Assembly (NCBI RefSeq): GCF_947648125.1
Contig: NZ_CANSMR010000024.1
Location: 45,135-109,134 of the forward strand
From: an uncultured Bradyrhizobium sp.
GTDB lineage: Bacteria; Pseudomonadota; Alphaproteobacteria; Rhizobiales; Xanthobacteraceae
Length of the DNA: 64,000 nucleotides
Direction of reading: 5' to 3'
This document shows positions 1 to 64,000 of this stretch, piece after piece (within the stretch, counting starts at the first letter, position 1; each line of letters starts with the position of its first letter). A model generated the notes under the pieces. The model was not told where the DNA came from and made no database searches. It worked only from the letters and a program-made list of their open reading frames with translations. The position numbers were made by a program, and so were the translations under genes.

Positions 1-363
1 ATCGCGCGCCTCCTTGTAGTCGCCGGAGGCGACGATGCGGGTGTCCTTGCAGGTAACCGATATTTGGGAGGAGCCCAGGACATGTCCGGCGGGATGAAAC
101 GCCACCGTGACGTCGCCGAGCCTGATCTCTTCGCCGTAGGCGACCGCCTGCGTCGATCCGGCGAAGTTCTCGCCGTAGCGCAGCCGCATCATGTCGAGCG
201 TTTCCCGGGTCGCAAGCACCGCGCCATGGCCCGCCCGCGCATGATCGGAATGGCCATGCGTGATCAGTGCCCGCTCGACCGGCCTGACAGGATCGATGTG
301 GAAGCCGCCGGGCTTGCAGCAAAGCCCGGCCGGGACGGGCATCAGGATGTCTTGCGGGCGCAT
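1..363 (-). CDS. Ligase-associated DNA exonuclease, MBL fold (partial, N-terminal part only)
   Basis: This is the first 121 codons of a minus-strand gene that runs off the left edge. The ATG is at 363-361 and the reading frame stays open to base 1. The translation carries the metallo-beta-lactamase metal motif HGHSDHARAGH and, further on, HPAGHVLGSSQ, the pattern of the MBL exonucleases that travel with ATP-dependent DNA ligase, Lhr helicase and PdeM in bacteria. The matching Lhr and PdeM genes lie at 4.2-7.7 kb on the other strand, so the repair set is present but split. The ligase gene would be expected beyond the left edge (inference). Confidence 0.85.
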   Translation of the reverse strand, partial: MRPQDILMPVPAGLCCKPGGFHIDPVRPVERALITHGHSDHARAGHGAVLATRETLDMMRLRYGENFAGSTQAVAYGEEIRLGDVTVAFHPAGHVLGSSQISVTCKDTRIVASGDYKEARD

Positions 364-509
364 CGGTCCTATATAGGCGCTCGATCCGCGATGTTTAGCC
401 GTCATGCGTGGGCTTGACCCGCGCATCCATCTCCGGAAAAAGTCCGTGCTTTAATGGATGGCCGGACTTGGCCAGGATCCTTAAGACAAGATCGGTTCCT
501 TAGAAGAAA

Positions 510-1436
510 ATGGCCCCCCGCCTGTTTCTGTCCTCCGGCGACCTCGTTGCCGACCGCCGCTACGAGTTCGCGCGCGACCTGCAATTGAAGGGCGATCTGC
601 CGGCTGCTGCCGAGCTGCTCGAACAGGCGATCGAGCTCGTGCCGAAATTCCCGTCGGCCTGGTACACGCTGGGCAAGGTCCGCCTCGAGCTCGGCCAGCG
701 CGAGGCGGCTATCGCAGCCTTCCGCGCCGCGCGCGACGCCGATCCGGAGGACCGCCATGGTGCCGGCTTGCACCTGATGCAGCTCGGCGTCGAGGCCGTC
801 AGCGCGATGCCGCCAGGCTATGTGCAGACATTGTTCGATCAATATGCGCCGCGCTTCGAGGCGGCGCTGGTCGGCGATCTCGGCTATCGCGGCCCGGCGC
901 TGCTGTTCAAGGCCGTGCTGTCGGTGCGCGCGTCCGCAAAGAAGCCGGCGTTCTTCAAGCGCGCGATCGATCTCGGCTGCGGCACAGGCCTTGCGGCCGC
1001 TGCATTCGCGCAGCACGTCGATCGATTCATCGGTATCGACCTGTCGCCGCGCATGATCGACAAGTCGCGCGCCACCGGGCTCTATGCCGAGCTCGAGGTC
1101 GACGACATGCTGAAGGGCATTTCGGGCAAGCCGGACGCCAGCGCCGAATTGATCCTCGCTGCGGACGCGATGGTCTATGTCGCCGATCTCGCGCCGGTGC
1201 TCGCCGAGGCCGCGCGCGTGCTGGTCGGAGGCGGCGTGCTCGCTTTCACCACGGAGACCCATGACGGCGAGGGCGTCATCCTCGGCGAGGGGCTGCGCTA
1301 CGCCCATAGCGCGCCTTACGTGCGCGCTTCCGTCGCCGCCGCAGGGCTGACGCTGGCGCTGCTCGACGATCTCTCGGCGCGCAATGAGGACAACATCCCG
1401 GCGCCCGGCCTCGTCGCCGTCGCCGTCAAGCCGTAA
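510..1436 (+). CDS. TPR-containing class I SAM-dependent methyltransferase
   Basis: The 308-residue protein has two tetratricopeptide-like helical pairs in roughly residues 15-90, followed by a class I methyltransferase fold. The SAM-binding motif I is visible as AIDLGCGTGLAAAAF, with the acidic residue of motif II in FIGIDLSPRMID. The substrate cannot be read from the sequence. The gene is divergent from the exonuclease at the left edge, with about 150 bases between them. It ends just before a palindromic repeat. This TPR plus methyltransferase arrangement is common in Bradyrhizobium and relatives, where it is annotated only by domain. Confidence 0.85.
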   Translation: MAPRLFLSSGDLVADRRYEFARDLQLKGDLPAAAELLEQAIELVPKFPSAWYTLGKVRLELGQREAAIAAFRAARDADPEDRHGAGLHLMQLGVEAVSAMPPGYVQTLFDQYAPRFEAALVGDLGYRGPALLFKAVLSVRASAKKPAFFKRAIDLGCGTGLAAAAFAQHVDRFIGIDLSPRMIDKSRATGLYAELEVDDMLKGISGKPDASAELILAADAMVYVADLAPVLAEAARVLVGGGVLAFTTETHDGEGVILGEGLRYAHSAPYVRASVAAAGLTLALLDDLSARNEDNIPAPGLVAVAVKP

Positions 1437-1440
1437 CGCA

Positions 1441-1575
1441 CCCTCTCCCCTTGTGGGAGAGGGTGGCTTCGATGCTTTGCATCGAAGCCGGGTGAGGGGT
1501 TTCTCTCCGCGGATGCATACCCCTCATCCGTCGCGGACTGCGTCCGCGCCACCTTCTCCCACAAGGGGAGAAGGG
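1441..1575. repeat. Interspersed palindromic repeat, family A (CCCTCTCCCC type)
   Basis: The left end reads CCCTCTCCCCTTGTGGGAGA and the right end is its near inverse, CTTCTCCCACAAGGGGAGAA. Inside are two further inverted repeats (GGCTTCGATG/CATCGAAGCC and ACCCCTCATCC with GGGTGAGGGGT), so the element can fold into a cloverleaf-like structure. Related but diverged copies sit at 4481-4615 inside lhr, at 7741-7914, and as a fragment at 58143-58164. It fills the gap between the methyltransferase and the ABC solute-binding gene and may also stop transcription. Confidence 0.8.
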
Positions 1576-1718
1576 AAGAGAGAGCCGAGCTCGCTCTCAA
1601 ACTTGAGTCTACACGCTACGCATTTGCCGTGACGCGGCATTGCGCCGCAAAGCGGTGACTTCGCGCTTGCCCGGCGCAAGGCGGAATGCGAGAGCTTTTC
1701 GCCTCAGGGAGAGAACCA

Positions 1719-2945
1719 ATGAAAAAACATACGCGGCGCGAGTTCGGCGCCACCGCATTGTCCGTGATCGCAGCGTCCGTGCTGCCTGCGCCGTTCGTCC
1801 GGGCCGCCGACAAGAAGTACGATCCGGGTGCTGGTGACACCGAGATCAAGCTCGGCCAGACCGTGCCGCATTCCGGCCCCGGCTCGCTCTATGGCGTGCT
1901 CGGCCGCGTCGGCGAAGCCTATTTCCAGATGCTGAACGACAAGGGCGGCATCAACGGCCGCAAGGTGAAATTCCTCACGATGGATGACGCCTACAGCGCG
2001 CCGAAATGCGTCGAGGCGACGCGCCGCCTGGTCGAGCAGGAGGAGGTGCTGGCGCTCTATGGCTCGCTCGGCACCGCGCCGCAGACCGCCGTGCACAAAT
2101 ACCTCAACTCCAAGGGCGTTCCCCAACTGCTGTTGAACACCGGCGCTTCGAAGTGGAACGATCCGAAGAATTTCAAATGGACCATGGCGGGCCTGCCGCT
2201 CTATCCGACCGAGGCGCGCATCCTCGCCAAGCACGTCGTCAGCGTGAAGCCGAACGCCAAGATCGGCATCCTGTACCAGAACGACGATTTCGGCCGTGAC
2301 TTCCTCGGGCCGTTCAAGAAGGTGCTGGCCGATGCCGGCGGCAAGGCCCAGGTGATCCTGGAGCAGACCTACGATCTCACCGATCCGACGGTCGATTCCC
2401 AGCTCATCAATCTCTCGAAGTCGGGCGCCGACGTGTTCTACAACATCACGACAGGCAAGGCGACGTCGCAGTCGATCCGCAAGGTGGCCGAGCTCGGCTG
2501 GAAGCCGCTGCAGCTGTTGTCGGCGGGCTCGACCGGCCGCTCGATCCTGAGCGCTGCGGGCCTCGAGAACGCCAAGGATATCGTCGCGATCCGCTACAAC
2601 AAGGAAGTGGGCGTGCCCCGCTACGAGAAGGACGCGGATGTGGTCGCGTTCGAGGAGCTGCGCAAGAAGTACCTGCCGAACATCGATCCTGATAACACCA
2701 TCGCCTTCGCCGGCTATGGCCAGGCGGCGACGATGGGCGAAATCCTACGCCGCTGCGGCGACGATCTGACCCGCGCCAACGTGCTGAAGCACGCCACCAC
2801 GCTGGCCGGCTTCCACTCGCCCTATTTCCTCGACGGCATCAATTACAGCTATACGCCCGACGACTACACGCCGATGAAGACGCTCTATGTCTCGATCTTC
2901 AACGGCAAGGACTGGGACCTCTCCGGCGAGCCGATGACGGAGTAG
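1719..2945 (+). CDS. ABC transporter substrate-binding protein (branched-chain amino-acid type)
   Basis: A 408-residue periplasmic binding protein of the Leu/Ile/Val (Peripla_BP_6) family. The chosen ATG at 1719 follows a good ribosome site (AGGGAGAG at about 1706). It starts MKKHTRREFGATALSVIAAS, a twin-arginine signal peptide with probable cleavage after VRA near residue 30. The mature part begins with TEIKLGQTVPHSGPGS, typical of this family's first strand and ligand loop. Neither permease nor ATPase genes are beside it, so it is an orphan component that must share a transporter encoded elsewhere. The ligand is unknown; amino acids or aromatic acids are usual. Confidence 0.88.
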   Translation: MKKHTRREFGATALSVIAASVLPAPFVRAADKKYDPGAGDTEIKLGQTVPHSGPGSLYGVLGRVGEAYFQMLNDKGGINGRKVKFLTMDDAYSAPKCVEATRRLVEQEEVLALYGSLGTAPQTAVHKYLNSKGVPQLLLNTGASKWNDPKNFKWTMAGLPLYPTEARILAKHVVSVKPNAKIGILYQNDDFGRDFLGPFKKVLADAGGKAQVILEQTYDLTDPTVDSQLINLSKSGADVFYNITTGKATSQSIRKVAELGWKPLQLLSAGSTGRSILSAAGLENAKDIVAIRYNKEVGVPRYEKDADVVAFEELRKKYLPNIDPDNTIAFAGYGQAATMGEILRRCGDDLTRANVLKHATTLAGFHSPYFLDGINYSYTPDDYTPMKTLYVSIFNGKDWDLSGEPMTE

Positions 2946-2970
2946 GAAGCACGATCAAGAACCGATCTTC

Positions 2971-3007
2971 CTCCATCCCTCTCCGCCTGTCGCGGCGAGA
3001 GATGGAG
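2971..3007 (+). terminator. Possible hairpin terminator after the solute-binding gene
   Basis: CTCCATC at 2971-2977 pairs with GATGGAG at 3001-3007, and inner arms CGCC/GGCG and TCT/AGA extend the stem. There is no clear T-run after it, so intrinsic termination is uncertain. It lies 26 bases beyond the stop codon. Confidence 0.35.
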
Positions 3008-3124
3008 GCCGCCTTCAGGCTGCCGCGCTTCAGGCCAATCTCATCGCCGTCCGTCCCAATTCCTGATAGGCTGCCGCCATAACTCAGGTCCGAAGCGGCA
3101 GGCGTAAGGTCCAGGAGAAAATCG

Positions 3125-4060
3125 ATGAGGGAAGCGGCCAGCCGCACGGCCATGGCGACGTCGCTTATGAGGGCGCTGCATTCGCGATCCGACGCGTCTC
3201 CTCTTTTAGATGACCCTTGGGGCGATCGCCTTATTCCCAACTCCGAACGCGACAGAATGAGTCAGCGGATTCTGACTCGCATGAATTCAGAGGCCCGTGC
3301 CCGCGCCTTGCTGACGCCGGATTCGATCCTGGATGAATTCCTGCGAACCAATGCCGCCTACCCCGGAGTAGTGATCCGCTCCCGATACGCCGAGGATGCG
3401 CTGAGGCAGGCCGCGGACAGGGGCGTGCGCCAATATGTCCTGATCGGTGCGGGCTTCGACAGCTTCGCGCTTCGCCGCCCGGCCTTTTCCGATGCTCTCG
3501 ACATCTTCGAAATCGACCACCCGGCGACGCAGCTGATGAAGATTGAGCGCATCAAGGAATGCGGCGTCTCGCTTCCGGAGTCGGTGCACTTCATCGCGGC
3601 CGACCTCGTGAAGGAGGATCTCGCAACCGCCCTGACCCGCTCCTCGTTCCAGCGGAACGAGGCAGCATTTTTCTCGTTGCTTGGTGTCACCGTGTATCTG
3701 ACGCGGGAAGCCAATTTGGCGACCCTGCGTGCTGTGGTGACCTGCGGCTCCGAGGGAAGCGAGCTTGTCTTCACTTATGTCGACCAAAGAGAATTTGCCC
3801 CGGGTGGATCGCGGTCGCCTCATAATCAAAATGCCCGGGCGGTCGCGACGATGGGCGAACCTTATGTGTCGGGATTTGATCCCAAGGAGATTGCGAAGGA
3901 TTTGGCGGACGTCGGCCTCGAGCTGGTCGAAGACTTGGATGGAAACGCAATGTCCGAGCGCTACTCAGGAACGAGCGCGAATGTCCTGCAACCGCCGGCA
4001 AGCCTGCACATAGTGCGGGCGCGCGTGCGGTCGAGACTGGGCTTCGGCGCAGGCGGTTGA
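3125..4060 (+). CDS. SAM-dependent methyltransferase, TIGR00027 / leucine carboxyl methyltransferase-like
   Basis: The 311-residue protein has the N-terminal SRTAMATSLMRALHSR stretch and the YVLIGAGFDSFALR and FEIDHPATQ motifs of the TIGR00027 family. These proteins resemble leucine carboxyl methyltransferases and are best known from mycobacteria and Streptomyces. The GAGFDS loop is the SAM site and the DHP segment follows the acidic ribose-binding position. The substrate is unknown. The gene stands alone between the solute-binding protein and lhr, with no clear partner. The N-terminus lacks a signal peptide. Confidence 0.8.
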   Translation: MREAASRTAMATSLMRALHSRSDASPLLDDPWGDRLIPNSERDRMSQRILTRMNSEARARALLTPDSILDEFLRTNAAYPGVVIRSRYAEDALRQAADRGVRQYVLIGAGFDSFALRRPAFSDALDIFEIDHPATQLMKIERIKECGVSLPESVHFIAADLVKEDLATALTRSSFQRNEAAFFSLLGVTVYLTREANLATLRAVVTCGSEGSELVFTYVDQREFAPGGSRSPHNQNARAVATMGEPYVSGFDPKEIAKDLADVGLELVEDLDGNAMSERYSGTSANVLQPPASLHIVRARVRSRLGFGAGG

Positions 4061-4224
4061 GGGGCGTGAATCTCAGGTTCGGGATCGATTGCGGAGTTTT
4101 GGCATCTCCCCGTCACGCCCAGTCAAGGGCAATCTCGGAACTGCCGGTCCGGACGTGATTCAAGCACTGCCTCGCATTCCCAGGCTGTCCCACCCTCGAC
4201 GAAACCGCTTGAACCGCCTACCTC

Positions 4225-6996
4225 TTGGGCGTGTCGACGCTCGATCTCTTTTCCGTGACGCCGTCGGAAACGGCCGATCTCTTGCCGCGCCGGTTTCGCG
4301 ACTGGTTCGCCTCACGCGGCTGGTCGCCGCGCGAGCATCAGCTCGCGCTGCTGGCGAAAGCGCGCGAGGAACGCTCGGCGCTGCTGATCGCGCCTACGGG
4401 GGCGGGCAAAACGCTGGCTGGGTTCCTGCCGACGCTGGTGGAGTTGAGTGGGGAGGGATTCACCCGTGATGATTCCTCTCACCTCCCCCTGAAAGGGGGA
4501 GGTCGGCACGCTCGGGGGCGCGCTAGCGCAACCGAGCGGGACGGGTGGGGGTCAGCCGCGGGCACGGAGCAAGCGGCTGCCCCCCACCCCAACCCTCCCC
4601 CTTTTAGGGGGAGGGAGCCCGACCAGTTCGCAAGTGGAGAAGCAAGCGGATTAGAGAAGGCCCGGCCCACCCTTATCTCCACCGGCCGCGGCGTTCGCCG
4701 CTCCAGTGGGCTGCACACGCTCTACATCTCGCCGCTGAAAGCGCTCGCGGTCGACATCGCGCGCAACCTGGAGACGCCGGTTGCCGAGATCGGGCTGCCG
4801 ATCAAGATCGAGACCCGCACCGGCGACACGCCGGTGTCGCGGCGGCAGCGGCAGAGGCGTTATCCGCCGGATATTCTGCTCACCACGCCGGAACAGCTGG
4901 CGCTGCTGCTGGCGTCCGACGATGCGCCGTTCCTGTTCTCTTCGCTGAAGCGCATCGTGCTCGACGAGCTGCATGCGCTGGTCACCTCCAAGCGCGGCGA
5001 TCTGCTGTCGCTCGGGCTTGCGCGGCTCTGGACCATTGCGCCGCAGGCGCGCGCCATCGGCCTCTCGGCGACGGTGGCCGAACCTGAACAGCTGGCGCGT
5101 TTCCTGGTGCCGCAGCCGGGCGGCGAGAGCGTGTCTGCCGACGTCGTGATCGCCGGCGGCGCCGCGCCGCCGGTGGTCGAGATGCTCGACACGCGCGAAC
5201 GGCTGCCGTGGTCCGGCCACAGTGCGCGTCATGCGCTGCCCGAGGTCTACGAGCTGATCAAGCGCAACAAGACCACGCTGGTGTTCGTCAACACCCGCAG
5301 CCAGGCCGAGATGCTGTTCCAGGATCTCTGGCGCATGAATGACGACGGGCTCGCGATCGCGCTGCATCACGGCTCGCTCGACGTCGCGCAACGCCGCAAG
5401 GTCGAGGATGCGATGGCCGCCGGCCGGCTGCGCGGTGTGGTCTGCACCTCCTCGCTCGATCTCGGCGTCGACTGGGGCGATGTCGACCTCGTCATCAATA
5501 TCGGCGCGCCGAAAGGCTCGTCGCGGCTGATGCAGCGGATCGGCCGCGCCAACCACCGCTTCGACGAGGCCTCACGCGCCGTGCTGGTGCCGGCCAACCG
5601 CTTCGAGGTGCTGGAATGCCGTGTCGCGATCGACGCCATCGCCGAGAATGCGCAGGACACCCCGCCGCTGCGCTCGGGCGCGCTCGACGTGCTGGCCCAG
5701 CACGTGCTCGGCTGCGCCTGCGGCAAGCCGTTCCTGTCCGACGAACTCTACGGTGAAGTCAGGACCGCGGCGCCCTATGCGTCGCTGGCGCGAACCGATT
5801 TCGACGATGTGGTCGACTTCGTCGCGACCGGCGGTTACGCGCTGAAAACCTATGAGCGTTTCGCGCGGATCAAGCAGGACAAGCAGGGCCGCTGGCGCGT
5901 CACCAATCCCAAGGTGCGGCAGAGCTACCGCCTCAACGTCGGCACCATCGTTGAGGAGACCATGCTGAAGGTGCGGCTGGTGCGCTCGCGCGCCGGTGGA
6001 AGCGGGTCGACCGGCGCGATCGCCCGCGGCGGCCGGATGCTCGGCGAGATCGAGGAGGTCTTCATCGAGGGCCTCGTGCCCGCCGACACTTTTGTCTTTG
6101 GCGGCGAGGTGGTGCGCTACGAGGCCTTGGTCGAAGATCAGGTCTATGTCTCCCGCGCTAATGATAAGGATGCAAAAGTGCCGTCCTATATGGGCGGCAA
6201 GTTTCCGCTGTCGACCTATCTCGCCGAACGCGTCCGCAAGCTGCTCGACAACAGCCGGGCCTGGAACGGATTGCCGGATCAGGTGCACGACTGGCTGTCG
6301 CTGCAACGAAAATTCTCGCGGGTCCCGGCGGTGCGCGAGCTGCTGGTCGAAACCTTTCCGCGCGGCGGCAGCCATTATCTGGTCTGCTATCCCTTCGAGG
6401 GGCGGCTCGCGCATCAGACGCTCGGCATGCTGCTGACGCGCCGGCTGGAGCGTGCCCGCGCCCGTCCGCTCGGCTTCGTCGCCAATGAATACGCGCTCGC
6501 GGTCTGGGGCGTCGGCGATCTCTCCTTCATGATCCGGCACGGCAAGCTCGATCTCAACGCGCTGTTCGATCCTGACATGCTCGGCGACGATCTCGAGGCG
6601 TGGCTCGCGGAATCCGCGCTGATGAAGCGCACCTTCCGCAACTGCGCCATCATCTCGGGGCTGATCGCGCGCCGCTTCACCGACGAGGAAAAGTCGCGCC
6701 GCCAGGTGCTGTTCTCGACCGATTTGATCTACGACGTGCTGCGCAAGCACCAGGCCGACCATGTGCTGCTGCGCGCCGCGCGCGGCGATGCCGCCACGGG
6801 ATTGCTCGATCTCCGCCGCCTCAGCGACATGCTTTCGCGCATCCACGGCCGAATCACCCACAAGGACCTCGACCACGTTTCTCCGCTTGCCGTGCCCGCG
6901 CTGCTGGAAATCGGCCGCGAGTCAGTTTATGGCGAAGCATCCGACGAGCTTCTGGCCGAGGCGGCCGAGGAACTCGTGCGGGAGGCGACGACGTAG
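4225..6996 (+). CDS. lhr: Ligase-associated DEXH-box helicase (Lhr family) with repeat-derived insertion
   Basis: A 923-residue superfamily 2 helicase of the Lhr class tied to ATP-dependent ligase repair sets. Walker A is APTGAGKT (residues 56-63). The DEXH box is DELH near residue 250, SAT is in IGLSATVAEP, and the C-terminal RecA motif reads QRIGRANHR. A winged-helix and Lhr core follow. Between TLVELSGEG and GLHTLYISPLK (residues 77-162) is a low-complexity insertion; residues about 86-131 are encoded by a family A palindromic repeat. Family members usually run about 800-850 residues, so most of the extra length is this insertion. The start is weak: TTG at 4225 or GTG at 4231, without a strong ribosome site. 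PdeM follows 24 bases downstream. Confidence 0.9.
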   Translation: MGVSTLDLFSVTPSETADLLPRRFRDWFASRGWSPREHQLALLAKAREERSALLIAPTGAGKTLAGFLPTLVELSGEGFTRDDSSHLPLKGGGRHARGRASATERDGWGSAAGTEQAAAPHPNPPPFRGREPDQFASGEASGLEKARPTLISTGRGVRRSSGLHTLYISPLKALAVDIARNLETPVAEIGLPIKIETRTGDTPVSRRQRQRRYPPDILLTTPEQLALLLASDDAPFLFSSLKRIVLDELHALVTSKRGDLLSLGLARLWTIAPQARAIGLSATVAEPEQLARFLVPQPGGESVSADVVIAGGAAPPVVEMLDTRERLPWSGHSARHALPEVYELIKRNKTTLVFVNTRSQAEMLFQDLWRMNDDGLAIALHHGSLDVAQRRKVEDAMAAGRLRGVVCTSSLDLGVDWGDVDLVINIGAPKGSSRLMQRIGRANHRFDEASRAVLVPANRFEVLECRVAIDAIAENAQDTPPLRSGALDVLAQHVLGCACGKPFLSDELYGEVRTAAPYASLARTDFDDVVDFVATGGYALKTYERFARIKQDKQGRWRVTNPKVRQSYRLNVGTIVEETMLKVRLVRSRAGGSGSTGAIARGGRMLGEIEEVFIEGLVPADTFVFGGEVVRYEALVEDQVYVSRANDKDAKVPSYMGGKFPLSTYLAERVRKLLDNSRAWNGLPDQVHDWLSLQRKFSRVPAVRELLVETFPRGGSHYLVCYPFEGRLAHQTLGMLLTRRLERARARPLGFVANEYALAVWGVGDLSFMIRHGKLDLNALFDPDMLGDDLEAWLAESALMKRTFRNCAIISGLIARRFTDEEKSRRQVLFSTDLIYDVLRKHQADHVLLRAARGDAATGLLDLRRLSDMLSRIHGRITHKDLDHVSPLAVPALLEIGRESVYGEASDELLAEAAEELVREATT
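4481..4615. repeat. Palindromic repeat of family A inside lhr, read in frame
   Basis: The left hairpin is at 4481-4503 (ACCTCCCCC with GGGGGAGGT) and the right hairpin at 4593-4615 (CCCTCCCCC with GGGGGAGGG). Between them are CGCTCGG/CCGAGCG and a long stem, GGGTGGGGG..CAGCCGC against GCGGCTG..CCCCCACCC. This nested architecture matches the intergenic elements at 1441-1575 and 7741-7914. Here it is an open frame translated as SHLPLKGGGRHARG..., ending near NPPPFRGRE. No stop or frameshift is introduced. Confidence 0.85.
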
Positions 6997-7020
6997 CGCT
7001 GATATTTTGGGGAACAGCAC

Positions 7021-7731
7021 GTGACGGCAAGCGCGCTAGCTTTGCGAGACGGTGACGACATGCGCGTTTCGAGGGTCACGGTGGCGGATGTCGGCTTCGT
7101 GGCGGATTTTTCCGGCGCGCTGTTCTGGGAAGAGCAGAGCCTGCTCGTGGTGTCCGACCTGCATCTGGAAAAGGGCTCGAGTTTCGCTGCCCACGGCGTG
7201 CTGCTACCACCCTACGACACGGTGGCGACGTTGAGCCGGCTCGCCGCTGTGATCGCGCGGCACGATCCTCGGCAGGTGATCGCGCTCGGCGACAGCTTTC
7301 ACGATCGCGATGCGCATGCGCGCCTGTCGGAGCCGGATCGCGAGGCGCTCGCGGCCTTGCAGGTGCGGCGCAACTGGATCTGGATCTCGGGCAATCACGA
7401 TCCGGCGCTGCCGACCAATCTCGGCGGCGTGGTCGCGACCGAGGTCGCGATCGGCCCGATCGTATTCCGCCATGAGCCGACTGGTGCTGCCGGCGAGATC
7501 GCCGGCCACCTCCACCCCAAGGCACGGGTGCCGACCCGCGGCCGCTCGATCGAGCGGCGTTGTTTCGCCTCCGACGGCGAGCGTGCGGTGATGCCGGCCT
7601 TCGGCGCCTACACCGGCGGCCTGAGCATCCGTGACGCGGCGTTCGCGCGGATCTTCGGATCGCCCGGCTTCATGGCCCACGTGCTCGGCGACAACCGCGT
7701 CCACGCGTTCGTCGCGTCGCGGTGTTATTGA
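7021..7731 (+). CDS. pdeM: Ligase-associated DNA damage response endonuclease PdeM
   Basis: The 236-residue calcineurin-like phosphoesterase shows all metal-binding blocks in order: VSDLHLEKG near residue 45, LGDSFHDRD, SGNHDPALP and GHLHPKARV. PdeM proteins are associated with the Lhr helicase, ATP-dependent ligase and MBL exonuclease. The gene lies directly after lhr (stop at 6996), fitting one transcript. The GTG at 7021 is taken as start; ATG at 7060 is an alternative that keeps the whole catalytic domain. Its C-terminus ends just before another family A repeat. Confidence 0.85.
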   Translation: MTASALALRDGDDMRVSRVTVADVGFVADFSGALFWEEQSLLVVSDLHLEKGSSFAAHGVLLPPYDTVATLSRLAAVIARHDPRQVIALGDSFHDRDAHARLSEPDREALAALQVRRNWIWISGNHDPALPTNLGGVVATEVAIGPIVFRHEPTGAAGEIAGHLHPKARVPTRGRSIERRCFASDGERAVMPAFGAYTGGLSIRDAAFARIFGSPGFMAHVLGDNRVHAFVASRCY

Positions 7732-7740
7732 CGGTCGCCT

Positions 7741-7914
7741 TCACCCTCCCCTGGAGGGGGAGGGTCGACTCACATTGAGCGCAGCGAAATGTGAGTCGGG
7801 GTGGGGTGAAGGTCTATCCTCATGCGACACTGCCTGTGCGGAGAGATCATCCCACCTCGGTTCGCATTCCGCTGCGCTTCATGCGCTCCGATCCTCCCCC
7901 TCCAGGGGAGGATG
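7741..7914. repeat. Interspersed palindromic repeat, family A
   Basis: The left end CACCCTCCCCTGGAGGGGGA and right end ATCCTCCCCCTCCAGGGGAG form outer hairpins, with an inner CGACTCACATT/AATGTGAGTCG stem. It lies between the convergent pdeM and LysR genes. It has the same plan as the copy embedded in lhr, 3.2 kb away, with different inner sequence. Confidence 0.75.
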
Positions 7915-7925
7915 GAAGTACGAGC

Positions 7926-8801
7926 CTACGCCGCCTTTGCCTGCACGCTCTCGCAATACTCCGCCAGCCGATCCGCCAGCCGCAGCGTTGCTGGGCTGGC
8001 TCCGGGGGTGGCGACAAGGGCGACGTCGGTCCGCTCGATCGGCGCAAAGCCATCCTTCGCCGTCAGCACGCGATGCTCGGCCTGGATCGACATTTCCGAA
8101 AGAATGCTCAAGCCCAGGCCCGCGGCGACCGCGGCCTGGATGCCGGCGAGGCTGGAGGAGGTGTAGGCCATGTGCCAGTTGCGGCCGGCGCGCTCCAGCG
8201 CATGGATGGCATGGGCGCGATAGAGGCAGCCCGAGCCGAAGCCGATCAGCGGCACCGAGCCGGTCGTCGTGTCGCGCGGATGGCTCTTGCTGGTGACCCA
8301 GTGCACCCGCTCCGGCCACACCGCGATGCCGCCCTTTTCGCTGGCGGCGCGCTTGATCAGCGCGAGGTCGAGGTCGCCGCGCTCCAGATCGCGGTACAGG
8401 AACAGGCTCTGGCCCGAGCGCACGTCGAGCCGCAGAGTCGGATGGCTGCGCGCGAAGGTCGCAAGCAGTCTCGTCAGCCGGTAGGCGGCAAAATCCTCGG
8501 TGATGCCGATCCGGATCGCGCCTTCGCTGCCGGGGCGCGAGAGCACGTCGTGGGCTTCTTCCGCGAGGGACAATAGCCGCCGCGCATAGGTCAGCAGCCG
8601 CTCGCCGGCCTCCGTCGGGGTGACGTCCTTGCCGCTGCGGATCAGGAGAGGCTGGCCGACATCCTCCTCCAGACGCTTGATCTGCTGGCTCACCGTCGAT
8701 TGCGTGCGGTGGACGCGCTCTCCGGCGCGGGTGAAGCCGCCGGCATCGACCACCGAGACGAAACTGCGCAACAGCTCCAGGTCGAGCATCGCAGCCTCCA
8801 T
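7926..8801 (-). CDS. LysR family transcriptional regulator
   Basis: The 291-residue protein begins with the LysR winged helix-turn-helix (LDLELLRSFVSVVDAGGFTR, then STVSQQIKRLEE) and continues with a substrate-binding domain holding the GLGLSILSE segment near residue 245. It is divergent from an EamA-type exporter, which is the probable target. An inverted repeat is in the shared intergenic space. Translation may start at 8801 or at a second ATG at 8789, a few codons later. The effector is unknown. Confidence 0.9.
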   Translation of the reverse strand: MEAAMLDLELLRSFVSVVDAGGFTRAGERVHRTQSTVSQQIKRLEEDVGQPLLIRSGKDVTPTEAGERLLTYARRLLSLAEEAHDVLSRPGSEGAIRIGITEDFAAYRLTRLLATFARSHPTLRLDVRSGQSLFLYRDLERGDLDLALIKRAASEKGGIAVWPERVHWVTSKSHPRDTTTGSVPLIGFGSGCLYRAHAIHALERAGRNWHMAYTSSSLAGIQAAVAAGLGLSILSEMSIQAEHRVLTAKDGFAPIERTDVALVATPGASPATLRLADRLAEYCESVQAKAA

Positions 8802-8807
8802 TCATAA

Positions 8808-8818
8808 ATCCACTGGAT
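8808..8818. promoter_or_regulatory. Possible LysR operator in the divergent promoter
   Basis: ATCCA-C-TGGAT is an exact 5-1-5 inverted repeat just upstream of the LysR start and within the promoter space of the EamA gene. LysR regulators usually bind such dyads with a T-N11-A core. The assignment is inferred from position only. Confidence 0.4.
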
Positions 8819-8887
8819 ACTAGTCTATCATTTAATTTCCAAATGACAAGGCGCGGGCCTAGGTCATGGGGCGAAGGAGAAACTGCC

Positions 8888-9829
8888 ATGTCCTCTGCAA
8901 GCTCGCCCGCCGCAACCTCGATGTCCGTCCCCGGCACCCGCTTCAATACTCTGCCGCTGCTGATCGCCCTGTTCTGCCTGCTCTGGAGCTACGCCTTCGT
9001 CGCCGGCAAGATCGGTGTCACCGATTGCCCGCCGCTGATCCTGCTCGCCGCGCGATTTTCGATCGCCGGCGTCCTGATCCTCGGCATTTCCTGGCTGCGC
9101 CGGGATCACTGGGATCTCACCTGGCGCGATGCGGCGGTGTTCGCCGTGATCGGCGTCGCCAACAATGCGCTCTATCTTGGCCTCGGCTACACCGGCCTGA
9201 AGACGGTCTCGGCCGGCCTCGGCGCGCTGATCGTCTCGGCCAATCCGGTGTTCACCGCCATGCTGGCCGCGCTGTTCCTCGGCGAGAGCATGACCCTGCG
9301 CAAGGTGGTTGGTCTCGTGCTCGGCATCGTCGGCGTCGCCTTCATCGTCTGGCATCGCATGAAGGTCGGTACCGATAGTCCGCACGGCATACTCTTCACA
9401 TTGGCTTCGCTGGCCTCGATCGTCGCCGGCACCGTCCTGTTCAAGCTGCTGGCGCCGAAGGGCAGCCTGTGGATCGGCAACGGCATCCAGAACATCGCCG
9501 GCGGCCTCGCGGTGATGCCGTTCGCCTTCACGCTCTCCAGCGTCGGCGACATCGTGCCGAGCATGCGGCTCGCCGGTGCCTTCGCCTTCCTCGTGCTCGG
9601 CGGTTCGATTCTCGCTTATCTGCTCTGGTTTCACCTCCTGAAAGTGTGTGGTGCGACCGCCGCAAGCGCCTATCACTTCCTGATGCCGCCGCTCGGCATG
9701 CTGTTCGCCTATCTCGTGCTCGGCGAGCATGTCGAATTTCGTGATCTGCTCGGGATCGTTCCGGTCGCGCTCGGCATTTACCTGGTGACCCGCCCCGCCG
9801 CGGTTTCGCCCAAGAGGAGTGTGACGTGA
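8888..9829 (+). CDS. DMT superfamily transporter, EamA family
   Basis: The 313-residue inner-membrane protein has about ten hydrophobic segments in two EamA repeats. The first starts near LPLLIALFCLLWSYAFV and the second near GILFTLASLASIVAGTVLF. The chosen ATG at 8888 has GAAGGAGA eight bases before it; an upstream in-frame ATG at 8843 lacks this. EamA proteins export small metabolites, often amino acids. It overlaps the next gene by four bases (GTGA), so the two are translationally coupled, and it is divergent from a LysR regulator. Confidence 0.9.
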   Translation: MSSASSPAATSMSVPGTRFNTLPLLIALFCLLWSYAFVAGKIGVTDCPPLILLAARFSIAGVLILGISWLRRDHWDLTWRDAAVFAVIGVANNALYLGLGYTGLKTVSAGLGALIVSANPVFTAMLAALFLGESMTLRKVVGLVLGIVGVAFIVWHRMKVGTDSPHGILFTLASLASIVAGTVLFKLLAPKGSLWIGNGIQNIAGGLAVMPFAFTLSSVGDIVPSMRLAGAFAFLVLGGSILAYLLWFHLLKVCGATAASAYHFLMPPLGMLFAYLVLGEHVEFRDLLGIVPVALGIYLVTRPAAVSPKRSVT

Positions 9830-10590
9830 GCATCACCATTACCCTGATCGGAGGCCCGACCGCCCTGATCGAGATCGACGAGTTCCGCCTGCTTACCGAT
9901 CCGACCTTCGATGCGCCCGGCGACTATCAACTGCCGCAGGTGAAACTGGAGAAGCTGACCGGACCCGCGCTCAGCGCGCGTGATGTCGGCGAAATCGACG
10001 CGGTGCTGCTGAGCCATGACCAGCATTCGGACAATCTCGATCATTCCGGCCGGGATTTCCTCAAAGGCGCGAAGCGCGTGCTGACGACGGAGGCCGGCGC
10101 CAAGCGGCTCGGCGGCAACGCCGAGGGTTTTGCGCCCTGGGCCTCGACCACACTGACGAAGCGCGGCCGGACGCTCACCGTCACCGCGACGCCGGCACGG
10201 CACGGGCCCGCGGGCATCGAGCCATTGTCCGGCGACGTCATCGGGTTCGTTCTGGAGCAGGCCAAGCCCAACCGTCCGGTCTATGTCAGCGGCGACACCA
10301 CCTGGTTCGACGGTGTCGCCGAGGTCGCGCGGCGCTTTGCCTGCGGCGTGGTGCTGCCGTTCGCGGGCGCGGCGCAAACCCGCGGCCCGTTCCATCTCAC
10401 CATGGACACCAACGACACGATCGAGACCGCGCGCGCCTTTGCGGACGCCGTTATCGTGCCCGTGCATACCGACGGCTGGGCGCATTTCCGGCAGAACGCG
10501 AGTGACCTGCGCGCAAGCTTCGATACGCTCGGCTTCGGCCGCCGTCTGCGCATCCTCGAGCCCGGCATCGCCACGGTCATCGAGTCGTAA
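9826..10590 (+). CDS. MBL-fold metal-dependent hydrolase (UlaG-like)
   Basis: The 254-residue protein has the metal motif LLSHDQHSDNLD, a compact variant of HxHxDH, and later YVSGDTTWFDGV and PVHTDGWAHF, as in the UlaG-like branch of the metallo-beta-lactamase superfamily. UlaG acts on L-ascorbate-6-phosphate, but most members have unknown substrates. The GTG start overlaps the exporter stop. It converges with the Lrp/AsnC gene, leaving only three bases between the stops. Confidence 0.8.
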   Translation: MSITITLIGGPTALIEIDEFRLLTDPTFDAPGDYQLPQVKLEKLTGPALSARDVGEIDAVLLSHDQHSDNLDHSGRDFLKGAKRVLTTEAGAKRLGGNAEGFAPWASTTLTKRGRTLTVTATPARHGPAGIEPLSGDVIGFVLEQAKPNRPVYVSGDTTWFDGVAEVARRFACGVVLPFAGAAQTRGPFHLTMDTNDTIETARAFADAVIVPVHTDGWAHFRQNASDLRASFDTLGFGRRLRILEPGIATVIES

Positions 10591-10593
10591 TCA

Positions 10594-11076
10594 TCAGAAC
10601 AGCGAGCTGTCGATCTTTGTCGTCGATTTGACCTTCCGCAGGATGATGGTCGTGCGGTAGCTCGCGATATCGGTGTCCGGATGCATCAGGCGGTCGAGGA
10701 TGAATGATTGATAGCGGGCGAGATCTGAGGACACGACCCGCAGCGCGTAATCCCAATCACCGGCAATCATGCAGCATTCGACGACCTCCGGAAGACCGAT
10801 CACCTTCTTCTCGAAGCGCGCGAAGGATTCCCTGTTCTGCTGTTTGAGGCGGACCTCGACGATCACGTCGAAGCCAAGTCCAATTCGTGCAGGGTCCACG
10901 AGCGCCACATAAGAATTGATGACGCCGGTCTCTTCCAGGGTCCGGACACGTCGCATGCACGGGGCAGACGAGAGGCCGATCCGTTCGGCCAGCTCGAGAT
11001 TGGTGATGCGCCCCTCGACCTGCAGCACGTCGAGGATCTTTCGGTCGATCTCGTCGATCACGATTGTGGTTCCCAT
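10594..11076 (-). CDS. Lrp/AsnC family transcriptional regulator
   Basis: The 160-residue protein starts with the Lrp helix-turn-helix (IDEIDRKILDVLQVEGRITN, then ERIGLSSAPCMRRVRTLE) followed by a RAM ligand-binding domain (VECCMIAGDWDYALRV). Lrp-type regulators sense amino acids. It is divergent from dgdA, whose substrates are 2,2-dialkylated amino acids, so it is the likely local regulator. In Burkholderia cepacia the dgdA regulator is DgdR, a LysR protein, so the regulator family differs here. Confidence 0.9.
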   Translation of the reverse strand: MGTTIVIDEIDRKILDVLQVEGRITNLELAERIGLSSAPCMRRVRTLEETGVINSYVALVDPARIGLGFDVIVEVRLKQQNRESFARFEKKVIGLPEVVECCMIAGDWDYALRVVSSDLARYQSFILDRLMHPDTDIASYRTTIILRKVKSTTKIDSSLF

Positions 11077-11109
11077 TTCTTTCGCATTTTTCGCTCTTTG
11101 CGCAATTGA

Positions 11110-12520
<1,411 letters not shown>

Positions 12521-12522
<2 letters not shown>

Positions 12523-12555
12523 AGCCCCGTTCCGATTGAATCGGAACGGGGCTCT
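12521..12555 (+). terminator. Long hairpin at the dgdA stop codon
   Basis: Arms of 17 bases (AGAGCCCCGTTCCGATT and its exact complement) surround a single central base, starting within the dgdA stop codon. A weak T-rich stretch (TTCTTGTTTTGA) follows. It probably ends dgdA transcription. It abuts a family B repeat, so it may itself be part of that mobile sequence. Confidence 0.5.
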
Positions 12556-12564
12556 AGATTCTTG

Positions 12565-12616
12565 TTTTGACGCGTTTTCTTCACGCGAAACGGTATCCAC
12601 TTCGCTCGAAAACGCT
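12565..12616. repeat. Interspersed repeat, family B (52 bases), intergenic copy
   Basis: On the minus strand this reads from AGCGTTTTCGAGCGAAGTGG to AGAAAACGCGTCAAAA. By hand alignment it matches 46 of 52 bases of the segment at 45879-45930, which lies inside the SURF1 coding region. Here it sits between the convergent dgdA and TIGR02186 genes. Ends AGCGTTTTC and GAAAACGC are partly inverted. Confidence 0.8.
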
Positions 12617-12621
12617 CTAGA

Positions 12622-13404
12622 TCAATCCTTCCGGAAGACGATCGAAGCCATCCACCCGGTCATCAGCGCCATGAACGCGGTGACGAGGCCGTAGACCAGG
12701 CCGTTCTGGCGCGCGGTGGTGGCGACGAACTGCTCGAAGCCGATCTTGACGATCTCGAACGCGCTATCGGTCTTGGTCACCAGCGCGCCGTCGGAAAACA
12801 GCTTGATCTCGACATTGTAGGTGCCGATCGGCACCTCCGCCGGCAGCGGAATGCCGGTGCGAAATAAAGTGGGCGTCAGGAACGTCACTGCCGAGGTCGC
12901 CTCGCGGTACAGCCCGTGTTCGGAACGCAGTCGGACGAAGGCGCTGCGGAAAGGATCGTTCGGCACCACGTCGGCAAAGTCGGGCCCGACCCGCTGCATC
13001 AAGAGCACGTTGTTGAGCCCGAGCTGTTGCCGCCGCTGCACCTCCGGCGAGGCGATCTGCTCGAACGGACGATTGGAGAACAGCGCGAGATAGCCCGGCA
13101 CCTGCAGGAACTGTCGCGAGTCGGTGTTGATCCAGATGCCGAACTTGCGCTCCTTGCGCCGCGTCACCATGTCGGCGCGCGGGCCCGACACCGTGACGAC
13201 GAGATCGTAATTGCCTCGGTTTGCAGGTGTCTTGTCGTCCTTCTCGACCGAGCCGAACAGCACGAGCTCGCCGCCGGAATAATTCGGCGTCACGGTGACG
13301 CGGTGGTTGGAGACCGACACGATCAGCCGCTCGGCGCGCGCGGGTGCGGCCGCCACGCTGGCGGCGACGAGACCCATGATCGCAAGCGGCGTGCGCCACC
13401 TCAT
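12622..13404 (-). CDS. TIGR02186 family transmembrane protein
   Basis: The 260-residue protein has a signal peptide (TPLAIMGLVAASVAAAPARA), a periplasmic domain beginning RLIVSVSNHRVTVTPNYSG, and one C-terminal membrane segment (NGLVYGLVTAFMALMTGWMA). This is the arrangement of the alphaproteobacterial TIGR02186 / Alph_Pro_TM family of unknown function, often next to a TauE/SafE permease. The start overlaps the stop of the TauE gene by four bases (ATGA), so the two are coupled. A role as a periplasmic partner of the permease is an inference from gene order. Confidence 0.8.
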   Translation of the reverse strand: MRWRTPLAIMGLVAASVAAAPARAERLIVSVSNHRVTVTPNYSGGELVLFGSVEKDDKTPANRGNYDLVVTVSGPRADMVTRRKERKFGIWINTDSRQFLQVPGYLALFSNRPFEQIASPEVQRRQQLGLNNVLLMQRVGPDFADVVPNDPFRSAFVRLRSEHGLYREATSAVTFLTPTLFRTGIPLPAEVPIGTYNVEIKLFSDGALVTKTDSAFEIVKIGFEQFVATTARQNGLVYGLVTAFMALMTGWMASIVFRKD

Positions 13405-14357
13405 GGCGGGGCTCCGCCGGTTTCGCGGATGCTGAACAGGTCCTGCGGCCGGATCACCAGCTCGACCGCAAAGCGGATGCCGACCGCGAGCACGAGCAGG
13501 CCGAGCAAGAGGCGCAGATGCTCGCCGCGGATCTTCTGGCCGGCGCGGGCGCCGAACTGCGCGCCGGTGACGCCGCCGATCATCAGGATCAGCGCCAGCA
13601 CGGCGTCGACCAGATGGTTGGTCGCCGCGTGCAGCATGGTCGCGAACACCATGGTGACGAGGGTGAGCACCATCGAGGTGCCGATCACGGTCGAGGTCGG
13701 CACCCGCAGCACATAGATCATCAGCGGCACCAGGATGAAGCCGCCGCCGATCCCCATCACCGCGCCGATGAAGCCGATCACGAGACCGACCACGACGACC
13801 GGGATGACCGAGAGATAGATCTTGGAGCGCTTGAAGCGCAGCTTCAGCGGCAGGCCGTGGATCCAGCCATGGCTGCCGGGCTTGCGCAGCGTGACCGGGC
13901 CGCCGCGCCGGGAACGCAGCATCGCGCGCAGGCCTTCCCAGAACATCAGTCCGCCGACCGTGGTCAGCAGGATGACGTAGGACAGCGCGATCATCAGGTC
14001 GAGCTGGCCGAGCGAGCGCAGGAAGGTGAAGGTCCACACCCCGAGCGCGGTGCCGATCGTGCCGCCGACCAGCAGCACTGCCGCCAGCAGCGGATCGATC
14101 GCGCGCCGGCGCCAATACGAGATCGCGCCGGAGAATGAGGAGGCCGCGATGTGGCTCGCAACCGAGGCAACCGCGACCGCGGGCGCGATGCCAACGAAGA
14201 TCAGCAGCGGCGTCATCAGGAAGCCACCGCCGATCCCGAACATGCCGGAGACGAATCCAACCGCCGCGCCCATCGCCAGGATGAGGAAGACATTGACCGG
14301 AATGTCGGCGATCGGGAGGTAGAGCTGCACGCGCGTCGCTTCTTGTCGGTTCGCCAC
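13401..14357 (-). CDS. Sulfite exporter TauE/SafE family protein
   Basis: The 318-residue permease has two related halves, each with a glycine-rich loop: SGMFGIGGGFLMTPLLIF near residue 37 and GAVMGIGGGFILVPLMIY near residue 195. This duplicated GIGGG motif marks TauE/SafE transporters of organosulfur or sulfite anions. It is the first gene of a two-gene unit with the TIGR02186 protein. The substrate cannot be deduced. Confidence 0.88.
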   Translation of the reverse strand: MANRQEATRVQLYLPIADIPVNVFLILAMGAAVGFVSGMFGIGGGFLMTPLLIFVGIAPAVAVASVASHIAASSFSGAISYWRRRAIDPLLAAVLLVGGTIGTALGVWTFTFLRSLGQLDLMIALSYVILLTTVGGLMFWEGLRAMLRSRRGGPVTLRKPGSHGWIHGLPLKLRFKRSKIYLSVIPVVVVGLVIGFIGAVMGIGGGFILVPLMIYVLRVPTSTVIGTSMVLTLVTMVFATMLHAATNHLVDAVLALILMIGGVTGAQFGARAGQKIRGEHLRLLLGLLVLAVGIRFAVELVIRPQDLFSIRETGGAPP

Positions 14358-14605
14358 GTGCTGGGGCGCAAGGCCGCATCACGGCGTGATGTCGTTCTGG
14401 TCGGGCATTCTCCGGCTGAACGAATCCGGTCGGCGCGCAAGAAGCAGGCGAACGCGGGTCGATTGCCACGTTCTTGCATAACCGAAATCGGCGAGGGGAG
14501 GGACTAAAGATTCCGCCTCGGGTGGCATTTTTCGCCGCACGTGGCCGCCCTGCTGCGGACGTGGTTGATAATTCAGATTAATGACGCCGGTGTCAGCCTG
14601 TTTGA

Positions 14606-14650
14606 GCATGATCTTTTCGGAAAACCGCTCCGCACTTTTCCGGATCATGC
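14606..14650. repeat. Interspersed palindromic repeat, family C (45 bases)
   Basis: Terminal GCATGATC and GATCATGC are inverted, with GGAAAACCG and CACTTTTCC inside. The reverse complement of the copy at 44408-44452 agrees at 42 of 45 positions by hand alignment. It lies in the 294-base gap between the TauE gene (divergent) and the ClpP-like gene and ends at that gene's stop codon region. Apart from this element I see only an AT-richer stretch that may hold promoters for the TauE operon. Confidence 0.8.
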
Positions 14651-14651
14651 T

Positions 14652-15524
14652 TTAGGGCCGATCGACCGGCTTGGTGACCAAGTTCAGCGCGAGCGCTTCC
14701 TTCGGGCTCAACCAGCGGATATCCGAGGTCTGCGACATCGCTTCCACGATCCCGGAGGAGACGCCCATCTTGGTCATGTAGCCGAGCACCATGCCCTGGA
14801 TGCGTTGTGCCTCGGCGAGCGGATCGCTGACCGGTGTGCTGGTCGTGAAGCGATGCACGCCGAGCCGCGAGCCCGCAATGCCGTAGCGGGTCTGGCCGCC
14901 GGCATAGACCAGCACACAGGCGCTGGCGCAGGCGGCCGGGCGGAGCTTGCCCGATGCGTCTGATGTGGCGACGGCGGTGACGAGCCCATGGGTGCGGATG
15001 ACCTCGCCCATGATCGCGGCCTGGTTCAGCGCACCGCCCTGCGACGAGAGCAGCACGGCATCACCAGGTGCGAGACGCGCCTCGCTCAGCCGGTCGCGGA
15101 ACCAGCTCGCGCTGGCCGAGCCGATCTTGCCGCTGATCGCAAGCGCACGCCGGCCGTGGCCCGACCCGTCGATGTCGACATCTGAAATCACCGCCGAATT
15201 CATGCTCGCCGCGATATAGGTCTCGCGCCAGAAGTCCCAGGCACCCGGCCTCGACAGGTCGCGGTAGGCCTGAATGGCGACGCTCGACAGCAGCAGCACG
15301 AAGATGATCACGGACCAGAGCGAGAACCGGAAGGTGCGGGGCGGCGATGCTGCGTTCTCTTGCGGGCGCGGAGGAGAAGGCGGAGCCTTGGGAGGCGCGG
15401 CAAACGGCGACGGCCTCTCGCGCGGCGGCGCGACGCGGGGTCCGGTCGGCGACGAACGATGGCCCGTTCCATCATCCTGACGATCGTCGACAGACAAGCC
15501 TGCCCTCCGGAACGCATGCGCCAT
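14652..15524 (-). CDS. Membrane-anchored ClpP/crotonase-like protein (COG3904-like)
   Basis: The 290-residue protein has a proline-rich cytoplasmic N-terminus (residues 1-65), one membrane helix (SLWSVIIFVLLLSSVAIQAY) and a periplasmic domain. That domain has LLSSQGGALNQAAIMGEVIR and ACASACVLVYAGG, matching the oxyanion loop and the nucleophile-containing helix of ClpP-like serine-protease folds. The Ser in ACASAC is the probable nucleophile, and VHRF downstream may supply the His. The closest described group is COG3904, predicted periplasmic proteins of unknown role. It is separated from podJL by 98 bases on the same strand. Confidence 0.65.
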   Translation of the reverse strand: MAHAFRRAGLSVDDRQDDGTGHRSSPTGPRVAPPRERPSPFAAPPKAPPSPPRPQENAASPPRTFRFSLWSVIIFVLLLSSVAIQAYRDLSRPGAWDFWRETYIAASMNSAVISDVDIDGSGHGRRALAISGKIGSASASWFRDRLSEARLAPGDAVLLSSQGGALNQAAIMGEVIRTHGLVTAVATSDASGKLRPAACASACVLVYAGGQTRYGIAGSRLGVHRFTTSTPVSDPLAEAQRIQGMVLGYMTKMGVSSGIVEAMSQTSDIRWLSPKEALALNLVTKPVDRP

Positions 15525-15622
15525 TGGCGCTGGGATATGCGCCTGTCTACACGGCGGAAGGGCGGAGGGCTAGGACGGCGGCGCCGTCAAGGCGCCGCAG
15601 CTGTTTTCAAATAAGTGAGATA

Positions 15623-18600
15623 TCAGTGTGCGGCCAGAGCCGCAGTCCGCTTCGACGGTGGCTTGACGGACTTCGCCGCCGCGGGCTGCACGGGCGCGCC
15701 GTCCCAGCCGCCGGTCGGGGCCGGCACGTTGACCGCATCGCTCGGCTGCGGCTCGGGGGTAAAGGTCTGGATCGCAAGCTTCGCTGCAGCCAGCGACTGC
15801 GGGTCGAGCCGCTTGGCGATATCGTCGCGCTTGTGGCCGGCGTCGGCGTCGCCCTGCGCGGCGGCGAGGCTGAACCACTTGAACGACTCGGCGAGGTTCT
15901 GTTCGACCCCGATGCCGCGGGCATAGAGGATGCCGAGGTTGACCTGGCTGTCCGCGACGCCGCGATCGGCGGCCTTGCGGAACCACTGCGCGGCGCTCTT
16001 GTAGTCGGCGCCCTTGCCGCCGCCATCGGCGTCGAGCACGGCGAGGTTATGCATCGCCTTGGCGTTGCCGCGCTCGGCGGCCTGCACGTAGTAGCGCCGT
16101 GCGACATCGAAATCGCGCTTCACGCTGAGGCCCTTCTCGTAGAAGGTGCCGAGCCGGAACATCGCGGGCACTACGCCGGCTTGTGCCGCGCGGCCATACC
16201 ATTTGGCGGCTTCGTCGACATTGGCGGGCACGCCCTTGCCTTCGGCGAAGCGGACGCCGACCTCATAGGCCGCGGCCGCATCGCCCTTGATCGCAGCCGT
16301 GCGCAGCGCCGGACCGCCGATCGCGTCGGGCAGCTTCTCGCCCCCCGGAATCTGGATCGTGGCAAGCTTGCCGCCGAGCGGCGGCGCGGTCGGAATCGTG
16401 CCGGTGATATCACTGGCGGCGGCGAGCGGTGCCGCAGCCGGCTCAGACGCCGCGGCGGGCGCGGGCGCCGATGGTATCGTCACCTGCGCGCTGTCGAGCG
16501 TGTTCGGCGCGGCCGTGTTGTTGGACTGGCGGCCGAGCGGGGTCGGCGAGGTCATCGACGGCCCGGGCACTGACGGCCCGGGTGCACTGGACGGCGCAGC
16601 CGGTGCCGGGGAAACAGAGTTCTCGGCGGGCGGCTGCACGGGCGGCGCGGCTGGCTCGCTGTGCTCGATCGCCGGCATCTGCGGCGCGGAGCTGGTGTCG
16701 AGCAGGTTCATCGCCATCTTGGCGGTCGAGAGCAGGATCACGACCACGCTCGCGCCGACCAGCAGCGAGCGGATCTTGGAGGTGATGGTCGACGGCTGGG
16801 CTTCGGGTGCGCCGGTCGCCGGCGCGCTGCCCTTAACGGCAGCGGCCTTCGCAGCCTTGTCGGCCTTTTCCTTGGCCTTGGCCGCGGCCTTGCTCGCTGC
16901 GCGCGCCGCCTTGTCGTTGACGGGTTGTGCGGCGGCGGCCTGCGCGGCGCGGCGCGCGGCGGCGATGAAGCTCGAGGTCGACACCGGCTCCTTCTTGCCG
17001 GCAGGCAGGTCGCTGATCGCGCGCTCGGAATCCGCGATCCGCTCGGACGGCGACGCCGCGCGGCCCGAGGGGCGCGTACCCGGCTCGAGCGGATGATCCG
17101 GCGGCAGTTCCGGCGCGATCGCGCGTGCGGAGGCGGCATGCGGCTCGAGGATTTCGCTGATCGCGCGCGGTGGCAGCGGCGGCGGCGCGGCCTCGACCGG
17201 CTGCGCGGCATGGAATTCGCGCGGCGCGGACATGAAGTGCTCCTGCGCCAGCGCAGGATTGGGCAATTCGGGCCGGTACGATTCAGGCCTGTACGATTCA
17301 GGTTGGGGCTGCGCGATCGGCTGCGGCATCGCCGCGCGCGGCATCTCCATCCGCGGCGCTTCCATCCGCGGTTCGACCGGCGCGGGGGCCGGCGGCGGCG
17401 CGGTGCGCACCGTGCGCAGATCGTTCTCGATCATCGCCAGCCGATCGACGACATGGCCGAGCGTGTTGTGAACGGTCTCCAGCGAATCCTGGGTGCGGCG
17501 ATCGGTCTCCGACTGGCTGAAGCGGATGTCGGACAGTTCGCGCTTCACCAGGTCGACGATGCCGCTGTCCATCATCGGCTGCGGCGAGGCGGTGTTGCGG
17601 GTGGCGTCGGCGAGTGAGGCGAGATGGGCGTGCTGGGCCTCGAGGTGCCGCATGATGTCATGCAGCCCTTCCTCGACCCGGCCGAGATTACCGGAGCGCT
17701 GGTCGGCCGACTCCAGGCGCTCGAGCAGATACGAGACGCGCTGCTCGAGATGGGTGAACGCCGACGAGCTGTCATTGCCGACCTGCAGGCGGTCGATCCG
17801 CTCCGACAGCGAGCGCAGGGCGCCCTCGATGGCGTCGGTGTTGTCGTAGCCGGCCGGCCGCTCGCGGGTCTCCAGCGTCAAGGCCAATGCGGCAATGCGC
17901 TGCTCGATCCCGGCGAAGGCATCGACGTGGGACTCGGCCCGCGACATCTGCGACAGCTGGTCGACTTTGGCGGCCAGCGCATGCACGTCCCCGGAGAGCT
18001 GCAGCAGCGCGTCGTTGGAGGCGACATTGGAGACGATGGCGCGCAGCGCCGCGATCGCGCTCTCGAGCTGATGCACCGTCGACGGATCGTCGTTGGCGCG
18101 CAGGATCATGTCGAGCTTGGCGCCGAGATTGCGGATCGCCTCGTCGTAGCCGGTGAGCTGCTCGGCGGGCGTCAGCGTGCGCAGCGCCTCGCGGATTTCC
18201 GACAGCGCGCGTTCGATGCCGGTGATGACCTGGGCTTGGTCGTGGCCTTGGCCGTTGCTGCTGTCCTGGCGGATCTCGTCGATCCGGTGATGCAGCGAGC
18301 GGATCTCGTTTTCGATCGATTCGATCGCCCGCCGCGGCATCGCCTCGGTGATCGCCTGGCGGATTTCGGCAAGCTCGCCGCGGAAGGCCGCGATCGATTG
18401 CTCGATATGATCGGGCCGCTGCAGCGCCTCGATCTGGCTCGTGATCTTGAGCAAATGCCGTTCGAGCGAGGAGAAGTCGGGCCCGGCCGGCGCAGCCGGC
18501 GGGGGCGGCGGCGTGTAGGCGGCCATCGGCGGCGCCGATTGCTGCATCGGCGGCGCGACGCGCGGCGCCATCTGGCGTGCTGCTGATCCGTCGAGCTCGT

Positions 18601-19174
18601 TCTGGCGTGCGGTGATTTCCGCGATCGCGGAATCGAACGACGCCGGGCTCAGCGGCGGCGAGGGGCGGTAGACCTGGGCTGCGGCGCGCTCGACTGCTTC
18701 CGCCTGGCGCAGCCTTTCCTCCAGTTGCCGGTCCTGCATCTGCGGCTCCCGCTGCATCTGCGCTTCACGCATCGGCTGGGGTTGCGGCTCGCGCGCCGGC
18801 TGCGGTCGCGAAATCTGCGACAGCCGCGCATCGAGGCGCGAAATCGCGTCGTTCAGCTGCCGTGCGACGGCGGGCTGGCCGCGTGGCACTTCGGCGCGCA
18901 CGGCTTCGGCGCGCGACAATGGTTTTGCAATCTGTTCGATCTGGCGGGTGATCGCGTCGAGCCGCTGATGGATATCGGCGACCTCGCGGCTTTCCCGGCT
19001 CGGCATCGGTTGCCGTTGCTCGGGCGCCATCCGCCAATCCGGCGGGCTCGGCTCGCCGACGGTGGTGTTGAGCCAGTCGTTCAGTGACATGCCGGCGCGG
19101 CGCGCAGCCGCCTCGGCCCTGTCGCGGACGGAGGGATCGATGCCGTCAACACTCCACGATACGCGCGAATTCAT
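15623..19174 (-). CDS. PodJ-like localization factor with coiled coil, membrane helix and Sel1 repeats
   Basis: The 1183-residue protein starts SWSVDGIDPSVRDRAEAAAR, the N-terminal signature of PodJL proteins. It continues with long Gln/Glu/Arg-rich coiled coils (about 40-600) broken by proline-rich stretches (about 130-240 and 600-690). An Ala/Lys segment then leads to one membrane helix (SLLVGASVVVILLS, near residue 800). After an Ala/Pro-rich periplasmic linker come four Sel1-like repeats (about 955-1110, for example AKWYGRAAQAGVVPAMFRLG). In Caulobacter, PodJ organises the flagellated pole; here a polar scaffold is inferred. No peptidoglycan-binding domain is seen at the C-terminus, unlike Caulobacter PodJ. 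Confidence 0.8.
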   Translation of the reverse strand: MNSRVSWSVDGIDPSVRDRAEAAARRAGMSLNDWLNTTVGEPSPPDWRMAPEQRQPMPSRESREVADIHQRLDAITRQIEQIAKPLSRAEAVRAEVPRGQPAVARQLNDAISRLDARLSQISRPQPAREPQPQPMREAQMQREPQMQDRQLEERLRQAEAVERAAAQVYRPSPPLSPASFDSAIAEITARQNELDGSAARQMAPRVAPPMQQSAPPMAAYTPPPPPAAPAGPDFSSLERHLLKITSQIEALQRPDHIEQSIAAFRGELAEIRQAITEAMPRRAIESIENEIRSLHHRIDEIRQDSSNGQGHDQAQVITGIERALSEIREALRTLTPAEQLTGYDEAIRNLGAKLDMILRANDDPSTVHQLESAIAALRAIVSNVASNDALLQLSGDVHALAAKVDQLSQMSRAESHVDAFAGIEQRIAALALTLETRERPAGYDNTDAIEGALRSLSERIDRLQVGNDSSSAFTHLEQRVSYLLERLESADQRSGNLGRVEEGLHDIMRHLEAQHAHLASLADATRNTASPQPMMDSGIVDLVKRELSDIRFSQSETDRRTQDSLETVHNTLGHVVDRLAMIENDLRTVRTAPPPAPAPVEPRMEAPRMEMPRAAMPQPIAQPQPESYRPESYRPELPNPALAQEHFMSAPREFHAAQPVEAAPPPLPPRAISEILEPHAASARAIAPELPPDHPLEPGTRPSGRAASPSERIADSERAISDLPAGKKEPVSTSSFIAAARRAAQAAAAQPVNDKAARAASKAAAKAKEKADKAAKAAAVKGSAPATGAPEAQPSTITSKIRSLLVGASVVVILLSTAKMAMNLLDTSSAPQMPAIEHSEPAAPPVQPPAENSVSPAPAAPSSAPGPSVPGPSMTSPTPLGRQSNNTAAPNTLDSAQVTIPSAPAPAAASEPAAAPLAAASDITGTIPTAPPLGGKLATIQIPGGEKLPDAIGGPALRTAAIKGDAAAAYEVGVRFAEGKGVPANVDEAAKWYGRAAQAGVVPAMFRLGTFYEKGLSVKRDFDVARRYYVQAAERGNAKAMHNLAVLDADGGGKGADYKSAAQWFRKAADRGVADSQVNLGILYARGIGVEQNLAESFKWFSLAAAQGDADAGHKRDDIAKRLDPQSLAAAKLAIQTFTPEPQPSDAVNVPAPTGGWDGAPVQPAAAKSVKPPSKRTAALAAH

Positions 19175-19452
19175 GATTCCGTCCGGTCCCGACTCCGGCG
19201 CTACACCCTGCGCCCGCAGCCTCCCCGCGCATTCCCGTTAAGAGACAATCGAATTCTGCGCTGGTCGTCTGCTTCAGCTGCTGACTTTTTCCCGTCACGG
19301 TAAATAACGGGTTAAGGAATGCGGCCGGCGGGCCTTAAAGTTAGGGAATCCGGGAACCTGTTGCGCCGGATCAGGACATGCCTATCGCTTTCCGGCAAAG
19401 CGGATTCCGCGTCGCGTATCGGCACGCGCAAGGCATGACTTGAGATTTGTTT

Positions 19453-20040
19453 CTAGCCGTTGCCTTCGCGCTTGCCGTCGTCGAGCGGCAGCACATTGCT
19501 GCGGCCGGACATCGCCGAGAGAGCGTCGAGCGCCTCCTCGCACCATTCCACCACCATGCGCTCATGCCGCATGCCGAGACGCAGGCTGAGCATCTTGCCG
19601 ACATCGGCCGGTGGTGCGGTGCCGTCGGGAAACCGTTTGTTGAGCAGGCGCTCGTAGCGCTCATAGCGGTCGCGGTGATGCTCCAGCCGCGCCATCAGGT
19701 CGGTGCGCAGCGGCTCGATGTCGACGCAGTCGAGCGCGTAGAGCCGGACCAAAAGGTCGTCCTTGATCGAGGGCGGAACGCTCGGCCGTGCCGCCCAGTG
19801 CTTCAGCGCCGCGCGGCCCTCGGCCGTCAGGGTGTAGACCAGCTTGTTCGGCTTGCCGGATTGCACCACCTCGCGGCCCTGGACATGGCCCTTGTCGCGC
19901 AGCCGGGAGAGCTCGCGGTAGATCTGCTGATGGTCGGCCTTCCAGAAGAAGCCGATCGACGCGTCGAACGTCTTGGCGAGCTCATAGCCCGTCATCGGAC
20001 GTTCCGTGAGGCAGGCGAGGATTGCGTCACCGAGTGCCAA
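19453..20040 (-). CDS. PadR family transcriptional regulator
   Basis: The 195-residue protein begins with the PadR winged helix (ALGDAILACLTERPMTGYEL, then HQQIYRELSRLRDKG) and has a C-terminal helical domain containing LEHHRDRYERYERLL. PadR proteins repress stress and phenolic-acid genes. It is divergent from an NTF2-like protein followed by beta-oxidation genes, which are the probable targets. Direct repeats lie in the shared spacer. The 278 bases between it and podJL hold no gene I can recognise. Confidence 0.88.
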   Translation of the reverse strand: MALGDAILACLTERPMTGYELAKTFDASIGFFWKADHQQIYRELSRLRDKGHVQGREVVQSGKPNKLVYTLTAEGRAALKHWAARPSVPPSIKDDLLVRLYALDCVDIEPLRTDLMARLEHHRDRYERYERLLNKRFPDGTAPPADVGKMLSLRLGMRHERMVVEWCEEALDALSAMSGRSNVLPLDDGKREGNG

Positions 20041-20105
20041 CGCCCACCTCCATCCCAGTTCCCGTATCAGCCATTCTGAAGTTCGCTTGACTTTATGCGT
20101 TACTG

Positions 20106-20129
20106 TGCATATGCGTCAATATGCATATG
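20106..20129. promoter_or_regulatory. Candidate PadR operator
   Basis: TGCATATG occurs twice (20106-20113 and 20122-20129), 16 bases apart start to start. Each copy contains the palindrome CATATG. The pair sits between the divergent PadR gene and the NTF2-like gene. Confidence 0.45.
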
Positions 20130-20204
20130 GTGATCGGCATGCCGCCTTGTCGCGCGCAGCCGATGTTCAGGCTTCTTAAACCCCCTGCCGCAGGAGACGT
20201 CCGA

Positions 20205-20621
20205 ATGAGCAAGCCGGGCCTCGACAAGTGGTACGCCTACATGAAGTCCCACGACACCGCCGCGCTGTGGGATCTGCTGCATCCCGATGCGGTGTTCGAA
20301 AGCCCGGTCGTGCACACGCCGCAGCGCGGCCGCGACATCACCTTCAAGTATCTGACCAGCGCCGCCAAGGTGCTCGGCGGCCCGACCTTCAAATATCTGG
20401 GCGAGTGGCAGAGCGACACCGGCACGGTGCTCGAGTTCGAGAACGAGATCGACGGCATCAAGCTGAACGGCGTCGACATCATCACGTTCGACGGTGATGG
20501 CCGGATCACGCATTTCAAGGTGATGGTGCGCCCGCTCAAGGCGATCAACCTGCTGCATCGGATGATGGGCGAAGAGTTGATGAAGCAGAGCGGCGCAACG
20601 TCGCAATCACAGTCTCGCTAG
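20205..20621 (+). CDS. Nuclear transport factor 2 family (SnoaL-like) protein
   Basis: The 138-residue protein begins MSKPGLDKWYAYMKSHDTAA and has LWDLLHPDAVFESPVVHTPQ, the cone-shaped NTF2/SnoaL fold often used for small-molecule binding or isomerisation. The ATG at 20205 has CAGGAGA eight bases upstream; earlier in-frame starts would read through the presumed promoter. The acyl-CoA dehydrogenase starts 108 bases downstream on the same strand, so a link to beta-oxidation is likely but the activity is unknown. Confidence 0.85.
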   Translation: MSKPGLDKWYAYMKSHDTAALWDLLHPDAVFESPVVHTPQRGRDITFKYLTSAAKVLGGPTFKYLGEWQSDTGTVLEFENEIDGIKLNGVDIITFDGDGRITHFKVMVRPLKAINLLHRMMGEELMKQSGATSQSQSR

Positions 20622-20729
20622 GACCTGCCGCGGACCTCCCGAACCGGATAAGGTCCGTTCCAACAAACCCAAGGACAAGCTGCGCAGCATCGGTCGCGCG
20701 TGCGACCGCGAGCCAGCCGGGAGATCAGC

Positions 20730-22517
20730 ATGCCGACCTACAAAGCCCCCGTCGAAGACGTCAGCTTCCTGTTGAACGACGTCTTCCAGATCGATCGTTA
20801 TGGCAATCTTCCCGGCTTCACCGATGCGTCGGCCGATGTGCGCGAGGCGATCCTCGGCGAAGCTGCCAAGCTCAGCGAGGAAGTGTTGCAGCCGCTCAAT
20901 CGCACAGGCGATCTCGAAGGCTGCAAGCGCAATGACGACGGCAGCGTCACCACGCCGAAGGGCTTCAAGGAAGCCTTCAAGCAGGTCGCCGAAGGCGGCT
21001 GGCTCGGCCTGTCGGCGCCGACCGAATTTGGCGGCCAGGGCCTGCCGGTGACGCTCTCGCAGGCGGTCAACGAATTCCAGATCTCCGCCAACATGGCGTT
21101 CTCGATGTATGGCGGGCTGACCATGGGCGCGACCGCAGCGCTGCTGGTGCACGGCACCCCCGAGCAGAAGAAGACCTATGTGCCGAAGATGATCGCCGGC
21201 GAGTGGACCGGCACCATGAACCTGACCGAGCCGCAGTGCGGCACCGATCTCGGCCTGCTCCGTACCAAGGCGGTGCGCCAGGCCGACGGCAGCTTCAAGA
21301 TCACGGGCACCAAGATATTCATCTCCGCCGGCGAGCACGATCTTGCCGACAACATCATCCACCTCGTGCTGGCGCGCATCGAAGGCGCGCCAGCCGGCAT
21401 CAAGGGCGTCTCGCTGTTCGTGGTTCCGAAGGTGCTCGTCAATGCCGACGGCTCGCTCGGCCAGCGCAACGGCGTCACCTGCGGCTCGATCGAGCACAAG
21501 ATGGGCATCCACGGCAATTCCACCTGTGTGATGAACTACGACAACGCCACCGGCTGGCTGATCGGCGAAGAGAACAAGGGCATGCAGGGCATGTTCGTGA
21601 TGATGAACGAGGCCCGCCTCGGCGTCGCCGTGCAGGGTCTCGCGCAGTCCGAGGTCGCCTATCAGAACGCAGTCGCCTATGCGCGGGAGCGTTTGCAGGG
21701 CCGTTCGCTGACCGGCGTCAAGGCCGCCGACAAGCCGGCTGATCCGATCATCGTGCATCCCGACGTGCGCCGCACGCTGCTCACCATCCGCGCCTTCAAC
21801 GAGGCGGCGCGCGCCATGGTGGTGTGGACCGCGCTGAAGAGCGACGTCGCGCACCGCTCCCAAGACCCGAAGGATCGTCAGGCTGCCGACGATCACATGG
21901 GCCTGATGACGCCGGTGCTGAAGGGCGTTCTGACCGACACCGGCTTCGCCAACACGGTCTCCGCGCAGCAGATGTTCGGCGGCCACGGCTACATCGCCGA
22001 GCACGGCATGGAGCAGTTCGTGCGCGATGCCCGCATCGCGATGATCTATGAGGGCGCCAACGGCATCCAGGCGCTCGACCTGGTCGGCCGTAAGCTGCCG
22101 CGCGACGGCGGCCGGGCCGCGATGGCGTTCTTCGGTGAGGTCACCGCCTTCGCCAAGGAGCATGGCGGCGACGAGGCGATGAAGCCGTTCATCACCCCGC
22201 TCTCCACCGCGCTCGGCCATCTGCAACAGGCCACCGGCTGGCTGATGCAGAACGCGCTGACCAAGCCCGACAATGCCGGCGCCGCCGCGACCGATTTCAT
22301 GAAATTGTTCGGCCTCGTCGCGCTCGGCTACATGTGGGCCAAGATGGCCAAGGTGGCGCAGGACAAGGCCGCCGCCGGCGCCACGCCCTACCTGAACACC
22401 AAGCTCGTGACCGGGCGCTTCTTCATGGAGAGGTTGCTGCCGGAGACCGCCGTGCATCTGGCCCGGATCCAGAGCGGCAGCGCCACCACGATGGAACTGG
22501 CCGCGGAAGCGTTCTGA
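20730..22517 (+). CDS. Acyl-CoA dehydrogenase (DmdC-like, FadE-type)
   Basis: The 595-residue flavoprotein catalyses alpha,beta-dehydrogenation of acyl-CoA. Its size, the MPTYKAPVEDVSFLLNDVF start and the extra C-terminal helical domain place it with the long DmdC-like dehydrogenases. FAD and substrate motifs include MNLTEPQCGTDLG and KIFISAGEHDL. The catalytic Glu is in MIYEGANGIQALDL near residue 439. The start at 20730 fits the family. It is the first of three genes for one beta-oxidation round. Chain-length preference cannot be read; DmdC proteins use methylmercaptopropionyl-CoA, so that substrate is an alternative. Confidence 0.88.
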   Translation: MPTYKAPVEDVSFLLNDVFQIDRYGNLPGFTDASADVREAILGEAAKLSEEVLQPLNRTGDLEGCKRNDDGSVTTPKGFKEAFKQVAEGGWLGLSAPTEFGGQGLPVTLSQAVNEFQISANMAFSMYGGLTMGATAALLVHGTPEQKKTYVPKMIAGEWTGTMNLTEPQCGTDLGLLRTKAVRQADGSFKITGTKIFISAGEHDLADNIIHLVLARIEGAPAGIKGVSLFVVPKVLVNADGSLGQRNGVTCGSIEHKMGIHGNSTCVMNYDNATGWLIGEENKGMQGMFVMMNEARLGVAVQGLAQSEVAYQNAVAYARERLQGRSLTGVKAADKPADPIIVHPDVRRTLLTIRAFNEAARAMVVWTALKSDVAHRSQDPKDRQAADDHMGLMTPVLKGVLTDTGFANTVSAQQMFGGHGYIAEHGMEQFVRDARIAMIYEGANGIQALDLVGRKLPRDGGRAAMAFFGEVTAFAKEHGGDEAMKPFITPLSTALGHLQQATGWLMQNALTKPDNAGAAATDFMKLFGLVALGYMWAKMAKVAQDKAAAGATPYLNTKLVTGRFFMERLLPETAVHLARIQSGSATTMELAAEAF

Positions 22518-22522
22518 AAATT

Positions 22523-22544
22523 GCCGCCGCACCCGTGCGGCGGC
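22523..22544 (+). terminator. Hairpin after the acyl-CoA dehydrogenase gene
   Basis: GCCGCCGCAC-CC-GTGCGGCGGC is a perfect 10-base stem six bases past the stop codon, followed by CGCTTCCTTCC. It lies just before the thiolase, so it may attenuate rather than fully stop transcription. Confidence 0.5.
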
Positions 22545-22589
22545 GCTTCCTTCCGTATATATTATGATCCTCATATCAAGGAGGGCGTC

Positions 22590-23798
22590 ATGCCTGAGGC
22601 ATACATCTACGATCACGTTCGTACCCCACGCGGCCGCGGCAAGGCCGATGGCGCACTGCACGAGGTCACCGCGCTGGCGCTAGCCACGGTGCCGCTGAAG
22701 TCGCTCAAGGAGCGCAACAATCTGCCCGAGGACAGCGTCGACGACGTCATCCTCGGTGTGGTCGATCCGGTCGGCGAGGCCGGAAGCGACATCGCCCGCT
22801 TCGCCGCGCTCAACGCCGGCCTCGGCGAGAAGGTGCCGGGCGTGCAGATCAGCCGGTTCTGCGCCTCCGGCCTCGATGCCGTGAATTTCGCCGCAGCCCA
22901 GATCATGAGTGGCCAGCATGAACTCGTGATCGGCGGCGGTGCGGAATCGATGAGCCGCGTCGGCATCGGCGCCTCCGGCGGCGCATGGCCGATGGATCCC
23001 TCGATGGCGGTGCCGGCCTATTTCATGCCGCAGGGTATCTCGGCCGACCTGATCGCGACCAAATACGGTTTTTCGCGCGACGATGTCGACGCTTACGCCG
23101 TGCAGAGCCAGCAGCGCGCGGCTAAGTCGTGGGATGAGGGCCGCTTCAACAAGTCGGTGGTGCCGGTCAGGGACATCAACGGCCTGACCATCCTCGCCAA
23201 GGACGAGCACATGCGCCCGACCACGACGATGCAGTCGCTGGCGCAGCTGCAGCCGTCCTTCGCGGCGATGGCAGCGATGGCCGGCTTCGACGCGGTGGCG
23301 ATCCAGTCGCATCCCGAGGTCGAGAAGGTCAATTACGTGCATCACGCCGGCAATTCCTCCGGCATCGTCGACGGGGCCGGCGCGGTGCTGCTCGGCAGCA
23401 AGGAGGCGGGCGCCAAGCACGGCCTGAAGCCGCGGGCGAAGATCCGCGCGTTCGCCAATATCGGCTCGGAGCCCGCGATGATGCTGACCGGCCCGGTCGA
23501 CGTCACCGAAAAGCTGTTCGAGCGGTCCGGCATGAAGAAGTCGGACATCGACCTGTTCGAGCTCAACGAGGCCTTCGCCTCGGTGGTGCTGCGCTACATC
23601 CAGGCCTTCGACATCGACAACGCCAAGATTAACGTCAATGGCGGCGCGATCGCGCTCGGCCATCCGTTAGGGGCGACCGGCGCGATGATCCTCGGCACCG
23701 TGCTCGACGAGCTCGAGCGCACCAACAAGGAAACGGCGCTGGTCACGCTGTGCATCGGCGGCGGCATGGGCACCGCCACCATCATCGAGCGTGTGTAG
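22590..23798 (+). CDS. fadA: Acetyl-CoA C-acyltransferase (thiolase)
   Basis: This 402-residue thiolase cleaves 3-ketoacyl-CoA with CoA. The acyl-accepting Cys is in [12 protein letters not shown] (near residue 91), the His is in [15 protein letters not shown] and the second Cys in CIGGGMGTA, so all catalytic residues are present. The ATG at 22590 follows AAGGAGG with ideal spacing. It is the middle gene of the beta-oxidation set. A biosynthetic acetoacetyl-CoA thiolase role is less likely in this context. Confidence 0.9.
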
Positions 23799-23812
23799 CC
23801 GAGCAGGCAGCG

Positions 23813-23895
23813 CGTAGGGTGGGTTAGCCGAAGGCGTAACCCACCATGTCACCGCGAGAGAGGTGGTGGGTTACGCTTCGCGAACCCACCCTACG
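23813..23895. repeat. Interspersed palindromic repeat, family D (CGTAGGGTGGG type)
   Basis: CGTAGGGTGGGTTAGCCGAA at the left is answered by TTCGCGAACCCACCCTACG at the right, with an inner GGCGTAACCCACC/GGTGGGTTACGC stem. The whole 83 bases can form one long hairpin. It sits between thiolase and the FadB-like gene. This sequence type is widespread between genes in Bradyrhizobium and other bacteria. Confidence 0.8.
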
Positions 23896-23952
23896 AGATC
23901 GAGACGCAACCGCCGCGCCTGAGATCGGCCGCCGGCACCGAGGGAGCAAAAG

Positions 23953-26166
23953 ATGGCTTACAAGAATTTCAAGTTCGACGTCGACGCCGACGGCATTGCG
24001 CTGGTCACCTGGGATATCCCTGACCGTTCGATGAACGTGTTCGACGAGGTCTCGACCCAGGAGATCGGCGAGATCATCAAGCAGACGACCGGCGATGCAG
24101 CGATCAAGGGCGTCGTGATCACTTCGGCCAAGGAGGCGTTCTGCGCCGGCGCCGACCTTTCGATGCTCGAGGGCATGAACCGCAGCTACGCGCAGCTCCT
24201 GAAGGAGAAGGGCGAGGAAGCCGCGAACCAGATGCTGTTCGAGCAGAGCCGCCAGATGTCGCAGTCGTTCCGTGCGATCGAGACCTCGGGCAAGCCATGG
24301 GTTGCCGCGATCAACGGCCTCGCGCTCGGCGGCGGTTTCGAGATCACGCTGGCCTGCCACTACCGCGTCGCGGCCGAGAACCCCAAGACTCGCCTCGGCC
24401 TGCCCGAGATCAAGGTCGGCCTGTTCCCCGGCGCCGGTGGCACCCAGCGTGTGCCGCGCCTGGTGTCGCCGCAGGACGCGATGCAATTGCTGCTCAAGGG
24501 CGAGGCGGTCAACCTGACCCGCGCCAAGGCGCTCAATCTGATTCACGCCGTCGTGCCCGCAGCTGACCTGATCAAGGCCGCGAAGGACTGGATCAAGGGC
24601 GGCGGCAAGGCCGTCGCGCCATGGGACGAGAAGGGCTTCAAGCTGCCCGGCGGCCCCGTCTTCTCCAAGATGGGCATGCAGATGTTCCCGGCCGGCAACG
24701 CGATCTATCGCCGCGAGACCTACGACAATTATCCGGCCGCGCGCGCCATCATGAGCTGCGTCTATGAGGGGCTGCAGCTGCCGATCGACGCCGCGCTGCG
24801 GGTCGAGTCGCGGTACTTCACGCAGATCCTGCGCTCGAAGGAAGCGGCGGCGATGATCCGGTCGCTGTTCCTGTCGATGCAGGAGCTGAACAAGGGCGCC
24901 CGCCGCCCGGCAGGCGTGCCGCCGACCAAGGTCAAGAAGCTCGCCGTGATCGGTGCCGGCTTCATGGGCGCAAGCGTCGGCTATGTCTCGGCGCAGGCCG
25001 GCATCGACGTCGTGCTGGTTGATCGCGACCAGGAGAGCGCCGACAAGGGCAAGGGCCACGCCAAGACCGTGGTCGACGGCCTCGTCGCGAAGGGCCGGAT
25101 GAAGCAGGAAGCCGGCGACGCCATCCTGGCGCGCATCTCGGCGACTGCGGACTACAACGTGATCAGGGATTGCGACCTCGTCATCGAGGCGGTGTTCGAG
25201 GACCGCAAGGTCAAGGCCGACACCTACGCCAAGGCGCAGCCGCTGCTGAAGTCGGACGCGATCTTCGCCTCCAACACCTCGACCCTGCCGATCAACTCGC
25301 TGGCCGAGGAGTTCAAGGACCAGGGCAAGTTCATCGGCATCCACTTCTTCTCGCCGGTCGAGAAGATGATGTTGGTCGAGATCATCCTGGGCAAGAACAC
25401 CGGCGACGTCGCGCTGGCGACCGCGCTCGACTATGTCCGCGCCATCGGCAAGACGCCGATCGTTGTCAACGACAGCAGGGGCTTCTTCGCCAACCGCTGC
25501 GTGATGCGCTACATCTCCGAGGGCAACGAGATGCTGCTCGAAGGCGTACCGCCGGCGATGATCGAGAACACCGCCAAGATGGCGGGGATGCCGGTCGGGC
25601 CGCTCTCGCTACAGGACGAGGTCGCGCTCGATCTCGGCCTCAAGATCACCAAGGCGACCGAGGCCGACCTCGGCCCCAACGCGATCGACCAGGCGCAGAA
25701 GAAGTTGATGGTCGAGATGGTCGAGAAGCAGGGCCGCTTCGGCCGCAAGAACGGCAAGGGCTTCTACGACTATCCCGAGAAAGGCAAGGGTCAGAAGAGC
25801 CTGTGGCCCGGGCTCGCGAATCTGCAGCCCAAGCAGCTCGATCCCGACACGCTCAGCGTCGAGGAATTGAAGCAGCGCTTCCTGGTGGTGCAGGCGGTGG
25901 AAGCCGCGCGCACCGTCGAGGATCACGTCATCACCGACGTGCGCGAGGCCGATGTCGGCTCGATCCTCGGCTTCGGCTTCGCGCCGTTCACCGGCGGTGC
26001 GCTGTCCTATATCGACTTCATGGGCACCAAGAATTTCGTCGCGCTCTGCCACGCTTTCGAGAAGAAATACGGCTCGCGCTTCACGCCGCCGAAGCTGCTC
26101 GAGGAGATGGCTGCCAAGGGCGAAACCTTCTACGGCCGCTTCCCGCCGAAGAAGCAGGCGGCGTAA
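23953..26166 (+). CDS. fadB: Fused enoyl-CoA hydratase / 3-hydroxyacyl-CoA dehydrogenase
   Basis: The 737-residue bifunctional beta-oxidation enzyme has an N-terminal crotonase domain with AFCAGADLSMLEG, INGLALGGGFEITLACHYR and LPEIKVGLFPGAGGTQ, which carry the oxyanion hole and catalytic Glu. The NAD-binding Rossmann domain begins KKLAVIGAGFMGASVG near residue 328. The dehydrogenase catalytic His is in IGIHFFSPVEKM, and the C-terminal domains follow. It hydrates enoyl-CoA and oxidises the hydroxyacyl-CoA, feeding the thiolase encoded just upstream. The start ATG at 23953 follows GGGAGCAAAAG. Confidence 0.9.
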   Translation: MAYKNFKFDVDADGIALVTWDIPDRSMNVFDEVSTQEIGEIIKQTTGDAAIKGVVITSAKEAFCAGADLSMLEGMNRSYAQLLKEKGEEAANQMLFEQSRQMSQSFRAIETSGKPWVAAINGLALGGGFEITLACHYRVAAENPKTRLGLPEIKVGLFPGAGGTQRVPRLVSPQDAMQLLLKGEAVNLTRAKALNLIHAVVPAADLIKAAKDWIKGGGKAVAPWDEKGFKLPGGPVFSKMGMQMFPAGNAIYRRETYDNYPAARAIMSCVYEGLQLPIDAALRVESRYFTQILRSKEAAAMIRSLFLSMQELNKGARRPAGVPPTKVKKLAVIGAGFMGASVGYVSAQAGIDVVLVDRDQESADKGKGHAKTVVDGLVAKGRMKQEAGDAILARISATADYNVIRDCDLVIEAVFEDRKVKADTYAKAQPLLKSDAIFASNTSTLPINSLAEEFKDQGKFIGIHFFSPVEKMMLVEIILGKNTGDVALATALDYVRAIGKTPIVVNDSRGFFANRCVMRYISEGNEMLLEGVPPAMIENTAKMAGMPVGPLSLQDEVALDLGLKITKATEADLGPNAIDQAQKKLMVEMVEKQGRFGRKNGKGFYDYPEKGKGQKSLWPGLANLQPKQLDPDTLSVEELKQRFLVVQAVEAARTVEDHVITDVREADVGSILGFGFAPFTGGALSYIDFMGTKNFVALCHAFEKKYGSRFTPPKLLEEMAAKGETFYGRFPPKKQAA

Positions 26167-26360
26167 GCGCCGTTACGTTTTGAGCCAACTCGCGCAGGAT
26201 CAAGCCGGTCATCGATCCGACTTGATCCTGTTGCGTGACGGTCGCACAGGTCAAAGTCCCGCCACGCTTGCTCCCCACTGGCACCACGCTGCTGGCATCA
26301 CTCTTGCTCGTCGATCGCCAGGATGATCGAAGACGACGATCAGGGTTGGGGTGTCCTGCA

Positions 26361-26531
26361 ATGCGTTCTGTGCCCAAGGAAGGTGCCGCTGAGGCCGCGG
26401 GCAAGCATTCCGTCTCGCTGCGCTTGCGCGGCAAGGGTCCTTCCTGGTTCGGCCTGGTGCTACTCGTTCTGGCCGTGGACCTTGTGCTCGCGGCGGCCGC
26501 GTGGAATGCCGTCGACTTCTTCCGCAATTGA
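26361..26531 (+). CDS. Small single-pass membrane protein, hypothetical
   Basis: This 56-residue frame reads MRSVPKEGAAEAAGKHSVSL followed by a basic linker and one membrane helix (WFGLVLLVLAVDLVLAAAAW). The layout and charge pattern look like a genuine short membrane protein. The ATG is chosen because upstream codons look non-coding. Its 3' end overlaps the convergent gene at 26460-26765 by 72 bases, so one of the two could be spurious. Function unknown. Confidence 0.5.
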   Translation: MRSVPKEGAAEAAGKHSVSLRLRGKGPSWFGLVLLVLAVDLVLAAAAWNAVDFFRN

Positions 26532-26765
26532 GCCGTCATTGTCCGGCGAGAGCACGGCGCCGGCGAGATAGGCGAGCTGGTTGAACGCGAGGCAGGCGAC
26601 GACGATCGGGGCGCCGGTGGCAAAGGCATAGCCATCCGATTGGAGCAAGATTGCCGCGAGCACCGCGATCAGCGGCGACACCAGCATCAACGTCCAAACC
26701 CGAAAATACAAACTGGTTGCCAGCCCAACGAGCGTGCTGGTCAAAAGCGTCAAGGCGATCGTCAC
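26460..26765 (-). CDS. Small multi-pass membrane protein, hypothetical
   Basis: The 101-residue protein has three hydrophobic helices (ALTLLTSTLVGLATSLYF, LMLVSPLIAVLAAILL, and APIVVACLAFNQLAYLAGAV) and a polar C-terminus. It resembles small conserved membrane proteins of Bradyrhizobium but I cannot name a family. The last 24 codons overlap the opposite-strand gene at 26361-26531. The 231 bases from here to the GST stop hold only the GST terminator. Confidence 0.6.
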   Translation of the reverse strand: MTIALTLLTSTLVGLATSLYFRVWTLMLVSPLIAVLAAILLQSDGYAFATGAPIVVACLAFNQLAYLAGAVLSPDNDGSIAEEVDGIPRGRREHKVHGQNE

Positions 26766-26946
26766 ATTGTTGGACCAGTTGGAGCGGAGGGCGCGCCGCA
26801 GGTCATAGTCGGTCAGTTGGATCGCACGAACAAGGACAGCTACGCCCTCAGCCGGAAGTACACCGACTTAGTATTAATCGGTACAATGCGGGTTAAATTG
26901 AGACGTTCCACCTTTGGTTGCCGAAAGTAGGCTGGTGGCCACAGAA

Positions 26947-26975
26947 AAAGAGCCGGATCGGCGATCCGGCTCTTT
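26947..26975 (-). terminator. Intrinsic terminator of gstA
   Basis: AAAGAGCCGGATC-GGC-GATCCGGCTCTTT is a perfect 13-base stem with a 3-base loop. On the minus strand it is followed by a T run (CTTTTT counted into the stem's tail). It begins 21 bases beyond the GST stop codon, the expected place. Confidence 0.8.
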
Positions 26976-26996
26976 GTCAACTGTGGTGTGCCAGGC

Positions 26997-27614
26997 TCAG
27001 GCAGCCTTCAGCAGGCCTTCCTTCTTCAGCGCTTCCTGCACCTTCGGGCGCGCCGCGACGCGGGCCTTGTAAGCCATCACATTCGGCAGGCCGGAGAGAT
27101 CGAAGCCGAGCCGGTCGCTCGCCCACATGATCATGGTGAAGAGGTAGCCGTCGGCGACCGTGAACTGGTTGCCCATCAGATAGTCGCGTCCGGCGAGCTG
27201 GCTCTCGACATATTTGAACTTGCTCATGGCGCGGTCCTTGAAGAAGGCCTTGGCATCATCGGCGAGCACCGGCGAGAACATCGGGCCGAGATTCTTGTGC
27301 AGCTCGGTCGTGATGTAGTTCAGCCATTCGAGCAGCTTGTAGCGCTCGTTGGAATCCCTCGCCGGTGCCAGCTTCCGGTCGGCGACCCTGTCGGCGATCA
27401 TCTGGATGATGATCGGCCCTTCGGTGACCATCTCGCCGGTATCCAGCGCCAGCGCGGGCACCTGGCCCTTGGGGTTCACTTGCAGGAAATCGTCGCCGTT
27501 TTCGAGCTTCTTGGCGCGCAGATCGACCTTGACCAGGTCGTAGGGCAGGCCGGCCTCGAGCAGGGCGATGTGGGGGGAGAGGGAGCAGGCACCGGGGGAG
27601 TAATAAAGCTTCAT
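26997..27614 (-). CDS. gstA: Glutathione S-transferase, beta class (GstA)
   Basis: The 205-residue enzyme conjugates glutathione to electrophiles in the cytoplasm. MKLYYSPGACSLSPHIALLE is the beta-class start, with the active-site Cys at residue 10. NPKGQVPAL and the TEGPIIIQ segment bind glutathione. The ATG at 27614 follows GGAAGGAATA; an upstream in-frame start at 27674 would extend into the operator region. It is divergent from a MarR regulator, with paired operators between, and ends in a strong terminator. Confidence 0.93.
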   Translation of the reverse strand: MKLYYSPGACSLSPHIALLEAGLPYDLVKVDLRAKKLENGDDFLQVNPKGQVPALALDTGEMVTEGPIIIQMIADRVADRKLAPARDSNERYKLLEWLNYITTELHKNLGPMFSPVLADDAKAFFKDRAMSKFKYVESQLAGRDYLMGNQFTVADGYLFTMIMWASDRLGFDLSGLPNVMAYKARVAARPKVQEALKKEGLLKAA

Positions 27615-27663
27615 GGGGGTATTCCTTCCCTTGTTCTTGGCGTCCGGAGAGGGATTGCCTACA

Positions 27664-27701
27664 TGCACCTGCATGAAATAGTCAAGATTGATGCAGATGC
27701 A
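27664..27701. promoter_or_regulatory. Paired MarR operators between gstA and marR
   Basis: TGCACCTGCA (27664-27673) and TGCAGATGCA (27692-27701) fit one pattern, TGCANNTGCA, spaced 28 bases start to start. A TTGACT on the minus strand lies between them and could be the gstA -35. A plus-strand TTGATG...TACAGT pair overlaps the second site. Binding by the neighbouring MarR protein is inferred. Confidence 0.6.
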
Positions 27702-27744
27702 TTCAGTGCGGTACAGTCGGTGCCGGGACCTTATGGGCTAGACG

Positions 27745-28269
27745 ATGAAACGCAAGCTATCGAGCGAGGCGACGGCCGCCTGGATCCGCCTGATGCGGGT
27801 GCCGAGCCGGGTGCTGGACTGCGTCGAGCAGGATTTGAAGAAGGCGGGCTTTCCGCCGCTAGCCTGGTATGACGCCTTGCTCGAACTGTCGCGCGCGCCG
27901 TCGGGCGAGCTGCGCCCGGTCGAGCTCGAGCGGCAGATGCTGATCCCGCAATATTCGACCTCGCGGCTGATCGACAAGCTGGTCGACGAAGGGCTTGCCG
28001 CCCGGCGCGAATGCAAGATCGACAAGCGCGGCCAGTTCGTCGAGATCACCGAGGCCGGTCGCGAGCTCCAGAAGAAGATGTGGAGCGCCTATTCCTCGGC
28101 GATCGACAAGCATGTCGGCTCGAAATTGTCCGATGCCGACGCGACCAGGCTGTGCGGTCTGCTCGACCGTCTCGGCTGCTCCTGCGGTGATGCCAAAGGT
28201 GACACCAAGGTCGATGCAAAGAACGATACCAAGGCCACGCCGGCGCGAGACGGCGTGCCTGCCCGATGA
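27745..28269 (+). CDS. MarR family transcriptional regulator
   Basis: The 174-residue protein has the MarR winged helix: LERQMLIPQYSTSRLIDKLV as the recognition part, then EGLAARRECKIDKRGQFVEI as the wing. A Lys/Asp-rich tail (GDAKGDTKVDAKNDTKATP) follows Cys-Ser-Cys near residue 150. The cysteine pair CSCG might sense oxidants or electrophiles, which would suit control of gstA, but this is inference. It is divergent from gstA. Confidence 0.9.
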   Translation: MKRKLSSEATAAWIRLMRVPSRVLDCVEQDLKKAGFPPLAWYDALLELSRAPSGELRPVELERQMLIPQYSTSRLIDKLVDEGLAARRECKIDKRGQFVEITEAGRELQKKMWSAYSSAIDKHVGSKLSDADATRLCGLLDRLGCSCGDAKGDTKVDAKNDTKATPARDGVPAR

Positions 28270-28362
28270 TATTCCTGATTCCACCATCCGCGGCCGTTGC
28301 GGCCCACGGATGTCCCTGCCACCGCGCGCCTTCGATCGAAGCGCCCTTGAGTTGGATTTAGT

Positions 28363-29733
28363 ATGGCGCGTGACCAGATCGACATGACGCCGCTGCAATC
28401 GCGCGACGAACTCGTGGCGTGGATTGAAGCCGGCGTGAAGCCCGAGTCCGAATTCCGGATCGGCACCGAGCACGAGAAGACCCCGTTCACGCTTGAGGGC
28501 CACCAGCCCGTGCCCTATGACGGCGCGAAGGGCATCGGCGCGCTGCTCGAGGGCATGAAGCTCCTGCTCGGCTGGGAGCCGATCATGGAGCGCGGCAACA
28601 TCATCGGGCTCTATGACGTCACCGGCGGTGGCGCGATTTCGCTCGAGCCGGGCGGCCAGTTCGAATTGTCGGGCGCGCCGGTCGAGACCGTGCACCAGAC
28701 CCAGTCAGAACTGATGGCGCATCTGGCGCAGGTGCGGGAGATCGCAACCCCGCTCGGCATCGGCTTCCTCGGCCTCGGCATGACGCCGTCCTGGTCGCGG
28801 GAGCAGATCCCCGTGATGCCCAAGGGGCGCTACAAGATCATGAGAAATTACATGCCGAAGGTCGGCAAATACGGCCTCGACATGATGTTCCGGACCTGCA
28901 CGGTGCAGACCAATCTCGACTTCTCCTCCGAAGCCGACATGGTGAAGAAGCTGCGGGTGTCGCTGGCGCTGCAGCCGATCGCGACCGCGTTGTTCGCCAA
29001 CTCGCCATTCACCGAAGGCAAGCCCAACGGCTTCCTCTCGTTCCGCTCCGAGATCTGGCGCGACACCGACAATGCGCGAAGCGGCATGATCCCGTTCGCG
29101 TTCGAGGACGGCATGGGCTACGAGCGCTATGTCGATTACGCGCTCGACGTGCCGATGTATTTCGTCAAGCGCGGCGATGAATATATCGACGTCTCCGGAT
29201 CGTCGTTCCGCGATTTCTTCGCCGGCAAGAACAGGATCCTCCCCGGCGAGCGCCCGACCTTGTCGGACTGGGCCAACCATCTGTCGACGATTTTCCCCGA
29301 GGTGCGGCTGAAGCGTTACCTCGAGATGCGCGGCGCCGACGGCGTGCCGTGGGGCCGGCTGCCGGCGCTGCCGGCGTTCTGGGTCGGGCTGCTCTATGAC
29401 AATGACAGCCTCGATGCCGCCTGGGATATCGTCCGGCACTGGACCGCGCCGGAGCGGCAGGCGCTGCGCGACGACGTGCCGCGCTTCGGCTTCAAGTCGC
29501 GGATCAAGAACCGCTATCTGTTCGAGATCGCCAAGGAATGCCTGATCCTGTCGCATGCCGGATTGCGGCGGCGCGGCCGGATCGATCATCTCGGACGCGA
29601 CGAGAGCCGCTTCCTCGAACCGCTCGAGCACATCATCGAGACCGGCCGCTCGCCAGCGGAGGAGATGCTGGAGAAGTTCAACGGCCCCTGGAAAGGCTCG
29701 GTGGAACCGGCCTATCAGGAGTACGCCTTCTAA
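28363..29733 (+). CDS. gshA: Glutamate-cysteine ligase
   Basis: The 456-residue enzyme makes gamma-glutamylcysteine, the first step of glutathione synthesis. It belongs to the plant/alphaproteobacterial class: FRIGTEHEKTPF near residue 30, GGAISLEPGGQFELSGAP near residue 88, and MFRTCTVQTNLDFSSE. The location close to gstA and its MarR regulator fits a glutathione module. The start ATG at 28363 lies about 90 bases after marR, without an obvious terminator, so it may be partly co-transcribed. Confidence 0.93.
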   Translation: MARDQIDMTPLQSRDELVAWIEAGVKPESEFRIGTEHEKTPFTLEGHQPVPYDGAKGIGALLEGMKLLLGWEPIMERGNIIGLYDVTGGGAISLEPGGQFELSGAPVETVHQTQSELMAHLAQVREIATPLGIGFLGLGMTPSWSREQIPVMPKGRYKIMRNYMPKVGKYGLDMMFRTCTVQTNLDFSSEADMVKKLRVSLALQPIATALFANSPFTEGKPNGFLSFRSEIWRDTDNARSGMIPFAFEDGMGYERYVDYALDVPMYFVKRGDEYIDVSGSSFRDFFAGKNRILPGERPTLSDWANHLSTIFPEVRLKRYLEMRGADGVPWGRLPALPAFWVGLLYDNDSLDAAWDIVRHWTAPERQALRDDVPRFGFKSRIKNRYLFEIAKECLILSHAGLRRRGRIDHLGRDESRFLEPLEHIIETGRSPAEEMLEKFNGPWKGSVEPAYQEYAF

Positions 29734-29831
29734 TCCCCGCCCGGCCCGAATTCGGGCCCGGAACGCGCGCGGACGGCGGTGGTGTCGCACCCGCCGTTCA
29801 TCAGCCGTACAGGTTCATGGCGTTCAAATGA

Positions 29832-29854
29832 CGCCCCGCGGAGTGCGCGGGGCG
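29832..29854 (+). terminator. Hairpin between gshA and the PAN-domain gene
   Basis: CGCCCCGCG-GAGTG-CGCGGGGCG forms a 9-base stem, with outer CAAAT/ATTTG able to extend it. It lies 22 bases before the next start codon and could terminate gshA or act as a leader structure. A second GC-rich palindrome, GGCCCGAATTCGGGCC, is just after the gshA stop. Confidence 0.35.
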
Positions 29855-29876
29855 GTGCGAATTTGAAAGCAATCTC

Positions 29877-30431
29877 ATGGGGATAAGTCGCCTCTTTAGG
29901 GCGTGGATGGTGATGTTCGCGGTTTTGGCGGCCGCTTTCGTCGCACGCCCGGCACTGGCGCAGACCAATTTCGACCGGCCCGGCGGCGACTACCTGAACG
30001 CGCCGGTGACATCAGGCGATCCCGCCGATTGCGCGCTCACCTGCGAGCGCGACCGCCGCTGCCGGGCCTGGAGCTTCAACTATCCGACCGACGCCAATAG
30101 TGGCGCGGTGTGCTGGCTGAAGAACACCGTGCCGGCGCGGGTGCAGGACGTCTGCTGCGTCTCTGGGGTGCGTGGCGCGGGCGTGGTCGAACCGCGCAAC
30201 GGCGCCATCGAAACCTCGATCGACCGGCTCGGCGGCGACTACAAGAATTTCGAACTGAAGAGCAGCGACGGCGACGAGGCCTGCCAGGCCGCCTGCACCG
30301 CCGACAACAAGTGCCGCGCCTGGACCTACGCCCGGCCCGGCTATGCCGGCCGCGACGCGCACTGCTTCCTGAAGAAAGAGATCAAGCCGCCGCGCCGCAA
30401 GGCGGGGTTCACCTCGGGCGTGGTGCGCTAG
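29877..30431 (+). CDS. Secreted PAN/Apple-domain protein
   Basis: The 184-residue protein has a signal peptide (WMVMFAVLAAAFVARPALAQ) and two similar units. Each has a DRxGGDY start, then CxxxCxxDxxCRAW(S/T) and a later CxLK (FDRPGGDY...CALTCERDRRCRAWSF; IDRLGGDY...CQAACTADNKCRAWTY). This is the PAN/Apple disulfide domain, which binds proteins or carbohydrates. The partner is unknown. It stands alone between gshA and convergent genes. Confidence 0.82.
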   Translation: MGISRLFRAWMVMFAVLAAAFVARPALAQTNFDRPGGDYLNAPVTSGDPADCALTCERDRRCRAWSFNYPTDANSGAVCWLKNTVPARVQDVCCVSGVRGAGVVEPRNGAIETSIDRLGGDYKNFELKSSDGDEACQAACTADNKCRAWTYARPGYAGRDAHCFLKKEIKPPRRKAGFTSGVVR

Positions 30432-30446
30432 GGCCGCACACGCATC

Positions 30447-30490
30447 GTCGTCCCTGCCTAGGGCGCAATTGCGCACTAGGCAGGGACGAC
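30447..30490. terminator. Bidirectional hairpin terminator between convergent genes
   Basis: GTCGTCCCTGCCTAG pairs exactly with CTAGGCAGGGACGAC (15 bases), with a GC-rich loop that is itself a small palindrome (GCGCAATTGCGC). It fills the space between the PAN-domain gene and the nucleotidyltransferase, whose stop codon begins four bases further on. Confidence 0.6.
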
Positions 30491-30493
30491 AGG

Positions 30494-31060
30494 CTACTCC
30501 GCCGCCAGCACCGTGACCTCCGGCCACAGCGCCTTCCACCGCTCGGCCTTCCTCGCATAGTTCACTGCGGAAAAATTCGCGGTCCGGTTCGGCCGCACGA
30601 TCATGCCGGCGACATCCTCGAAACCGTTCGGCGCATAGACGCCGTAGCCGCGCGTGCTGCGGCGGATGCCGATCTGCGTGGTCGCGGTGAGGAAGCGATC
30701 GATGCCGTCGGTCGAACGCGACAGCGCAGGATAGGGCAGGCCGTGCTTGTCGGGATACCAGAGATGGACGCGGGCCTGGTTGCGCGCCTCGATCGCAACC
30801 CCGAGATGACCGAGCCGCGCCTTGAGGTCGCGGATCACGGCGTCCTCCGCCTCCCACGACGTATCCGGATCGAAATAGAAGATGTCGTAATCGCTGACGC
30901 CGTGGTCGAGCGGTCGGCTCGTCAGCACGTTCCACACGGTCTGCACCAGGCAGCCGGACACCAGCCAGGCATCGGGCAGGGCAAGGCGGTGCAGCTCGTC
31001 TGTGATCGCTTGATTGGCCGGGTTGCGCAGTGCGGCTGTGAGGAATTGGTCCTGGGTCAT
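30494..31060 (-). CDS. Nucleotidyltransferase family protein (DUF925-type)
   Basis: The 188-residue protein contains LVSGCLVQTVWNVL and DYDIFYFDPDTSWEAED, the helix and DxD pair of the uncharacterised nucleotidyltransferase-like NTP_transf_6 (DUF925) family. RVHLWYPDKHG and GVYAPNGFEDVAGMIVRPN are other conserved blocks. The ATG at 31060 is used; longer versions would read into a family E repeat (giving HGLLRRFAPRNDGE), so they are not credible. Function unknown. Confidence 0.82.
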   Translation of the reverse strand: MTQDQFLTAALRNPANQAITDELHRLALPDAWLVSGCLVQTVWNVLTSRPLDHGVSDYDIFYFDPDTSWEAEDAVIRDLKARLGHLGVAIEARNQARVHLWYPDKHGLPYPALSRSTDGIDRFLTATTQIGIRRSTRGYGVYAPNGFEDVAGMIVRPNRTANFSAVNYARKAERWKALWPEVTVLAAE

Positions 31061-31077
31061 GCTTCCACGTCTCTCCC

Positions 31078-31163
31078 CGTCATTGCGAGGAGCGAAGCGA
31101 CGAAGCAATCCATGGTCCCACATGTGCCGCACGATGGATTGCTTCGCTCCGCTCGCAATGACG
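31078..31163. repeat. Interspersed palindromic repeat, family E (CGTCATTGCGAGGAGCGAAG type)
   Basis: CGTCATTGCGAGGAGCGAAG at the left and GCTTCGCTCCGCTCGCAATG at the right are inverted, with inner GCAATCCAT/ATGGATTGC arms. This hairpin repeat is very common between genes of rhizobia and other bacteria. It separates the nucleotidyltransferase from the MmcQ/YjbR gene upstream of it on the same strand. Confidence 0.88.
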
Positions 31164-31171
31164 AGAAACGA

Positions 31172-31513
31172 TTATCCCGTCGCGTCAAAATCCCTGACCG
31201 CCTTCTTCGATGCCAGCGTGCGCCAGTGCCGGCGCAGCAGCGGTTCGACGGTCTGGCGCCTGGCCTTCGACAGGCGGATCAGCACGATCGGATAATCGCG
31301 GTAGTGATCGGTGAAGTAGAACATCTTCGGCTGGCTCTCGACCAGCATGTCGCGCTCATCCGGCGGCACGCCGGGCATCACCAGGCTGTCGCCGTCTTCC
31401 TTGAGCCGCACCAGCATCTTCTTGCGCACCTTCAGCGCCGGTGTGCCGTAGGAAGAGCCGTCCTCGACTTCCGGCCACGCCAGCACCAGGGTCCTGACGT
31501 CGTCGAAGGTCAC
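31172..31513 (-). CDS. MmcQ/YjbR family protein
   Basis: The 113-residue protein matches the MmcQ/YjbR fold: a helical start (FDDVRTLVLAWPEVEDGSSY), the LVMPGVPPDERDMLVES segment and the DYPIVLIRLSKARRQTVEPL segment. Members are small cytosolic proteins with a CyaY-like fold that may bind DNA; biochemical role unknown. It lies 10 bases after the lepB stop, so it is probably on the tldD-lepB transcript. Confidence 0.85.
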   Translation of the reverse strand: MTFDDVRTLVLAWPEVEDGSSYGTPALKVRKKMLVRLKEDGDSLVMPGVPPDERDMLVESQPKMFYFTDHYRDYPIVLIRLSKARRQTVEPLLRRHWRTLASKKAVRDFDATG

Positions 31514-31523
31514 GTTGGCGAAC

Positions 31524-32294
31524 TCACTGCACCGAGGTGAAGAAGCGCGCGAGGCGGAAGCCGGAGAGCCAGGTCCAGACCGGCTGGCTGCGGATGCCCA
31601 TGTCCCAGGAGCCGACCACCGCGTCGGCGCGGCCGATCAGATTATCGATCGGCAAGAGGCCAACGCCGCCGTCGCGCACCGGCACTCGGCTGTCGGCGGA
31701 ATTGTCTCTGTTGTCGCCGAGCACGAACAATTGGCCCGGCGGTACCGTCACCTCGGGCGTGTTGTCGAGCCTTCCATTGTCTCGGATCTTGAAGATCGCA
31801 TGGCTGACACCGTTCGGCAGGGTCTCGACATAACGATTCGCATCCTCGCCGCCGCCGCGATCGTCTTCGGCGAAGCCGGTACCGTCGGGCTTCAGCGCTG
31901 CCGGATGATCGTTGATGAAGAGCTGGCCCTGCCGCATCTGGATGCGATCGCCGGGCAATCCGACCACGCGCTTGACCCAGGCCTGCGAGCGGTCGCCCGG
32001 CCAGCGGAATACGACGACGTCGCCGCGCTTGGGCGTCTCGCCGAACACGCGGCCGGTCTCCGGCAGCGTGATCTGGATCGGCAGTGACGCCGCGCCGTAG
32101 CCATAGGGGAATTTCGAGGCGACCAGCGCGTCGCCGATCAGCAGCGTCGGTTCCATCGAGCCCGACGGCACGTAGAACGGCTCGGCGATTGCGCCCTTGG
32201 CGAGGAACACGACGGCTACGATCGCGGCCAGTTGCACGGCCTGCCCACGCCAGCTGGTCGGCTTGGCCGCCACGACTTCGTTTCCGCTGCTCAC
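31524..32294 (-). CDS. lepB: Signal peptidase I
   Basis: The 256-residue membrane protease removes signal peptides from exported proteins. One N-terminal helix (QLAAIVAVVFLAKGAIAEPF) is followed by the nucleophile Ser46 in VPSGSMEPTL, the general base Lys108 in WVKRVVGLPGD, and the C-terminal VLGDNRDNSADSR box, all expected for the family. GTG at 32294 is the start and shares one base with the tldD stop. A longer sequence between the catalytic blocks (GGGEDANRYVETL) is usual in Rhizobiales. Confidence 0.9.
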   Translation of the reverse strand: MSSGNEVVAAKPTSWRGQAVQLAAIVAVVFLAKGAIAEPFYVPSGSMEPTLLIGDALVASKFPYGYGAASLPIQITLPETGRVFGETPKRGDVVVFRWPGDRSQAWVKRVVGLPGDRIQMRQGQLFINDHPAALKPDGTGFAEDDRGGGEDANRYVETLPNGVSHAIFKIRDNGRLDNTPEVTVPPGQLFVLGDNRDNSADSRVPVRDGGVGLLPIDNLIGRADAVVGSWDMGIRSQPVWTWLSGFRLARFFTSVQ

Positions 32295-33724
32295 TAGCCT
32301 GTTCCTCCGACCGTAATCCGTTCCATCCGCAGTGTCGGCTGACCGACGCCGACCGGTACACCCTGGCCGTTCTTGCCGCAGGTGCCGATTCCCGTATCGA
32401 GCGCAAGATCATTGCCGATCATGGTGATCCTGTGGAGATCGGTCGGTCCATTGCCGATCAGCATGGCGCCCTTCAGAGGCGCGCCGAGCTTGCCGTTCTC
32501 GATCTTGTAGGCCTCGGTGCACTGGAACACGTATTTGCCGGAGGTGATGTCGACCTGGCCGCCGCCGAAATTGGCGGCATACATGCCGTTCTTCACCGAG
32601 GCGATGATCTCGGCCGGGTCGCGGTCGCCGGACAGCATGTAGGTGTTGGTCATGCGCGGCATCGGCACATGGGCATAGCTCTGCCGGCGGCCGTTGCCGG
32701 TCGGCTTCATGCCCATCAGGCGGGCATTCTGGCGGTCCTGCATGTAGCCGACCAGGACGCCGTCCTCGATCAGCACGGTGCGGTTGGTCGGGGTCCCCTC
32801 GTCGTCGATCGACAGCGAGCCGCGGCGCGACGCCATGGTGCCGTCATCGACCACGGTGACGCCCTTGGCCGCGACCTGCTGGCCCATCAGGCCGGCGAAG
32901 GCGGAGGTCTGCTTGCGGTTGAAGTCGCCCTCGAGCCCGTGGCCGACGGCCTCATGCAGCATCACGCCGGGCCAGCCGGCGCCGAGCACGACGTCCATCT
33001 CGCCGGCGGGCGCCGGCACTGATTCGAGATTGACCAGCGCCTCGCGCAGCGCGCCGTCGGCGGCATCGCGCCAAGCCTTGGTCTCGATGAAGCGCGCATA
33101 GCCCTCGCGGCCGCCATAGCCCTTGCTGCCGCTCTCCTGCCGGTCGCCCTGGCCGGCAACCACGGAGATATTGACGCGCACCAGCGGGCGGATGTCGCGA
33201 TAGCTCTCGCCGTCGGGCCGCAGAATCTCCACCACCTGCCAGGTCGCGGTGAGGCTGGCCGAGACCTGCCGCACCCGCGGGTCCTTGTCCCTGACATAGG
33301 CGTCGATCTCGCCGAGCAGTTTTACTTTGGCCTCGAACGCCGGGCCATCCAGCGGGTTCTCGTCGCCATAGAGCCTGACATTGGTGTGGGCCGGCGCCGC
33401 GGCGAAAGTCCCGGCGTACCCGCCGCGCACCGCCGCTACCGCGTCCGCTGCGCGGATCAGCGCCGGGATCGAGACGTCGGAGGAATGGGCATAGCCGACC
33501 GCGTCGTCCTTGACGGCGCGCAGGCCGAAGCCTTGCGAGGTGTCATAGGTCGCCTGCTTCAGCCGGCCATTGTCGAACACCAGCGCCTCGGTCTGCCCGA
33601 ACTCCAGGAACAGCTCGCCGTCGTCGGCGCCTTCAAGTCCGCGGGACACCTCGCGGCGGACGGCATCGCGGTCCAGATTGGCGCGGTCGAGCAGGGAGGT
33701 CGTGGCGGGATTGGTCATGGTCAC
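32294..33724 (-). CDS. tldD: Metalloprotease TldD
   Basis: The 476-residue protein has the TldD metal motif HEAVGHGLEGDFNRK (HExxxH) and the C-terminal GTCGKNGQGVPVGVGQPTLR end. TldD works with TldE/PmbA to trim unfolded peptides, for example microcins and toxin-antitoxin substrates. Here TldE is not adjacent, as is usual. The ATG is at 33724. The next gene on this strand, lepB, begins at its stop codon, so these are one transcript. The 265 bases upstream hold no recognisable gene. Confidence 0.92.
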   Translation of the reverse strand: MTMTNPATTSLLDRANLDRDAVRREVSRGLEGADDGELFLEFGQTEALVFDNGRLKQATYDTSQGFGLRAVKDDAVGYAHSSDVSIPALIRAADAVAAVRGGYAGTFAAAPAHTNVRLYGDENPLDGPAFEAKVKLLGEIDAYVRDKDPRVRQVSASLTATWQVVEILRPDGESYRDIRPLVRVNISVVAGQGDRQESGSKGYGGREGYARFIETKAWRDAADGALREALVNLESVPAPAGEMDVVLGAGWPGVMLHEAVGHGLEGDFNRKQTSAFAGLMGQQVAAKGVTVVDDGTMASRRGSLSIDDEGTPTNRTVLIEDGVLVGYMQDRQNARLMGMKPTGNGRRQSYAHVPMPRMTNTYMLSGDRDPAEIIASVKNGMYAANFGGGQVDITSGKYVFQCTEAYKIENGKLGAPLKGAMLIGNGPTDLHRITMIGNDLALDTGIGTCGKNGQGVPVGVGQPTLRMERITVGGTG

Positions 33725-33989
33725 TCCGACGCAGTGCGAGTCCTTGGCGATTCCGTGTCATCCTTGCCTGAAGCGCTACTGATTGCCAGTGCGGAACCTG
33801 CAGCAGGACTTTCGGGCAATTGAAGCAGAGACGAGCGGAAAACTCACCTTACAACCCGGAAACCTGTGCCGGTCCCGGTTCAGGCCCGGACGGCGATCGC
33901 TCAAGATAGTGGTTGGGGCGGCAAACCGGGAGTGCCTGCAGCCATGCGGTCGTTCACGGCCGCCCCCCGGGATCCTCACCTTGTCGTCA

Positions 33990-34463
33990 TCAGCCCGCGT
34001 GCCGATCCGCCTTCTGCGGCTGGCTTTCCGGCTCGTCGGCATCGCTCGATTGCGGCGCCGGCTTCGGCTGCGCGCCACCGGCCGCCGCGCCCTGTGCCGA
34101 GGTCGGAAAACCATGCTCCTGCGCCCACCGGTATAGCTCGTCGAACACCGGTTTGAGCGCCTTGGCCGACGGCGTCATCTCGTACTCAACCCGCGGCGGC
34201 ACCTCGGGATAGACCGTGCGCTTGACCAGGCCGTTGGCCTCGAGATCGCGCAATTGGGTGGTCAGCATGTGCTGGGTCACACCGGGGATCGCCTGCCGCA
34301 ATTCGCCGAACCGGCGCTTGCGCTCGACCAATTGCCAGAGGATGTCGCCCTTCCATTTGCCGGCCAGCACCGACAGCGCCCGATGAAATTGCGCCGACAG
34401 GTCGCCGTTGCACGGCTCGGACGCCGCCGGAGGCTCGGCGGGCTCAATAGTCAGTCTTTTCAT
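33990..34463 (-). CDS. HxlR family transcriptional regulator
   Basis: The 157-residue protein has the HxlR winged helix: FHRALSVLAGKWKGDILWQL, then RFGELRQAIPGVTQHMLTTQ and GLVKRTVYPEVPPRVEYEMT. A Cys at residue 18 (EPCNGDL) is located where redox-sensing HxlR proteins carry their reactive thiol. The C-terminus is a Pro/Ala/Gln-rich tail. It is divergent from a DoxX-DsrE-TlpA set, whose redox character fits this kind of sensor. Confidence 0.9.
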   Translation of the reverse strand: MKRLTIEPAEPPAASEPCNGDLSAQFHRALSVLAGKWKGDILWQLVERKRRFGELRQAIPGVTQHMLTTQLRDLEANGLVKRTVYPEVPPRVEYEMTPSAKALKPVFDELYRWAQEHGFPTSAQGAAAGGAQPKPAPQSSDADEPESQPQKADRHAG

Positions 34464-34505
34464 ACTACCTCACAAAAAGCATCCTACTTGTTCTTTTCAT
34501 CTTAC
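34461..34505. promoter_or_regulatory. Three direct repeats CATNNTAC in the HxlR-DoxX promoter
   Basis: CATACTAC (34461-34468), CATCCTAC (34480-34487) and CATCTTAC (34498-34505) are spaced 19 and 18 bases apart. The first overlaps the HxlR start codon. This array in an AT-rich spacer is a plausible autoregulatory operator; no binding evidence is available. Confidence 0.4.
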
Positions 34506-34613
34506 TCCCGAATTTAGTGCATCGAAAGCCGCAGGCCAGCCTGCCGAAAGGGGCGGGTGGCCGTGCGGCCCGGTCGATTCGAACACTTGGTTCGAGCACT
34601 TGGGGAGTCATCA

Positions 34614-35006
34614 ATGTCAGTTGCCGTTGCCGCCGCGCCGTCGCGCTGGAAATCCGTCACCCTCTGGGTTGTCAGGGGATTGCTTGCGCTTGCCTTTGCC
34701 GCCGCGGGCGCCGCCAAGCTCTATGGCGTGCCGATGCTGGTCGAGGAATTCGAGCATATCGGGCTCGGCCAGTGGTTCCGCTATCTCACCGGATCGCTGG
34801 AGCTGCTCGGCGCGGTCCTGATCCTGGTGCCGCCGGTCGCAGCCTTCGGGGGCCTGCTGCTGAGCTGCATCATGGTCGGCGCCACGTTCACGCATCTGTT
34901 CGTGATCGGCGGCTCGCCGGTGCCCGCCCTGGTGCTGCTGGCGCTGAGCGCGATCGTCGCCTACGCCAAGCGCAGCCAGTTCGCTTTGGTCCCGAGCGCA
35001 CCGTGA
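34614..35006 (+). CDS. DoxX family membrane protein
   Basis: The 130-residue protein has four membrane helices, starting with WVVRGLLALAFAAAGAAKLY and including LTGSLELLGAVLILVPPVAA, the DoxX signature. DoxX proteins act with thiol or sulfur redox partners, but their reaction is poorly known. The ATG at 34614 is preceded by GGGGAG. It starts a three-gene row with DsrE-like and TlpA-like proteins, 10 and 35 bases apart, and is divergent from an HxlR regulator. Confidence 0.87.
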   Translation: MSVAVAAAPSRWKSVTLWVVRGLLALAFAAAGAAKLYGVPMLVEEFEHIGLGQWFRYLTGSLELLGAVLILVPPVAAFGGLLLSCIMVGATFTHLFVIGGSPVPALVLLALSAIVAYAKRSQFALVPSAP

Positions 35007-35016
35007 GGTTGGCGCG

Positions 35017-35520
35017 ATGCGCGTCTCTCGCCGCATCCTGACGCTGGCCGCGGGGCTCGTGCTGGCCTTCGCGGTGCCGTTCGCTGGGACATTGCTGCTC
35101 ACCGGATCGGTCGCGGCGGTCTCCAAACCGGAAGCGAAGAAGCCCGAGCCGCGCGTGCACCATGTGGTGCTGCCGATCAACAGCGACGACCCGACCACGA
35201 TGCGGGCGCTGATCTCGACCGCGCTCAACCTCCCGAAACATTATCGGGAGCGCGATGAGCCGTTCGAGATAGAGGTCGTCGCCTACAATGCCGGCGTCCA
35301 CATGCTGCGCGCCGATACCTCGCCGGTGAAGGATTTGTTGCGGGCGGTGCGGGGGCTCACGCCGGACATCCGCTTCGTGGTCTGCGAAGCCACCAAGCTC
35401 GGCATGGAGCGCGCCGAGGGACATACGCTGGTCCTGCTCGACAATGTCGATCTGGTGCCGAACGGGCCCGGACGCATCATCGAATTGCAGGAGGCCGGCT
35501 GGTCCTACATCCGGTCCTGA
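35017..35520 (+). CDS. DsrE family protein, exported
   Basis: The 167-residue protein has an N-terminal hydrophobic segment (ILTLAAGLVLAFAVPFAGTL) and a DsrE-like domain with VVLPINSDDPTTMRALISTA and IEVVAYNAGVHMLRADTSPV. The Cys is in DIRFVVCEATKLGM. DsrE/YchN proteins bind sulfane sulfur. The leader indicates a periplasmic or membrane-bound form. It is between DoxX and a TlpA thioredoxin, supporting a sulfur/thiol redox unit. Confidence 0.8.
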   Translation: MRVSRRILTLAAGLVLAFAVPFAGTLLLTGSVAAVSKPEAKKPEPRVHHVVLPINSDDPTTMRALISTALNLPKHYRERDEPFEIEVVAYNAGVHMLRADTSPVKDLLRAVRGLTPDIRFVVCEATKLGMERAEGHTLVLLDNVDLVPNGPGRIIELQEAGWSYIRS

Positions 35521-35555
35521 GTGATGTGGCAACCAACGCAAGTGGAGAAACCGAT

Positions 35556-36158
35556 ATGACGCCTGTTCGCGTGCCCACCCGCCGCGCCGTCGTCGCCGGC
35601 ATGATCGGCGCCGGCGTCGCGCTCGCGCCGCCGGCAGCACGGGCGCGCGCTGTGTCGGGACCGCCGCCATTCGGCACCATCCGGCATCAGTTCACGCTAG
35701 TTCAAGGCGCCCGCCCGGTGCCACGGGTTGCGATCCCCGCGCTCGCCGGTGGCGCGCTCGACCTCACCGCGTTCAAGGGCAAGCTTGTGCTGGTGAACTT
35801 CTGGGCCACCTGGTGCGCAGCATGCCGCACAGAGCTGCCGATGCTTGATCGCCTCGCCGCCAGCGGCCGCAGCGACCTCGCGGTCGTCGCCATCAGCACC
35901 GATCGCAACCGCGCGCAGGTCGCGCCCTACGTCAAGCAGCTCAAGCTTCGCCACCTTGCGATCGGCTTCGATCCGGGCGGTCTGGTCTCCCGCGTCGACG
36001 CCGCCGAGCTCGACACGCCGTTCGCGCTCTACGGCATGCCGATCTCATTCCTGATCGGCATCACCGGACAGGTCGAGGGCTATATGACGGGCGAGGCGGA
36101 CTGGCTGTCCGCGGAGGCGGGCGGGTTGTTTGATTATTATGCGGGGGGTGGGCGGTGA
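35556..36158 (+). CDS. TlpA-type thiol-disulfide oxidoreductase
   Basis: The 200-residue protein carries a twin-arginine-like leader (PTRRAVVAGMIGAGVALAPP) and a thioredoxin fold with the active site NFWATWCAACRTEL, Cys87 and Cys90. The cis-Pro loop is in GMPISFLIGITGQVEG. TlpA proteins reduce periplasmic disulfides, classically for cytochrome oxidase assembly in Bradyrhizobium; this one is in the DoxX-DsrE operon, so it may serve that system instead. The ATG at 35556 follows GGAGA. Confidence 0.88.
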   Translation: MTPVRVPTRRAVVAGMIGAGVALAPPAARARAVSGPPPFGTIRHQFTLVQGARPVPRVAIPALAGGALDLTAFKGKLVLVNFWATWCAACRTELPMLDRLAASGRSDLAVVAISTDRNRAQVAPYVKQLKLRHLAIGFDPGGLVSRVDAAELDTPFALYGMPISFLIGITGQVEGYMTGEADWLSAEAGGLFDYYAGGGR

Positions 36159-36397
36159 GCCGGGGCCGCTTACCCACGGAGGCTGAGGAAGCATGGCGGG
36201 GCTTCAGCAATAACTCGCCGCCCTCAGGCCTGTGCCGTTCCGCGGCGAACGATGCGGCGATCCGAGTCGTCGCCGTCGAACGGGAGGTTGTGTGAGCCGC
36301 TGGGATATTCCGTTGCGTGTCACTGAGCCCTAGAGATAATCTGTAGGCGGAGTTGCAACGAGCAAATGTGGGCCAGCTCCTCGATTTGAGGGTTGTC

Positions 36398-38974
36398 GTG
36401 GCGGATATTTTCATCAGTTATACGTCGCAGGATCGCGATTGGGCATTCTGGATCGGGCAGGAACTGGAAAAGCTCGGTCACACACCAAGGATACACGAGT
36501 GGGAGATCTCAGGCGGCGGCGATATCGCGGCTTGGATGGATGAGCGGTGTGACAAGGCCGATCATGCCCTTTTGGTAATCAGCGAGACCTATCTCGGCAA
36601 ACCCTATTCGAGCTGGGAGCGCCGGTCGGCACAATGGGCGGCGCAGACGGATCGTCCCAACTTCGCGCTGCCGGTGCGCATCGAGCTCTGCAAACTTCCT
36701 AACCTTCTTGCGTCCGTCAAACGGTCCGATCTCTTCGGCGTGGATGAAAGCGAGGCGAGGGAGCGGTTAATCGATCTCTTGCGGCCGGCTGACAAGCCCG
36801 CAGTACCAACGAAGTTTCCGGGTGCGGCAAAACCTCAGATGGATTTGAAGCCGGAAGTGTCGGCACCTTTTCCGGGGCAGAAGGCCGAGCGGCGCAGCGT
36901 GATCACCAATATTCCAATCAACGTGCCACGGCATTTCATCGGTCGTCACGACGACTTCCGTGCAATCGAGATCGCGCTCAATGGTGACGATGGTCGTGCG
37001 GCCGTGACGGCACTGCACGGTCTGCGTGGTGTCGGTAAGACGACGCTCGCAGCGGCATATGCCGAACGCCATCGCGATGGCTACCGCGCGACTTGGTGGA
37101 TCAGGGCCGCGACTCCAGCAACAATGCGTGCAGATATCGCAGGACTCGGGGTACGCCTTGGCTGGATCGCAGCCGATACTCAAGAGGAGCAGGCCGTCAA
37201 CACGGTGCTGGATCAACTTCGCAGTGAACGCGAATGCATGCTGCTCATCTATGACAATGCAGTCGGCCCAAGAGAGCTCACGAAATACCTGCCCCGCGGG
37301 GGTTCGGCCCACATCATCATTACTTCAAATGCACCGAATTGGGGAGCGGTTGCCGCCCCAATGGAAGTCGATATCTGGTCGGACGAGGTCGGAGCTGATT
37401 TTCTGATGGTGCGGACCCAAAGGATGACAGAACGCGATGCGGCTTTGGCTCTCTCTCGATCGCTTGGCGGTCTGCCGCTCGCGCACGAGCAGGCCGCCGC
37501 CTACTGCGAACGTACTGGGTCATCATTTGCGGGGTACAACTCACAATTTGAATCAACGCCCGTAGCACTTCTCGGCGAGGTCGAAGACCTTGCACTCGAT
37601 TATGGGGTGACTGTCGCGAGGACATTTGCTCTCGCTATCGCGGGAGCCATCGAACTTCACCCCCACGCTTTCTCTTTGATGGTTCTTGTGGCACTGCTCT
37701 CGCCTCGGCCGATACCGATGTATTTCTTCTCTGAAGGACATGAGAAACTAGGGGAAGACTTCGCATCTGTCGTCAAGAAGGGTGACCTCGATAGGGTCAT
37801 AGCGGCTCTGCGCGGCTTTGCATTGCTCGATCGGGAATTGATCTTTGACGAACGTGATCCGTCAGTCGTGACGGACTGCATTTCGGTGCACCGGTTGGTG
37901 GGTCAAATAACCCTTGCACGCTTCAGCCCCGAATTCCGACAAAGGATCGGATGGTTTTTGATCGAAGCAATAGCGGAGGTTTATCCGCCCGGCTCCCTCT
38001 TTGCGAAGCCGGAATTGTGGCCGCGAGCGCGGCGGCTGGATGCCATCGCGTCGGCACTAGTTGGCATCGAAACTAGCGCGCCGGTCGACGTTGCAGAACA
38101 GTACTGGCGCAGGATCGTTACAGCTTCAAGGATAACGACCCTGAATCAGCTCGCTTTGTATCGTCAGACAGTGTTGGGAGATTTCGCGGAAGCAAGACGC
38201 TATTTTGAGCTCGCATTAGCAATCAATGAGCGTGATCTCGATAGCGAAAGTCCGTTTGAGGGGATTGTGCTTAACAATCTCGGCGGTCTGCATCTGCAGC
38301 AAGGTAGTTTCGGAGAGGCTCGCTCATGTTACGAGCGGGCTGCGCTGTTCTATGAGAAGAAGCCGGAGGAGGGCCCCACTCGCCTTGCCATAACGTTAAG
38401 CAATTTGAGTAGCGCGCTGACGTCTCAAGGTGAGCACGTAGCAGCAAAGAGTTTGCAGGAGCGTTCCCTCGCAATTCTCGGGGAGGATGCCAATGATCCG
38501 AACACAACGTTTGCGCTTAGCCAGCTTGGTTATTCGCAATGGATGCAAGGCAACCTTACAATAGCGCTGACTTATTTTGAACGCGCGGTGGCTATCTGCG
38601 AGAAAGGATTTGGTCCTGACCACCTTTATCTGGCGGCAAACTTAGCCAACTTGGGTGGTGTGGTCATGGATCAAGGGGATCTTGTGCGAGCACGCAGCCT
38701 TCTTGAGCGCGCCCTGGCTCTGCGCCAAGCAACGCTCGGCTCGGACCATATCGACACTGCAATGAGCCTCAATGATTTCGGCTGTCTTCTGCGGAGGGAG
38801 GGCGACCACGCTGCTGCCCTGCCATATCATGAACAGGCGCTCGCGATCTTCGTGGAAAAGTTAGGGCCAACCCATCCCAACTCAAAGAAGGCGGCCGAAA
38901 ATGTCGCGGTCGTATTGGAGGCAATTGGCCGGCCTGCGGAAGCTCGCAGTCTGCGGGACAAGTTCGGTCTGTAA
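36398..38974 (+). CDS. TIR / NB-ARC (STAND NTPase) / TPR protein, probable immune-type sensor
   Basis: This 858-residue protein has three parts. Residues 1-130 are a TIR domain (DIFISYTSQDRDWAFWIGQE, then LLVISETYLGKPYSSWERR). Residues about 175-420 are an NB-ARC NTPase with Walker A GLRGVGKTTLA (near 210), Walker B MLLIYDN (near 281), IIITSN and the GLPLA box (near 356). Residues about 598-858 are kinesin-light-chain-like TPRs. Prokaryotic TIR-STAND proteins are often antiphage sensors. The glutamate usually found four residues after the SxW tryptophan of TIR NADases is Ser here, with Glu directly after Trp, so NADase activity is uncertain. GTG at 36398 has GAGGG upstream; TTG at 36353 is possible. 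G+C is low: 29/60 at 37501-37560. Confidence 0.88.
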   Translation: MADIFISYTSQDRDWAFWIGQELEKLGHTPRIHEWEISGGGDIAAWMDERCDKADHALLVISETYLGKPYSSWERRSAQWAAQTDRPNFALPVRIELCKLPNLLASVKRSDLFGVDESEARERLIDLLRPADKPAVPTKFPGAAKPQMDLKPEVSAPFPGQKAERRSVITNIPINVPRHFIGRHDDFRAIEIALNGDDGRAAVTALHGLRGVGKTTLAAAYAERHRDGYRATWWIRAATPATMRADIAGLGVRLGWIAADTQEEQAVNTVLDQLRSERECMLLIYDNAVGPRELTKYLPRGGSAHIIITSNAPNWGAVAAPMEVDIWSDEVGADFLMVRTQRMTERDAALALSRSLGGLPLAHEQAAAYCERTGSSFAGYNSQFESTPVALLGEVEDLALDYGVTVARTFALAIAGAIELHPHAFSLMVLVALLSPRPIPMYFFSEGHEKLGEDFASVVKKGDLDRVIAALRGFALLDRELIFDERDPSVVTDCISVHRLVGQITLARFSPEFRQRIGWFLIEAIAEVYPPGSLFAKPELWPRARRLDAIASALVGIETSAPVDVAEQYWRRIVTASRITTLNQLALYRQTVLGDFAEARRYFELALAINERDLDSESPFEGIVLNNLGGLHLQQGSFGEARSCYERAALFYEKKPEEGPTRLAITLSNLSSALTSQGEHVAAKSLQERSLAILGEDANDPNTTFALSQLGYSQWMQGNLTIALTYFERAVAICEKGFGPDHLYLAANLANLGGVVMDQGDLVRARSLLERALALRQATLGSDHIDTAMSLNDFGCLLRREGDHAAALPYHEQALAIFVEKLGPTHPNSKKAAENVAVVLEAIGRPAEARSLRDKFGL

Positions 38975-38992
38975 GAGGTTGCCTGCATCGCC

Positions 38993-39520
38993 TCACGGCA
39001 GCTTGTCATACCCCTCCGCCAGGCCGTTCAGGCTGAGCGGGAACCCGATACCTTCTTCCGGGGTCTCGAAAATAATGAACGTCGCGGTCTTGGCGTTCTT
39101 GATCTGGCCGAGCAGCTTGTCGTCCATCACGACCTCGGCGACGCAGCCATTGGGCAGGCATCTGACAAAGCCGGCGCGGCCGACGTCCTGGTTGTCGAGC
39201 TTCAGGCCGAGGCCGGAGGGCAGCAGCACGCCGAGCGGGGCGACCACGCGCATCAGGCGGCTCTTCTGATCGGCGGTCTTCAGCACGATCACGGTCAGGC
39301 CGGCATTTGAGCGGTCTTCGGCTACCACGCTCTGGATCAGCGCGCATTGCTCGGCCTGGGCGCCAGGTGGGGTGTCGCAGCGGATCTGCCAGTCGCCATG
39401 GACCGAGCGCACCGCGCCCTGCGCGTTCGACGGCTGGGCCAGGCCGAGAGAAAAGGCCAGAATCAGCAGGCCGCCGAGCCAGCCGGCCTTTCGTCCTGCC
39501 TGAATTTTCGAAGCGCCCAT
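38993..39520 (-). CDS. Invasion-associated locus B (IalB) family protein
   Basis: The 175-residue protein has a signal peptide (AGWLGGLLILAFSLGLAQPS), then VHGDWQIRCDTPPGAQAEQC and RCLPNGCVAEVVMDDKLLGQ, matching IalB family spacing with its conserved Cys pairs. IalB-type proteins are periplasmic or envelope proteins of alphaproteobacteria; the role outside Bartonella is unclear. The ATG at 39520 is chosen; an upstream extension lacks a leader. It converges on the TIR gene, with 18 bases between them. Confidence 0.87.
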   Translation of the reverse strand: MGASKIQAGRKAGWLGGLLILAFSLGLAQPSNAQGAVRSVHGDWQIRCDTPPGAQAEQCALIQSVVAEDRSNAGLTVIVLKTADQKSRLMRVVAPLGVLLPSGLGLKLDNQDVGRAGFVRCLPNGCVAEVVMDDKLLGQIKNAKTATFIIFETPEEGIGFPLSLNGLAEGYDKLP

Positions 39521-40007
39521 CCGGGGTCGATCCTTTGATTGTTCGGTCGGTCCGGCCGTCGAGGCCGCCGGGTAGCACGCATCAGTCGACTGATACCGCA
39601 ATAGGGCGCCTTGAAGGCGATCTTGAAGCCATTCCCGCGCCGGATTGGGGCAGCCCGCAGCGAATCAGGTTCCTGCGGGCTATCCCGTCTGTGCGTACAT
39701 CCGGTAATCCCCCTGTCAACAGTGCGCGGCGATGTTCCGACGACTTTCGCTTGATTTTGCGGGAAAAATCGCAAGCGGCAGCTTCATCGCAGGCGCATGG
39801 CTTTCGGCCGTACTACTGCATTGCGAGCGCCTGCGAATTATGGTTTGAGAGGCTGGATTTCGACGCGTTCTAGCGATCTGGCTCCCGTACCCACCTTGAC
39901 TCAGAGACGGGTATGTCCGGAAGGCCATTTGTCAGGGCGGATCGTGCTGTATCTCCGGTCACATGCCGGGGGTGCGTTGGGGAATAATGCAAGGGAGCGC
40001 GAACGGC
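39521..40007. other. 487-base intergenic region between ialB and ctaC
   Basis: No credible gene is seen. It must hold the divergent promoters of ialB and the cytochrome oxidase operon. The one clear element is ATCAGTCGACTGAT at 39581-39594, a perfect 14-base palindrome 61 bases upstream of the ialB start, possibly an operator. A TTGACT at about 39896 could be a -35 for ctaC, but no good -10 follows at the right distance. Confidence 0.5.
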
Positions 40008-40847
40008 ATGAAGATGTCGATTGGCCGGTTGGGCAGGCAATTGCTGGGGTTGGCGGTAGCGGGGGTGGCGTCAGTCGCCGCGGGATCGGCCTTCGCCGAA
40101 ATGGGGCAGCCCGCGCCGTGGGAGCACACGCTGCAGGAAGCCGCGACTCCGGTGATGGAAAACATCATCTGGTTCCACAATTTCCTGCTGGTGCTGATCA
40201 CCGTCATCACCCTGTTCGTGCTGGCGCTGCTCGTCATCGTGGTGGTGAAGTTCAACGCCAAGGCCAACCCGGTCCCCTCCAGGACCACCCACAATACCCT
40301 GATCGAAGTGGCCTGGACGCTGATCCCGGTCCTGATCCTGGTCGGCATCGCGGTGCCGTCGTTCCGCCTCCTGTTCCTGGAGCTCGACGTGCCGAAGCCG
40401 GACCTCACCGTGAAGGTCACCGGCAAGCAGTGGTATTGGTCCTACGCCTACCCGGATAACGGCAAGTTCGAGTTCGACTCGCTGCTCGACAAGGACAAGC
40501 AGCCGCGGCTGCTCGGCGTCGACAACGAGATGGTGGTCCCGGTCAACAAGGTGGTGCGGATCCAGACCACCGGCGCCGACGTGATCCACTCCTTCGCAGT
40601 GCCGGCCTTCGGCGTGAAGATCGACTCGGTCCCGGGCCGCCTCAACGAAAGCTGGTTCAAGGCCACCAAGACCGGCGTGTTCTACGGCCAGTGCTCGGAA
40701 CTATGCGGCAAGGACCACGCCTTCATGCCGATCGCGGTTCGGGTCGTCAGCGACCAGGAATTCGCGACCTGGGTTGAAGGGGCGAAGAAGAAGTTTGCGA
40801 CCAACCCGGCGAATTCCTACGCCTCGGCTGGTCAGGCGGCGCAGTAA
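40008..40847 (+). CDS. ctaC: Cytochrome c oxidase subunit II
   Basis: The 279-residue subunit of the aa3-type terminal oxidase carries the CuA centre that accepts electrons from cytochrome c. A signal peptide (LGLAVAGVASVAAGSAFAEM) is followed by two helices (FHNFLLVLITVITLFVLALL; AWTLIPVLILVGIAVPSFRL) and the periplasmic cupredoxin with GKQWYWSYAYPDN and the CuA ligands in YGQCSELCGKDHAFMPIAV. ATG at 40008 is used; ATG codons at 39963 and 39987 would add a few residues. It opens the operon. Confidence 0.95.
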   Translation: MKMSIGRLGRQLLGLAVAGVASVAAGSAFAEMGQPAPWEHTLQEAATPVMENIIWFHNFLLVLITVITLFVLALLVIVVVKFNAKANPVPSRTTHNTLIEVAWTLIPVLILVGIAVPSFRLLFLELDVPKPDLTVKVTGKQWYWSYAYPDNGKFEFDSLLDKDKQPRLLGVDNEMVVPVNKVVRIQTTGADVIHSFAVPAFGVKIDSVPGRLNESWFKATKTGVFYGQCSELCGKDHAFMPIAVRVVSDQEFATWVEGAKKKFATNPANSYASAGQAAQ

Positions 40848-40892
40848 GCCCCAAGGGTTAAGGCCCCAGGGCTTGCGGCGCGGATGGAATAA

Positions 40893-42560
<1,668 letters not shown>

Positions 42561-42571
42561 GTCCAAGACAA

Positions 42572-42596
42572 CGCGGCGCACCCTGGGTGCGCCGCG
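42572..42596 (+). terminator. Hairpin after ctaD
   Basis: CGCGGCGCACCC and GGGTGCGCCGCG pair around one base, followed by CCTTTTG. It sits between ctaD and ctaB in the same operon, so it may lower expression of the assembly genes relative to the structural subunits. Confidence 0.65.
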
Positions 42597-42622
42597 CCTT
42601 TTGAGAGAAGTGAGACCTGATC

Positions 42623-43561
42623 TTGTCGGTTGTCGATCACAACGCCATCGAGCTGCCCCGGATTTCCGAGGCCGAAGTGGGCGACTACATCGCGCTGTTG
42701 AAGCCGCGCGTGATGTCGCTGGTGATCTTCACCGCGCTGGTTGGGCTGATGATCGCGCCGGTGCATGTCCATCCGGTGCTGGCGTTCACCTCGATCCTCT
42801 GCATCGCGGTCGGCGCCGGTGCCTCCGGCGCGCTCAACATGGCCTATGAGAGCGACGTCGACGCCTTGATGTCGCGCACCGCCAACCGGCCGATCCCGCG
42901 CGGCCGCATCACCCAGGCCGAGGCGGCCGCCTTCGGCCTGACGCTCGCCTTCTTCTCCGTGATGACGCTCGGCATCCTGGTGAACTGGGTGGCGGGCGGG
43001 CTGCTTGCCTTCACCATCTTCTTTTATGCCGTGATCTACACGATGTTGCTGAAGCGCTGGACCGCGCAGAACATCGTGATCGGCGGCGCTGCCGGGGCGC
43101 TGCCGCCGGTGGTGGCGTGGGCGGCCGCGACCGGCTCGCTCTCGGTCGAACCGATCCTGCTGTTCCTGATCATCTTCTTCTGGACCCCGCCGCACTTCTG
43201 GGCGCTGGCGCTGTTCCGCAGCGACGACTACGCGCGCGCCGGCATTCCGATGCTGCCGGTGGTCGCCGGTCCCGACGCGACCCGGCTGCAGATCCTGCTC
43301 TACACCATCGTGCTGGTCGCGATCGCGCTGGCGCCGTGGCCGCTCGGCTATTTCGACGCAATCTACGGCGTCACCTCGCTGGTTTTGGGCGCCGGCATGC
43401 TGTGGCTCGCGATCGAGGTCTATCGCCGTCGTGAAGGCACAGCCGCCAACCGCGCGACGCGCCGGCTGTTCGCCTTCTCGATCCTTTATCTGTTCGCGCT
43501 GTTTGCCGTCCTCCTCGCCGAGGTCGTCGTTCGCGCGATCCTGCCCGTCATCATCGGGTAG
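42623..43561 (+). CDS. ctaB: Protoheme IX farnesyltransferase (haem O synthase)
   Basis: The 312-residue UbiA-type prenyltransferase farnesylates haem b to haem O for the oxidase. The first Asp-rich motif is [19 protein letters not shown], and the second region is [19 protein letters not shown]. About nine helices are visible. The start is TTG at 42623 after GAGAGAAGTGAG. It lies between ctaD and the coxF/cox11 genes, the usual order in Bradyrhizobium. Confidence 0.95.
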
Positions 43562-43578
43562 GGACGCCGGGGGGCAAG

Positions 43579-43764
43579 ATGGGGGCGCATGGGATACCAA
43601 TGGACGAGAAACGCGAACCAGAAGGAATCGTCCTCACCGAGGCGCAGCTCAAGAGCCGCCGCCAGCGCTCGATCGCCATTGCGCTCGCGCTCGGCGTCAT
43701 GGTCGTGCTGTTCTTCGCCGTCACCCTCGTCAAGGGGCCGGCCGTGCTGGTGCGGCCGCTGTGA
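43579..43764 (+). CDS. CoxF-like small membrane protein of the oxidase operon
   Basis: This 61-residue protein has a charged N-terminus ([20 protein letters not shown]) and one membrane helix ([20 protein letters not shown]). It sits 17 bases after ctaB and its stop overlaps the cox11 start, the place where CoxF is found in Bradyrhizobium. It probably assists oxidase assembly, but its role is unproven. ATG at 43600 is an alternative start that removes seven residues. Confidence 0.8.
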
Positions 43765-44408
43765 GTGAGATGGCGAACCATCCCGCACAGCAGGCTCCGC
43801 AAGGCGAGGGCGTCAAGGTCACGCGCCGCATGCTGACGCGCGATGCCGTTGTCGCCTCGATCTGCGGCTTCGTCGTGGTGCTGATGGTCGGCGCGTCCTA
43901 CGCGGCCGTGCCGTTCTACAACTGGTTCTGCCGCACCACCGGCTTCAACGGCACCACCCAGGTCGCGACCTCGGTGCCTTCAGATGCGCCGCTCGCGCGC
44001 ACCATCGCGGTCAGTTTCGATTCCAACGTCGCGCCGGGCCTGCCCTGGAAGTTCGAGGCCGAGCAGACCACGATCGACGTCAAGATCGGCCAGGTCGTCA
44101 CGGTCTATTACACCGTGACCAACCAGTCGGCGCGCACCACGACCGGACAAGCCGCCTACAACGTCGCGCCGCTGACCGTCGGCGCCTATTTCCAGAAGAT
44201 CAACTGCTTCTGCTTCACCGAACAGACCATGGCGCCGGGCGAGAAGCGCGAGATGGCCGTGGTGTTCTATGTCGATCCCGCGCTGGCCAAGGACAGCGAG
44301 AACGACACGCTGAAGAACATCACTTTGTCCTACACCTTCTTCCCCGTGCGCGATGCCGCGCCGAAGCCCGTGGCTGCGGGCGAGGCGGAGCAGCGCAAGG
44401 GCGGCTAG
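43761..44408 (+). CDS. ctaG: Cytochrome c oxidase assembly protein Cox11
   Basis: The 215-residue copper chaperone delivers CuB to subunit I. It has one N-terminal helix ([20 protein letters not shown]), the conserved [17 protein letters not shown] segment and the copper site [18 protein letters not shown] with its CFCF pair. GTG at 43761 overlaps the CoxF stop by four bases; ATG at 43770 would be three codons later. The C-terminal tail after FFPVRDAA is variable. Confidence 0.94.
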
Positions 44409-44452
44409 AGCATGATCCGGAAAAGTGGGGACCGGTTTTCCGAGAAGATCAT
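44408..44452. repeat. Interspersed palindromic repeat, family C (45 bases)
   Basis: Inverted copy of the element at 14606-14650, differing at three positions by hand alignment. Terminal GCATGATC/GATCATGC arms are exact. It begins at the last base of the cox11 stop codon, between cox11 and ctaE, within one operon, so any structure formed in the RNA lies in a polycistronic message. Confidence 0.82.
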
Positions 44453-44515
44453 GCTGATGAGATTGGAATTTTAAGATTAAGACGTGCCTTGCGGCACGCG
44501 AATGGAGAGACGGCA

Positions 44516-45412
44516 ATGGCTGAGGCGCAAGTCAAGCATCACGACTATCATCTCGTCGACCCGAGCCCGTGGCCGGTGGTCGGCTCGGTCTCGGCCTTCA
44601 TCATGGCGCTCGGTGCGATCGGCTGGATGCACCACATGTTCTCCGCCGCCCCGATCGTGTTCGGCGTCGGCACCATCGGCGTGCTCTACACCATGGCGAG
44701 CTGGTGGGGCGACGTGATCAAGGAAGCCCAGTACAAGGGCGACCACACCCGCGTGGTGCAGATCAGTCACCGCTACGGCATGATCCTGTTCATCGCCTCC
44801 GAAGTGATGTTCTTCGTCGCCTGGTTCTGGGCGTTCTTCAACTCGGCGCTGTTCCCGGCCGATGCGGTACACGCCACCCGCGATGCGGTGTTCGGCTGCG
44901 GCGCCGGCACGGCGATGGGCGCCTGCTCGGTTCCCGGCACTTGGCCGCCGCATGGCATCGAGACCTTCGATCCCTGGCATCTGCCGCTGCTCAACACGCT
45001 GCTGCTCCTGACCTCGGGCACCACCGTCACCTGGGCGCACCATGCGCTGCTGGAGAACGACCGCCAGGGCCTCAAGCAGGGCCTGATCCTCACCGTGATC
45101 CTCGGCGCCTGCTTCACCTGCGTGCAGGCCTATGAGTACGCCCATGCGACGTTCTCGTTCGGCGGCAACGTCTACGGCTCGACCTTCTTCATGGCGACCG
45201 GGTTCCATGGTTTCCACGTGCTGGTCGGCACCATCTTCCTGCTGGTCTGCCTGATCCGCGCCTATGCCGGCCACTTCACCCCGAAGCAGCACCTCGGCTT
45301 CGAGTTCGCCGCCTGGTACTGGCACTTCGTCGACGTGGTCTGGCTGTTCCTGTTCATCTGCATCTACGTCTGGGGTCACGGCGCCGAGTCGATGGCGCAC
45401 GGTGCACACTAA
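44516..45412 (+). CDS. ctaE: Cytochrome c oxidase subunit III
   Basis: The 298-residue membrane subunit stabilises the oxidase core. It has seven helices, the [19 protein letters not shown] segment near residue 100, the [16 protein letters not shown] loop and the C-terminal [23 protein letters not shown] at 44516 is used. It follows cox11 after a family C repeat and precedes a strong hairpin terminator. Confidence 0.95.
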
Positions 45413-45431
45413 TCTCGCTGACGTGCTAAGA

Positions 45432-45455
45432 GGGGGCGGCCTGATGGCCGCCCCC
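45432..45455 (+). terminator. Intrinsic terminator after ctaE
   Basis: GGGGGCGGCC-TGAT-GGCCGCCCCC, then TTTGCTTTTG. Starts 19 bases after the ctaE stop and ends 20 bases before the DUF983 start. Confidence 0.7.
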
Positions 45456-45475
45456 TTTGCTTTTGAAGAGAACCG

Positions 45476-45862
45476 ATGACCGACACCCCACCCACTGTGA
45501 CCGAAAGCGCGCTGCGCGGCATCGCCTGCCGCTGTCCGCGCTGTGGCAAGGGCAAGCTCTATTCCGGCTTCCTGACGCTGGCGCCGCGCTGCCAGTCCTG
45601 CGGCCTCGACTTCGCCTTCATCGATGCCGGCGACGGGCCGGCGATCTTCATCATCATGCTGGCCGGCGCCATCGTGGTCGCGGCGGCGCTGATCGTCGAG
45701 GTGAAGTACCAGCCGCCGTTCTGGGTTCACGCGGCGTTGTGGCTGCCGTTGATCGTGGTCACCACGATCCTGCCGCTGCGCTCGATGAAGGCGCTTCTGA
45801 TCGCGCTGCAATTCCATCACAAGGCCGCCGAAGGCCAATTGATCGATCGCGACCCGAAATGA
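45476..45862 (+). CDS. DUF983 family protein
   Basis: The 128-residue protein has two CxxC pairs that could bind metal (CRCPRCGKGKLYSGF, RCQSCGLDFAF) and two membrane helices (IFIIMLAGAIVVAAALIVEV; LPLIVVTTILPLRSMKALLI). DUF983 genes regularly sit beside cytochrome oxidase genes in alphaproteobacteria; a part in oxidase biogenesis is likely but untested. The SURF1 start codon overlaps its stop by four bases. Confidence 0.9.
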   Translation: MTDTPPTVTESALRGIACRCPRCGKGKLYSGFLTLAPRCQSCGLDFAFIDAGDGPAIFIIMLAGAIVVAAALIVEVKYQPPFWVHAALWLPLIVVTTILPLRSMKALLIALQFHHKAAEGQLIDRDPK

Positions 45863-46680
45863 ATGACGTCACGAACAAAGCGTTTTCCAGTGAAGTGGGC
45901 ACCGGTTCGCGCGAAGAAAACGCGTCAAAAGGCTCTCAACGGCCGAGCGCGGCCGGCTTCGGCATTTTCACGCTGATCCTGATCGCGGTGTTCATCGCCC
46001 TCGGCTTCTGGCAATTGCAGCGCAGGGTCGAGAAGCATGCGCTGATCGCCGCGCTCGATTCGCGGCTGGCCGCCCCGACCGAGGCGCTGCCGCCGCCATC
46101 GGCGTGGCCCGCGGTGACCTCGGCCAAGGATGAATTCCGCCGCGTCACCCTGACTGCGACCTACGCGAAACTGCCGGACGCGATGGTGTTCAGCTCCGGC
46201 TCCGCGGTGCGCGACGACATCGCAGGACCCGGCACCTGGGCGTTCCTGCCGGCCAAGCTCGCCAGCGGCGAAACCGTCGTGATCAACACCGGCTTTGTCC
46301 AGAACACGATGCAGGACCGTGCCTTTGAGGATCGCGTCGCCGGCCGCCTCGTCACCGGCGCGCCGGTTGAGCTGACCGGCTACATCCGCTTTCCCGAGCC
46401 GCCGGGCCGGCTGACGCCGAAGGAAGATTCGGCGAAGCGGCTGTGGTTCGTGCGCGATCATCGTGCGATGGCGCAGACGCTCGGCTGGGGACAGGTCGCG
46501 CCGTTCTACATCGACCTCGAGGCGCCGGTGCCCGACAGCGGCACGCCGAAGCCCGGACCGCTCAAGGTGCGGCTCAAGGACGACCACATGCAGTACGCCA
46601 TCACCTGGTTCTCGCTGGCCGCCGCGGTCACGATCGCCTTCGGCCTGTGGTGGCGCGGCCAGCGGCGCAGGGGAACTTGA
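45859..46680 (+). CDS. SURF1 family oxidase assembly protein with repeat-derived N-terminus
   Basis: The 273-residue protein has two helices: one near the N-terminus (FGIFTLILIAVFIALGFWQL) and one near the C-terminus (YAITWFSLAAAVTIAFGLWW). Between them is the SURF1 periplasmic domain, with PGTWAFLPAKLASGETVVIN and WGQVAPFYIDLEA. It aids haem a insertion into subunit I. Residues 7-24 (AFSSEVGTGSREENASKG) are encoded by a family B repeat whose other copy is intergenic. ATG at 45859 is coupled to DUF983; GTG at 45895 lies inside the repeat. Confidence 0.9.
   Translation: MNDVTNKAFSSEVGTGSREENASKGSQRPSAAGFGIFTLILIAVFIALGFWQLQRRVEKHALIAALDSRLAAPTEALPPPSAWPAVTSAKDEFRRVTLTATYAKLPDAMVFSSGSAVRDDIAGPGTWAFLPAKLASGETVVINTGFVQNTMQDRAFEDRVAGRLVTGAPVELTGYIRFPEPPGRLTPKEDSAKRLWFVRDHRAMAQTLGWGQVAPFYIDLEAPVPDSGTPKPGPLKVRLKDDHMQYAITWFSLAAAVTIAFGLWWRGQRRRGT
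45879..45930. repeat. Family B repeat (52 bases) inside the SURF1 coding region
   Basis: Matches the reverse complement of 12565-12616 at 46 of 52 positions. It falls within codons 7-24 of SURF1 and keeps the frame. It covers the cytoplasmic stretch before the first membrane helix, where extra residues should be tolerated. Confidence 0.85.
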
Positions 46681-46682
46681 GG

Positions 46683-47327
46683 TCAGCTCGAGAGCGCGTG
46701 GCCGGCTCCGATCAGGCGGATCAGCATGTCGCCCCATAGCGCGCCGAGAATTCCGGTCAGCACGAATGCGGTCCAGAACAGCGCGGGAGCCCCGATCCGC
46801 GCCCATCGGGCCGCAGCCACCGCCGGCAGGCCGATTGCGACGGCCAGCAGCACGATGGACGAGCCGGTCTGGCCGGGGTCCACCACCCAGTCGGCCAACG
46901 AACTGGCGAATGCCTGCGCCAGCATCGCCACGATCCAGAACGGAGCCTGGTCGCGAACCGAGCCGACGCAAAGGAATCCCGTTGTTCCCGCCACCCGAGC
47001 CCAGACGATCAGGGCGAGCGCGAACAGCGCCGCCAGCTGAACCGAGGCGACAAGATCGCCGATCCCGAGCGAGCGGTCCGCCATATGCGCCAATGCCGCG
47101 CTGAGGACCAGGACGCCGACCAGCACCGGCCAGAAGGCGATCCGACCGGCACGCGCATACAGGACCCCAATCGCCACCACGCCGGCCGCGGCCAGGAAGT
47201 GGCTGCCCTTGCCCGCGACCGCATGGCCTCCGATTTCGCCCAGCACTGCGGCAGCGGTCCTGATCGCCCAGAACCGCAACGCGGCCTCGCGCACTCCGCT
47301 CGTCCCTCGCATCTCTGCATAATGCAT
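46683..47327 (-). CDS. COG4705-like multi-pass membrane protein
   Basis: The 214-residue hydrophobic protein has a recurring pattern of FW followed by a small-residue helix and Asp or His (RFWAIRTAAAVLGEIGGH; PFWIVAMLAQAFASSLADWV; LFWTAFVLTGILGALWGDML). This suggests the uncharacterised COG4705 membrane family of internal repeats. The start may be the ATG at 47327 or a later ATG at 47312. It converges on SURF1, with only two bases between the stops. Function unknown. Confidence 0.65.
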   Translation of the reverse strand: MHYAEMRGTSGVREAALRFWAIRTAAAVLGEIGGHAVAGKGSHFLAAAGVVAIGVLYARAGRIAFWPVLVGVLVLSAALAHMADRSLGIGDLVASVQLAALFALALIVWARVAGTTGFLCVGSVRDQAPFWIVAMLAQAFASSLADWVVDPGQTGSSIVLLAVAIGLPAVAAARWARIGAPALFWTAFVLTGILGALWGDMLIRLIGAGHALSS

Positions 47328-47353
47328 GTCCGTGCGTGTCTCCGCGGCCGCGT

Positions 47354-50300
47354 TCAGGTCGACAATGTCGGATGTGCCGCAGGCTCACCCGAACGGCCGC
47401 TGCGCATTCGCTTGATCCATTGGGTCAAGCCGTCGAGATAGATGTACACGACCGGCGTCGTGAACAGCGTCATCAGCTGGGAGACGATCAGCCCGCCGAC
47501 GATGGCAAAGCCGAGCGGCTGGCGCAGCTCCGATCCGGTGCCGGTGCCGATCATCAGCGGCACGCCGCCGAGCATCGCGCACATCGTCGTCATCAGGATC
47601 GGGCGGAAGCGCGCCTTGCAGGCCATGTAGACCGACTGCTCGGCAGGGAGATGCTGGTGGCGCTCGGCCTCCAGCGCGAAATCGATCAGCATGATGCCGT
47701 TTTTCTGCACGATGCCGATCAGCAGGATGATTCCGACCAGCCCGATCACGTCGAGCCCGAAGCCGAAAGCCCACAGCGCGAGCAGCGCGCCGAGCCCGGC
47801 GGACGGCAGGGTCGAGAGGATCGTGATCGGATGGATCGTGCTCTCATAAAGCATGCCGAGGATCAGATAGACCGCGACCACCGCGGCGAGGATCAGGATC
47901 GGCGTCGACGCTAGCGCGGCCTGGAACGCCTGCGCATTGCCCTGGAAGCTGGTGATCACGGTCGACGGCACGTGCAGGTCGGCGGTCGCCTTCTGGACCG
48001 CCGCGACCGCGGTCCCCACCGCCGTGCCCGGCGCCAGGTTGAAGCTCAGCGTGACCGACGGAAACTGGCTCTGGTGGTTCACTGAGAGCGGCGCGGTGCC
48101 GTAATCGATGCTCGCGATCTGGCTCAGGGGCACCATCGTCCCAGCGGACGAGCGGACGTAGATGCGGTTGAGCGCATAGGGGCCGAGCTGGAACGACGGA
48201 TCGACCTCCAGGATCACGTAATAGGTGTTAAGCGTCGTGAACAGCTGGGCGACGTGACGCTGGCCGAATGAATCATAGAGCGTGTTGTCCACTGTGGCCG
48301 GATCGATGCCGAGGCGGGAGGCCGCGTCGCGGTCGATCTGCAGCTTGAGCTGACGCGCGGCGTTGGCCTGGTCGGTGGCGACGTCGGCCAGTTCCGGCAA
48401 CGTCTTCAGCTTCTGGTACAGCTTACCGGCCCACAGATTGAGTTCGTCCTGGTTCACGTCGGTGAGCGTGAACTGATACTGCGTCTTGGACAGGCGGCTG
48501 GCGAGATTGATGTCCTGCGTCGCCTGCATGAACACCGACATCCCCTTGATCTTCTGCAACTCGGTGTCGAGCTGCCGGATCACCTGGTCGGCGGATGCAT
48601 TGCGCTCGTTGCGCGGCTTCAACAGCACGAACAGGCGGCCGTTGTTTTCGGTCACGGTCGGGCCGCCCGGTCCGATATAGCCGGTCGCATTGGCGACCGA
48701 GGGATTCCTGGCGATGACGTCGATGACACTGCGTTGCAGCGTCGCCATCTGCGCCGGCGAGATGTCCGCCGAGGCCTCGGTGATGCCGGTGATCATGCCG
48801 GTGTCCTGCTGCGGGAAGAAGCCCTTGGGGATGGCCATGAACAGCAGGCCGGTCACCACGACGCTTGCCAGCATGACCGACATGGTCGTGGCCTTGTAGC
48901 GCAACGCTTTGGCAAGCACGGCCTCGTAGGCCGCCTGGATCGCAACGAAGCCGCGTTCCAGCGCGCGCGACACCGCGCCGGCATTGGCGCCCTGGTGCGG
49001 CGACAGCAGATAGGCGCACATCATCGGCGTCAGGGTTACCGAGACGATCACCGACACCACAATGGCAACGCACACCGTGACGGCGAATTCCTGGAACATG
49101 CGGCCGATCACCCCGCCCATCAGCAGCAGCGGAATGAACACCGCGATCAGCGAGACCGAGATCGAGATGATGGTGAAGCCGATTTCGCCGGCGCCCTTCA
49201 GGGCGGCCTGCATCGGCGAGAGACCTTCCTCGATATGCCGCGAGATGTTCTCGATCATCACGATGGCATCGTCGACGACGAAGCCGACGGCGATCGACAG
49301 GCCCATCAGCGACAAATTGTCGAGGCTGTAGTTGAGCAGATACATCACACCGAAGGTGCCGATCAGCGAGATCGGGACCGAAACCGCGGGGATGATGGTC
49401 GCCCACAGATTGCGCAGGAACAGGAAGATCACGCCGACCACCAGCGCGATGGTCAGCACCAAAGTGAGCTGAACGTCGGCGACGCTGGCGCGGATGGTCT
49501 GGGTGCGGTCGGAGGCGATCTCGACCTTGATGTCGGAGGGCAGGCTCGCCACCAGCTGCGGCAGCAGCTTCTTGATGCCGTCCACCGTGCTGATCACGTT
49601 GGCGCCGGGCTGGCGCTGGATCGCGAGGATGATGGCGGGCTTGTCGTTGTACCAGCCATGCAGCGTGATGTCCTCGGCCGCCACCACGGCATGCCCGATA
49701 TCGCGCAGGCGGACCGGCGCGCCGTTGCGATAGGCGATGATCAGATCATCATACTTGTTCGCGACCAGCACCTGGTCGTTGGTGGCGAGCGTATAGGCCT
49801 GCTGGCTGCCGTAAAGCACGCCCTTGGGCTGGTTCACGGTGATGTTGCCGAGCGTGGTGCGCAATTGCTCGAGATCCAGCCCCGCGGCGGCGAGCTTGGC
49901 CGGATTGACCTGCACCCGGATCGAGGGCTTTTGCATGCCGCCGATGGTGACGAGCGAGACGCCCGGCACCTGCGACAATTTCTGCGCCAAAATGCTGTCG
50001 GCATAGTCGTCGACCTTGGTCAACGGCTCGGTGTCCGACATCAGCGCGATCAGCAACACCGGCACGTCGGCCGGATTGACCTTGTGGAAGGTCGGCGGCG
50101 ACGGCATGGTCTTGGGCAATTGCCCCGATGCCACATCGATCGCGGTCTGCACGTCCTGCGCGGCCGCATCGACGCTGCGGTTCAGTGCGAATTGCAGCGT
50201 GATCTGGGTGTTGCCGAGCCCGCTGCTCGAGCTCATGCCGGTGAGGCCGGCGATCTGGCCGAATTGCCGCTCCAGCGGCGTCGCGACCGAGGAGGCCATG

Positions 50301-50473
50301 GTCTGCGGATCGGCGCCGGGCAGTTGCGCGGTGACCTGGATGGTCGGGGTATCCACCGTCGGCAGCGCCGAGACCGGCAGCCGCACGAAGGCGATCATGC
50401 CGACCAGCACGATGGCGATGGCCAGGAAGGCGGTGGCGACGGGCCTGCGGATAAAACCTGCGGAGATGTTCAT
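47354..50473 (-). CDS. RND efflux transporter permease (HAE1/MdtB-like)
   Basis: The 1039-residue inner-membrane pump has the two large periplasmic loops and twelve helices of the AcrB/MdtB family. The proton-relay Asp pair is in VGFVVDDAIVMIENISRHIE. The start MNISAGFIRRPVATAFLAIA and the late QKNGIMLIDFALEAERHQ are typical. It expels drugs or other hydrophobic compounds with an adaptor and an outer-membrane channel. Its start overlaps the adaptor stop by four bases. No TolC-type gene is in the window. Confidence 0.93.
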   Translation of the reverse strand: MNISAGFIRRPVATAFLAIAIVLVGMIAFVRLPVSALPTVDTPTIQVTAQLPGADPQTMASSVATPLERQFGQIAGLTGMSSSSGLGNTQITLQFALNRSVDAAAQDVQTAIDVASGQLPKTMPSPPTFHKVNPADVPVLLIALMSDTEPLTKVDDYADSILAQKLSQVPGVSLVTIGGMQKPSIRVQVNPAKLAAAGLDLEQLRTTLGNITVNQPKGVLYGSQQAYTLATNDQVLVANKYDDLIIAYRNGAPVRLRDIGHAVVAAEDITLHGWYNDKPAIILAIQRQPGANVISTVDGIKKLLPQLVASLPSDIKVEIASDRTQTIRASVADVQLTLVLTIALVVGVIFLFLRNLWATIIPAVSVPISLIGTFGVMYLLNYSLDNLSLMGLSIAVGFVVDDAIVMIENISRHIEEGLSPMQAALKGAGEIGFTIISISVSLIAVFIPLLLMGGVIGRMFQEFAVTVCVAIVVSVIVSVTLTPMMCAYLLSPHQGANAGAVSRALERGFVAIQAAYEAVLAKALRYKATTMSVMLASVVVTGLLFMAIPKGFFPQQDTGMITGITEASADISPAQMATLQRSVIDVIARNPSVANATGYIGPGGPTVTENNGRLFVLLKPRNERNASADQVIRQLDTELQKIKGMSVFMQATQDINLASRLSKTQYQFTLTDVNQDELNLWAGKLYQKLKTLPELADVATDQANAARQLKLQIDRDAASRLGIDPATVDNTLYDSFGQRHVAQLFTTLNTYYVILEVDPSFQLGPYALNRIYVRSSAGTMVPLSQIASIDYGTAPLSVNHQSQFPSVTLSFNLAPGTAVGTAVAAVQKATADLHVPSTVITSFQGNAQAFQAALASTPILILAAVVAVYLILGMLYESTIHPITILSTLPSAGLGALLALWAFGFGLDVIGLVGIILLIGIVQKNGIMLIDFALEAERHQHLPAEQSVYMACKARFRPILMTTMCAMLGGVPLMIGTGTGSELRQPLGFAIVGGLIVSQLMTLFTTPVVYIYLDGLTQWIKRMRSGRSGEPAAHPTLST

Positions 50474-51669
50474 GGCAGCATGCCTGCGCTTGCGGTGGTT
50501 GCGTCCTGGACCTGGTCTTTCTTGTCATCGGGCACGATCTCGACCGTCGTCCCCGGATTGAGCCGGTACTGACCCGCGGTGACGACGGTCTCGTTGGCCG
50601 CAAGGCCCTGCTCGATCAGGACCTGCCCGTCGCGCGATTGGCCGGTCGTGACATTGCGGATGCCGACGACGTTGTTCGCGCCGACCACATAGGCGAAGCT
50701 GCCGTCCGGTCCCTGGCGCACCGCCGTCAGCGGCACGGTGAGCGCGTCGTGGCGAACCGCGATCGTCAGATGGACGTTGACGAACGTGCCGGGCCACAGC
50801 GTGTTGCCGGCATTGGGAAAGGATGCCTTCAGCTGCACGGTGCCGCTCGTGCTGTCGACCTGGTTGTTGATCAGCATCAGGCTGCCGTGGTCGAGTTTGC
50901 GCTTGTTCTGTGCATCGTAGACGTCGACGGAGGCATCTCCGGATGCCAGCGCCTGCCGCACGCCCGGGATCTCGCCGGACGGCAGCGTGAAGATCACCGC
51001 GATCGGCTGCAGCTGGGTGAGGACCACAAGCCCGTTGGTGTCGGTCGGGTGCACGATGTTGCCGGGATCGATGCGGCGGATGCCGGTGACGCCGTCGAAC
51101 GGGGCGGTGATCGTCGCGAAGCTCAGCTGGGTCTGCGCGGCTTCCAGCGCCGCCTTGTCGAGTGCGACGGTGCCTTCGCCCTGCGTGACCTGCGAATCCT
51201 GGGTGTCGAGCAGTTGCTGGGTCGCAAAGCCGCGATTGGCGAGCGGCTGCGTTCGCGCCAAATTGGTCCGGGCGTTCTTCAGGCTCGCCTCGTCGCGCGC
51301 CAGCGCGGCCTCGGCCTGGTCGACTTGGGCCTCGTAGACCCGCGGGTCGATCTTGGCGAGGACGTCGCCGCGCTTGACCTGCTTGCCCTCGACGAAATCG
51401 ACGCTGTCGAGCGTGCCCTGCACCTGGGTACGTATCGTGGCGGTGTTGATCGGCGTCACCGTGCCGAGGCCCTCGAGCACGATCGGCACGTCATGCTGCA
51501 GCACCTTCGCCGCCGTCACCGGAACGACGGGTGTGGCCGCGGCGGACTGCGTCGCTGCCGGTGCATGGTCCGTTGCACCGTCCGGCCGATGCGCGACGTA
51601 AGCGCCGGCGCCGATTGCGGCGGCGGCCACGAGGCCCGCGCAAGCGATCTTGAAGGTCTTCGATTTCAT
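50470..51669 (-). CDS. RND efflux periplasmic adaptor subunit
   Basis: The 399-residue membrane-fusion protein has an N-terminal anchor (KIACAGLVAAAAIGAGAYVA). It has a split lipoyl domain (TIRTQVQGTLDSVDFVEGKQ and LSFATITAPFDGVTGIRRID) around an alpha-hairpin (QVDQAEAALARDEASLKNAR). It links the RND pump to an outer-membrane channel. It lies between the pump and a small gene upstream, all in one overlapping row under a divergent LysR regulator. Confidence 0.92.
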   Translation of the reverse strand: MKSKTFKIACAGLVAAAAIGAGAYVAHRPDGATDHAPAATQSAAATPVVPVTAAKVLQHDVPIVLEGLGTVTPINTATIRTQVQGTLDSVDFVEGKQVKRGDVLAKIDPRVYEAQVDQAEAALARDEASLKNARTNLARTQPLANRGFATQQLLDTQDSQVTQGEGTVALDKAALEAAQTQLSFATITAPFDGVTGIRRIDPGNIVHPTDTNGLVVLTQLQPIAVIFTLPSGEIPGVRQALASGDASVDVYDAQNKRKLDHGSLMLINNQVDSTSGTVQLKASFPNAGNTLWPGTFVNVHLTIAVRHDALTVPLTAVRQGPDGSFAYVVGANNVVGIRNVTTGQSRDGQVLIEQGLAANETVVTAGQYRLNPGTTVEIVPDDKKDQVQDATTASAGMLP

Positions 51670-52262
51670 CGGTCACCAGCTCCATCGGTTGTCCGGCGGC
51701 CGATCGTTGCAACCAGCTCCAGGACAAAGGTTTCAGTTGCGCTCGCCGCAGCTGCTTCCGCGCTGCGGCCGGCGGTCAAATCGAGGTGGATGAAGCGTGC
51801 GTCGAGATCGGCGGCGCGCAATGCGCCGATCAGATCGCCTTGCGGCGCATCGTCGTTGCGATGAACGACAAGCCGGATCGCGGTCACCGTCGGCTCGATG
51901 TGGAACGGCAGGGCGTCGGAGGCGACGTCGATCGCGACAATGCCGCCGCAAGGCAGCTCGCCCCGCAGCGTCAGATCGAGCACGCGCCGCGCGATCGATC
52001 CCTCGCCGAGCAGGATCAGCTGCCGCGGGATCATGCCGACACGATCGAGTGCGTCCGCGACGCCGCTCAGGATGCCGGCATAGCTCGCTTCTCGGAGCTC
52101 GATCGGTAGCCACGTCGCAAGCGGCGTAAGCCGGCGCCAGCGCGCGAAGGTTTCCGGCATGGCGATGGACGCGGCATCGGGGGCGACCAGGACGCCGACC
52201 AGCACGCCCGTGGTGGCACGACGGGGCCGGGCTGCGATTGCGCTGTGCGGGCTTTCGGACAT
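51666..52262 (-). CDS. Hypothetical protein, alpha/beta-hydrolase-like, in the RND operon
   Basis: The 198-residue protein is the first gene of the RND row and overlaps the adaptor start by four bases. RQLILLGEGSIARRVLDLTL resembles the nucleophile-elbow strand and helix of phospholipase/carboxylesterase-type hydrolases (GxSxG), and GGIVAIDVASDALPFHIEPT fits the following strand. The elbow reads GEGS rather than GxSxG, so the usual nucleophile seems absent, and no clear Asp-His follows. It may be a non-catalytic relative. No family was recognised with certainty. Confidence 0.6.
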   Translation of the reverse strand: MSESPHSAIAARPRRATTGVLVGVLVAPDAASIAMPETFARWRRLTPLATWLPIELREASYAGILSGVADALDRVGMIPRQLILLGEGSIARRVLDLTLRGELPCGGIVAIDVASDALPFHIEPTVTAIRLVVHRNDDAPQGDLIGALRAADLDARFIHLDLTAGRSAEAAAASATETFVLELVATIGRRTTDGAGDR

Positions 52263-52291
52263 GCCCGGAAGCTGGGCTTTGAACCGATATT

Positions 52292-52324
52292 ATTCAAATG
52301 AATTGTCTTTATCCATCAATTCAT
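52292..52324. promoter_or_regulatory. Candidate LysR sites in the RND/LysR spacer
   Basis: Two nested dyads lie in the AT-rich spacer: ATTCA-AA-TGAAT (52292-52303), and ATGAATT (52298-52304) paired across 13 bases with AATTCAT (52318-52324). They sit between the divergent start codons of the LysR gene and the RND row. Confidence 0.5.
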
Positions 52325-52342
52325 ATCATGCATGATGACTGC

Positions 52343-53242
52343 ATGCGGATGCGCAATCTCGATCTCAATCTCCTCTTGGTGTTCGACGCCGTCATGCGCG
52401 AGCGCAGCGTGGTGCGCGCGGCCGGCGCGCTTGCCATCAGCCAGCCTGCCGTGAGTCACGCGCTGAACCGGCTGCGTCATGCGCTGAAAGACCAGCTGTT
52501 CGTCCGTACGCCGTCCGGCATGCTGCCGACGCCGCGGGCGGAAGCGCTCGCGCTGCCGGTCCGCAAGGCGCTCAACGAACTGCAACTCGCGGTCGAGGGG
52601 GATCGTTTCGATCCGGCGCAGGCGGAACGGCGCTTCACCATTGCCGTCAACAATTATGCCGCGGTGGTCGCGACCGGCTCGATCATCGCCGCCGTGCGCG
52701 CGCAGGCGCCGAGGGTACGGCTGACGCTGGTGCCGAGCGGGACGCTCAATCTCGCCGACAGGCTCGATCGCGCCGAGCTCGATCTTGCGATCTCCGCCCG
52801 CGCGCTGGAGGGCGAGCGCTTTGCCTCCTGCCGGTTGATCGAGGACCGCTTCGTCGCGGTGCTGCGGGCCGGCCATCCGGCATTGCGCAAGAAGCTGACC
52901 GGCGAGACGCTGGTCGAGCTGCCGCACCTTGTGATCACCTCCAGCGGTGAAGATCTGGATTTCATCGATGCCTGGCTGCGGGCGCGCAAGGCGAGCCGTA
53001 CCATTGCTTCCGATGTGCCGTATCTGTCCGCCGGCGCGGTCCTGGTGCAATCGAACATGGTCGCGATCCTCGGGCGCAAGCTCGCGCTCGAATTCCGCCG
53101 CGCCTATCCGATCGAGATGCGGGAGCTGCCGTTCGATGCATCGAAGTTGCAGAGCGTCATGAGCTGGCACCGCCGCTTCGACGATCTGCCGGCGCACCGC
53201 TGGCTGCGGGATACGATCATTGCCGCTGCGCGCGGCATTTGA
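52343..53242 (+). CDS. LysR family transcriptional regulator, NodD-like branch
   Basis: The 299-residue protein has the DNA-binding start MRNLDLNLLLVFDAVMRERS, then ISQPAVSHALNRLRHALKDQ, the pattern of the NodD/NahR-like branch (LFVRTPSGMLPTPRAE). The ligand-binding domain ends in LPFDASKLQSVMSWHRRFDD, as in these regulators. ATG at 52343 is taken; 52298 and 52328 are alternative starts. It is divergent from the RND operon and probably controls it. It is not a nodulation NodD by context. Confidence 0.9.
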   Translation: MRMRNLDLNLLLVFDAVMRERSVVRAAGALAISQPAVSHALNRLRHALKDQLFVRTPSGMLPTPRAEALALPVRKALNELQLAVEGDRFDPAQAERRFTIAVNNYAAVVATGSIIAAVRAQAPRVRLTLVPSGTLNLADRLDRAELDLAISARALEGERFASCRLIEDRFVAVLRAGHPALRKKLTGETLVELPHLVITSSGEDLDFIDAWLRARKASRTIASDVPYLSAGAVLVQSNMVAILGRKLALEFRRAYPIEMRELPFDASKLQSVMSWHRRFDDLPAHRWLRDTIIAAARGI

Positions 53243-53265
53243 TCTTCGTGGAGACGATCGGGAAT

Positions 53266-53302
53266 CGATACGCCCGCGCCGATCCGTGGCGCGGGCGTAT
53301 CG
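53266..53302. terminator. Bidirectional hairpin terminator between convergent genes
   Basis: CGATACGCCCGCGCC pairs exactly with GGCGCGGGCGTATCG around GATCCGT. It sits in the 80-base space between the LysR gene and the MFS gene and could stop both. Confidence 0.65.
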
Positions 53303-53322
53303 CAGGTGACCTCTGCACCCTG

Positions 53323-54927
53323 TCAGTGGCCGACGGGGGCGGGGCCGCCGAGCTTGACCTTGCGCAAGGTCAGCGCCAGCGGGATCGCCGAGAGCGCGAT
53401 CAGCATCAGGACCCAGAACGCGTCCATGTAGGACAGGAACGAGGCCTGGGTCTGCACCTGCTGCCCGATCCACTGGATCGCCTGCTGGTGCGCCTGCGCC
53501 AGCGAATTGCCCTGGGCGACGAAGAAGTCGGTGACCTGGTGCAGCGTGTCCTGGTATTGCGGGCTCGACGGCGTGACCTGCTCGACCAGCCGGCTCTGGT
53601 GGAATTGCTGGCGATGGGTCAGCACGTTGGAGACGATCGAGACGCCGATCGAGCCGCCGGTGTTGCGCGCCGCGTTGATCAGCGCGGATGCCTGGTCGGT
53701 CTTGTCGGGCGGAATGCCGTCATAGGACGCCGCCATGATCGGCACGAAGATCAAGGGCAGGCCGACGCCGATCAGCATGCGTGAGCGCGCCATGAACCAG
53801 AAGCCGAGATCGGCATACACGTTGGTCATGCTGTACATCGAGGCGGCGATCACCAGTGCGCCGGCGACGATCAAATATTTCGGCTGCACCTTGGCGGCGA
53901 GCCGGCCGACCGCGAACATCATCACCATGGTGACCACGCCGCCGGGCGAGAGCACGAGGCCGGCCCAGGTCGCGGTATAGCCGAAATCCTGCTGCACCAG
54001 CTGCGGCAGGAACTGGGTGGTCGCGAGCAGGATGGCGCCGGTCGCCAGCATCACCAGGAAGCAGGCGCCGAACTGTCGGGTCGCGACCATTCTGAGGTCG
54101 ATCATCGGACTACGGCGGGTCATCTCCCACGGGATCATCAGCACGAACGCCGCGGCGCTGATCGCCGCAAAGGTGATGATGAAGGGCGAACCGAACCAGT
54201 CATCCTCGAGGCCACGGTCGAGCGTCACCTCGAGCGCGCCGAGGAAGGTCGCAACCAGCGCGAAGCCGATGAAGTCGAAGGTGTTGCCCTGCGGCTGTGC
54301 GGCCTTCTGCGCTCCTTTGGCCTTCGCGGGCTCCTGCAACACCGCTGCGATCAGCGCGATCGCGAACACGCCGACCGGGGCGTTGATCAGGAAGCACCAG
54401 TGCCAGGACAGATTGTCGGACAGCCAGCCGCCGAGCGTCGGCCCGACCACCGGCGCCACCACCACGGCGATGCCGAACACCGCAAACGCCTGGCCGCGCT
54501 TGGCCGGCGGGAATGCGTCGGCGAGGATCGACTGCGCCACCGGCACCATGCCGCCGCCGCCGAGCCCTTGCAGGATGCGGAACAGCAGCAGCGCGTTCAG
54601 ATTTGGCGCGAAGCCGCACAGCACCGAACTCACCGTGAAGATGCCGAGGCAGATCAGGAAGAAGGTCTTGCGGCCGAGCATGCGGGCAAGAAAGCCGGAG
54701 GCGGTCAGGATGATGGCGTTGGACACGAGATAGGTCGTGACCACCCAGGACGCTTCGTCCTCGCTCACGCCCATGCCGCCCGCGATATAGGGCAGTGCGA
54801 CGTTGGCGATGGTGGTGTCGAGCACTTCCATGAAGCTCGCGAGCGCAACCACGATGGCGATCAGCCAGGGATTGACGGCAACGCTCGGAGTAGGGAGGCT
54901 TTTGGCATCGATTGCTGCGGCACTCAT
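53323..54927 (-). CDS. DHA2 family efflux MFS transporter (EmrB/QacA type)
   Basis: The 534-residue proton antiporter has 14 predicted helices. Motifs include ASFMEVLDTTIANVALPYIA in the first helix, the LARMLGRKTFFL loop and the motif-C-like GVFAIALIAAVLQEPAK region. The C-terminal helix precedes LRKVKLGG. It exports toxic compounds together with the HlyD-type adaptor encoded directly upstream (15 bases), and a TetR regulator is divergent from the pair. Confidence 0.92.
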   Translation of the reverse strand: MSAAAIDAKSLPTPSVAVNPWLIAIVVALASFMEVLDTTIANVALPYIAGGMGVSEDEASWVVTTYLVSNAIILTASGFLARMLGRKTFFLICLGIFTVSSVLCGFAPNLNALLLFRILQGLGGGGMVPVAQSILADAFPPAKRGQAFAVFGIAVVVAPVVGPTLGGWLSDNLSWHWCFLINAPVGVFAIALIAAVLQEPAKAKGAQKAAQPQGNTFDFIGFALVATFLGALEVTLDRGLEDDWFGSPFIITFAAISAAAFVLMIPWEMTRRSPMIDLRMVATRQFGACFLVMLATGAILLATTQFLPQLVQQDFGYTATWAGLVLSPGGVVTMVMMFAVGRLAAKVQPKYLIVAGALVIAASMYSMTNVYADLGFWFMARSRMLIGVGLPLIFVPIMAASYDGIPPDKTDQASALINAARNTGGSIGVSIVSNVLTHRQQFHQSRLVEQVTPSSPQYQDTLHQVTDFFVAQGNSLAQAHQQAIQWIGQQVQTQASFLSYMDAFWVLMLIALSAIPLALTLRKVKLGGPAPVGH

Positions 54928-54942
54928 GACTGCCTCCCCGGA

Positions 54943-56205
54943 TCAGAGCTTTCCAAGACGCTCGAGCAGGGACGGCGCAGGATTGATCCGCACCGTCGGG
55001 ACGACGGACATGCCGGGGCCGAGCGCGACGTCGGTCGGCGGATTGTCCATCACGATCTTCACCGGCACGCGCTGCACGATCTTGACGTAGTTGCCGGTGG
55101 CGTTCTGCGCAGGCAGCAGCGAGAACGCGGTGCCCGATCCCGGCTGCACGCTTTCGACATGGCCCCTGATCGTGCGGCCGGGATAGGCATCGATCTTCAG
55201 CGTCACCTTCTCGCCCGGACGCATCTGGTCGAGCTGGATCTCCTTGAAGTTCGCGGTGACCCAGGTCTGGTCAGGCACGAACATCGTGAGGTTGGTGCCG
55301 GCCTGCGCGAACTGGCCGACGGCCGCCGACAGGCTGACGACGCGGCCGGGCTGCGCGGCGGTGACGGTGGTGTAGGACAGATTGAGCTCTGCCTGGTCGC
55401 GCTGCGCCTCGGCCTGGGCGAGGTTTGCGACCGCGCTCTTGCGCTGCGCCTTCAGCGATTCCACCTGGCGCTGCGCGAGGTTGAGCGTCGCCTGCGCGCT
55501 CAGGAGCGAGGCCTGCTGCTGACGCAGTTGCGAGGTGTATTGCTCGGAATTCTGCACGGTGCCGTAGCCGGTCTGCTCGAGATGCTGGTAGCGCGTCGCC
55601 TGTTGCTGCGCGAAGGTCAGCGCCGCCTGGGCCTGATCGACTTGGGCCTGGTTGGCTGATATCTGCGCCTGCTGCACGTCGAGCTGGGCATCAACATTCT
55701 GGATGCTGGCCTGCGCCGCCGCGACCTGCGCCTCGGCCTGCGCCAGCGCGACGCGATAGTCGCGGTCGTCGATACGCGCGATCACGTCGCCGGCGGCCAC
55801 GTGCTGGTTGTCGGTGACCGGAACCGCAGTGATGTAGCCGGAGATTTTTGGCGCCAGCGCGAACTGCCGCGCCGCGATGAAGGCGTCGTCGGTGGATTCG
55901 AAATGCTCGGTGTAGTTCATGTAGAGCGTGCCGCCGCCGAGCGTGGCGGCGAGCAGCACGGCGCCGATCGCGGAGACGACCGGACGGCGACGCAGGAAGC
56001 CGCGCCGCTGTGGCGTGACCTCCGGCGAGACGGTTTCCGGCGGGGTCGGCTGCTTGCTTGCGGGGCGCTCCTGCGCGGGAGCCCGCGCGGTGACCTCCGG
56101 CCGCTCGGACGTGACGTTGGGCTCGTGTGCGGCCGGCGCCGAGGGCGGACCCTCGCTGCTCTCGTGCCCTTCCTGGTCGCGCTCCAAAACAGTGTCTTCG
56201 AACAT
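54943..56205 (-). CDS. HlyD/EmrA family secretion adaptor
   Basis: The 420-residue adaptor has a cytoplasmic acidic N-terminus (residues 1-75), one helix (PVVSAIGAVLLAATLGGGTL), a lipoyl half (APKISGYITAVPVTDNQHVA), a long coiled hairpin rich in Gln/Ala (QVAAAQASIQNVDAQLDVQQ) and the second half (NLSYTTVTAAQPGRVVSLSA). It spans the periplasm for the MFS pump. ATG at 56205 is used; 56283 would add residues lacking coding character and cover an operator. Confidence 0.92.
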   Translation of the reverse strand: MFEDTVLERDQEGHESSEGPPSAPAAHEPNVTSERPEVTARAPAQERPASKQPTPPETVSPEVTPQRRGFLRRRPVVSAIGAVLLAATLGGGTLYMNYTEHFESTDDAFIAARQFALAPKISGYITAVPVTDNQHVAAGDVIARIDDRDYRVALAQAEAQVAAAQASIQNVDAQLDVQQAQISANQAQVDQAQAALTFAQQQATRYQHLEQTGYGTVQNSEQYTSQLRQQQASLLSAQATLNLAQRQVESLKAQRKSAVANLAQAEAQRDQAELNLSYTTVTAAQPGRVVSLSAAVGQFAQAGTNLTMFVPDQTWVTANFKEIQLDQMRPGEKVTLKIDAYPGRTIRGHVESVQPGSGTAFSLLPAQNATGNYVKIVQRVPVKIVMDNPPTDVALGPGMSVVPTVRINPAPSLLERLGKL

Positions 56206-56253
56206 GATGGCTGCTCCTGCTGTCAGGCGAGGTCTGCAAGGCCTTCGCAAAAG

Positions 56254-56269
56254 GGAACGATACCGTTCC
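56254..56269. promoter_or_regulatory. TetR operator 1
   Basis: GGAACG-ATAC-CGTTCC, an exact 6-base inverted repeat with a 4-base centre, in the spacer between the divergent EmrAB-like pair and the TetR gene. It matches operator 2 in its GGAAC..TACCGTTC core. Confidence 0.65.
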
Positions 56270-56316
56270 GTTCTGTGCGACAAATAGTCTCGCGGCAGTG
56301 CAGCGTCAATAGAAAC

Positions 56317-56332
56317 GGAACTGTACCGTTCT
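56317..56332. promoter_or_regulatory. TetR operator 2
   Basis: GGAACTGTACCGTTCT, second copy of the GGAACNNTACCGTTC pattern, 63 bases downstream of operator 1. Placed so that one repressor could act on both divergent promoters. Confidence 0.65.
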
Positions 56333-56410
56333 ATTTACAACTAGATGTGATAGGGCTATATTGCCTGATGTTGCCGGCCGGACCGGCCCCCTGGAACCCG
56401 GGGAAGACTG

Positions 56411-57136
56411 ATGACCACCAGTACCCTGAAGATGCCGCGGGCGCCCAAGACAAGGACGGCGACCAGGCCGGCCGAGGTGCGCGCCGGCCGGCCGCCGAAG
56501 GAATTGGCCGGCGAGGTCGATGCGCGCATCCTCGATGCCGCGCGCAAGGTGTTCCTTGAGCGCGGGTTCGAAGGCGCCAGCATCGACGAGATCGCCGAGG
56601 CCGCGCGCTCCGGCAAGCGCACCATCTATGCGCGCTTCCGCGACAAGCGGGCGCTGTTCACCGAGGTGGTGATGCGGGACATCCTGGCACGCATCGCGGA
56701 GTTCAAGGCGGACGCGCCGCTCGGCGCGACGGTGGAGGAGCGTCTCACCAGCGTCGCCTCGACCCTGCTGCACTGGGGCCTCGACGCCGACCGGATCGGC
56801 CTGATGCGGCTTGCCATCGCGGAGGCGCATCGCTTCCCGGATCTCGCCGCCACCGTCAACCGCAGGGCGCGCGCACTCGCCACCGAGCTCGGCGTTCACC
56901 TGCTGCGCGACCTGACGCAATCCGACGAGCTCGGCAAGCTGCCCGCCTTCGCGCCGGAGCACCTGCCGACCACGGCGCGTCTGTTCCTCGACATCATCGC
57001 GGTACCGATGCTGCTTCGGGCTCTGTACGAAGTCGACCTCAAGGCGCTCGATCCCGAGCTCGACGAGCACGTCGCGCGCGGCGTCGCGTTCTTCGTCGCG
57101 GGGTGCAGAAGTGGTTACCGGTTCGGCGCCGACTGA
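56411..57136 (+). CDS. TetR/AcrR family transcriptional regulator
   Basis: The 241-residue protein has a basic lead (PRAPKTRTATRPAEVRAGRP) before the TetR helix-turn-helix (ARKVFLERGFEGASIDEIAE, then SGKRTIYARFRDKRALFTEV). The C-terminal domain resembles the AefR-like group (LFLDIIAVPMLLRALYEVDL). It is divergent from the EmrAB-like pump and, by position and paired operators, probably represses it. Confidence 0.92.
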   Translation: MTTSTLKMPRAPKTRTATRPAEVRAGRPPKELAGEVDARILDAARKVFLERGFEGASIDEIAEAARSGKRTIYARFRDKRALFTEVVMRDILARIAEFKADAPLGATVEERLTSVASTLLHWGLDADRIGLMRLAIAEAHRFPDLAATVNRRARALATELGVHLLRDLTQSDELGKLPAFAPEHLPTTARLFLDIIAVPMLLRALYEVDLKALDPELDEHVARGVAFFVAGCRSGYRFGAD

Positions 57137-57296
57137 TCCTGGCCGGTCCATTCAACCGGTTGTGAGCGCGGGCCGTTGCAACTTGGCCACAGATTGCAGA
57201 AAAGAATAAAATTCGAATGAGACATGCTGTCGCATTCCTTCCGCTCATGGCAGAGACGTGTATCGCTGGCTTGCAGCAACCGCAAGGGGAATGGAA

Positions 57297-58115
57297 GTGC
57301 GTCGTTTTGCAATCGTTGGGACTTGCCTGCTTTTGATTACGCAATTTGCGAACGCGGCGTCAGCCGCTGACCTGCCGGAGCGCAGTTGGACCAAGGCTCC
57401 GCCATTGGTGGCTCCCGCGTTCAACTGGTCCGGATTCTACGCCGGTGTGAATGTGGGCGGCGGCTGGTATGATGGTGGGGATATCGCGACCAGCAGCAAT
57501 GTCAGTTCGCTCGTCCCGCCCGGCAACATCGTCCGTGTGCCCGTTTCGAACAGCAACCAGGCCGGTGTGACCGCTGGTGGACTGCTCGGATACAATTATC
57601 AGCTCGACAGGGTCGTCCTCGGCGCGGAAGCCGATTTCAACTATGTCGACGTGAAGTCCTCCAGAGGTGGAAGCACCACCGCCGCTTTCCCTGGCGGCGT
57701 GACGGGAAGCTTCAACATTGCGAACACCAGCAAGATCGACTGGTTCGGCACCGTGCGGGGTCGCATCGGCTTCGTGCCGACCGAGCGCCTGCTGATCTAC
57801 GCGACAGGCGGTCTGGCCTATGGTGAAGCGAAGACCCACATCGCCAATTCGTCGGCCTTCTCCACAGGCCTCTCGCGGCTCTGGCTTGGCGACAATTCCG
57901 ACGTCCGCGTCGGTTGGACCGCCGGCGGCGGCCTCGAATATGCCTTCACCAATAACTGGACGCTGCGCGGCGAATATCTCTATGTCGATCTCGGTAGCAG
58001 CGGCACGACGGCGACGTTCCAAGGCACGGATCCGCTGCAGAGCCAGATCCGTTACAATGCCAGCCGCGAGAACAGGTTCAGCGTTGCCCGCGCCGCGTTG
58101 AGCTACAAGTTCTGA
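57297..58115 (+). CDS. Outer-membrane beta-barrel protein (Omp25/porin-like family)
   Basis: The 272-residue protein has a signal peptide (FAIVGTCLLLITQFANAASA) and a barrel typical of rhizobial surface proteins: APAFNWSGFYAGVNVGGGWY at the start, then GLLGYNYQLDRVVLGAEADF, TVRGRIGFVPTERLLIYATG and a final Phe (ARAALSYKF). AAGGGG lies seven bases before GTG at 57297; the ATG at 57291 directly abuts it. It is a monocistronic gene. Confidence 0.9.
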   Translation: MRRFAIVGTCLLLITQFANAASAADLPERSWTKAPPLVAPAFNWSGFYAGVNVGGGWYDGGDIATSSNVSSLVPPGNIVRVPVSNSNQAGVTAGGLLGYNYQLDRVVLGAEADFNYVDVKSSRGGSTTAAFPGGVTGSFNIANTSKIDWFGTVRGRIGFVPTERLLIYATGGLAYGEAKTHIANSSAFSTGLSRLWLGDNSDVRVGWTAGGGLEYAFTNNWTLRGEYLYVDLGSSGTTATFQGTDPLQSQIRYNASRENRFSVARAALSYKF

Positions 58116-58142
58116 CACCGGCGCGAGCAAAGCGCTGCGTTC

Positions 58143-58164
58143 CCTCTCCCGCACGCGGGAGAGG
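58143..58164. repeat. Family A fragment or hairpin between convergent genes
   Basis: CCTCTCCCGC-AC-GCGGGAGAGG forms a perfect 10-base stem between the outer-membrane protein gene and the reductase gene. It resembles one arm of the family A repeat at 1441-1575. It may serve as a terminator for both genes. Confidence 0.5.
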
Positions 58165-58199
58165 TGAGGCGGCTATGCAACCCTCTCTCAAGCGTCAGC

Positions 58200-58916
58200 T
58201 CAGCCCGGCGCGCGCTCGACGGCGTGGCGCAGCCAGACCATGCCGCCTTCCAGCGTCTCGCAATGCGTGAGCCGGAGCGACTGCCCGGCGCCGGGGCGGT
58301 CGCCGTCCGGGCCGTGATAGTCGACGATGCTCTGCGATCCCGCAACGCCGTCGACCGCCGGATGGATCAACGTGCTGAACTCGTCGATCAGTCCCTGCTT
58401 GAGGAACGCGCCATTGATCCCGCCGCCGCCTTCGAGCAGCAGCGTCTTGGCGCCGAACAGCGTTGCGAGCTGCGCCACCGCGCTCGCCAGATCATCGCCC
58501 TTGTGGCCTGCAAAGATGTAGGACGCGCCGTCCTCGCGCAGCTCGACGAGATGGCTGTCCGAGACCTGTTCGCCGAGCACCGCGACGGCGTGATCGCCGC
58601 CGACATTGTCCTTGCCGAAATGCACGCGGCCCGACGGGTCGATGCCGACAGCGAGCTTGCGGCCGTCGCGGTTGCCGAGATGCGCCTCGCGTGGCAGCTT
58701 GGGCGCATTGGCGAATTGCCGCTCCGTCCCCTTGGCCATCTCGTTCATGGTGACGCGGCCGATGACCCATCCATCGGCATTGAAGCCGTCATGGATCCTC
58801 TCATAGTGTGAGCGCAACGCGTCGGCCGGGATGTCGGCGGCGGGCTTGGTGAAGCGGCTGGGATGAAGCCGGCCGTCGATCGACGTGCCCATGTGGCAGA
58901 TGATGTGGGGTCGCAT
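58200..58916 (-). CDS. RibD C-terminal domain (dihydrofolate reductase-like) protein
   Basis: The 238-residue protein begins RPHIICHMGTSIDGRLHPSR, the first strand of the RibD/DHFR-like reductase fold. It has TLLLEGGGGINGAFLKQGLI, the glycine-rich NADPH-binding segment. It lacks the deaminase half of RibD and is not among riboflavin genes, so another pyrimidine-like substrate is possible. The start at 58916 (ATG) is chosen; the upstream extension is Arg/Pro rich and unlikely. Confidence 0.85.
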   Translation of the reverse strand: MRPHIICHMGTSIDGRLHPSRFTKPAADIPADALRSHYERIHDGFNADGWVIGRVTMNEMAKGTERQFANAPKLPREAHLGNRDGRKLAVGIDPSGRVHFGKDNVGGDHAVAVLGEQVSDSHLVELREDGASYIFAGHKGDDLASAVAQLATLFGAKTLLLEGGGGINGAFLKQGLIDEFSTLIHPAVDGVAGSQSIVDYHGPDGDRPGAGQSLRLTHCETLEGGMVWLRHAVERAPG

Positions 58917-59042
58917 TGGCTCAACTCTTCGGTGGGGATGACGGCGCCGCAGGGGCGGGTGGGGCAAGTCCTGATCTAGAGAGCCGCGGACAGGTTCTCA
59001 ACGCCGATAACGCAGCGGTGTTTCAGTTTTGCTTGTCTGTTT

Positions 59043-59081
59043 GAGCATGATCTCCGCGCAAACACGTCGCGCTTGTTGCGA
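59043..59081. repeat. Probable degraded palindromic repeat related to family C
   Basis: Starts GAGCATGATC, like family C elements, but continues TCCGCGCAAACACGTCGCGC, resembling another common Bradyrhizobium repeat, and lacks the right arm. It lies in the 221-base gap between the RibD-like gene (minus strand, start 58916) and the chromate cluster's last stop. Nothing else stands out in that gap. Confidence 0.45.
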
Positions 59082-59137
59082 GTCCATGTATCTCGCTGAG
59101 GTCGGTCTCCTTGCCGGGGCTGGAAGTGATCAGCGTA

Positions 59138-59938
59138 TCAATGAGCGGCGGCATGCCCTTCGAGAAAGCGAAGCGGGAAGCCAAAGGTCAGGCCTGCGCG
59201 TATCTCGTCGACGGAGCGTCGATTCGTGAGGCCATGCCGAAACGCAACGTCGAGGCTTAGATTTTCGCGAACTTGCCAGATCAGGCCGATCAGGCCCGAT
59301 ACGGTTTCTTCCTTGCCAAACTCGTTCTCGTAGAATAATTCCGCGACCGGTCTGACCGTCCATTTCGACGGCCCTTCCAGAATGGCGCCGACAAAGACAT
59401 CGCCGTGATGATCGCGGGTAAGCGCGGTTTCGGCGTTGAAGTGGATCGTGCCCCAATCCCATCGTTGCGAGACAATGCCAGCCAGGCTCGCGCCGACGCC
59501 TGATGTCCCGGTGCTGTCCGGAAGCAGGACGCCGAACTCGGTGGCAACGCTCGGCCCTGCCTTGTCCTGCAGGCTTCCGGGCACGACGACATGCTTGAGG
59601 AAGGCGCCGGCCGCCGTCAGGCTTGTCGGGCCGGTGGACGATAGCGGTGTTTCCCCCTGGCCCTCGAGAACGGCCTCCCAGTCCCTGCTCAGACCGTAGT
59701 TCAGGACAAAGGCCGGTGCGACGAGCGTCGTGCTTCCCGCATCGTGCAATCGCCCAGCGGGCTGTAGCTCGACCTCAACCTCTCCCGGAGCAGCGACCGC
59801 GGCATCGGTTCCGTCGAAGGGGCGATACGCCCACGCAAATGGAGACCACGCCGTCAAGCCGAGTACGATCACCCAACCCGATAAGAGGAACCGGTGGAGA
59901 CGTCCTTGCAGGCACTGGCTCGGTGTAGACATACCCAT
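59138..59938 (-). CDS. Outer-membrane transporter-like beta-barrel protein
   Basis: The 266-residue protein has a signal peptide (LLSGWVIVLGLTAWSPFAWA) and alternating amphipathic strands (VEVELQPAGRLHDAGSTTLV; SLDVAFRHGLTNRRSVDEIR; ending LTFGFPLRFLEGHAAAH). The pattern resembles outer-membrane proteins in the Phenol_MetA_deg-like group, often labelled transporter. It is the last gene of the chromate row, 17 bases after the beta-propeller gene. Its function there is unknown. Confidence 0.6.
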   Translation of the reverse strand: MGMSTPSQCLQGRLHRFLLSGWVIVLGLTAWSPFAWAYRPFDGTDAAVAAPGEVEVELQPAGRLHDAGSTTLVAPAFVLNYGLSRDWEAVLEGQGETPLSSTGPTSLTAAGAFLKHVVVPGSLQDKAGPSVATEFGVLLPDSTGTSGVGASLAGIVSQRWDWGTIHFNAETALTRDHHGDVFVGAILEGPSKWTVRPVAELFYENEFGKEETVSGLIGLIWQVRENLSLDVAFRHGLTNRRSVDEIRAGLTFGFPLRFLEGHAAAH

Positions 59939-59955
59939 GTCTCGTGGCCACGAGC

Positions 59956-60960
59956 TTAAGGGAGCGGGCGAAATATCCAGATCGCCGCCGGTTCGGTCGA
60001 CGTTACGCGAGCGGCGACAAAGAGCCGATCCAGCTCCGGCGCGAAGAATGAAGTGCGCGCGCCTGGAGCGGTGGAGATGCGACCGCTCCGGTGGTAGGTG
60101 GCGCCGGTGACCTCAATCACGTCAATGAAGCCCGCTCCGCAACTCACGTAGACCCGGCCGCGGCTCGGGTCGGTGAACAGATCGTCAACGTCGCCGCAGG
60201 TTTCGATGGATGCTATTCGCTTGCCGTCGGCCATGGAGAAGATGGCGAGCTCGGCCGGGCTACGGAAGGCGACGAGAAGCCGGCGGTGATCGCGATCGAT
60301 GGCCATCGCGAAGTTGCCGCCCTTGTCCATCGGCCAGCTGGTCACCTGCTTTCCGGATGCGCTGTCGATCACGGCGACCGCGTGGGTATCGGGCAAATTG
60401 ACAAAGATTCGGCCGCCGTCGGGATCGATCTGGAAGCTCTCGGGATGTGCCTTGAGCGCGATATTTTCGATCTTTTTGCGCGTCGCATTGTCGAGCACCG
60501 CGAGGCCTCCGTCCCCGTAACCGACGATGACGTGCTTGGTTGACGGATCGATGCGGATATTGTCGGCGTCGCTTCCAAGGTCGAGGCCGCCTGTCGCTTC
60601 ATAACTTTCTCCCTGGAAGAACTTGAGCGACCCGTCCCGCGCATTGGCAACGAATAGCGTGTCGCTGGACGGGTCGTAGCCAACGCCTTGCGGCTCTCTA
60701 AGCCCCGCGATTCTCTTGATCACGCTTCTTTTTGCCAGATCGACAATGCTGACCGTATCGTTTCCGAGTTCGGCCACGAACAGTCGCAGCCGCTTCGTAT
60801 CGATCGCCATGTGGTCGATGCGTCCGCGCACATCGCCCAAGGCAATCTTGGCCTCAAATTGCAACACGCTGCCATCCGCCGCTCGGGAAGGCGCGGGACT
60901 GCTGGCCCATATGGCGAGGCACGCCGAAACGGCTGATACCCTCAGGAACGGACAAATCAT
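59956..60960 (-). CDS. Secreted YncE-like beta-propeller protein
   Basis: The 334-residue protein has a signal peptide (LRVSAVSACLAIWASSPAPS) and about six to seven propeller blades of YVTN type. Recurrent cores are RLRLFVAELGNDTVSIVDLA, SDTLFVANARDGSLKFFQGE and GGRIFVNLPDTHAVAVIDSA. Such proteins bind metals, cofactors or partners in the periplasm. It follows chrA by 20 bases on the same strand, so it belongs to the chromate cluster. A metal-binding or sensing role is inferred. Confidence 0.82.
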   Translation of the reverse strand: MICPFLRVSAVSACLAIWASSPAPSRAADGSVLQFEAKIALGDVRGRIDHMAIDTKRLRLFVAELGNDTVSIVDLAKRSVIKRIAGLREPQGVGYDPSSDTLFVANARDGSLKFFQGESYEATGGLDLGSDADNIRIDPSTKHVIVGYGDGGLAVLDNATRKKIENIALKAHPESFQIDPDGGRIFVNLPDTHAVAVIDSASGKQVTSWPMDKGGNFAMAIDRDHRRLLVAFRSPAELAIFSMADGKRIASIETCGDVDDLFTDPSRGRVYVSCGAGFIDVIEVTGATYHRSGRISTAPGARTSFFAPELDRLFVAARVTSTEPAAIWIFRPLP

Positions 60961-60980
60961 AGCGTCCTCCCGGCGTCCGG

Positions 60981-62159
60981 TTAGTGCACCATCACCCAGC
61001 TCGGCTGCAGCCACGGATACGCGATCAGGCCGACGACCGCGGTCGCCGCGATCAGCAGCGGATTGCTCACCTTCCAGCGGAACAGGATGGCCAGCGAGAC
61101 CATGCCGATCAGCGCTGTCAGCCAGTCGCCGATGGCGATCTTGCCGAGCAGGATGCAGGCGCCGAGGATGGTGCCGATCGCGGCTGCATAGGCGCCCTTC
61201 ACAAAGCCCTGCACGTTGGCGTTGCCGCGATGCCGTGCCAGCAGCGGGGCAACGATCAGCACCAGCAGGAACGACGGCAGGAAAATGCCGATGGTGGAGA
61301 CCAGCGAGCCCCAGAATCCCGCAACGAGGTAGCCGACAAAAGTCGCGGTGATCACCACTGGTCCCGGACTAATCATGCCGATCGCAACCGCGATGAGGAA
61401 TTGCCGCTCATCGAGCCAACCATATTGCTGCACGAGCCCTTGCTCGAGGAACGGCACGATGACGAGGCCGCTGCCGAAGGTGAGCGAGCCGGCCTTGAGG
61501 AAGAACAGCAACAGCTTCGAGAGTGTGGACGCGCTTGCGACCGGCGCGATCGGGCCGGCGGCCGCCGGCACGATGGCAATTCCCGGCAGGATCGCAGGCG
61601 AGCGTTTGAACAGATTGCCGTAATAAACAATGCCCACGATGCCCGCGCCGATGAACAGCAGGGCGACCTCGGCCTGGAGGATGACCGTGACCGCCAGGCA
61701 AACCGCCGCGATCGCCCATTGCAGCCAGTCTTCCATGCCGAGCTTGGCAAGCCGGTAACAGGAGTGAAGGATGAGCGCGATCACGGCTGGACTGACACCG
61801 TAGAAGATCGCGGTGACCGGTTGGAGATCGCCAAGGTAGACGTACAGCGCTCCGAGCGAAGCCACGATGACGAAGTTGGGAAGGATGAAGCACCATCCAC
61901 CGACCCAGGCGCCCCAGAAACCGCCGCGAAGCCAGGACACATAGATACCGACCTGGATCGCCAGCGGCCCCGGAAGCGATTGGCAGATGGCAATCGCTTC
62001 CTTCATCTCGGCCTTGGTCAGCCATTTCTTGCCGTCGACCAGTTCGCGCTCCATCTGCCCGACAAGCGCGACCGGGCCGCCGAAGCCGAGAAAGCCGAGG
62101 CGCAGGAAATACCGCGCCAGTTCCGCCAACTGGCTGCGCGGCGCGGGCGTTGGTGTCAT
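60981..62159 (-). CDS. chrA: Chromate transporter ChrA
   Basis: The 392-residue inner-membrane exporter moves chromate out of the cell. It has the two-domain CHR layout. The first domain starts LARYFLRLGFLGFGGPVALV and has AICQSLPGPLAIQVGIYVSW. The second has LLFFLKAGSLTFGSGLVIVP and IGMISPGPVVITATFVGYLV. These paired FGG/FGSG and PGP motifs mark ChrA. It lies after the SOD-like gene and before the beta-propeller gene, on one transcript direction. Confidence 0.94.
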   Translation of the reverse strand: MTPTPAPRSQLAELARYFLRLGFLGFGGPVALVGQMERELVDGKKWLTKAEMKEAIAICQSLPGPLAIQVGIYVSWLRGGFWGAWVGGWCFILPNFVIVASLGALYVYLGDLQPVTAIFYGVSPAVIALILHSCYRLAKLGMEDWLQWAIAAVCLAVTVILQAEVALLFIGAGIVGIVYYGNLFKRSPAILPGIAIVPAAAGPIAPVASASTLSKLLLFFLKAGSLTFGSGLVIVPFLEQGLVQQYGWLDERQFLIAVAIGMISPGPVVITATFVGYLVAGFWGSLVSTIGIFLPSFLLVLIVAPLLARHRGNANVQGFVKGAYAAAIGTILGACILLGKIAIGDWLTALIGMVSLAILFRWKVSNPLLIAATAVVGLIAYPWLQPSWVMVH

Positions 62160-62201
62160 TCCCGAAAGATCTCCCTGGAAAGAAATTTCACGCGTGTCTC
62201 C

Positions 62202-62921
62202 TCAAACTTCTTTCGAATATTGCTCATACAATCTGGCCGCGTTGTCCCAGCGGATGGCTTCCATGTAGATGTCGACATAGCGGGCGGCCGCGGCCCCGAA
62301 GTCCATCTGATAGGCATGCTCGTACATATCGAGCACCAGGACCGGACGGCCGCCGGCGAGCGTCGTCGTGTGGTCCGCAGCCCATTGGTTGACGAGCCGC
62401 TTGTCGCGGGGCGAGTAGGCGAGAATCACCCAACCCGAACCGCCGCCTTCCGCCTTGCCCATGGCCGCGAATTCGGTCCGCCAGCGCTCCATACTGCCGA
62501 AGTCGCGCGCGATCGCCTCGGCGAGCGCGCCGCCCGGTTTGCCCGTGCCGCCGAGCCCGTCGAAATAGACCTCATGCAGAATCATCGAGTTCGCTGCGAT
62601 CAGCTCCTCGCGCTTCAGGCCGTTGATCACAAAGTTCGGTGCCTTGGCGAAGTCGAGTTCGGCAAGCTGCGTGCCGATGGCGTTGAGCCGCTTCACGGCG
62701 CCGACGTAGTTGTTCTCGTAGTGGCTGACGAGTATTTTCTCCGAGATGCCGCTGATCGATTTTGGATCGAACGGCATCGGCTTTGCCTGATAGGACATGG
62801 CTTTGGCTCCTGTCTGCGGGTTGGCTTCGGCCGCGGCGCGATTGGCGCCAAGCACGGTTGCAGATGCTGCGGCTACGCCAACCGCTGCGATGAAGTCCCG
62901 GCGTCCGGTGTCGATGGTCAT
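62202..62921 (-). CDS. Fe/Mn superoxide dismutase-like protein of the chromate cluster (ChrC-like)
   Basis: The 239-residue protein has a twin-arginine leader (TGRRDFIAAVGVAAASATVL) and an iron/manganese SOD fold. Metal ligands are visible: His in ILVSHYENNYVGAVKR, His in MILHEVYFDGLGG, and Asp and His in VLDMYEHAYQMDFGAAAARY. ChrC-type SODs accompany chrB and chrA and remove superoxide formed when chromate is reduced. The Tat leader predicts a periplasmic enzyme, folded with its metal in the cytoplasm. It is 42 bases from chrA. Confidence 0.87.
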   Translation of the reverse strand: MTIDTGRRDFIAAVGVAAASATVLGANRAAAEANPQTGAKAMSYQAKPMPFDPKSISGISEKILVSHYENNYVGAVKRLNAIGTQLAELDFAKAPNFVINGLKREELIAANSMILHEVYFDGLGGTGKPGGALAEAIARDFGSMERWRTEFAAMGKAEGGGSGWVILAYSPRDKRLVNQWAADHTTTLAGGRPVLVLDMYEHAYQMDFGAAAARYVDIYMEAIRWDNAARLYEQYSKEV

Positions 62922-62963
62922 CGGCTTCTCCCAATGTTGAACGGTTCTTGCTTCAGATCGCGG

Positions 62964-63308
62964 CTATTCCTTCGTGAGCCCGACGATGGTCGGGAATCCC
63001 GAGATGGTCTGCACCGAGATTTCGACGGGATCGCCGAAGCGGACGGCATTGAAGATCAAGCCGTCCTGAACCCTGAACGGCTCCGTTCTGCCCGCAGCCA
63101 GGCGTATCAGCAGCGTGTCGTTGCGTTCATCGACACAATCGACGACACCGCGCAGGGTTTGGGCCGCCGGCATTAGGACCGCAGCTGCATTCGCGTCGCC
63201 GGCAGCCGGAAGTCTTGCGGCCAGCTCGTCATAGGTCAGGGCACGGACGGGCACGGCGATGCTCGCGATCGTGAACGCTAGAATCAGGGAGAGATTTCGC
63301 TTCTGCAT
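62964..63308 (-). CDS. Small periplasmic protein of the chromate cluster, hypothetical
   Basis: The 114-residue protein has a signal peptide (NLSLILAFTIASIAVPVRAL) and a short domain with RGVVDCVDERNDTLLIRLAA and FGDPVEISVQTISGFPTIVG. This looks like a small beta-rich or OB-like fold, with one Cys. I do not recognise the family. It lies between chrB and the SOD gene, on the same strand. Confidence 0.65.
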   Translation of the reverse strand: MQKRNLSLILAFTIASIAVPVRALTYDELAARLPAAGDANAAAVLMPAAQTLRGVVDCVDERNDTLLIRLAAGRTEPFRVQDGLIFNAVRFGDPVEISVQTISGFPTIVGLTKE

Positions 63309-63409
63309 GGTCGTTCTCCTGGCCGTGTTGTGCTGCCCCAGGTTCTTCGGATGCGCGGCTGCCAGCTCAGATCACGCCCGCCGGCCGCGCGAGGACGAAG
63401 CTCGCAATG

Positions 63410-64000
63410 TCATGGCTTCACCTTGCTGGTCGGCCAGTTATGCGTCTCCCGGGTCGCGTCGCGGCACCAGCGATAGAAGGCGTCGTAGAGCAGCATGCCG
63501 GCGCTCAATTGTTCGAGGTCGTCGTCGAACATGCGCGACAGGCCGAGCGAGGCGGCGAGCAGCCCCGGCGCCTCCGGCGACAGATCGAGCCGCGCGGTAT
63601 CCGCGGCCCGCACCATCGTCGCGAGTCGCTCCAGTGCGGGCGTCGACAGGCCGAACTCGCTGACCATCACGTCGAAGGTGCAGAGCTCGCCGCGATGGCT
63701 CCAGAACACGTTCTCGATATCGAACGGTGTGGCGTCGAAGCGTTCGGCAACGGCCCCGACCTCCGCCGACGCGACGAACAGGAACACGGCCGCCGGATCG
63801 ACAAAGCGGCGGATCAGCCACGGGCAGGCGATGCGATCGATCTTCGGCCGCGATCGCGTCACCCAGACGGTGCGGCCGCGCCCGTCGCGTTTCGGAATCC
63901 TGTCGACAGGAACGGTCGGAAGCTCCGCGGCCGTCCAGGCGAGGTGGCCGCCCTCGAGAACTTCGGCAGCAATGTTGCCGCATCGGAGCCAGGCGGCGGT
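63410..64000 (-). CDS. chrB: Chromate resistance protein ChrB, C-terminal part (partial, possible rhodanese fusion)
   Basis: The reading frame is open from base 64000 to the stop at 63410, giving 196 residues of a longer protein that starts beyond the right edge. KIDRIACPWLIRRFVDPAAV and FDVMVSEFGLSTPALERLAT are the ChrB C-terminal domain. The segment before it (AAWLRCGNIAAEVLEGGHLA) looks like the end of a rhodanese-like domain, so a sulfurtransferase/ChrB fusion is possible. An internal GTG at 63862 is not the true start. It heads the chromate row. Confidence 0.85.
   Translation of the reverse strand, partial: TAAWLRCGNIAAEVLEGGHLAWTAAELPTVPVDRIPKRDGRGRTVWVTRSRPKIDRIACPWLIRRFVDPAAVFLFVASAEVGAVAERFDATPFDIENVFWSHRGELCTFDVMVSEFGLSTPALERLATMVRAADTARLDLSPEAPGLLAASLGLSRMFDDDLEQLSAGMLLYDAFYRWCRDATRETHNWPTSKVKP

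Follow-up and report, generated by a model that had tools for sequence, protein, structure and literature searches.

The 64-kb stretch of Bradyrhizobium DNA analysed here (the window) raises the question of what a large gene of low G+C content is doing between a TlpA-like gene (35526-36158, forward strand) and ialB (38993-39601, reverse strand), and how it came to be there. The gene (36398-38974, forward strand) is convergent with ialB and runs from a GTG at 36398 to a TAA at 38974, encoding a protein of 858 amino acids. The longest frame at this position opens at a TTG at 36353, and a promoter scan gave nothing exceeding its shuffles. The initial annotation had presented it as an orphan TIR/NB-ARC/TPR gene transferred from elsewhere and as a candidate single-gene immune system.

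The predicted protein has the TIR, NB-ARC and TPR parts in the order first proposed, all of them on the forward strand. At its N-terminus is a TIR_2 domain (36407-36772; residues 4-125; Pfam E-value 2.8e-23), a putative NAD-consuming head. The codon of Glu74 (36617-36619) aligns with the Glu of the AbTIR 'WTNYE' motif, which we take to be the catalytic Glu of AbTIR, a placement that comes from weak pairwise matches to solved bacterial TIR structures with E-values of 0.04-0.14 (0.14 for AbTIR itself). The four nearest TIR heads also have Glu at this position, in the motifs PYSSWE, PYSSLE and PYPLFE. A degenerate TIR, in which 'SAQW' seems to give Gln as the catalytic residue, was considered and rejected, as the alignments place Glu74 there. 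A linker with a repeated FPG motif (36773-36892; noted by eye), a motif that also follows the TIR of the TIR-hydrolase fusions described below, leads to an NB-ARC/STAND chassis (36893-37900) that extends from the head-chassis joint at about residue 166 to a VHRLV motif. Within or near this chassis are the P-loop GLRGVGKTT (37019-37045; residues 208-216, with Lys214), the Walker B motif LLIYDNA (37241-37261; residues 282-288), GLPLA at residue 358 and the MHD-like VHRLV at residue 497. The Pfam NB-ARC model by itself is weak on this protein (E-value 0.024, 14.3 bits against a cut-off of 23.5), and NCBIfam NF040586 spans residues 178-852 with 323.4 bits against a cut-off of 300. The C-terminal part (38174-38953; about residues 593-852) is a TPR array of the kinesin-light-chain type, the presumed sensor, in which Pfam TPR_12 matches in five stretches (1.6e-52, 176 bits) together with kinesin light chain models. 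These domains and motifs support the NLR-like STAND logic of the initial annotation, and by comparison the protein appears to be of the TIR-NB-ARC-TPR (TNP) type, having a TIR with the Glu, the NB-ARC motifs and C-terminal TPRs. No TIR-NLR or Avs model of PADLOC matches it at E ≤ 1, and all eight matches at that threshold are weak, including bSEFIR (26 bits), TPR, an Argonaute-associated TIR and ThsB; the ThsB score is only 10.6 bits, and the ThsA partner that Thoeris would have beside ThsB is absent from six scanned neighbours. Pfam finds no DUF4062 in the window protein, which thus lacks the head that characterizes Swarozyc.

In composition the gene differs from its surroundings. It has a G+C content of 56.7% and a GC3 of 59.8%, against a mean G+C of 65.7% (sd 2.3, minimum 61.3%) across 36 further long frames in the window, picked mechanically without a one-by-one check, and the 1-kb bins 37001-38000 and 38001-39000 are the two lowest in G+C of the window. 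The short hand counts on which this contrast was first based are exact (48.3% at 37501-37560, 50.0% at 38101-38160 and 61.7% at 35761-35820). The contrast is real, but those counts overstated it on the side of the gene, given its overall value, and understated it on the side of the TlpA-like gene, which in full has a G+C of 69.0%.

Comparison with eight close relatives that have TlpA (L044-L050 and L065) reveals an empty site in each. Homology on the left stops at window positions 36145-36160, approximately at the TlpA stop codon, and on the right it starts at 38989-38997, approximately at the ialB stop codon; the TlpA and ialB matches are spaced by 13-173 bp in the empty sites, where the window holds about 2.83 kb. 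Relative to these sites the insertion extends from approximately 36160 to 38994, a stretch made up of the gene and, ahead of it, about 240 bp. Mobile-element marks had been reported as absent, and indeed there is no repeat pair spanning both ends of the insert, no tRNA in the 64-kb window (ARAGORN), and no further genomic copy of the 236 bp that precede the gene. Six neighbours were scanned with Pfam (TldD, HxlR, DoxX, DsrE, TlpA-like and IalB); none of them is defence-like, and they give no support for a defence island. Because of the low G+C, the empty sites in near relatives and the patchy distribution described below, the gene was probably acquired horizontally, in keeping with the transfer suggested at the outset.

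The distribution of related genes is patchy. The receptor gene is single-copy in its own genome, which has five TIR_2 matches in total, four of them elsewhere. Eight of 149 genomes, its own included, match at 1e-30, and outside its own genome most of these matches are partial; the strongest non-self match among the 149 is to G046 (720 bits, residues 167-857), followed by G126 (202 bits). Just one of 385 genomes of the class, beyond its own, matches at 1e-50. These searches scored the best few candidates per genome (six for the 149 genomes and two for the 385), as did further protein searches (four in one, and three in the search with the G046 protein), such that absences are uncertain. A scan of genome contigs gave one weak locus only. 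Among plasmid records 88 match at 1e-5, of which 13 cover at least 80% of the query. In Methylobacterium indicum plasmid pVL1_5 (L041:6481-12808), two divergent receptor genes flank a DUF4231/SLATT_1 gene, and the plasmid also has genes annotated as 'abortive infection family protein' and BrnT/BrnA. Prosthecochloris aestuarii plasmid pPAES01, typed as conjugative, carries a TIR-NB-ARC-TPR gene in a stretch (L042:1325-10340) that also contains a recombinase and a diversity-generating retroelement (Avd, reverse transcriptase). Carriage by phages was considered and set aside: there is no match at 1e-5 in the phage collection, and none in viral contigs to six short peptide patterns, which are sensitive to close relatives only. 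The word orphan used in the initial annotation thus applies insofar as the gene is the sole copy in its genome, but not beyond it, since this junction bears a TIR or DUF4062 gene in four other genomes of the genus, and a full-length relative is present on the Methylobacterium plasmid.

We think it probable that the window gene was acquired horizontally and constitutes by itself a STAND immune system, encoding a receptor of the TIR-NB-ARC-TPR type. In the resting state the TPR array would keep the NB-ARC switch closed. Binding of a phage or other intruder component to the TPRs would let the switch load nucleotide and form oligomers, bringing together TIR heads that would then use up NAD+, and the infected cell would stop or die. 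It is from the anatomy of the protein that we infer ligand sensing, oligomerisation, NAD+ consumption and phage defence. A somewhat different output is conceivable, though we regard it as unlikely, in which the TIR does not kill through NAD+ depletion but produces a diffusible NAD-derived signal for a separate effector encoded elsewhere, such as a SLATT/DUF4231 membrane protein. The DUF4231/SLATT_1 gene between the two Methylobacterium receptor genes is consistent with such a signal, as is a passage of PMC7159879 recalling its authors' earlier prediction that SLATT proteins are nucleotide-signal-responsive pore formers; however, there is no SLATT gene among the six scanned neighbours in the window, and the insert contains the receptor gene alone.

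The site occupied by this candidate immune receptor is more telling when viewed across the genus. An ialB match is present in 255 of 265 genus genomes, and the junction was read in 156: the window genome, 100 that were drawn, G922 and G948, which entered the sample through homology to the G046 protein, and 53 more, 48 of these being added where the listed matches were incomplete and five picked by gap size. (A total of 158 sequences have both ialB and TldD, two being second copies from G948 and G013.) A comparison of the locus across strains had been proposed in the initial annotation, together with the caution that universal presence, synteny and normal codon use would speak against an acquired immune gene; such genes occupy the locus in five of the 156 genomes, and the gene is neither universal and syntenic nor of normal composition. 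A tblastn search of the interval from ialB to TldD with 14 head and chassis queries found nothing in 151 of the 156, the five occupants being the only matches. When the G046 protein is used as a query against the 265 genomes at any location, the best five matches are G046, the window, G922, G013 and G948, and all five sit at the ialB junction, in the same orientation.

The five occupants are not copies of one another. Where the window has TIR-NB-ARC-TPR, G046 has DUF4062-NB-ARC-TPR (DUF4062 65 bits), which is 50% identical to the window protein over residues 169-858. The G013 occupant has a DUF4062 head 63% identical to that of G046, joined to another, STAND-like chassis that has no Pfam name and resembles NB-ARC proteins weakly (24% over 183 residues for L154, and 29% over 690 residues for the G948 protein at L195). 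In G922 there is a 1079-residue frame with TIR-NB-ARC and a C-terminus without Pfam match, and in G948 (L191:5176-7083) a protein of 635 residues with DUF4062 and a C-terminal TIR, between which is a likely membrane helix, identified by eye. This G948 protein unites two NADase-type domains. The G922 occupant is ordinary in G+C, at 66.0%, and the other three (G046, G013 and G948) are at 54.5-56.9%. A 2026 preprint (PMC13174449) shows bacterial DUF4062 proteins to be TIR-like NADases in phage defence, and reports human DUF4062 domains beside NACHT in TEP1, NPHP3, NWD1 and NWD2; as TEP1 alone of these four human proteins hydrolysed NAD+, NADase activity cannot be assumed for every DUF4062 domain.

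Is there an association of such genes with the junction? DUF4062 scores over its cut-off in nine of 80 drawn genus genomes, once in each, and two of the nine (G046 and G013) are at the ialB junction. The chance of at least two doing so at random is about 6e-7, calculated by hand, assuming about 8,000 genes per genome, and weakened if the G046 and G013 genes share descent. For TIR there is no enrichment: TIR_2 is found in 40 of the 80 genomes, the only one seen at the junction being that of the window, the starting gene, and the TIR of G922 came into view through homology. The link of TIR and DUF4062 receptor genes to the junction is not exclusive. In G948 another protein, combining DUF4062 with NB-ARC, is encoded at a great distance from ialB (L195:3050-6094); G936 (TIR-NB-ARC, with L192 having TIR and NB-ARC) and G978 (NB-ARC) have relatives that are 38-39% identical over about 300 residues and are not on the ialB contigs, and G905 and G082 have weaker NB-ARC relatives likewise away from them. 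The junction is also a variable site in general, because the other inserts there are ordinary genes: an acyl-CoA dehydrogenase, a carboxylesterase, an HD domain protein and one of the AraC type among the four proteins scanned. The gap in G890, examined as a sixth occupied site, contains an acyl-CoA dehydrogenase and was discarded. In G020, beyond TldD (L080, L152), there is a protein of 829 residues with AAA/STAND and leucine-rich repeats, judged by eye, and a TIR_2 match lies about 3.4 kb past TldD, which may mean that the region of variation reaches beyond this gene.

That five genomes share the junction and orientation, and that the window and G046 share a chassis with 50% identity over residues 169-858, could be read to mean that the receptor gene was already at the ialB junction in an ancestor, diverged there and was lost in most species, with no repeated acquisition. 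We consider this improbable. By ialB, which is 95% identical, G948 is near to the window genome, yet the two have dissimilar proteins in the same TlpA-ialB gap; chassis divergence between the window and G046 is far greater than that of their ialB genes, which are 88% identical; and the tblastn search leaves 151 of the 156 junctions without a match.

Different heads are found on homologous chassis. A tree of ten NB-ARC regions pairs the window with G046 (support 94/93, just below the program's mark for firm support), and these regions are 54% identical, with heads that are TIR in the one and DUF4062 in the other. The Methylobacterium plasmid genes, MiA and MiB, have NB-ARC regions that are 98% identical and paired at 100/99, with a TIR head versus a DUF4062-like head. 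By blastn their DNA is 88% identical from nucleotides 439 and 571 onward, which puts the joint before the NB-ARC, and there is no match between the two upstream of these points. We term the second plasmid head DUF4062-like only, because it scores 21.1 bits against the DUF4062 cut-off of 24.7 and is 21-26% identical to other DUF4062 heads. On the NB-ARC tree the DUF4062 label has to change twice, and this number stands when only the firmly supported branches are counted. The twin plasmid genes look like a recent head swap.

Among the heads compared, those nearest to the window TIR by identity (61%) belong to TIR fusions of G046 and G086, whereas the plasmid TIR is 55% identical; a TIR tree does not resolve which head is nearest. 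In these fusions (L143:9001-12492 in G046 and L144:8820-12458 in G086, 61% alike) TIR is joined to a T6SS Tle1-like phospholipase catalytic domain. G046 also has 22 TIR_2 matches, the next highest number among 80 genomes being eight. Since the window protein pairs with G046 by its NB-ARC but is nearest to the hydrolase-fusion TIRs by head identity, heads and chassis appear to have differing histories. The fusion of the nearest heads to a phospholipase domain might suggest that the window protein is itself an antibacterial or host-directed TIR effector and not an intracellular immune receptor, but this seems very unlikely given an NB-ARC with intact P-loop, Walker B and GLPLA together with TPRs, which is the anatomy of a receptor.

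For the immune receptor, the N-terminal head looks like an exchangeable module, and the overall pattern suggests a chromosomal exchange site at which effector heads are swapped. We propose tentatively, at somewhat less than even chances, that the ialB 3' junction acts in the genus as an exchange dock for NADase-armed receptors, at which whole genes are replaced, perhaps through homologous recombination in the conserved flanks, and TIR or DUF4062 heads are exchanged when recombination occurs at one fixed joint shortly ahead of the P-loop. If so, one chassis alternates between a plant-TNP-like TIR-NB-ARC-TPR arrangement and one with DUF4062 beside an NTPase as in animal NPHP3, and the choice of effector evolves apart from the choice of sensor. 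The locus provides a natural experiment, with homologous chassis and two NADase-type heads in one genus at one locus, and from the site and the swaps it can be tested whether the head sets nothing but the output and the TPR chassis sets recognition. In the open-access literature, the scope of our search, with most subscription papers outside it, we did not find TIR/DUF4062 head alternation on one chassis at one chromosomal junction; a search for DUF4062 together with NB-ARC gave PMC13174449 alone, in which the NB-ARC passage listed concerns APAF-1.

The NCBI name of the best-matching family, 'FxSxx-COOH system TPR protein' (equivalog NF040586), can hide likely immune receptors. That the gene belongs to an FxSxx-COOH peptide-modification system, as its score of 323 bits over the cut-off of 300 and a section of PMC7159879 on TIR AP-ATPases in peptide-linked conflict systems would suggest (TIR AP-ATPases beside FxSxx-type peptide systems, and C-terminal-TPR AP-ATPases with related ones), is scarcely credible and largely refuted by the whole genome, in which the radical-SAM/SPASM partner FxsB (TIGR04269) reaches at best 22.8 bits against a cut-off of 370, as well as by the six scanned neighbours, which include no peptide-system gene, and by the breadth of NF040586, whose cut-off is passed by six of the nine further proteins scanned, their heads being TIR, DUF4062-like or of another kind.

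Several known systems bear comparison with the candidate receptor. Avs5/AVAST, as described in part of PMC12931631, is likewise a STAND defence protein with a NADase effector, and TPRs are present in two of the systems, but the effector is Sir2 and the NTPase subdomain is nSTAND3, and the window protein matches no Avs model. Swarozyc, in the corresponding part of PMC13174449, shares a TIR-like NADase effector, and DUF4062 is present in three of the four other junction occupants (G046, G013 and G948); the window protein has TIR and not DUF4062, however, and the Swarozyc system tested senses the phage portal by an auxiliary domain of its own. The pVL1_5 protein WP_207184165.1 is, like that of the window, a full-length TIR-NB-ARC-TPR protein, with 44% identity, but its gene is one of a divergent pair, in which the twin has a DUF4062-like head and a DUF4231/SLATT gene lies in the middle. 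The TIR-NB-ARC-TPR architecture is already known, TIR-NB-TPR proteins being reported in bacteria in PMC9806590. The window protein shares with this architecture, which is that of plant TNPs, the TIR, the C-terminal TPRs and an NB-ARC bearing P-loop, Walker B, GLPL and MHD-like motifs; according to that paper, the likeness of selected bacterial and fungal proteins to plant TNPs lies in the nucleotide-binding domain and not in the TIR or TPR. The window gene is an alphaproteobacterial addition to these TIR-NB-ARC-TPR receptors, whose outline is also found in plants.
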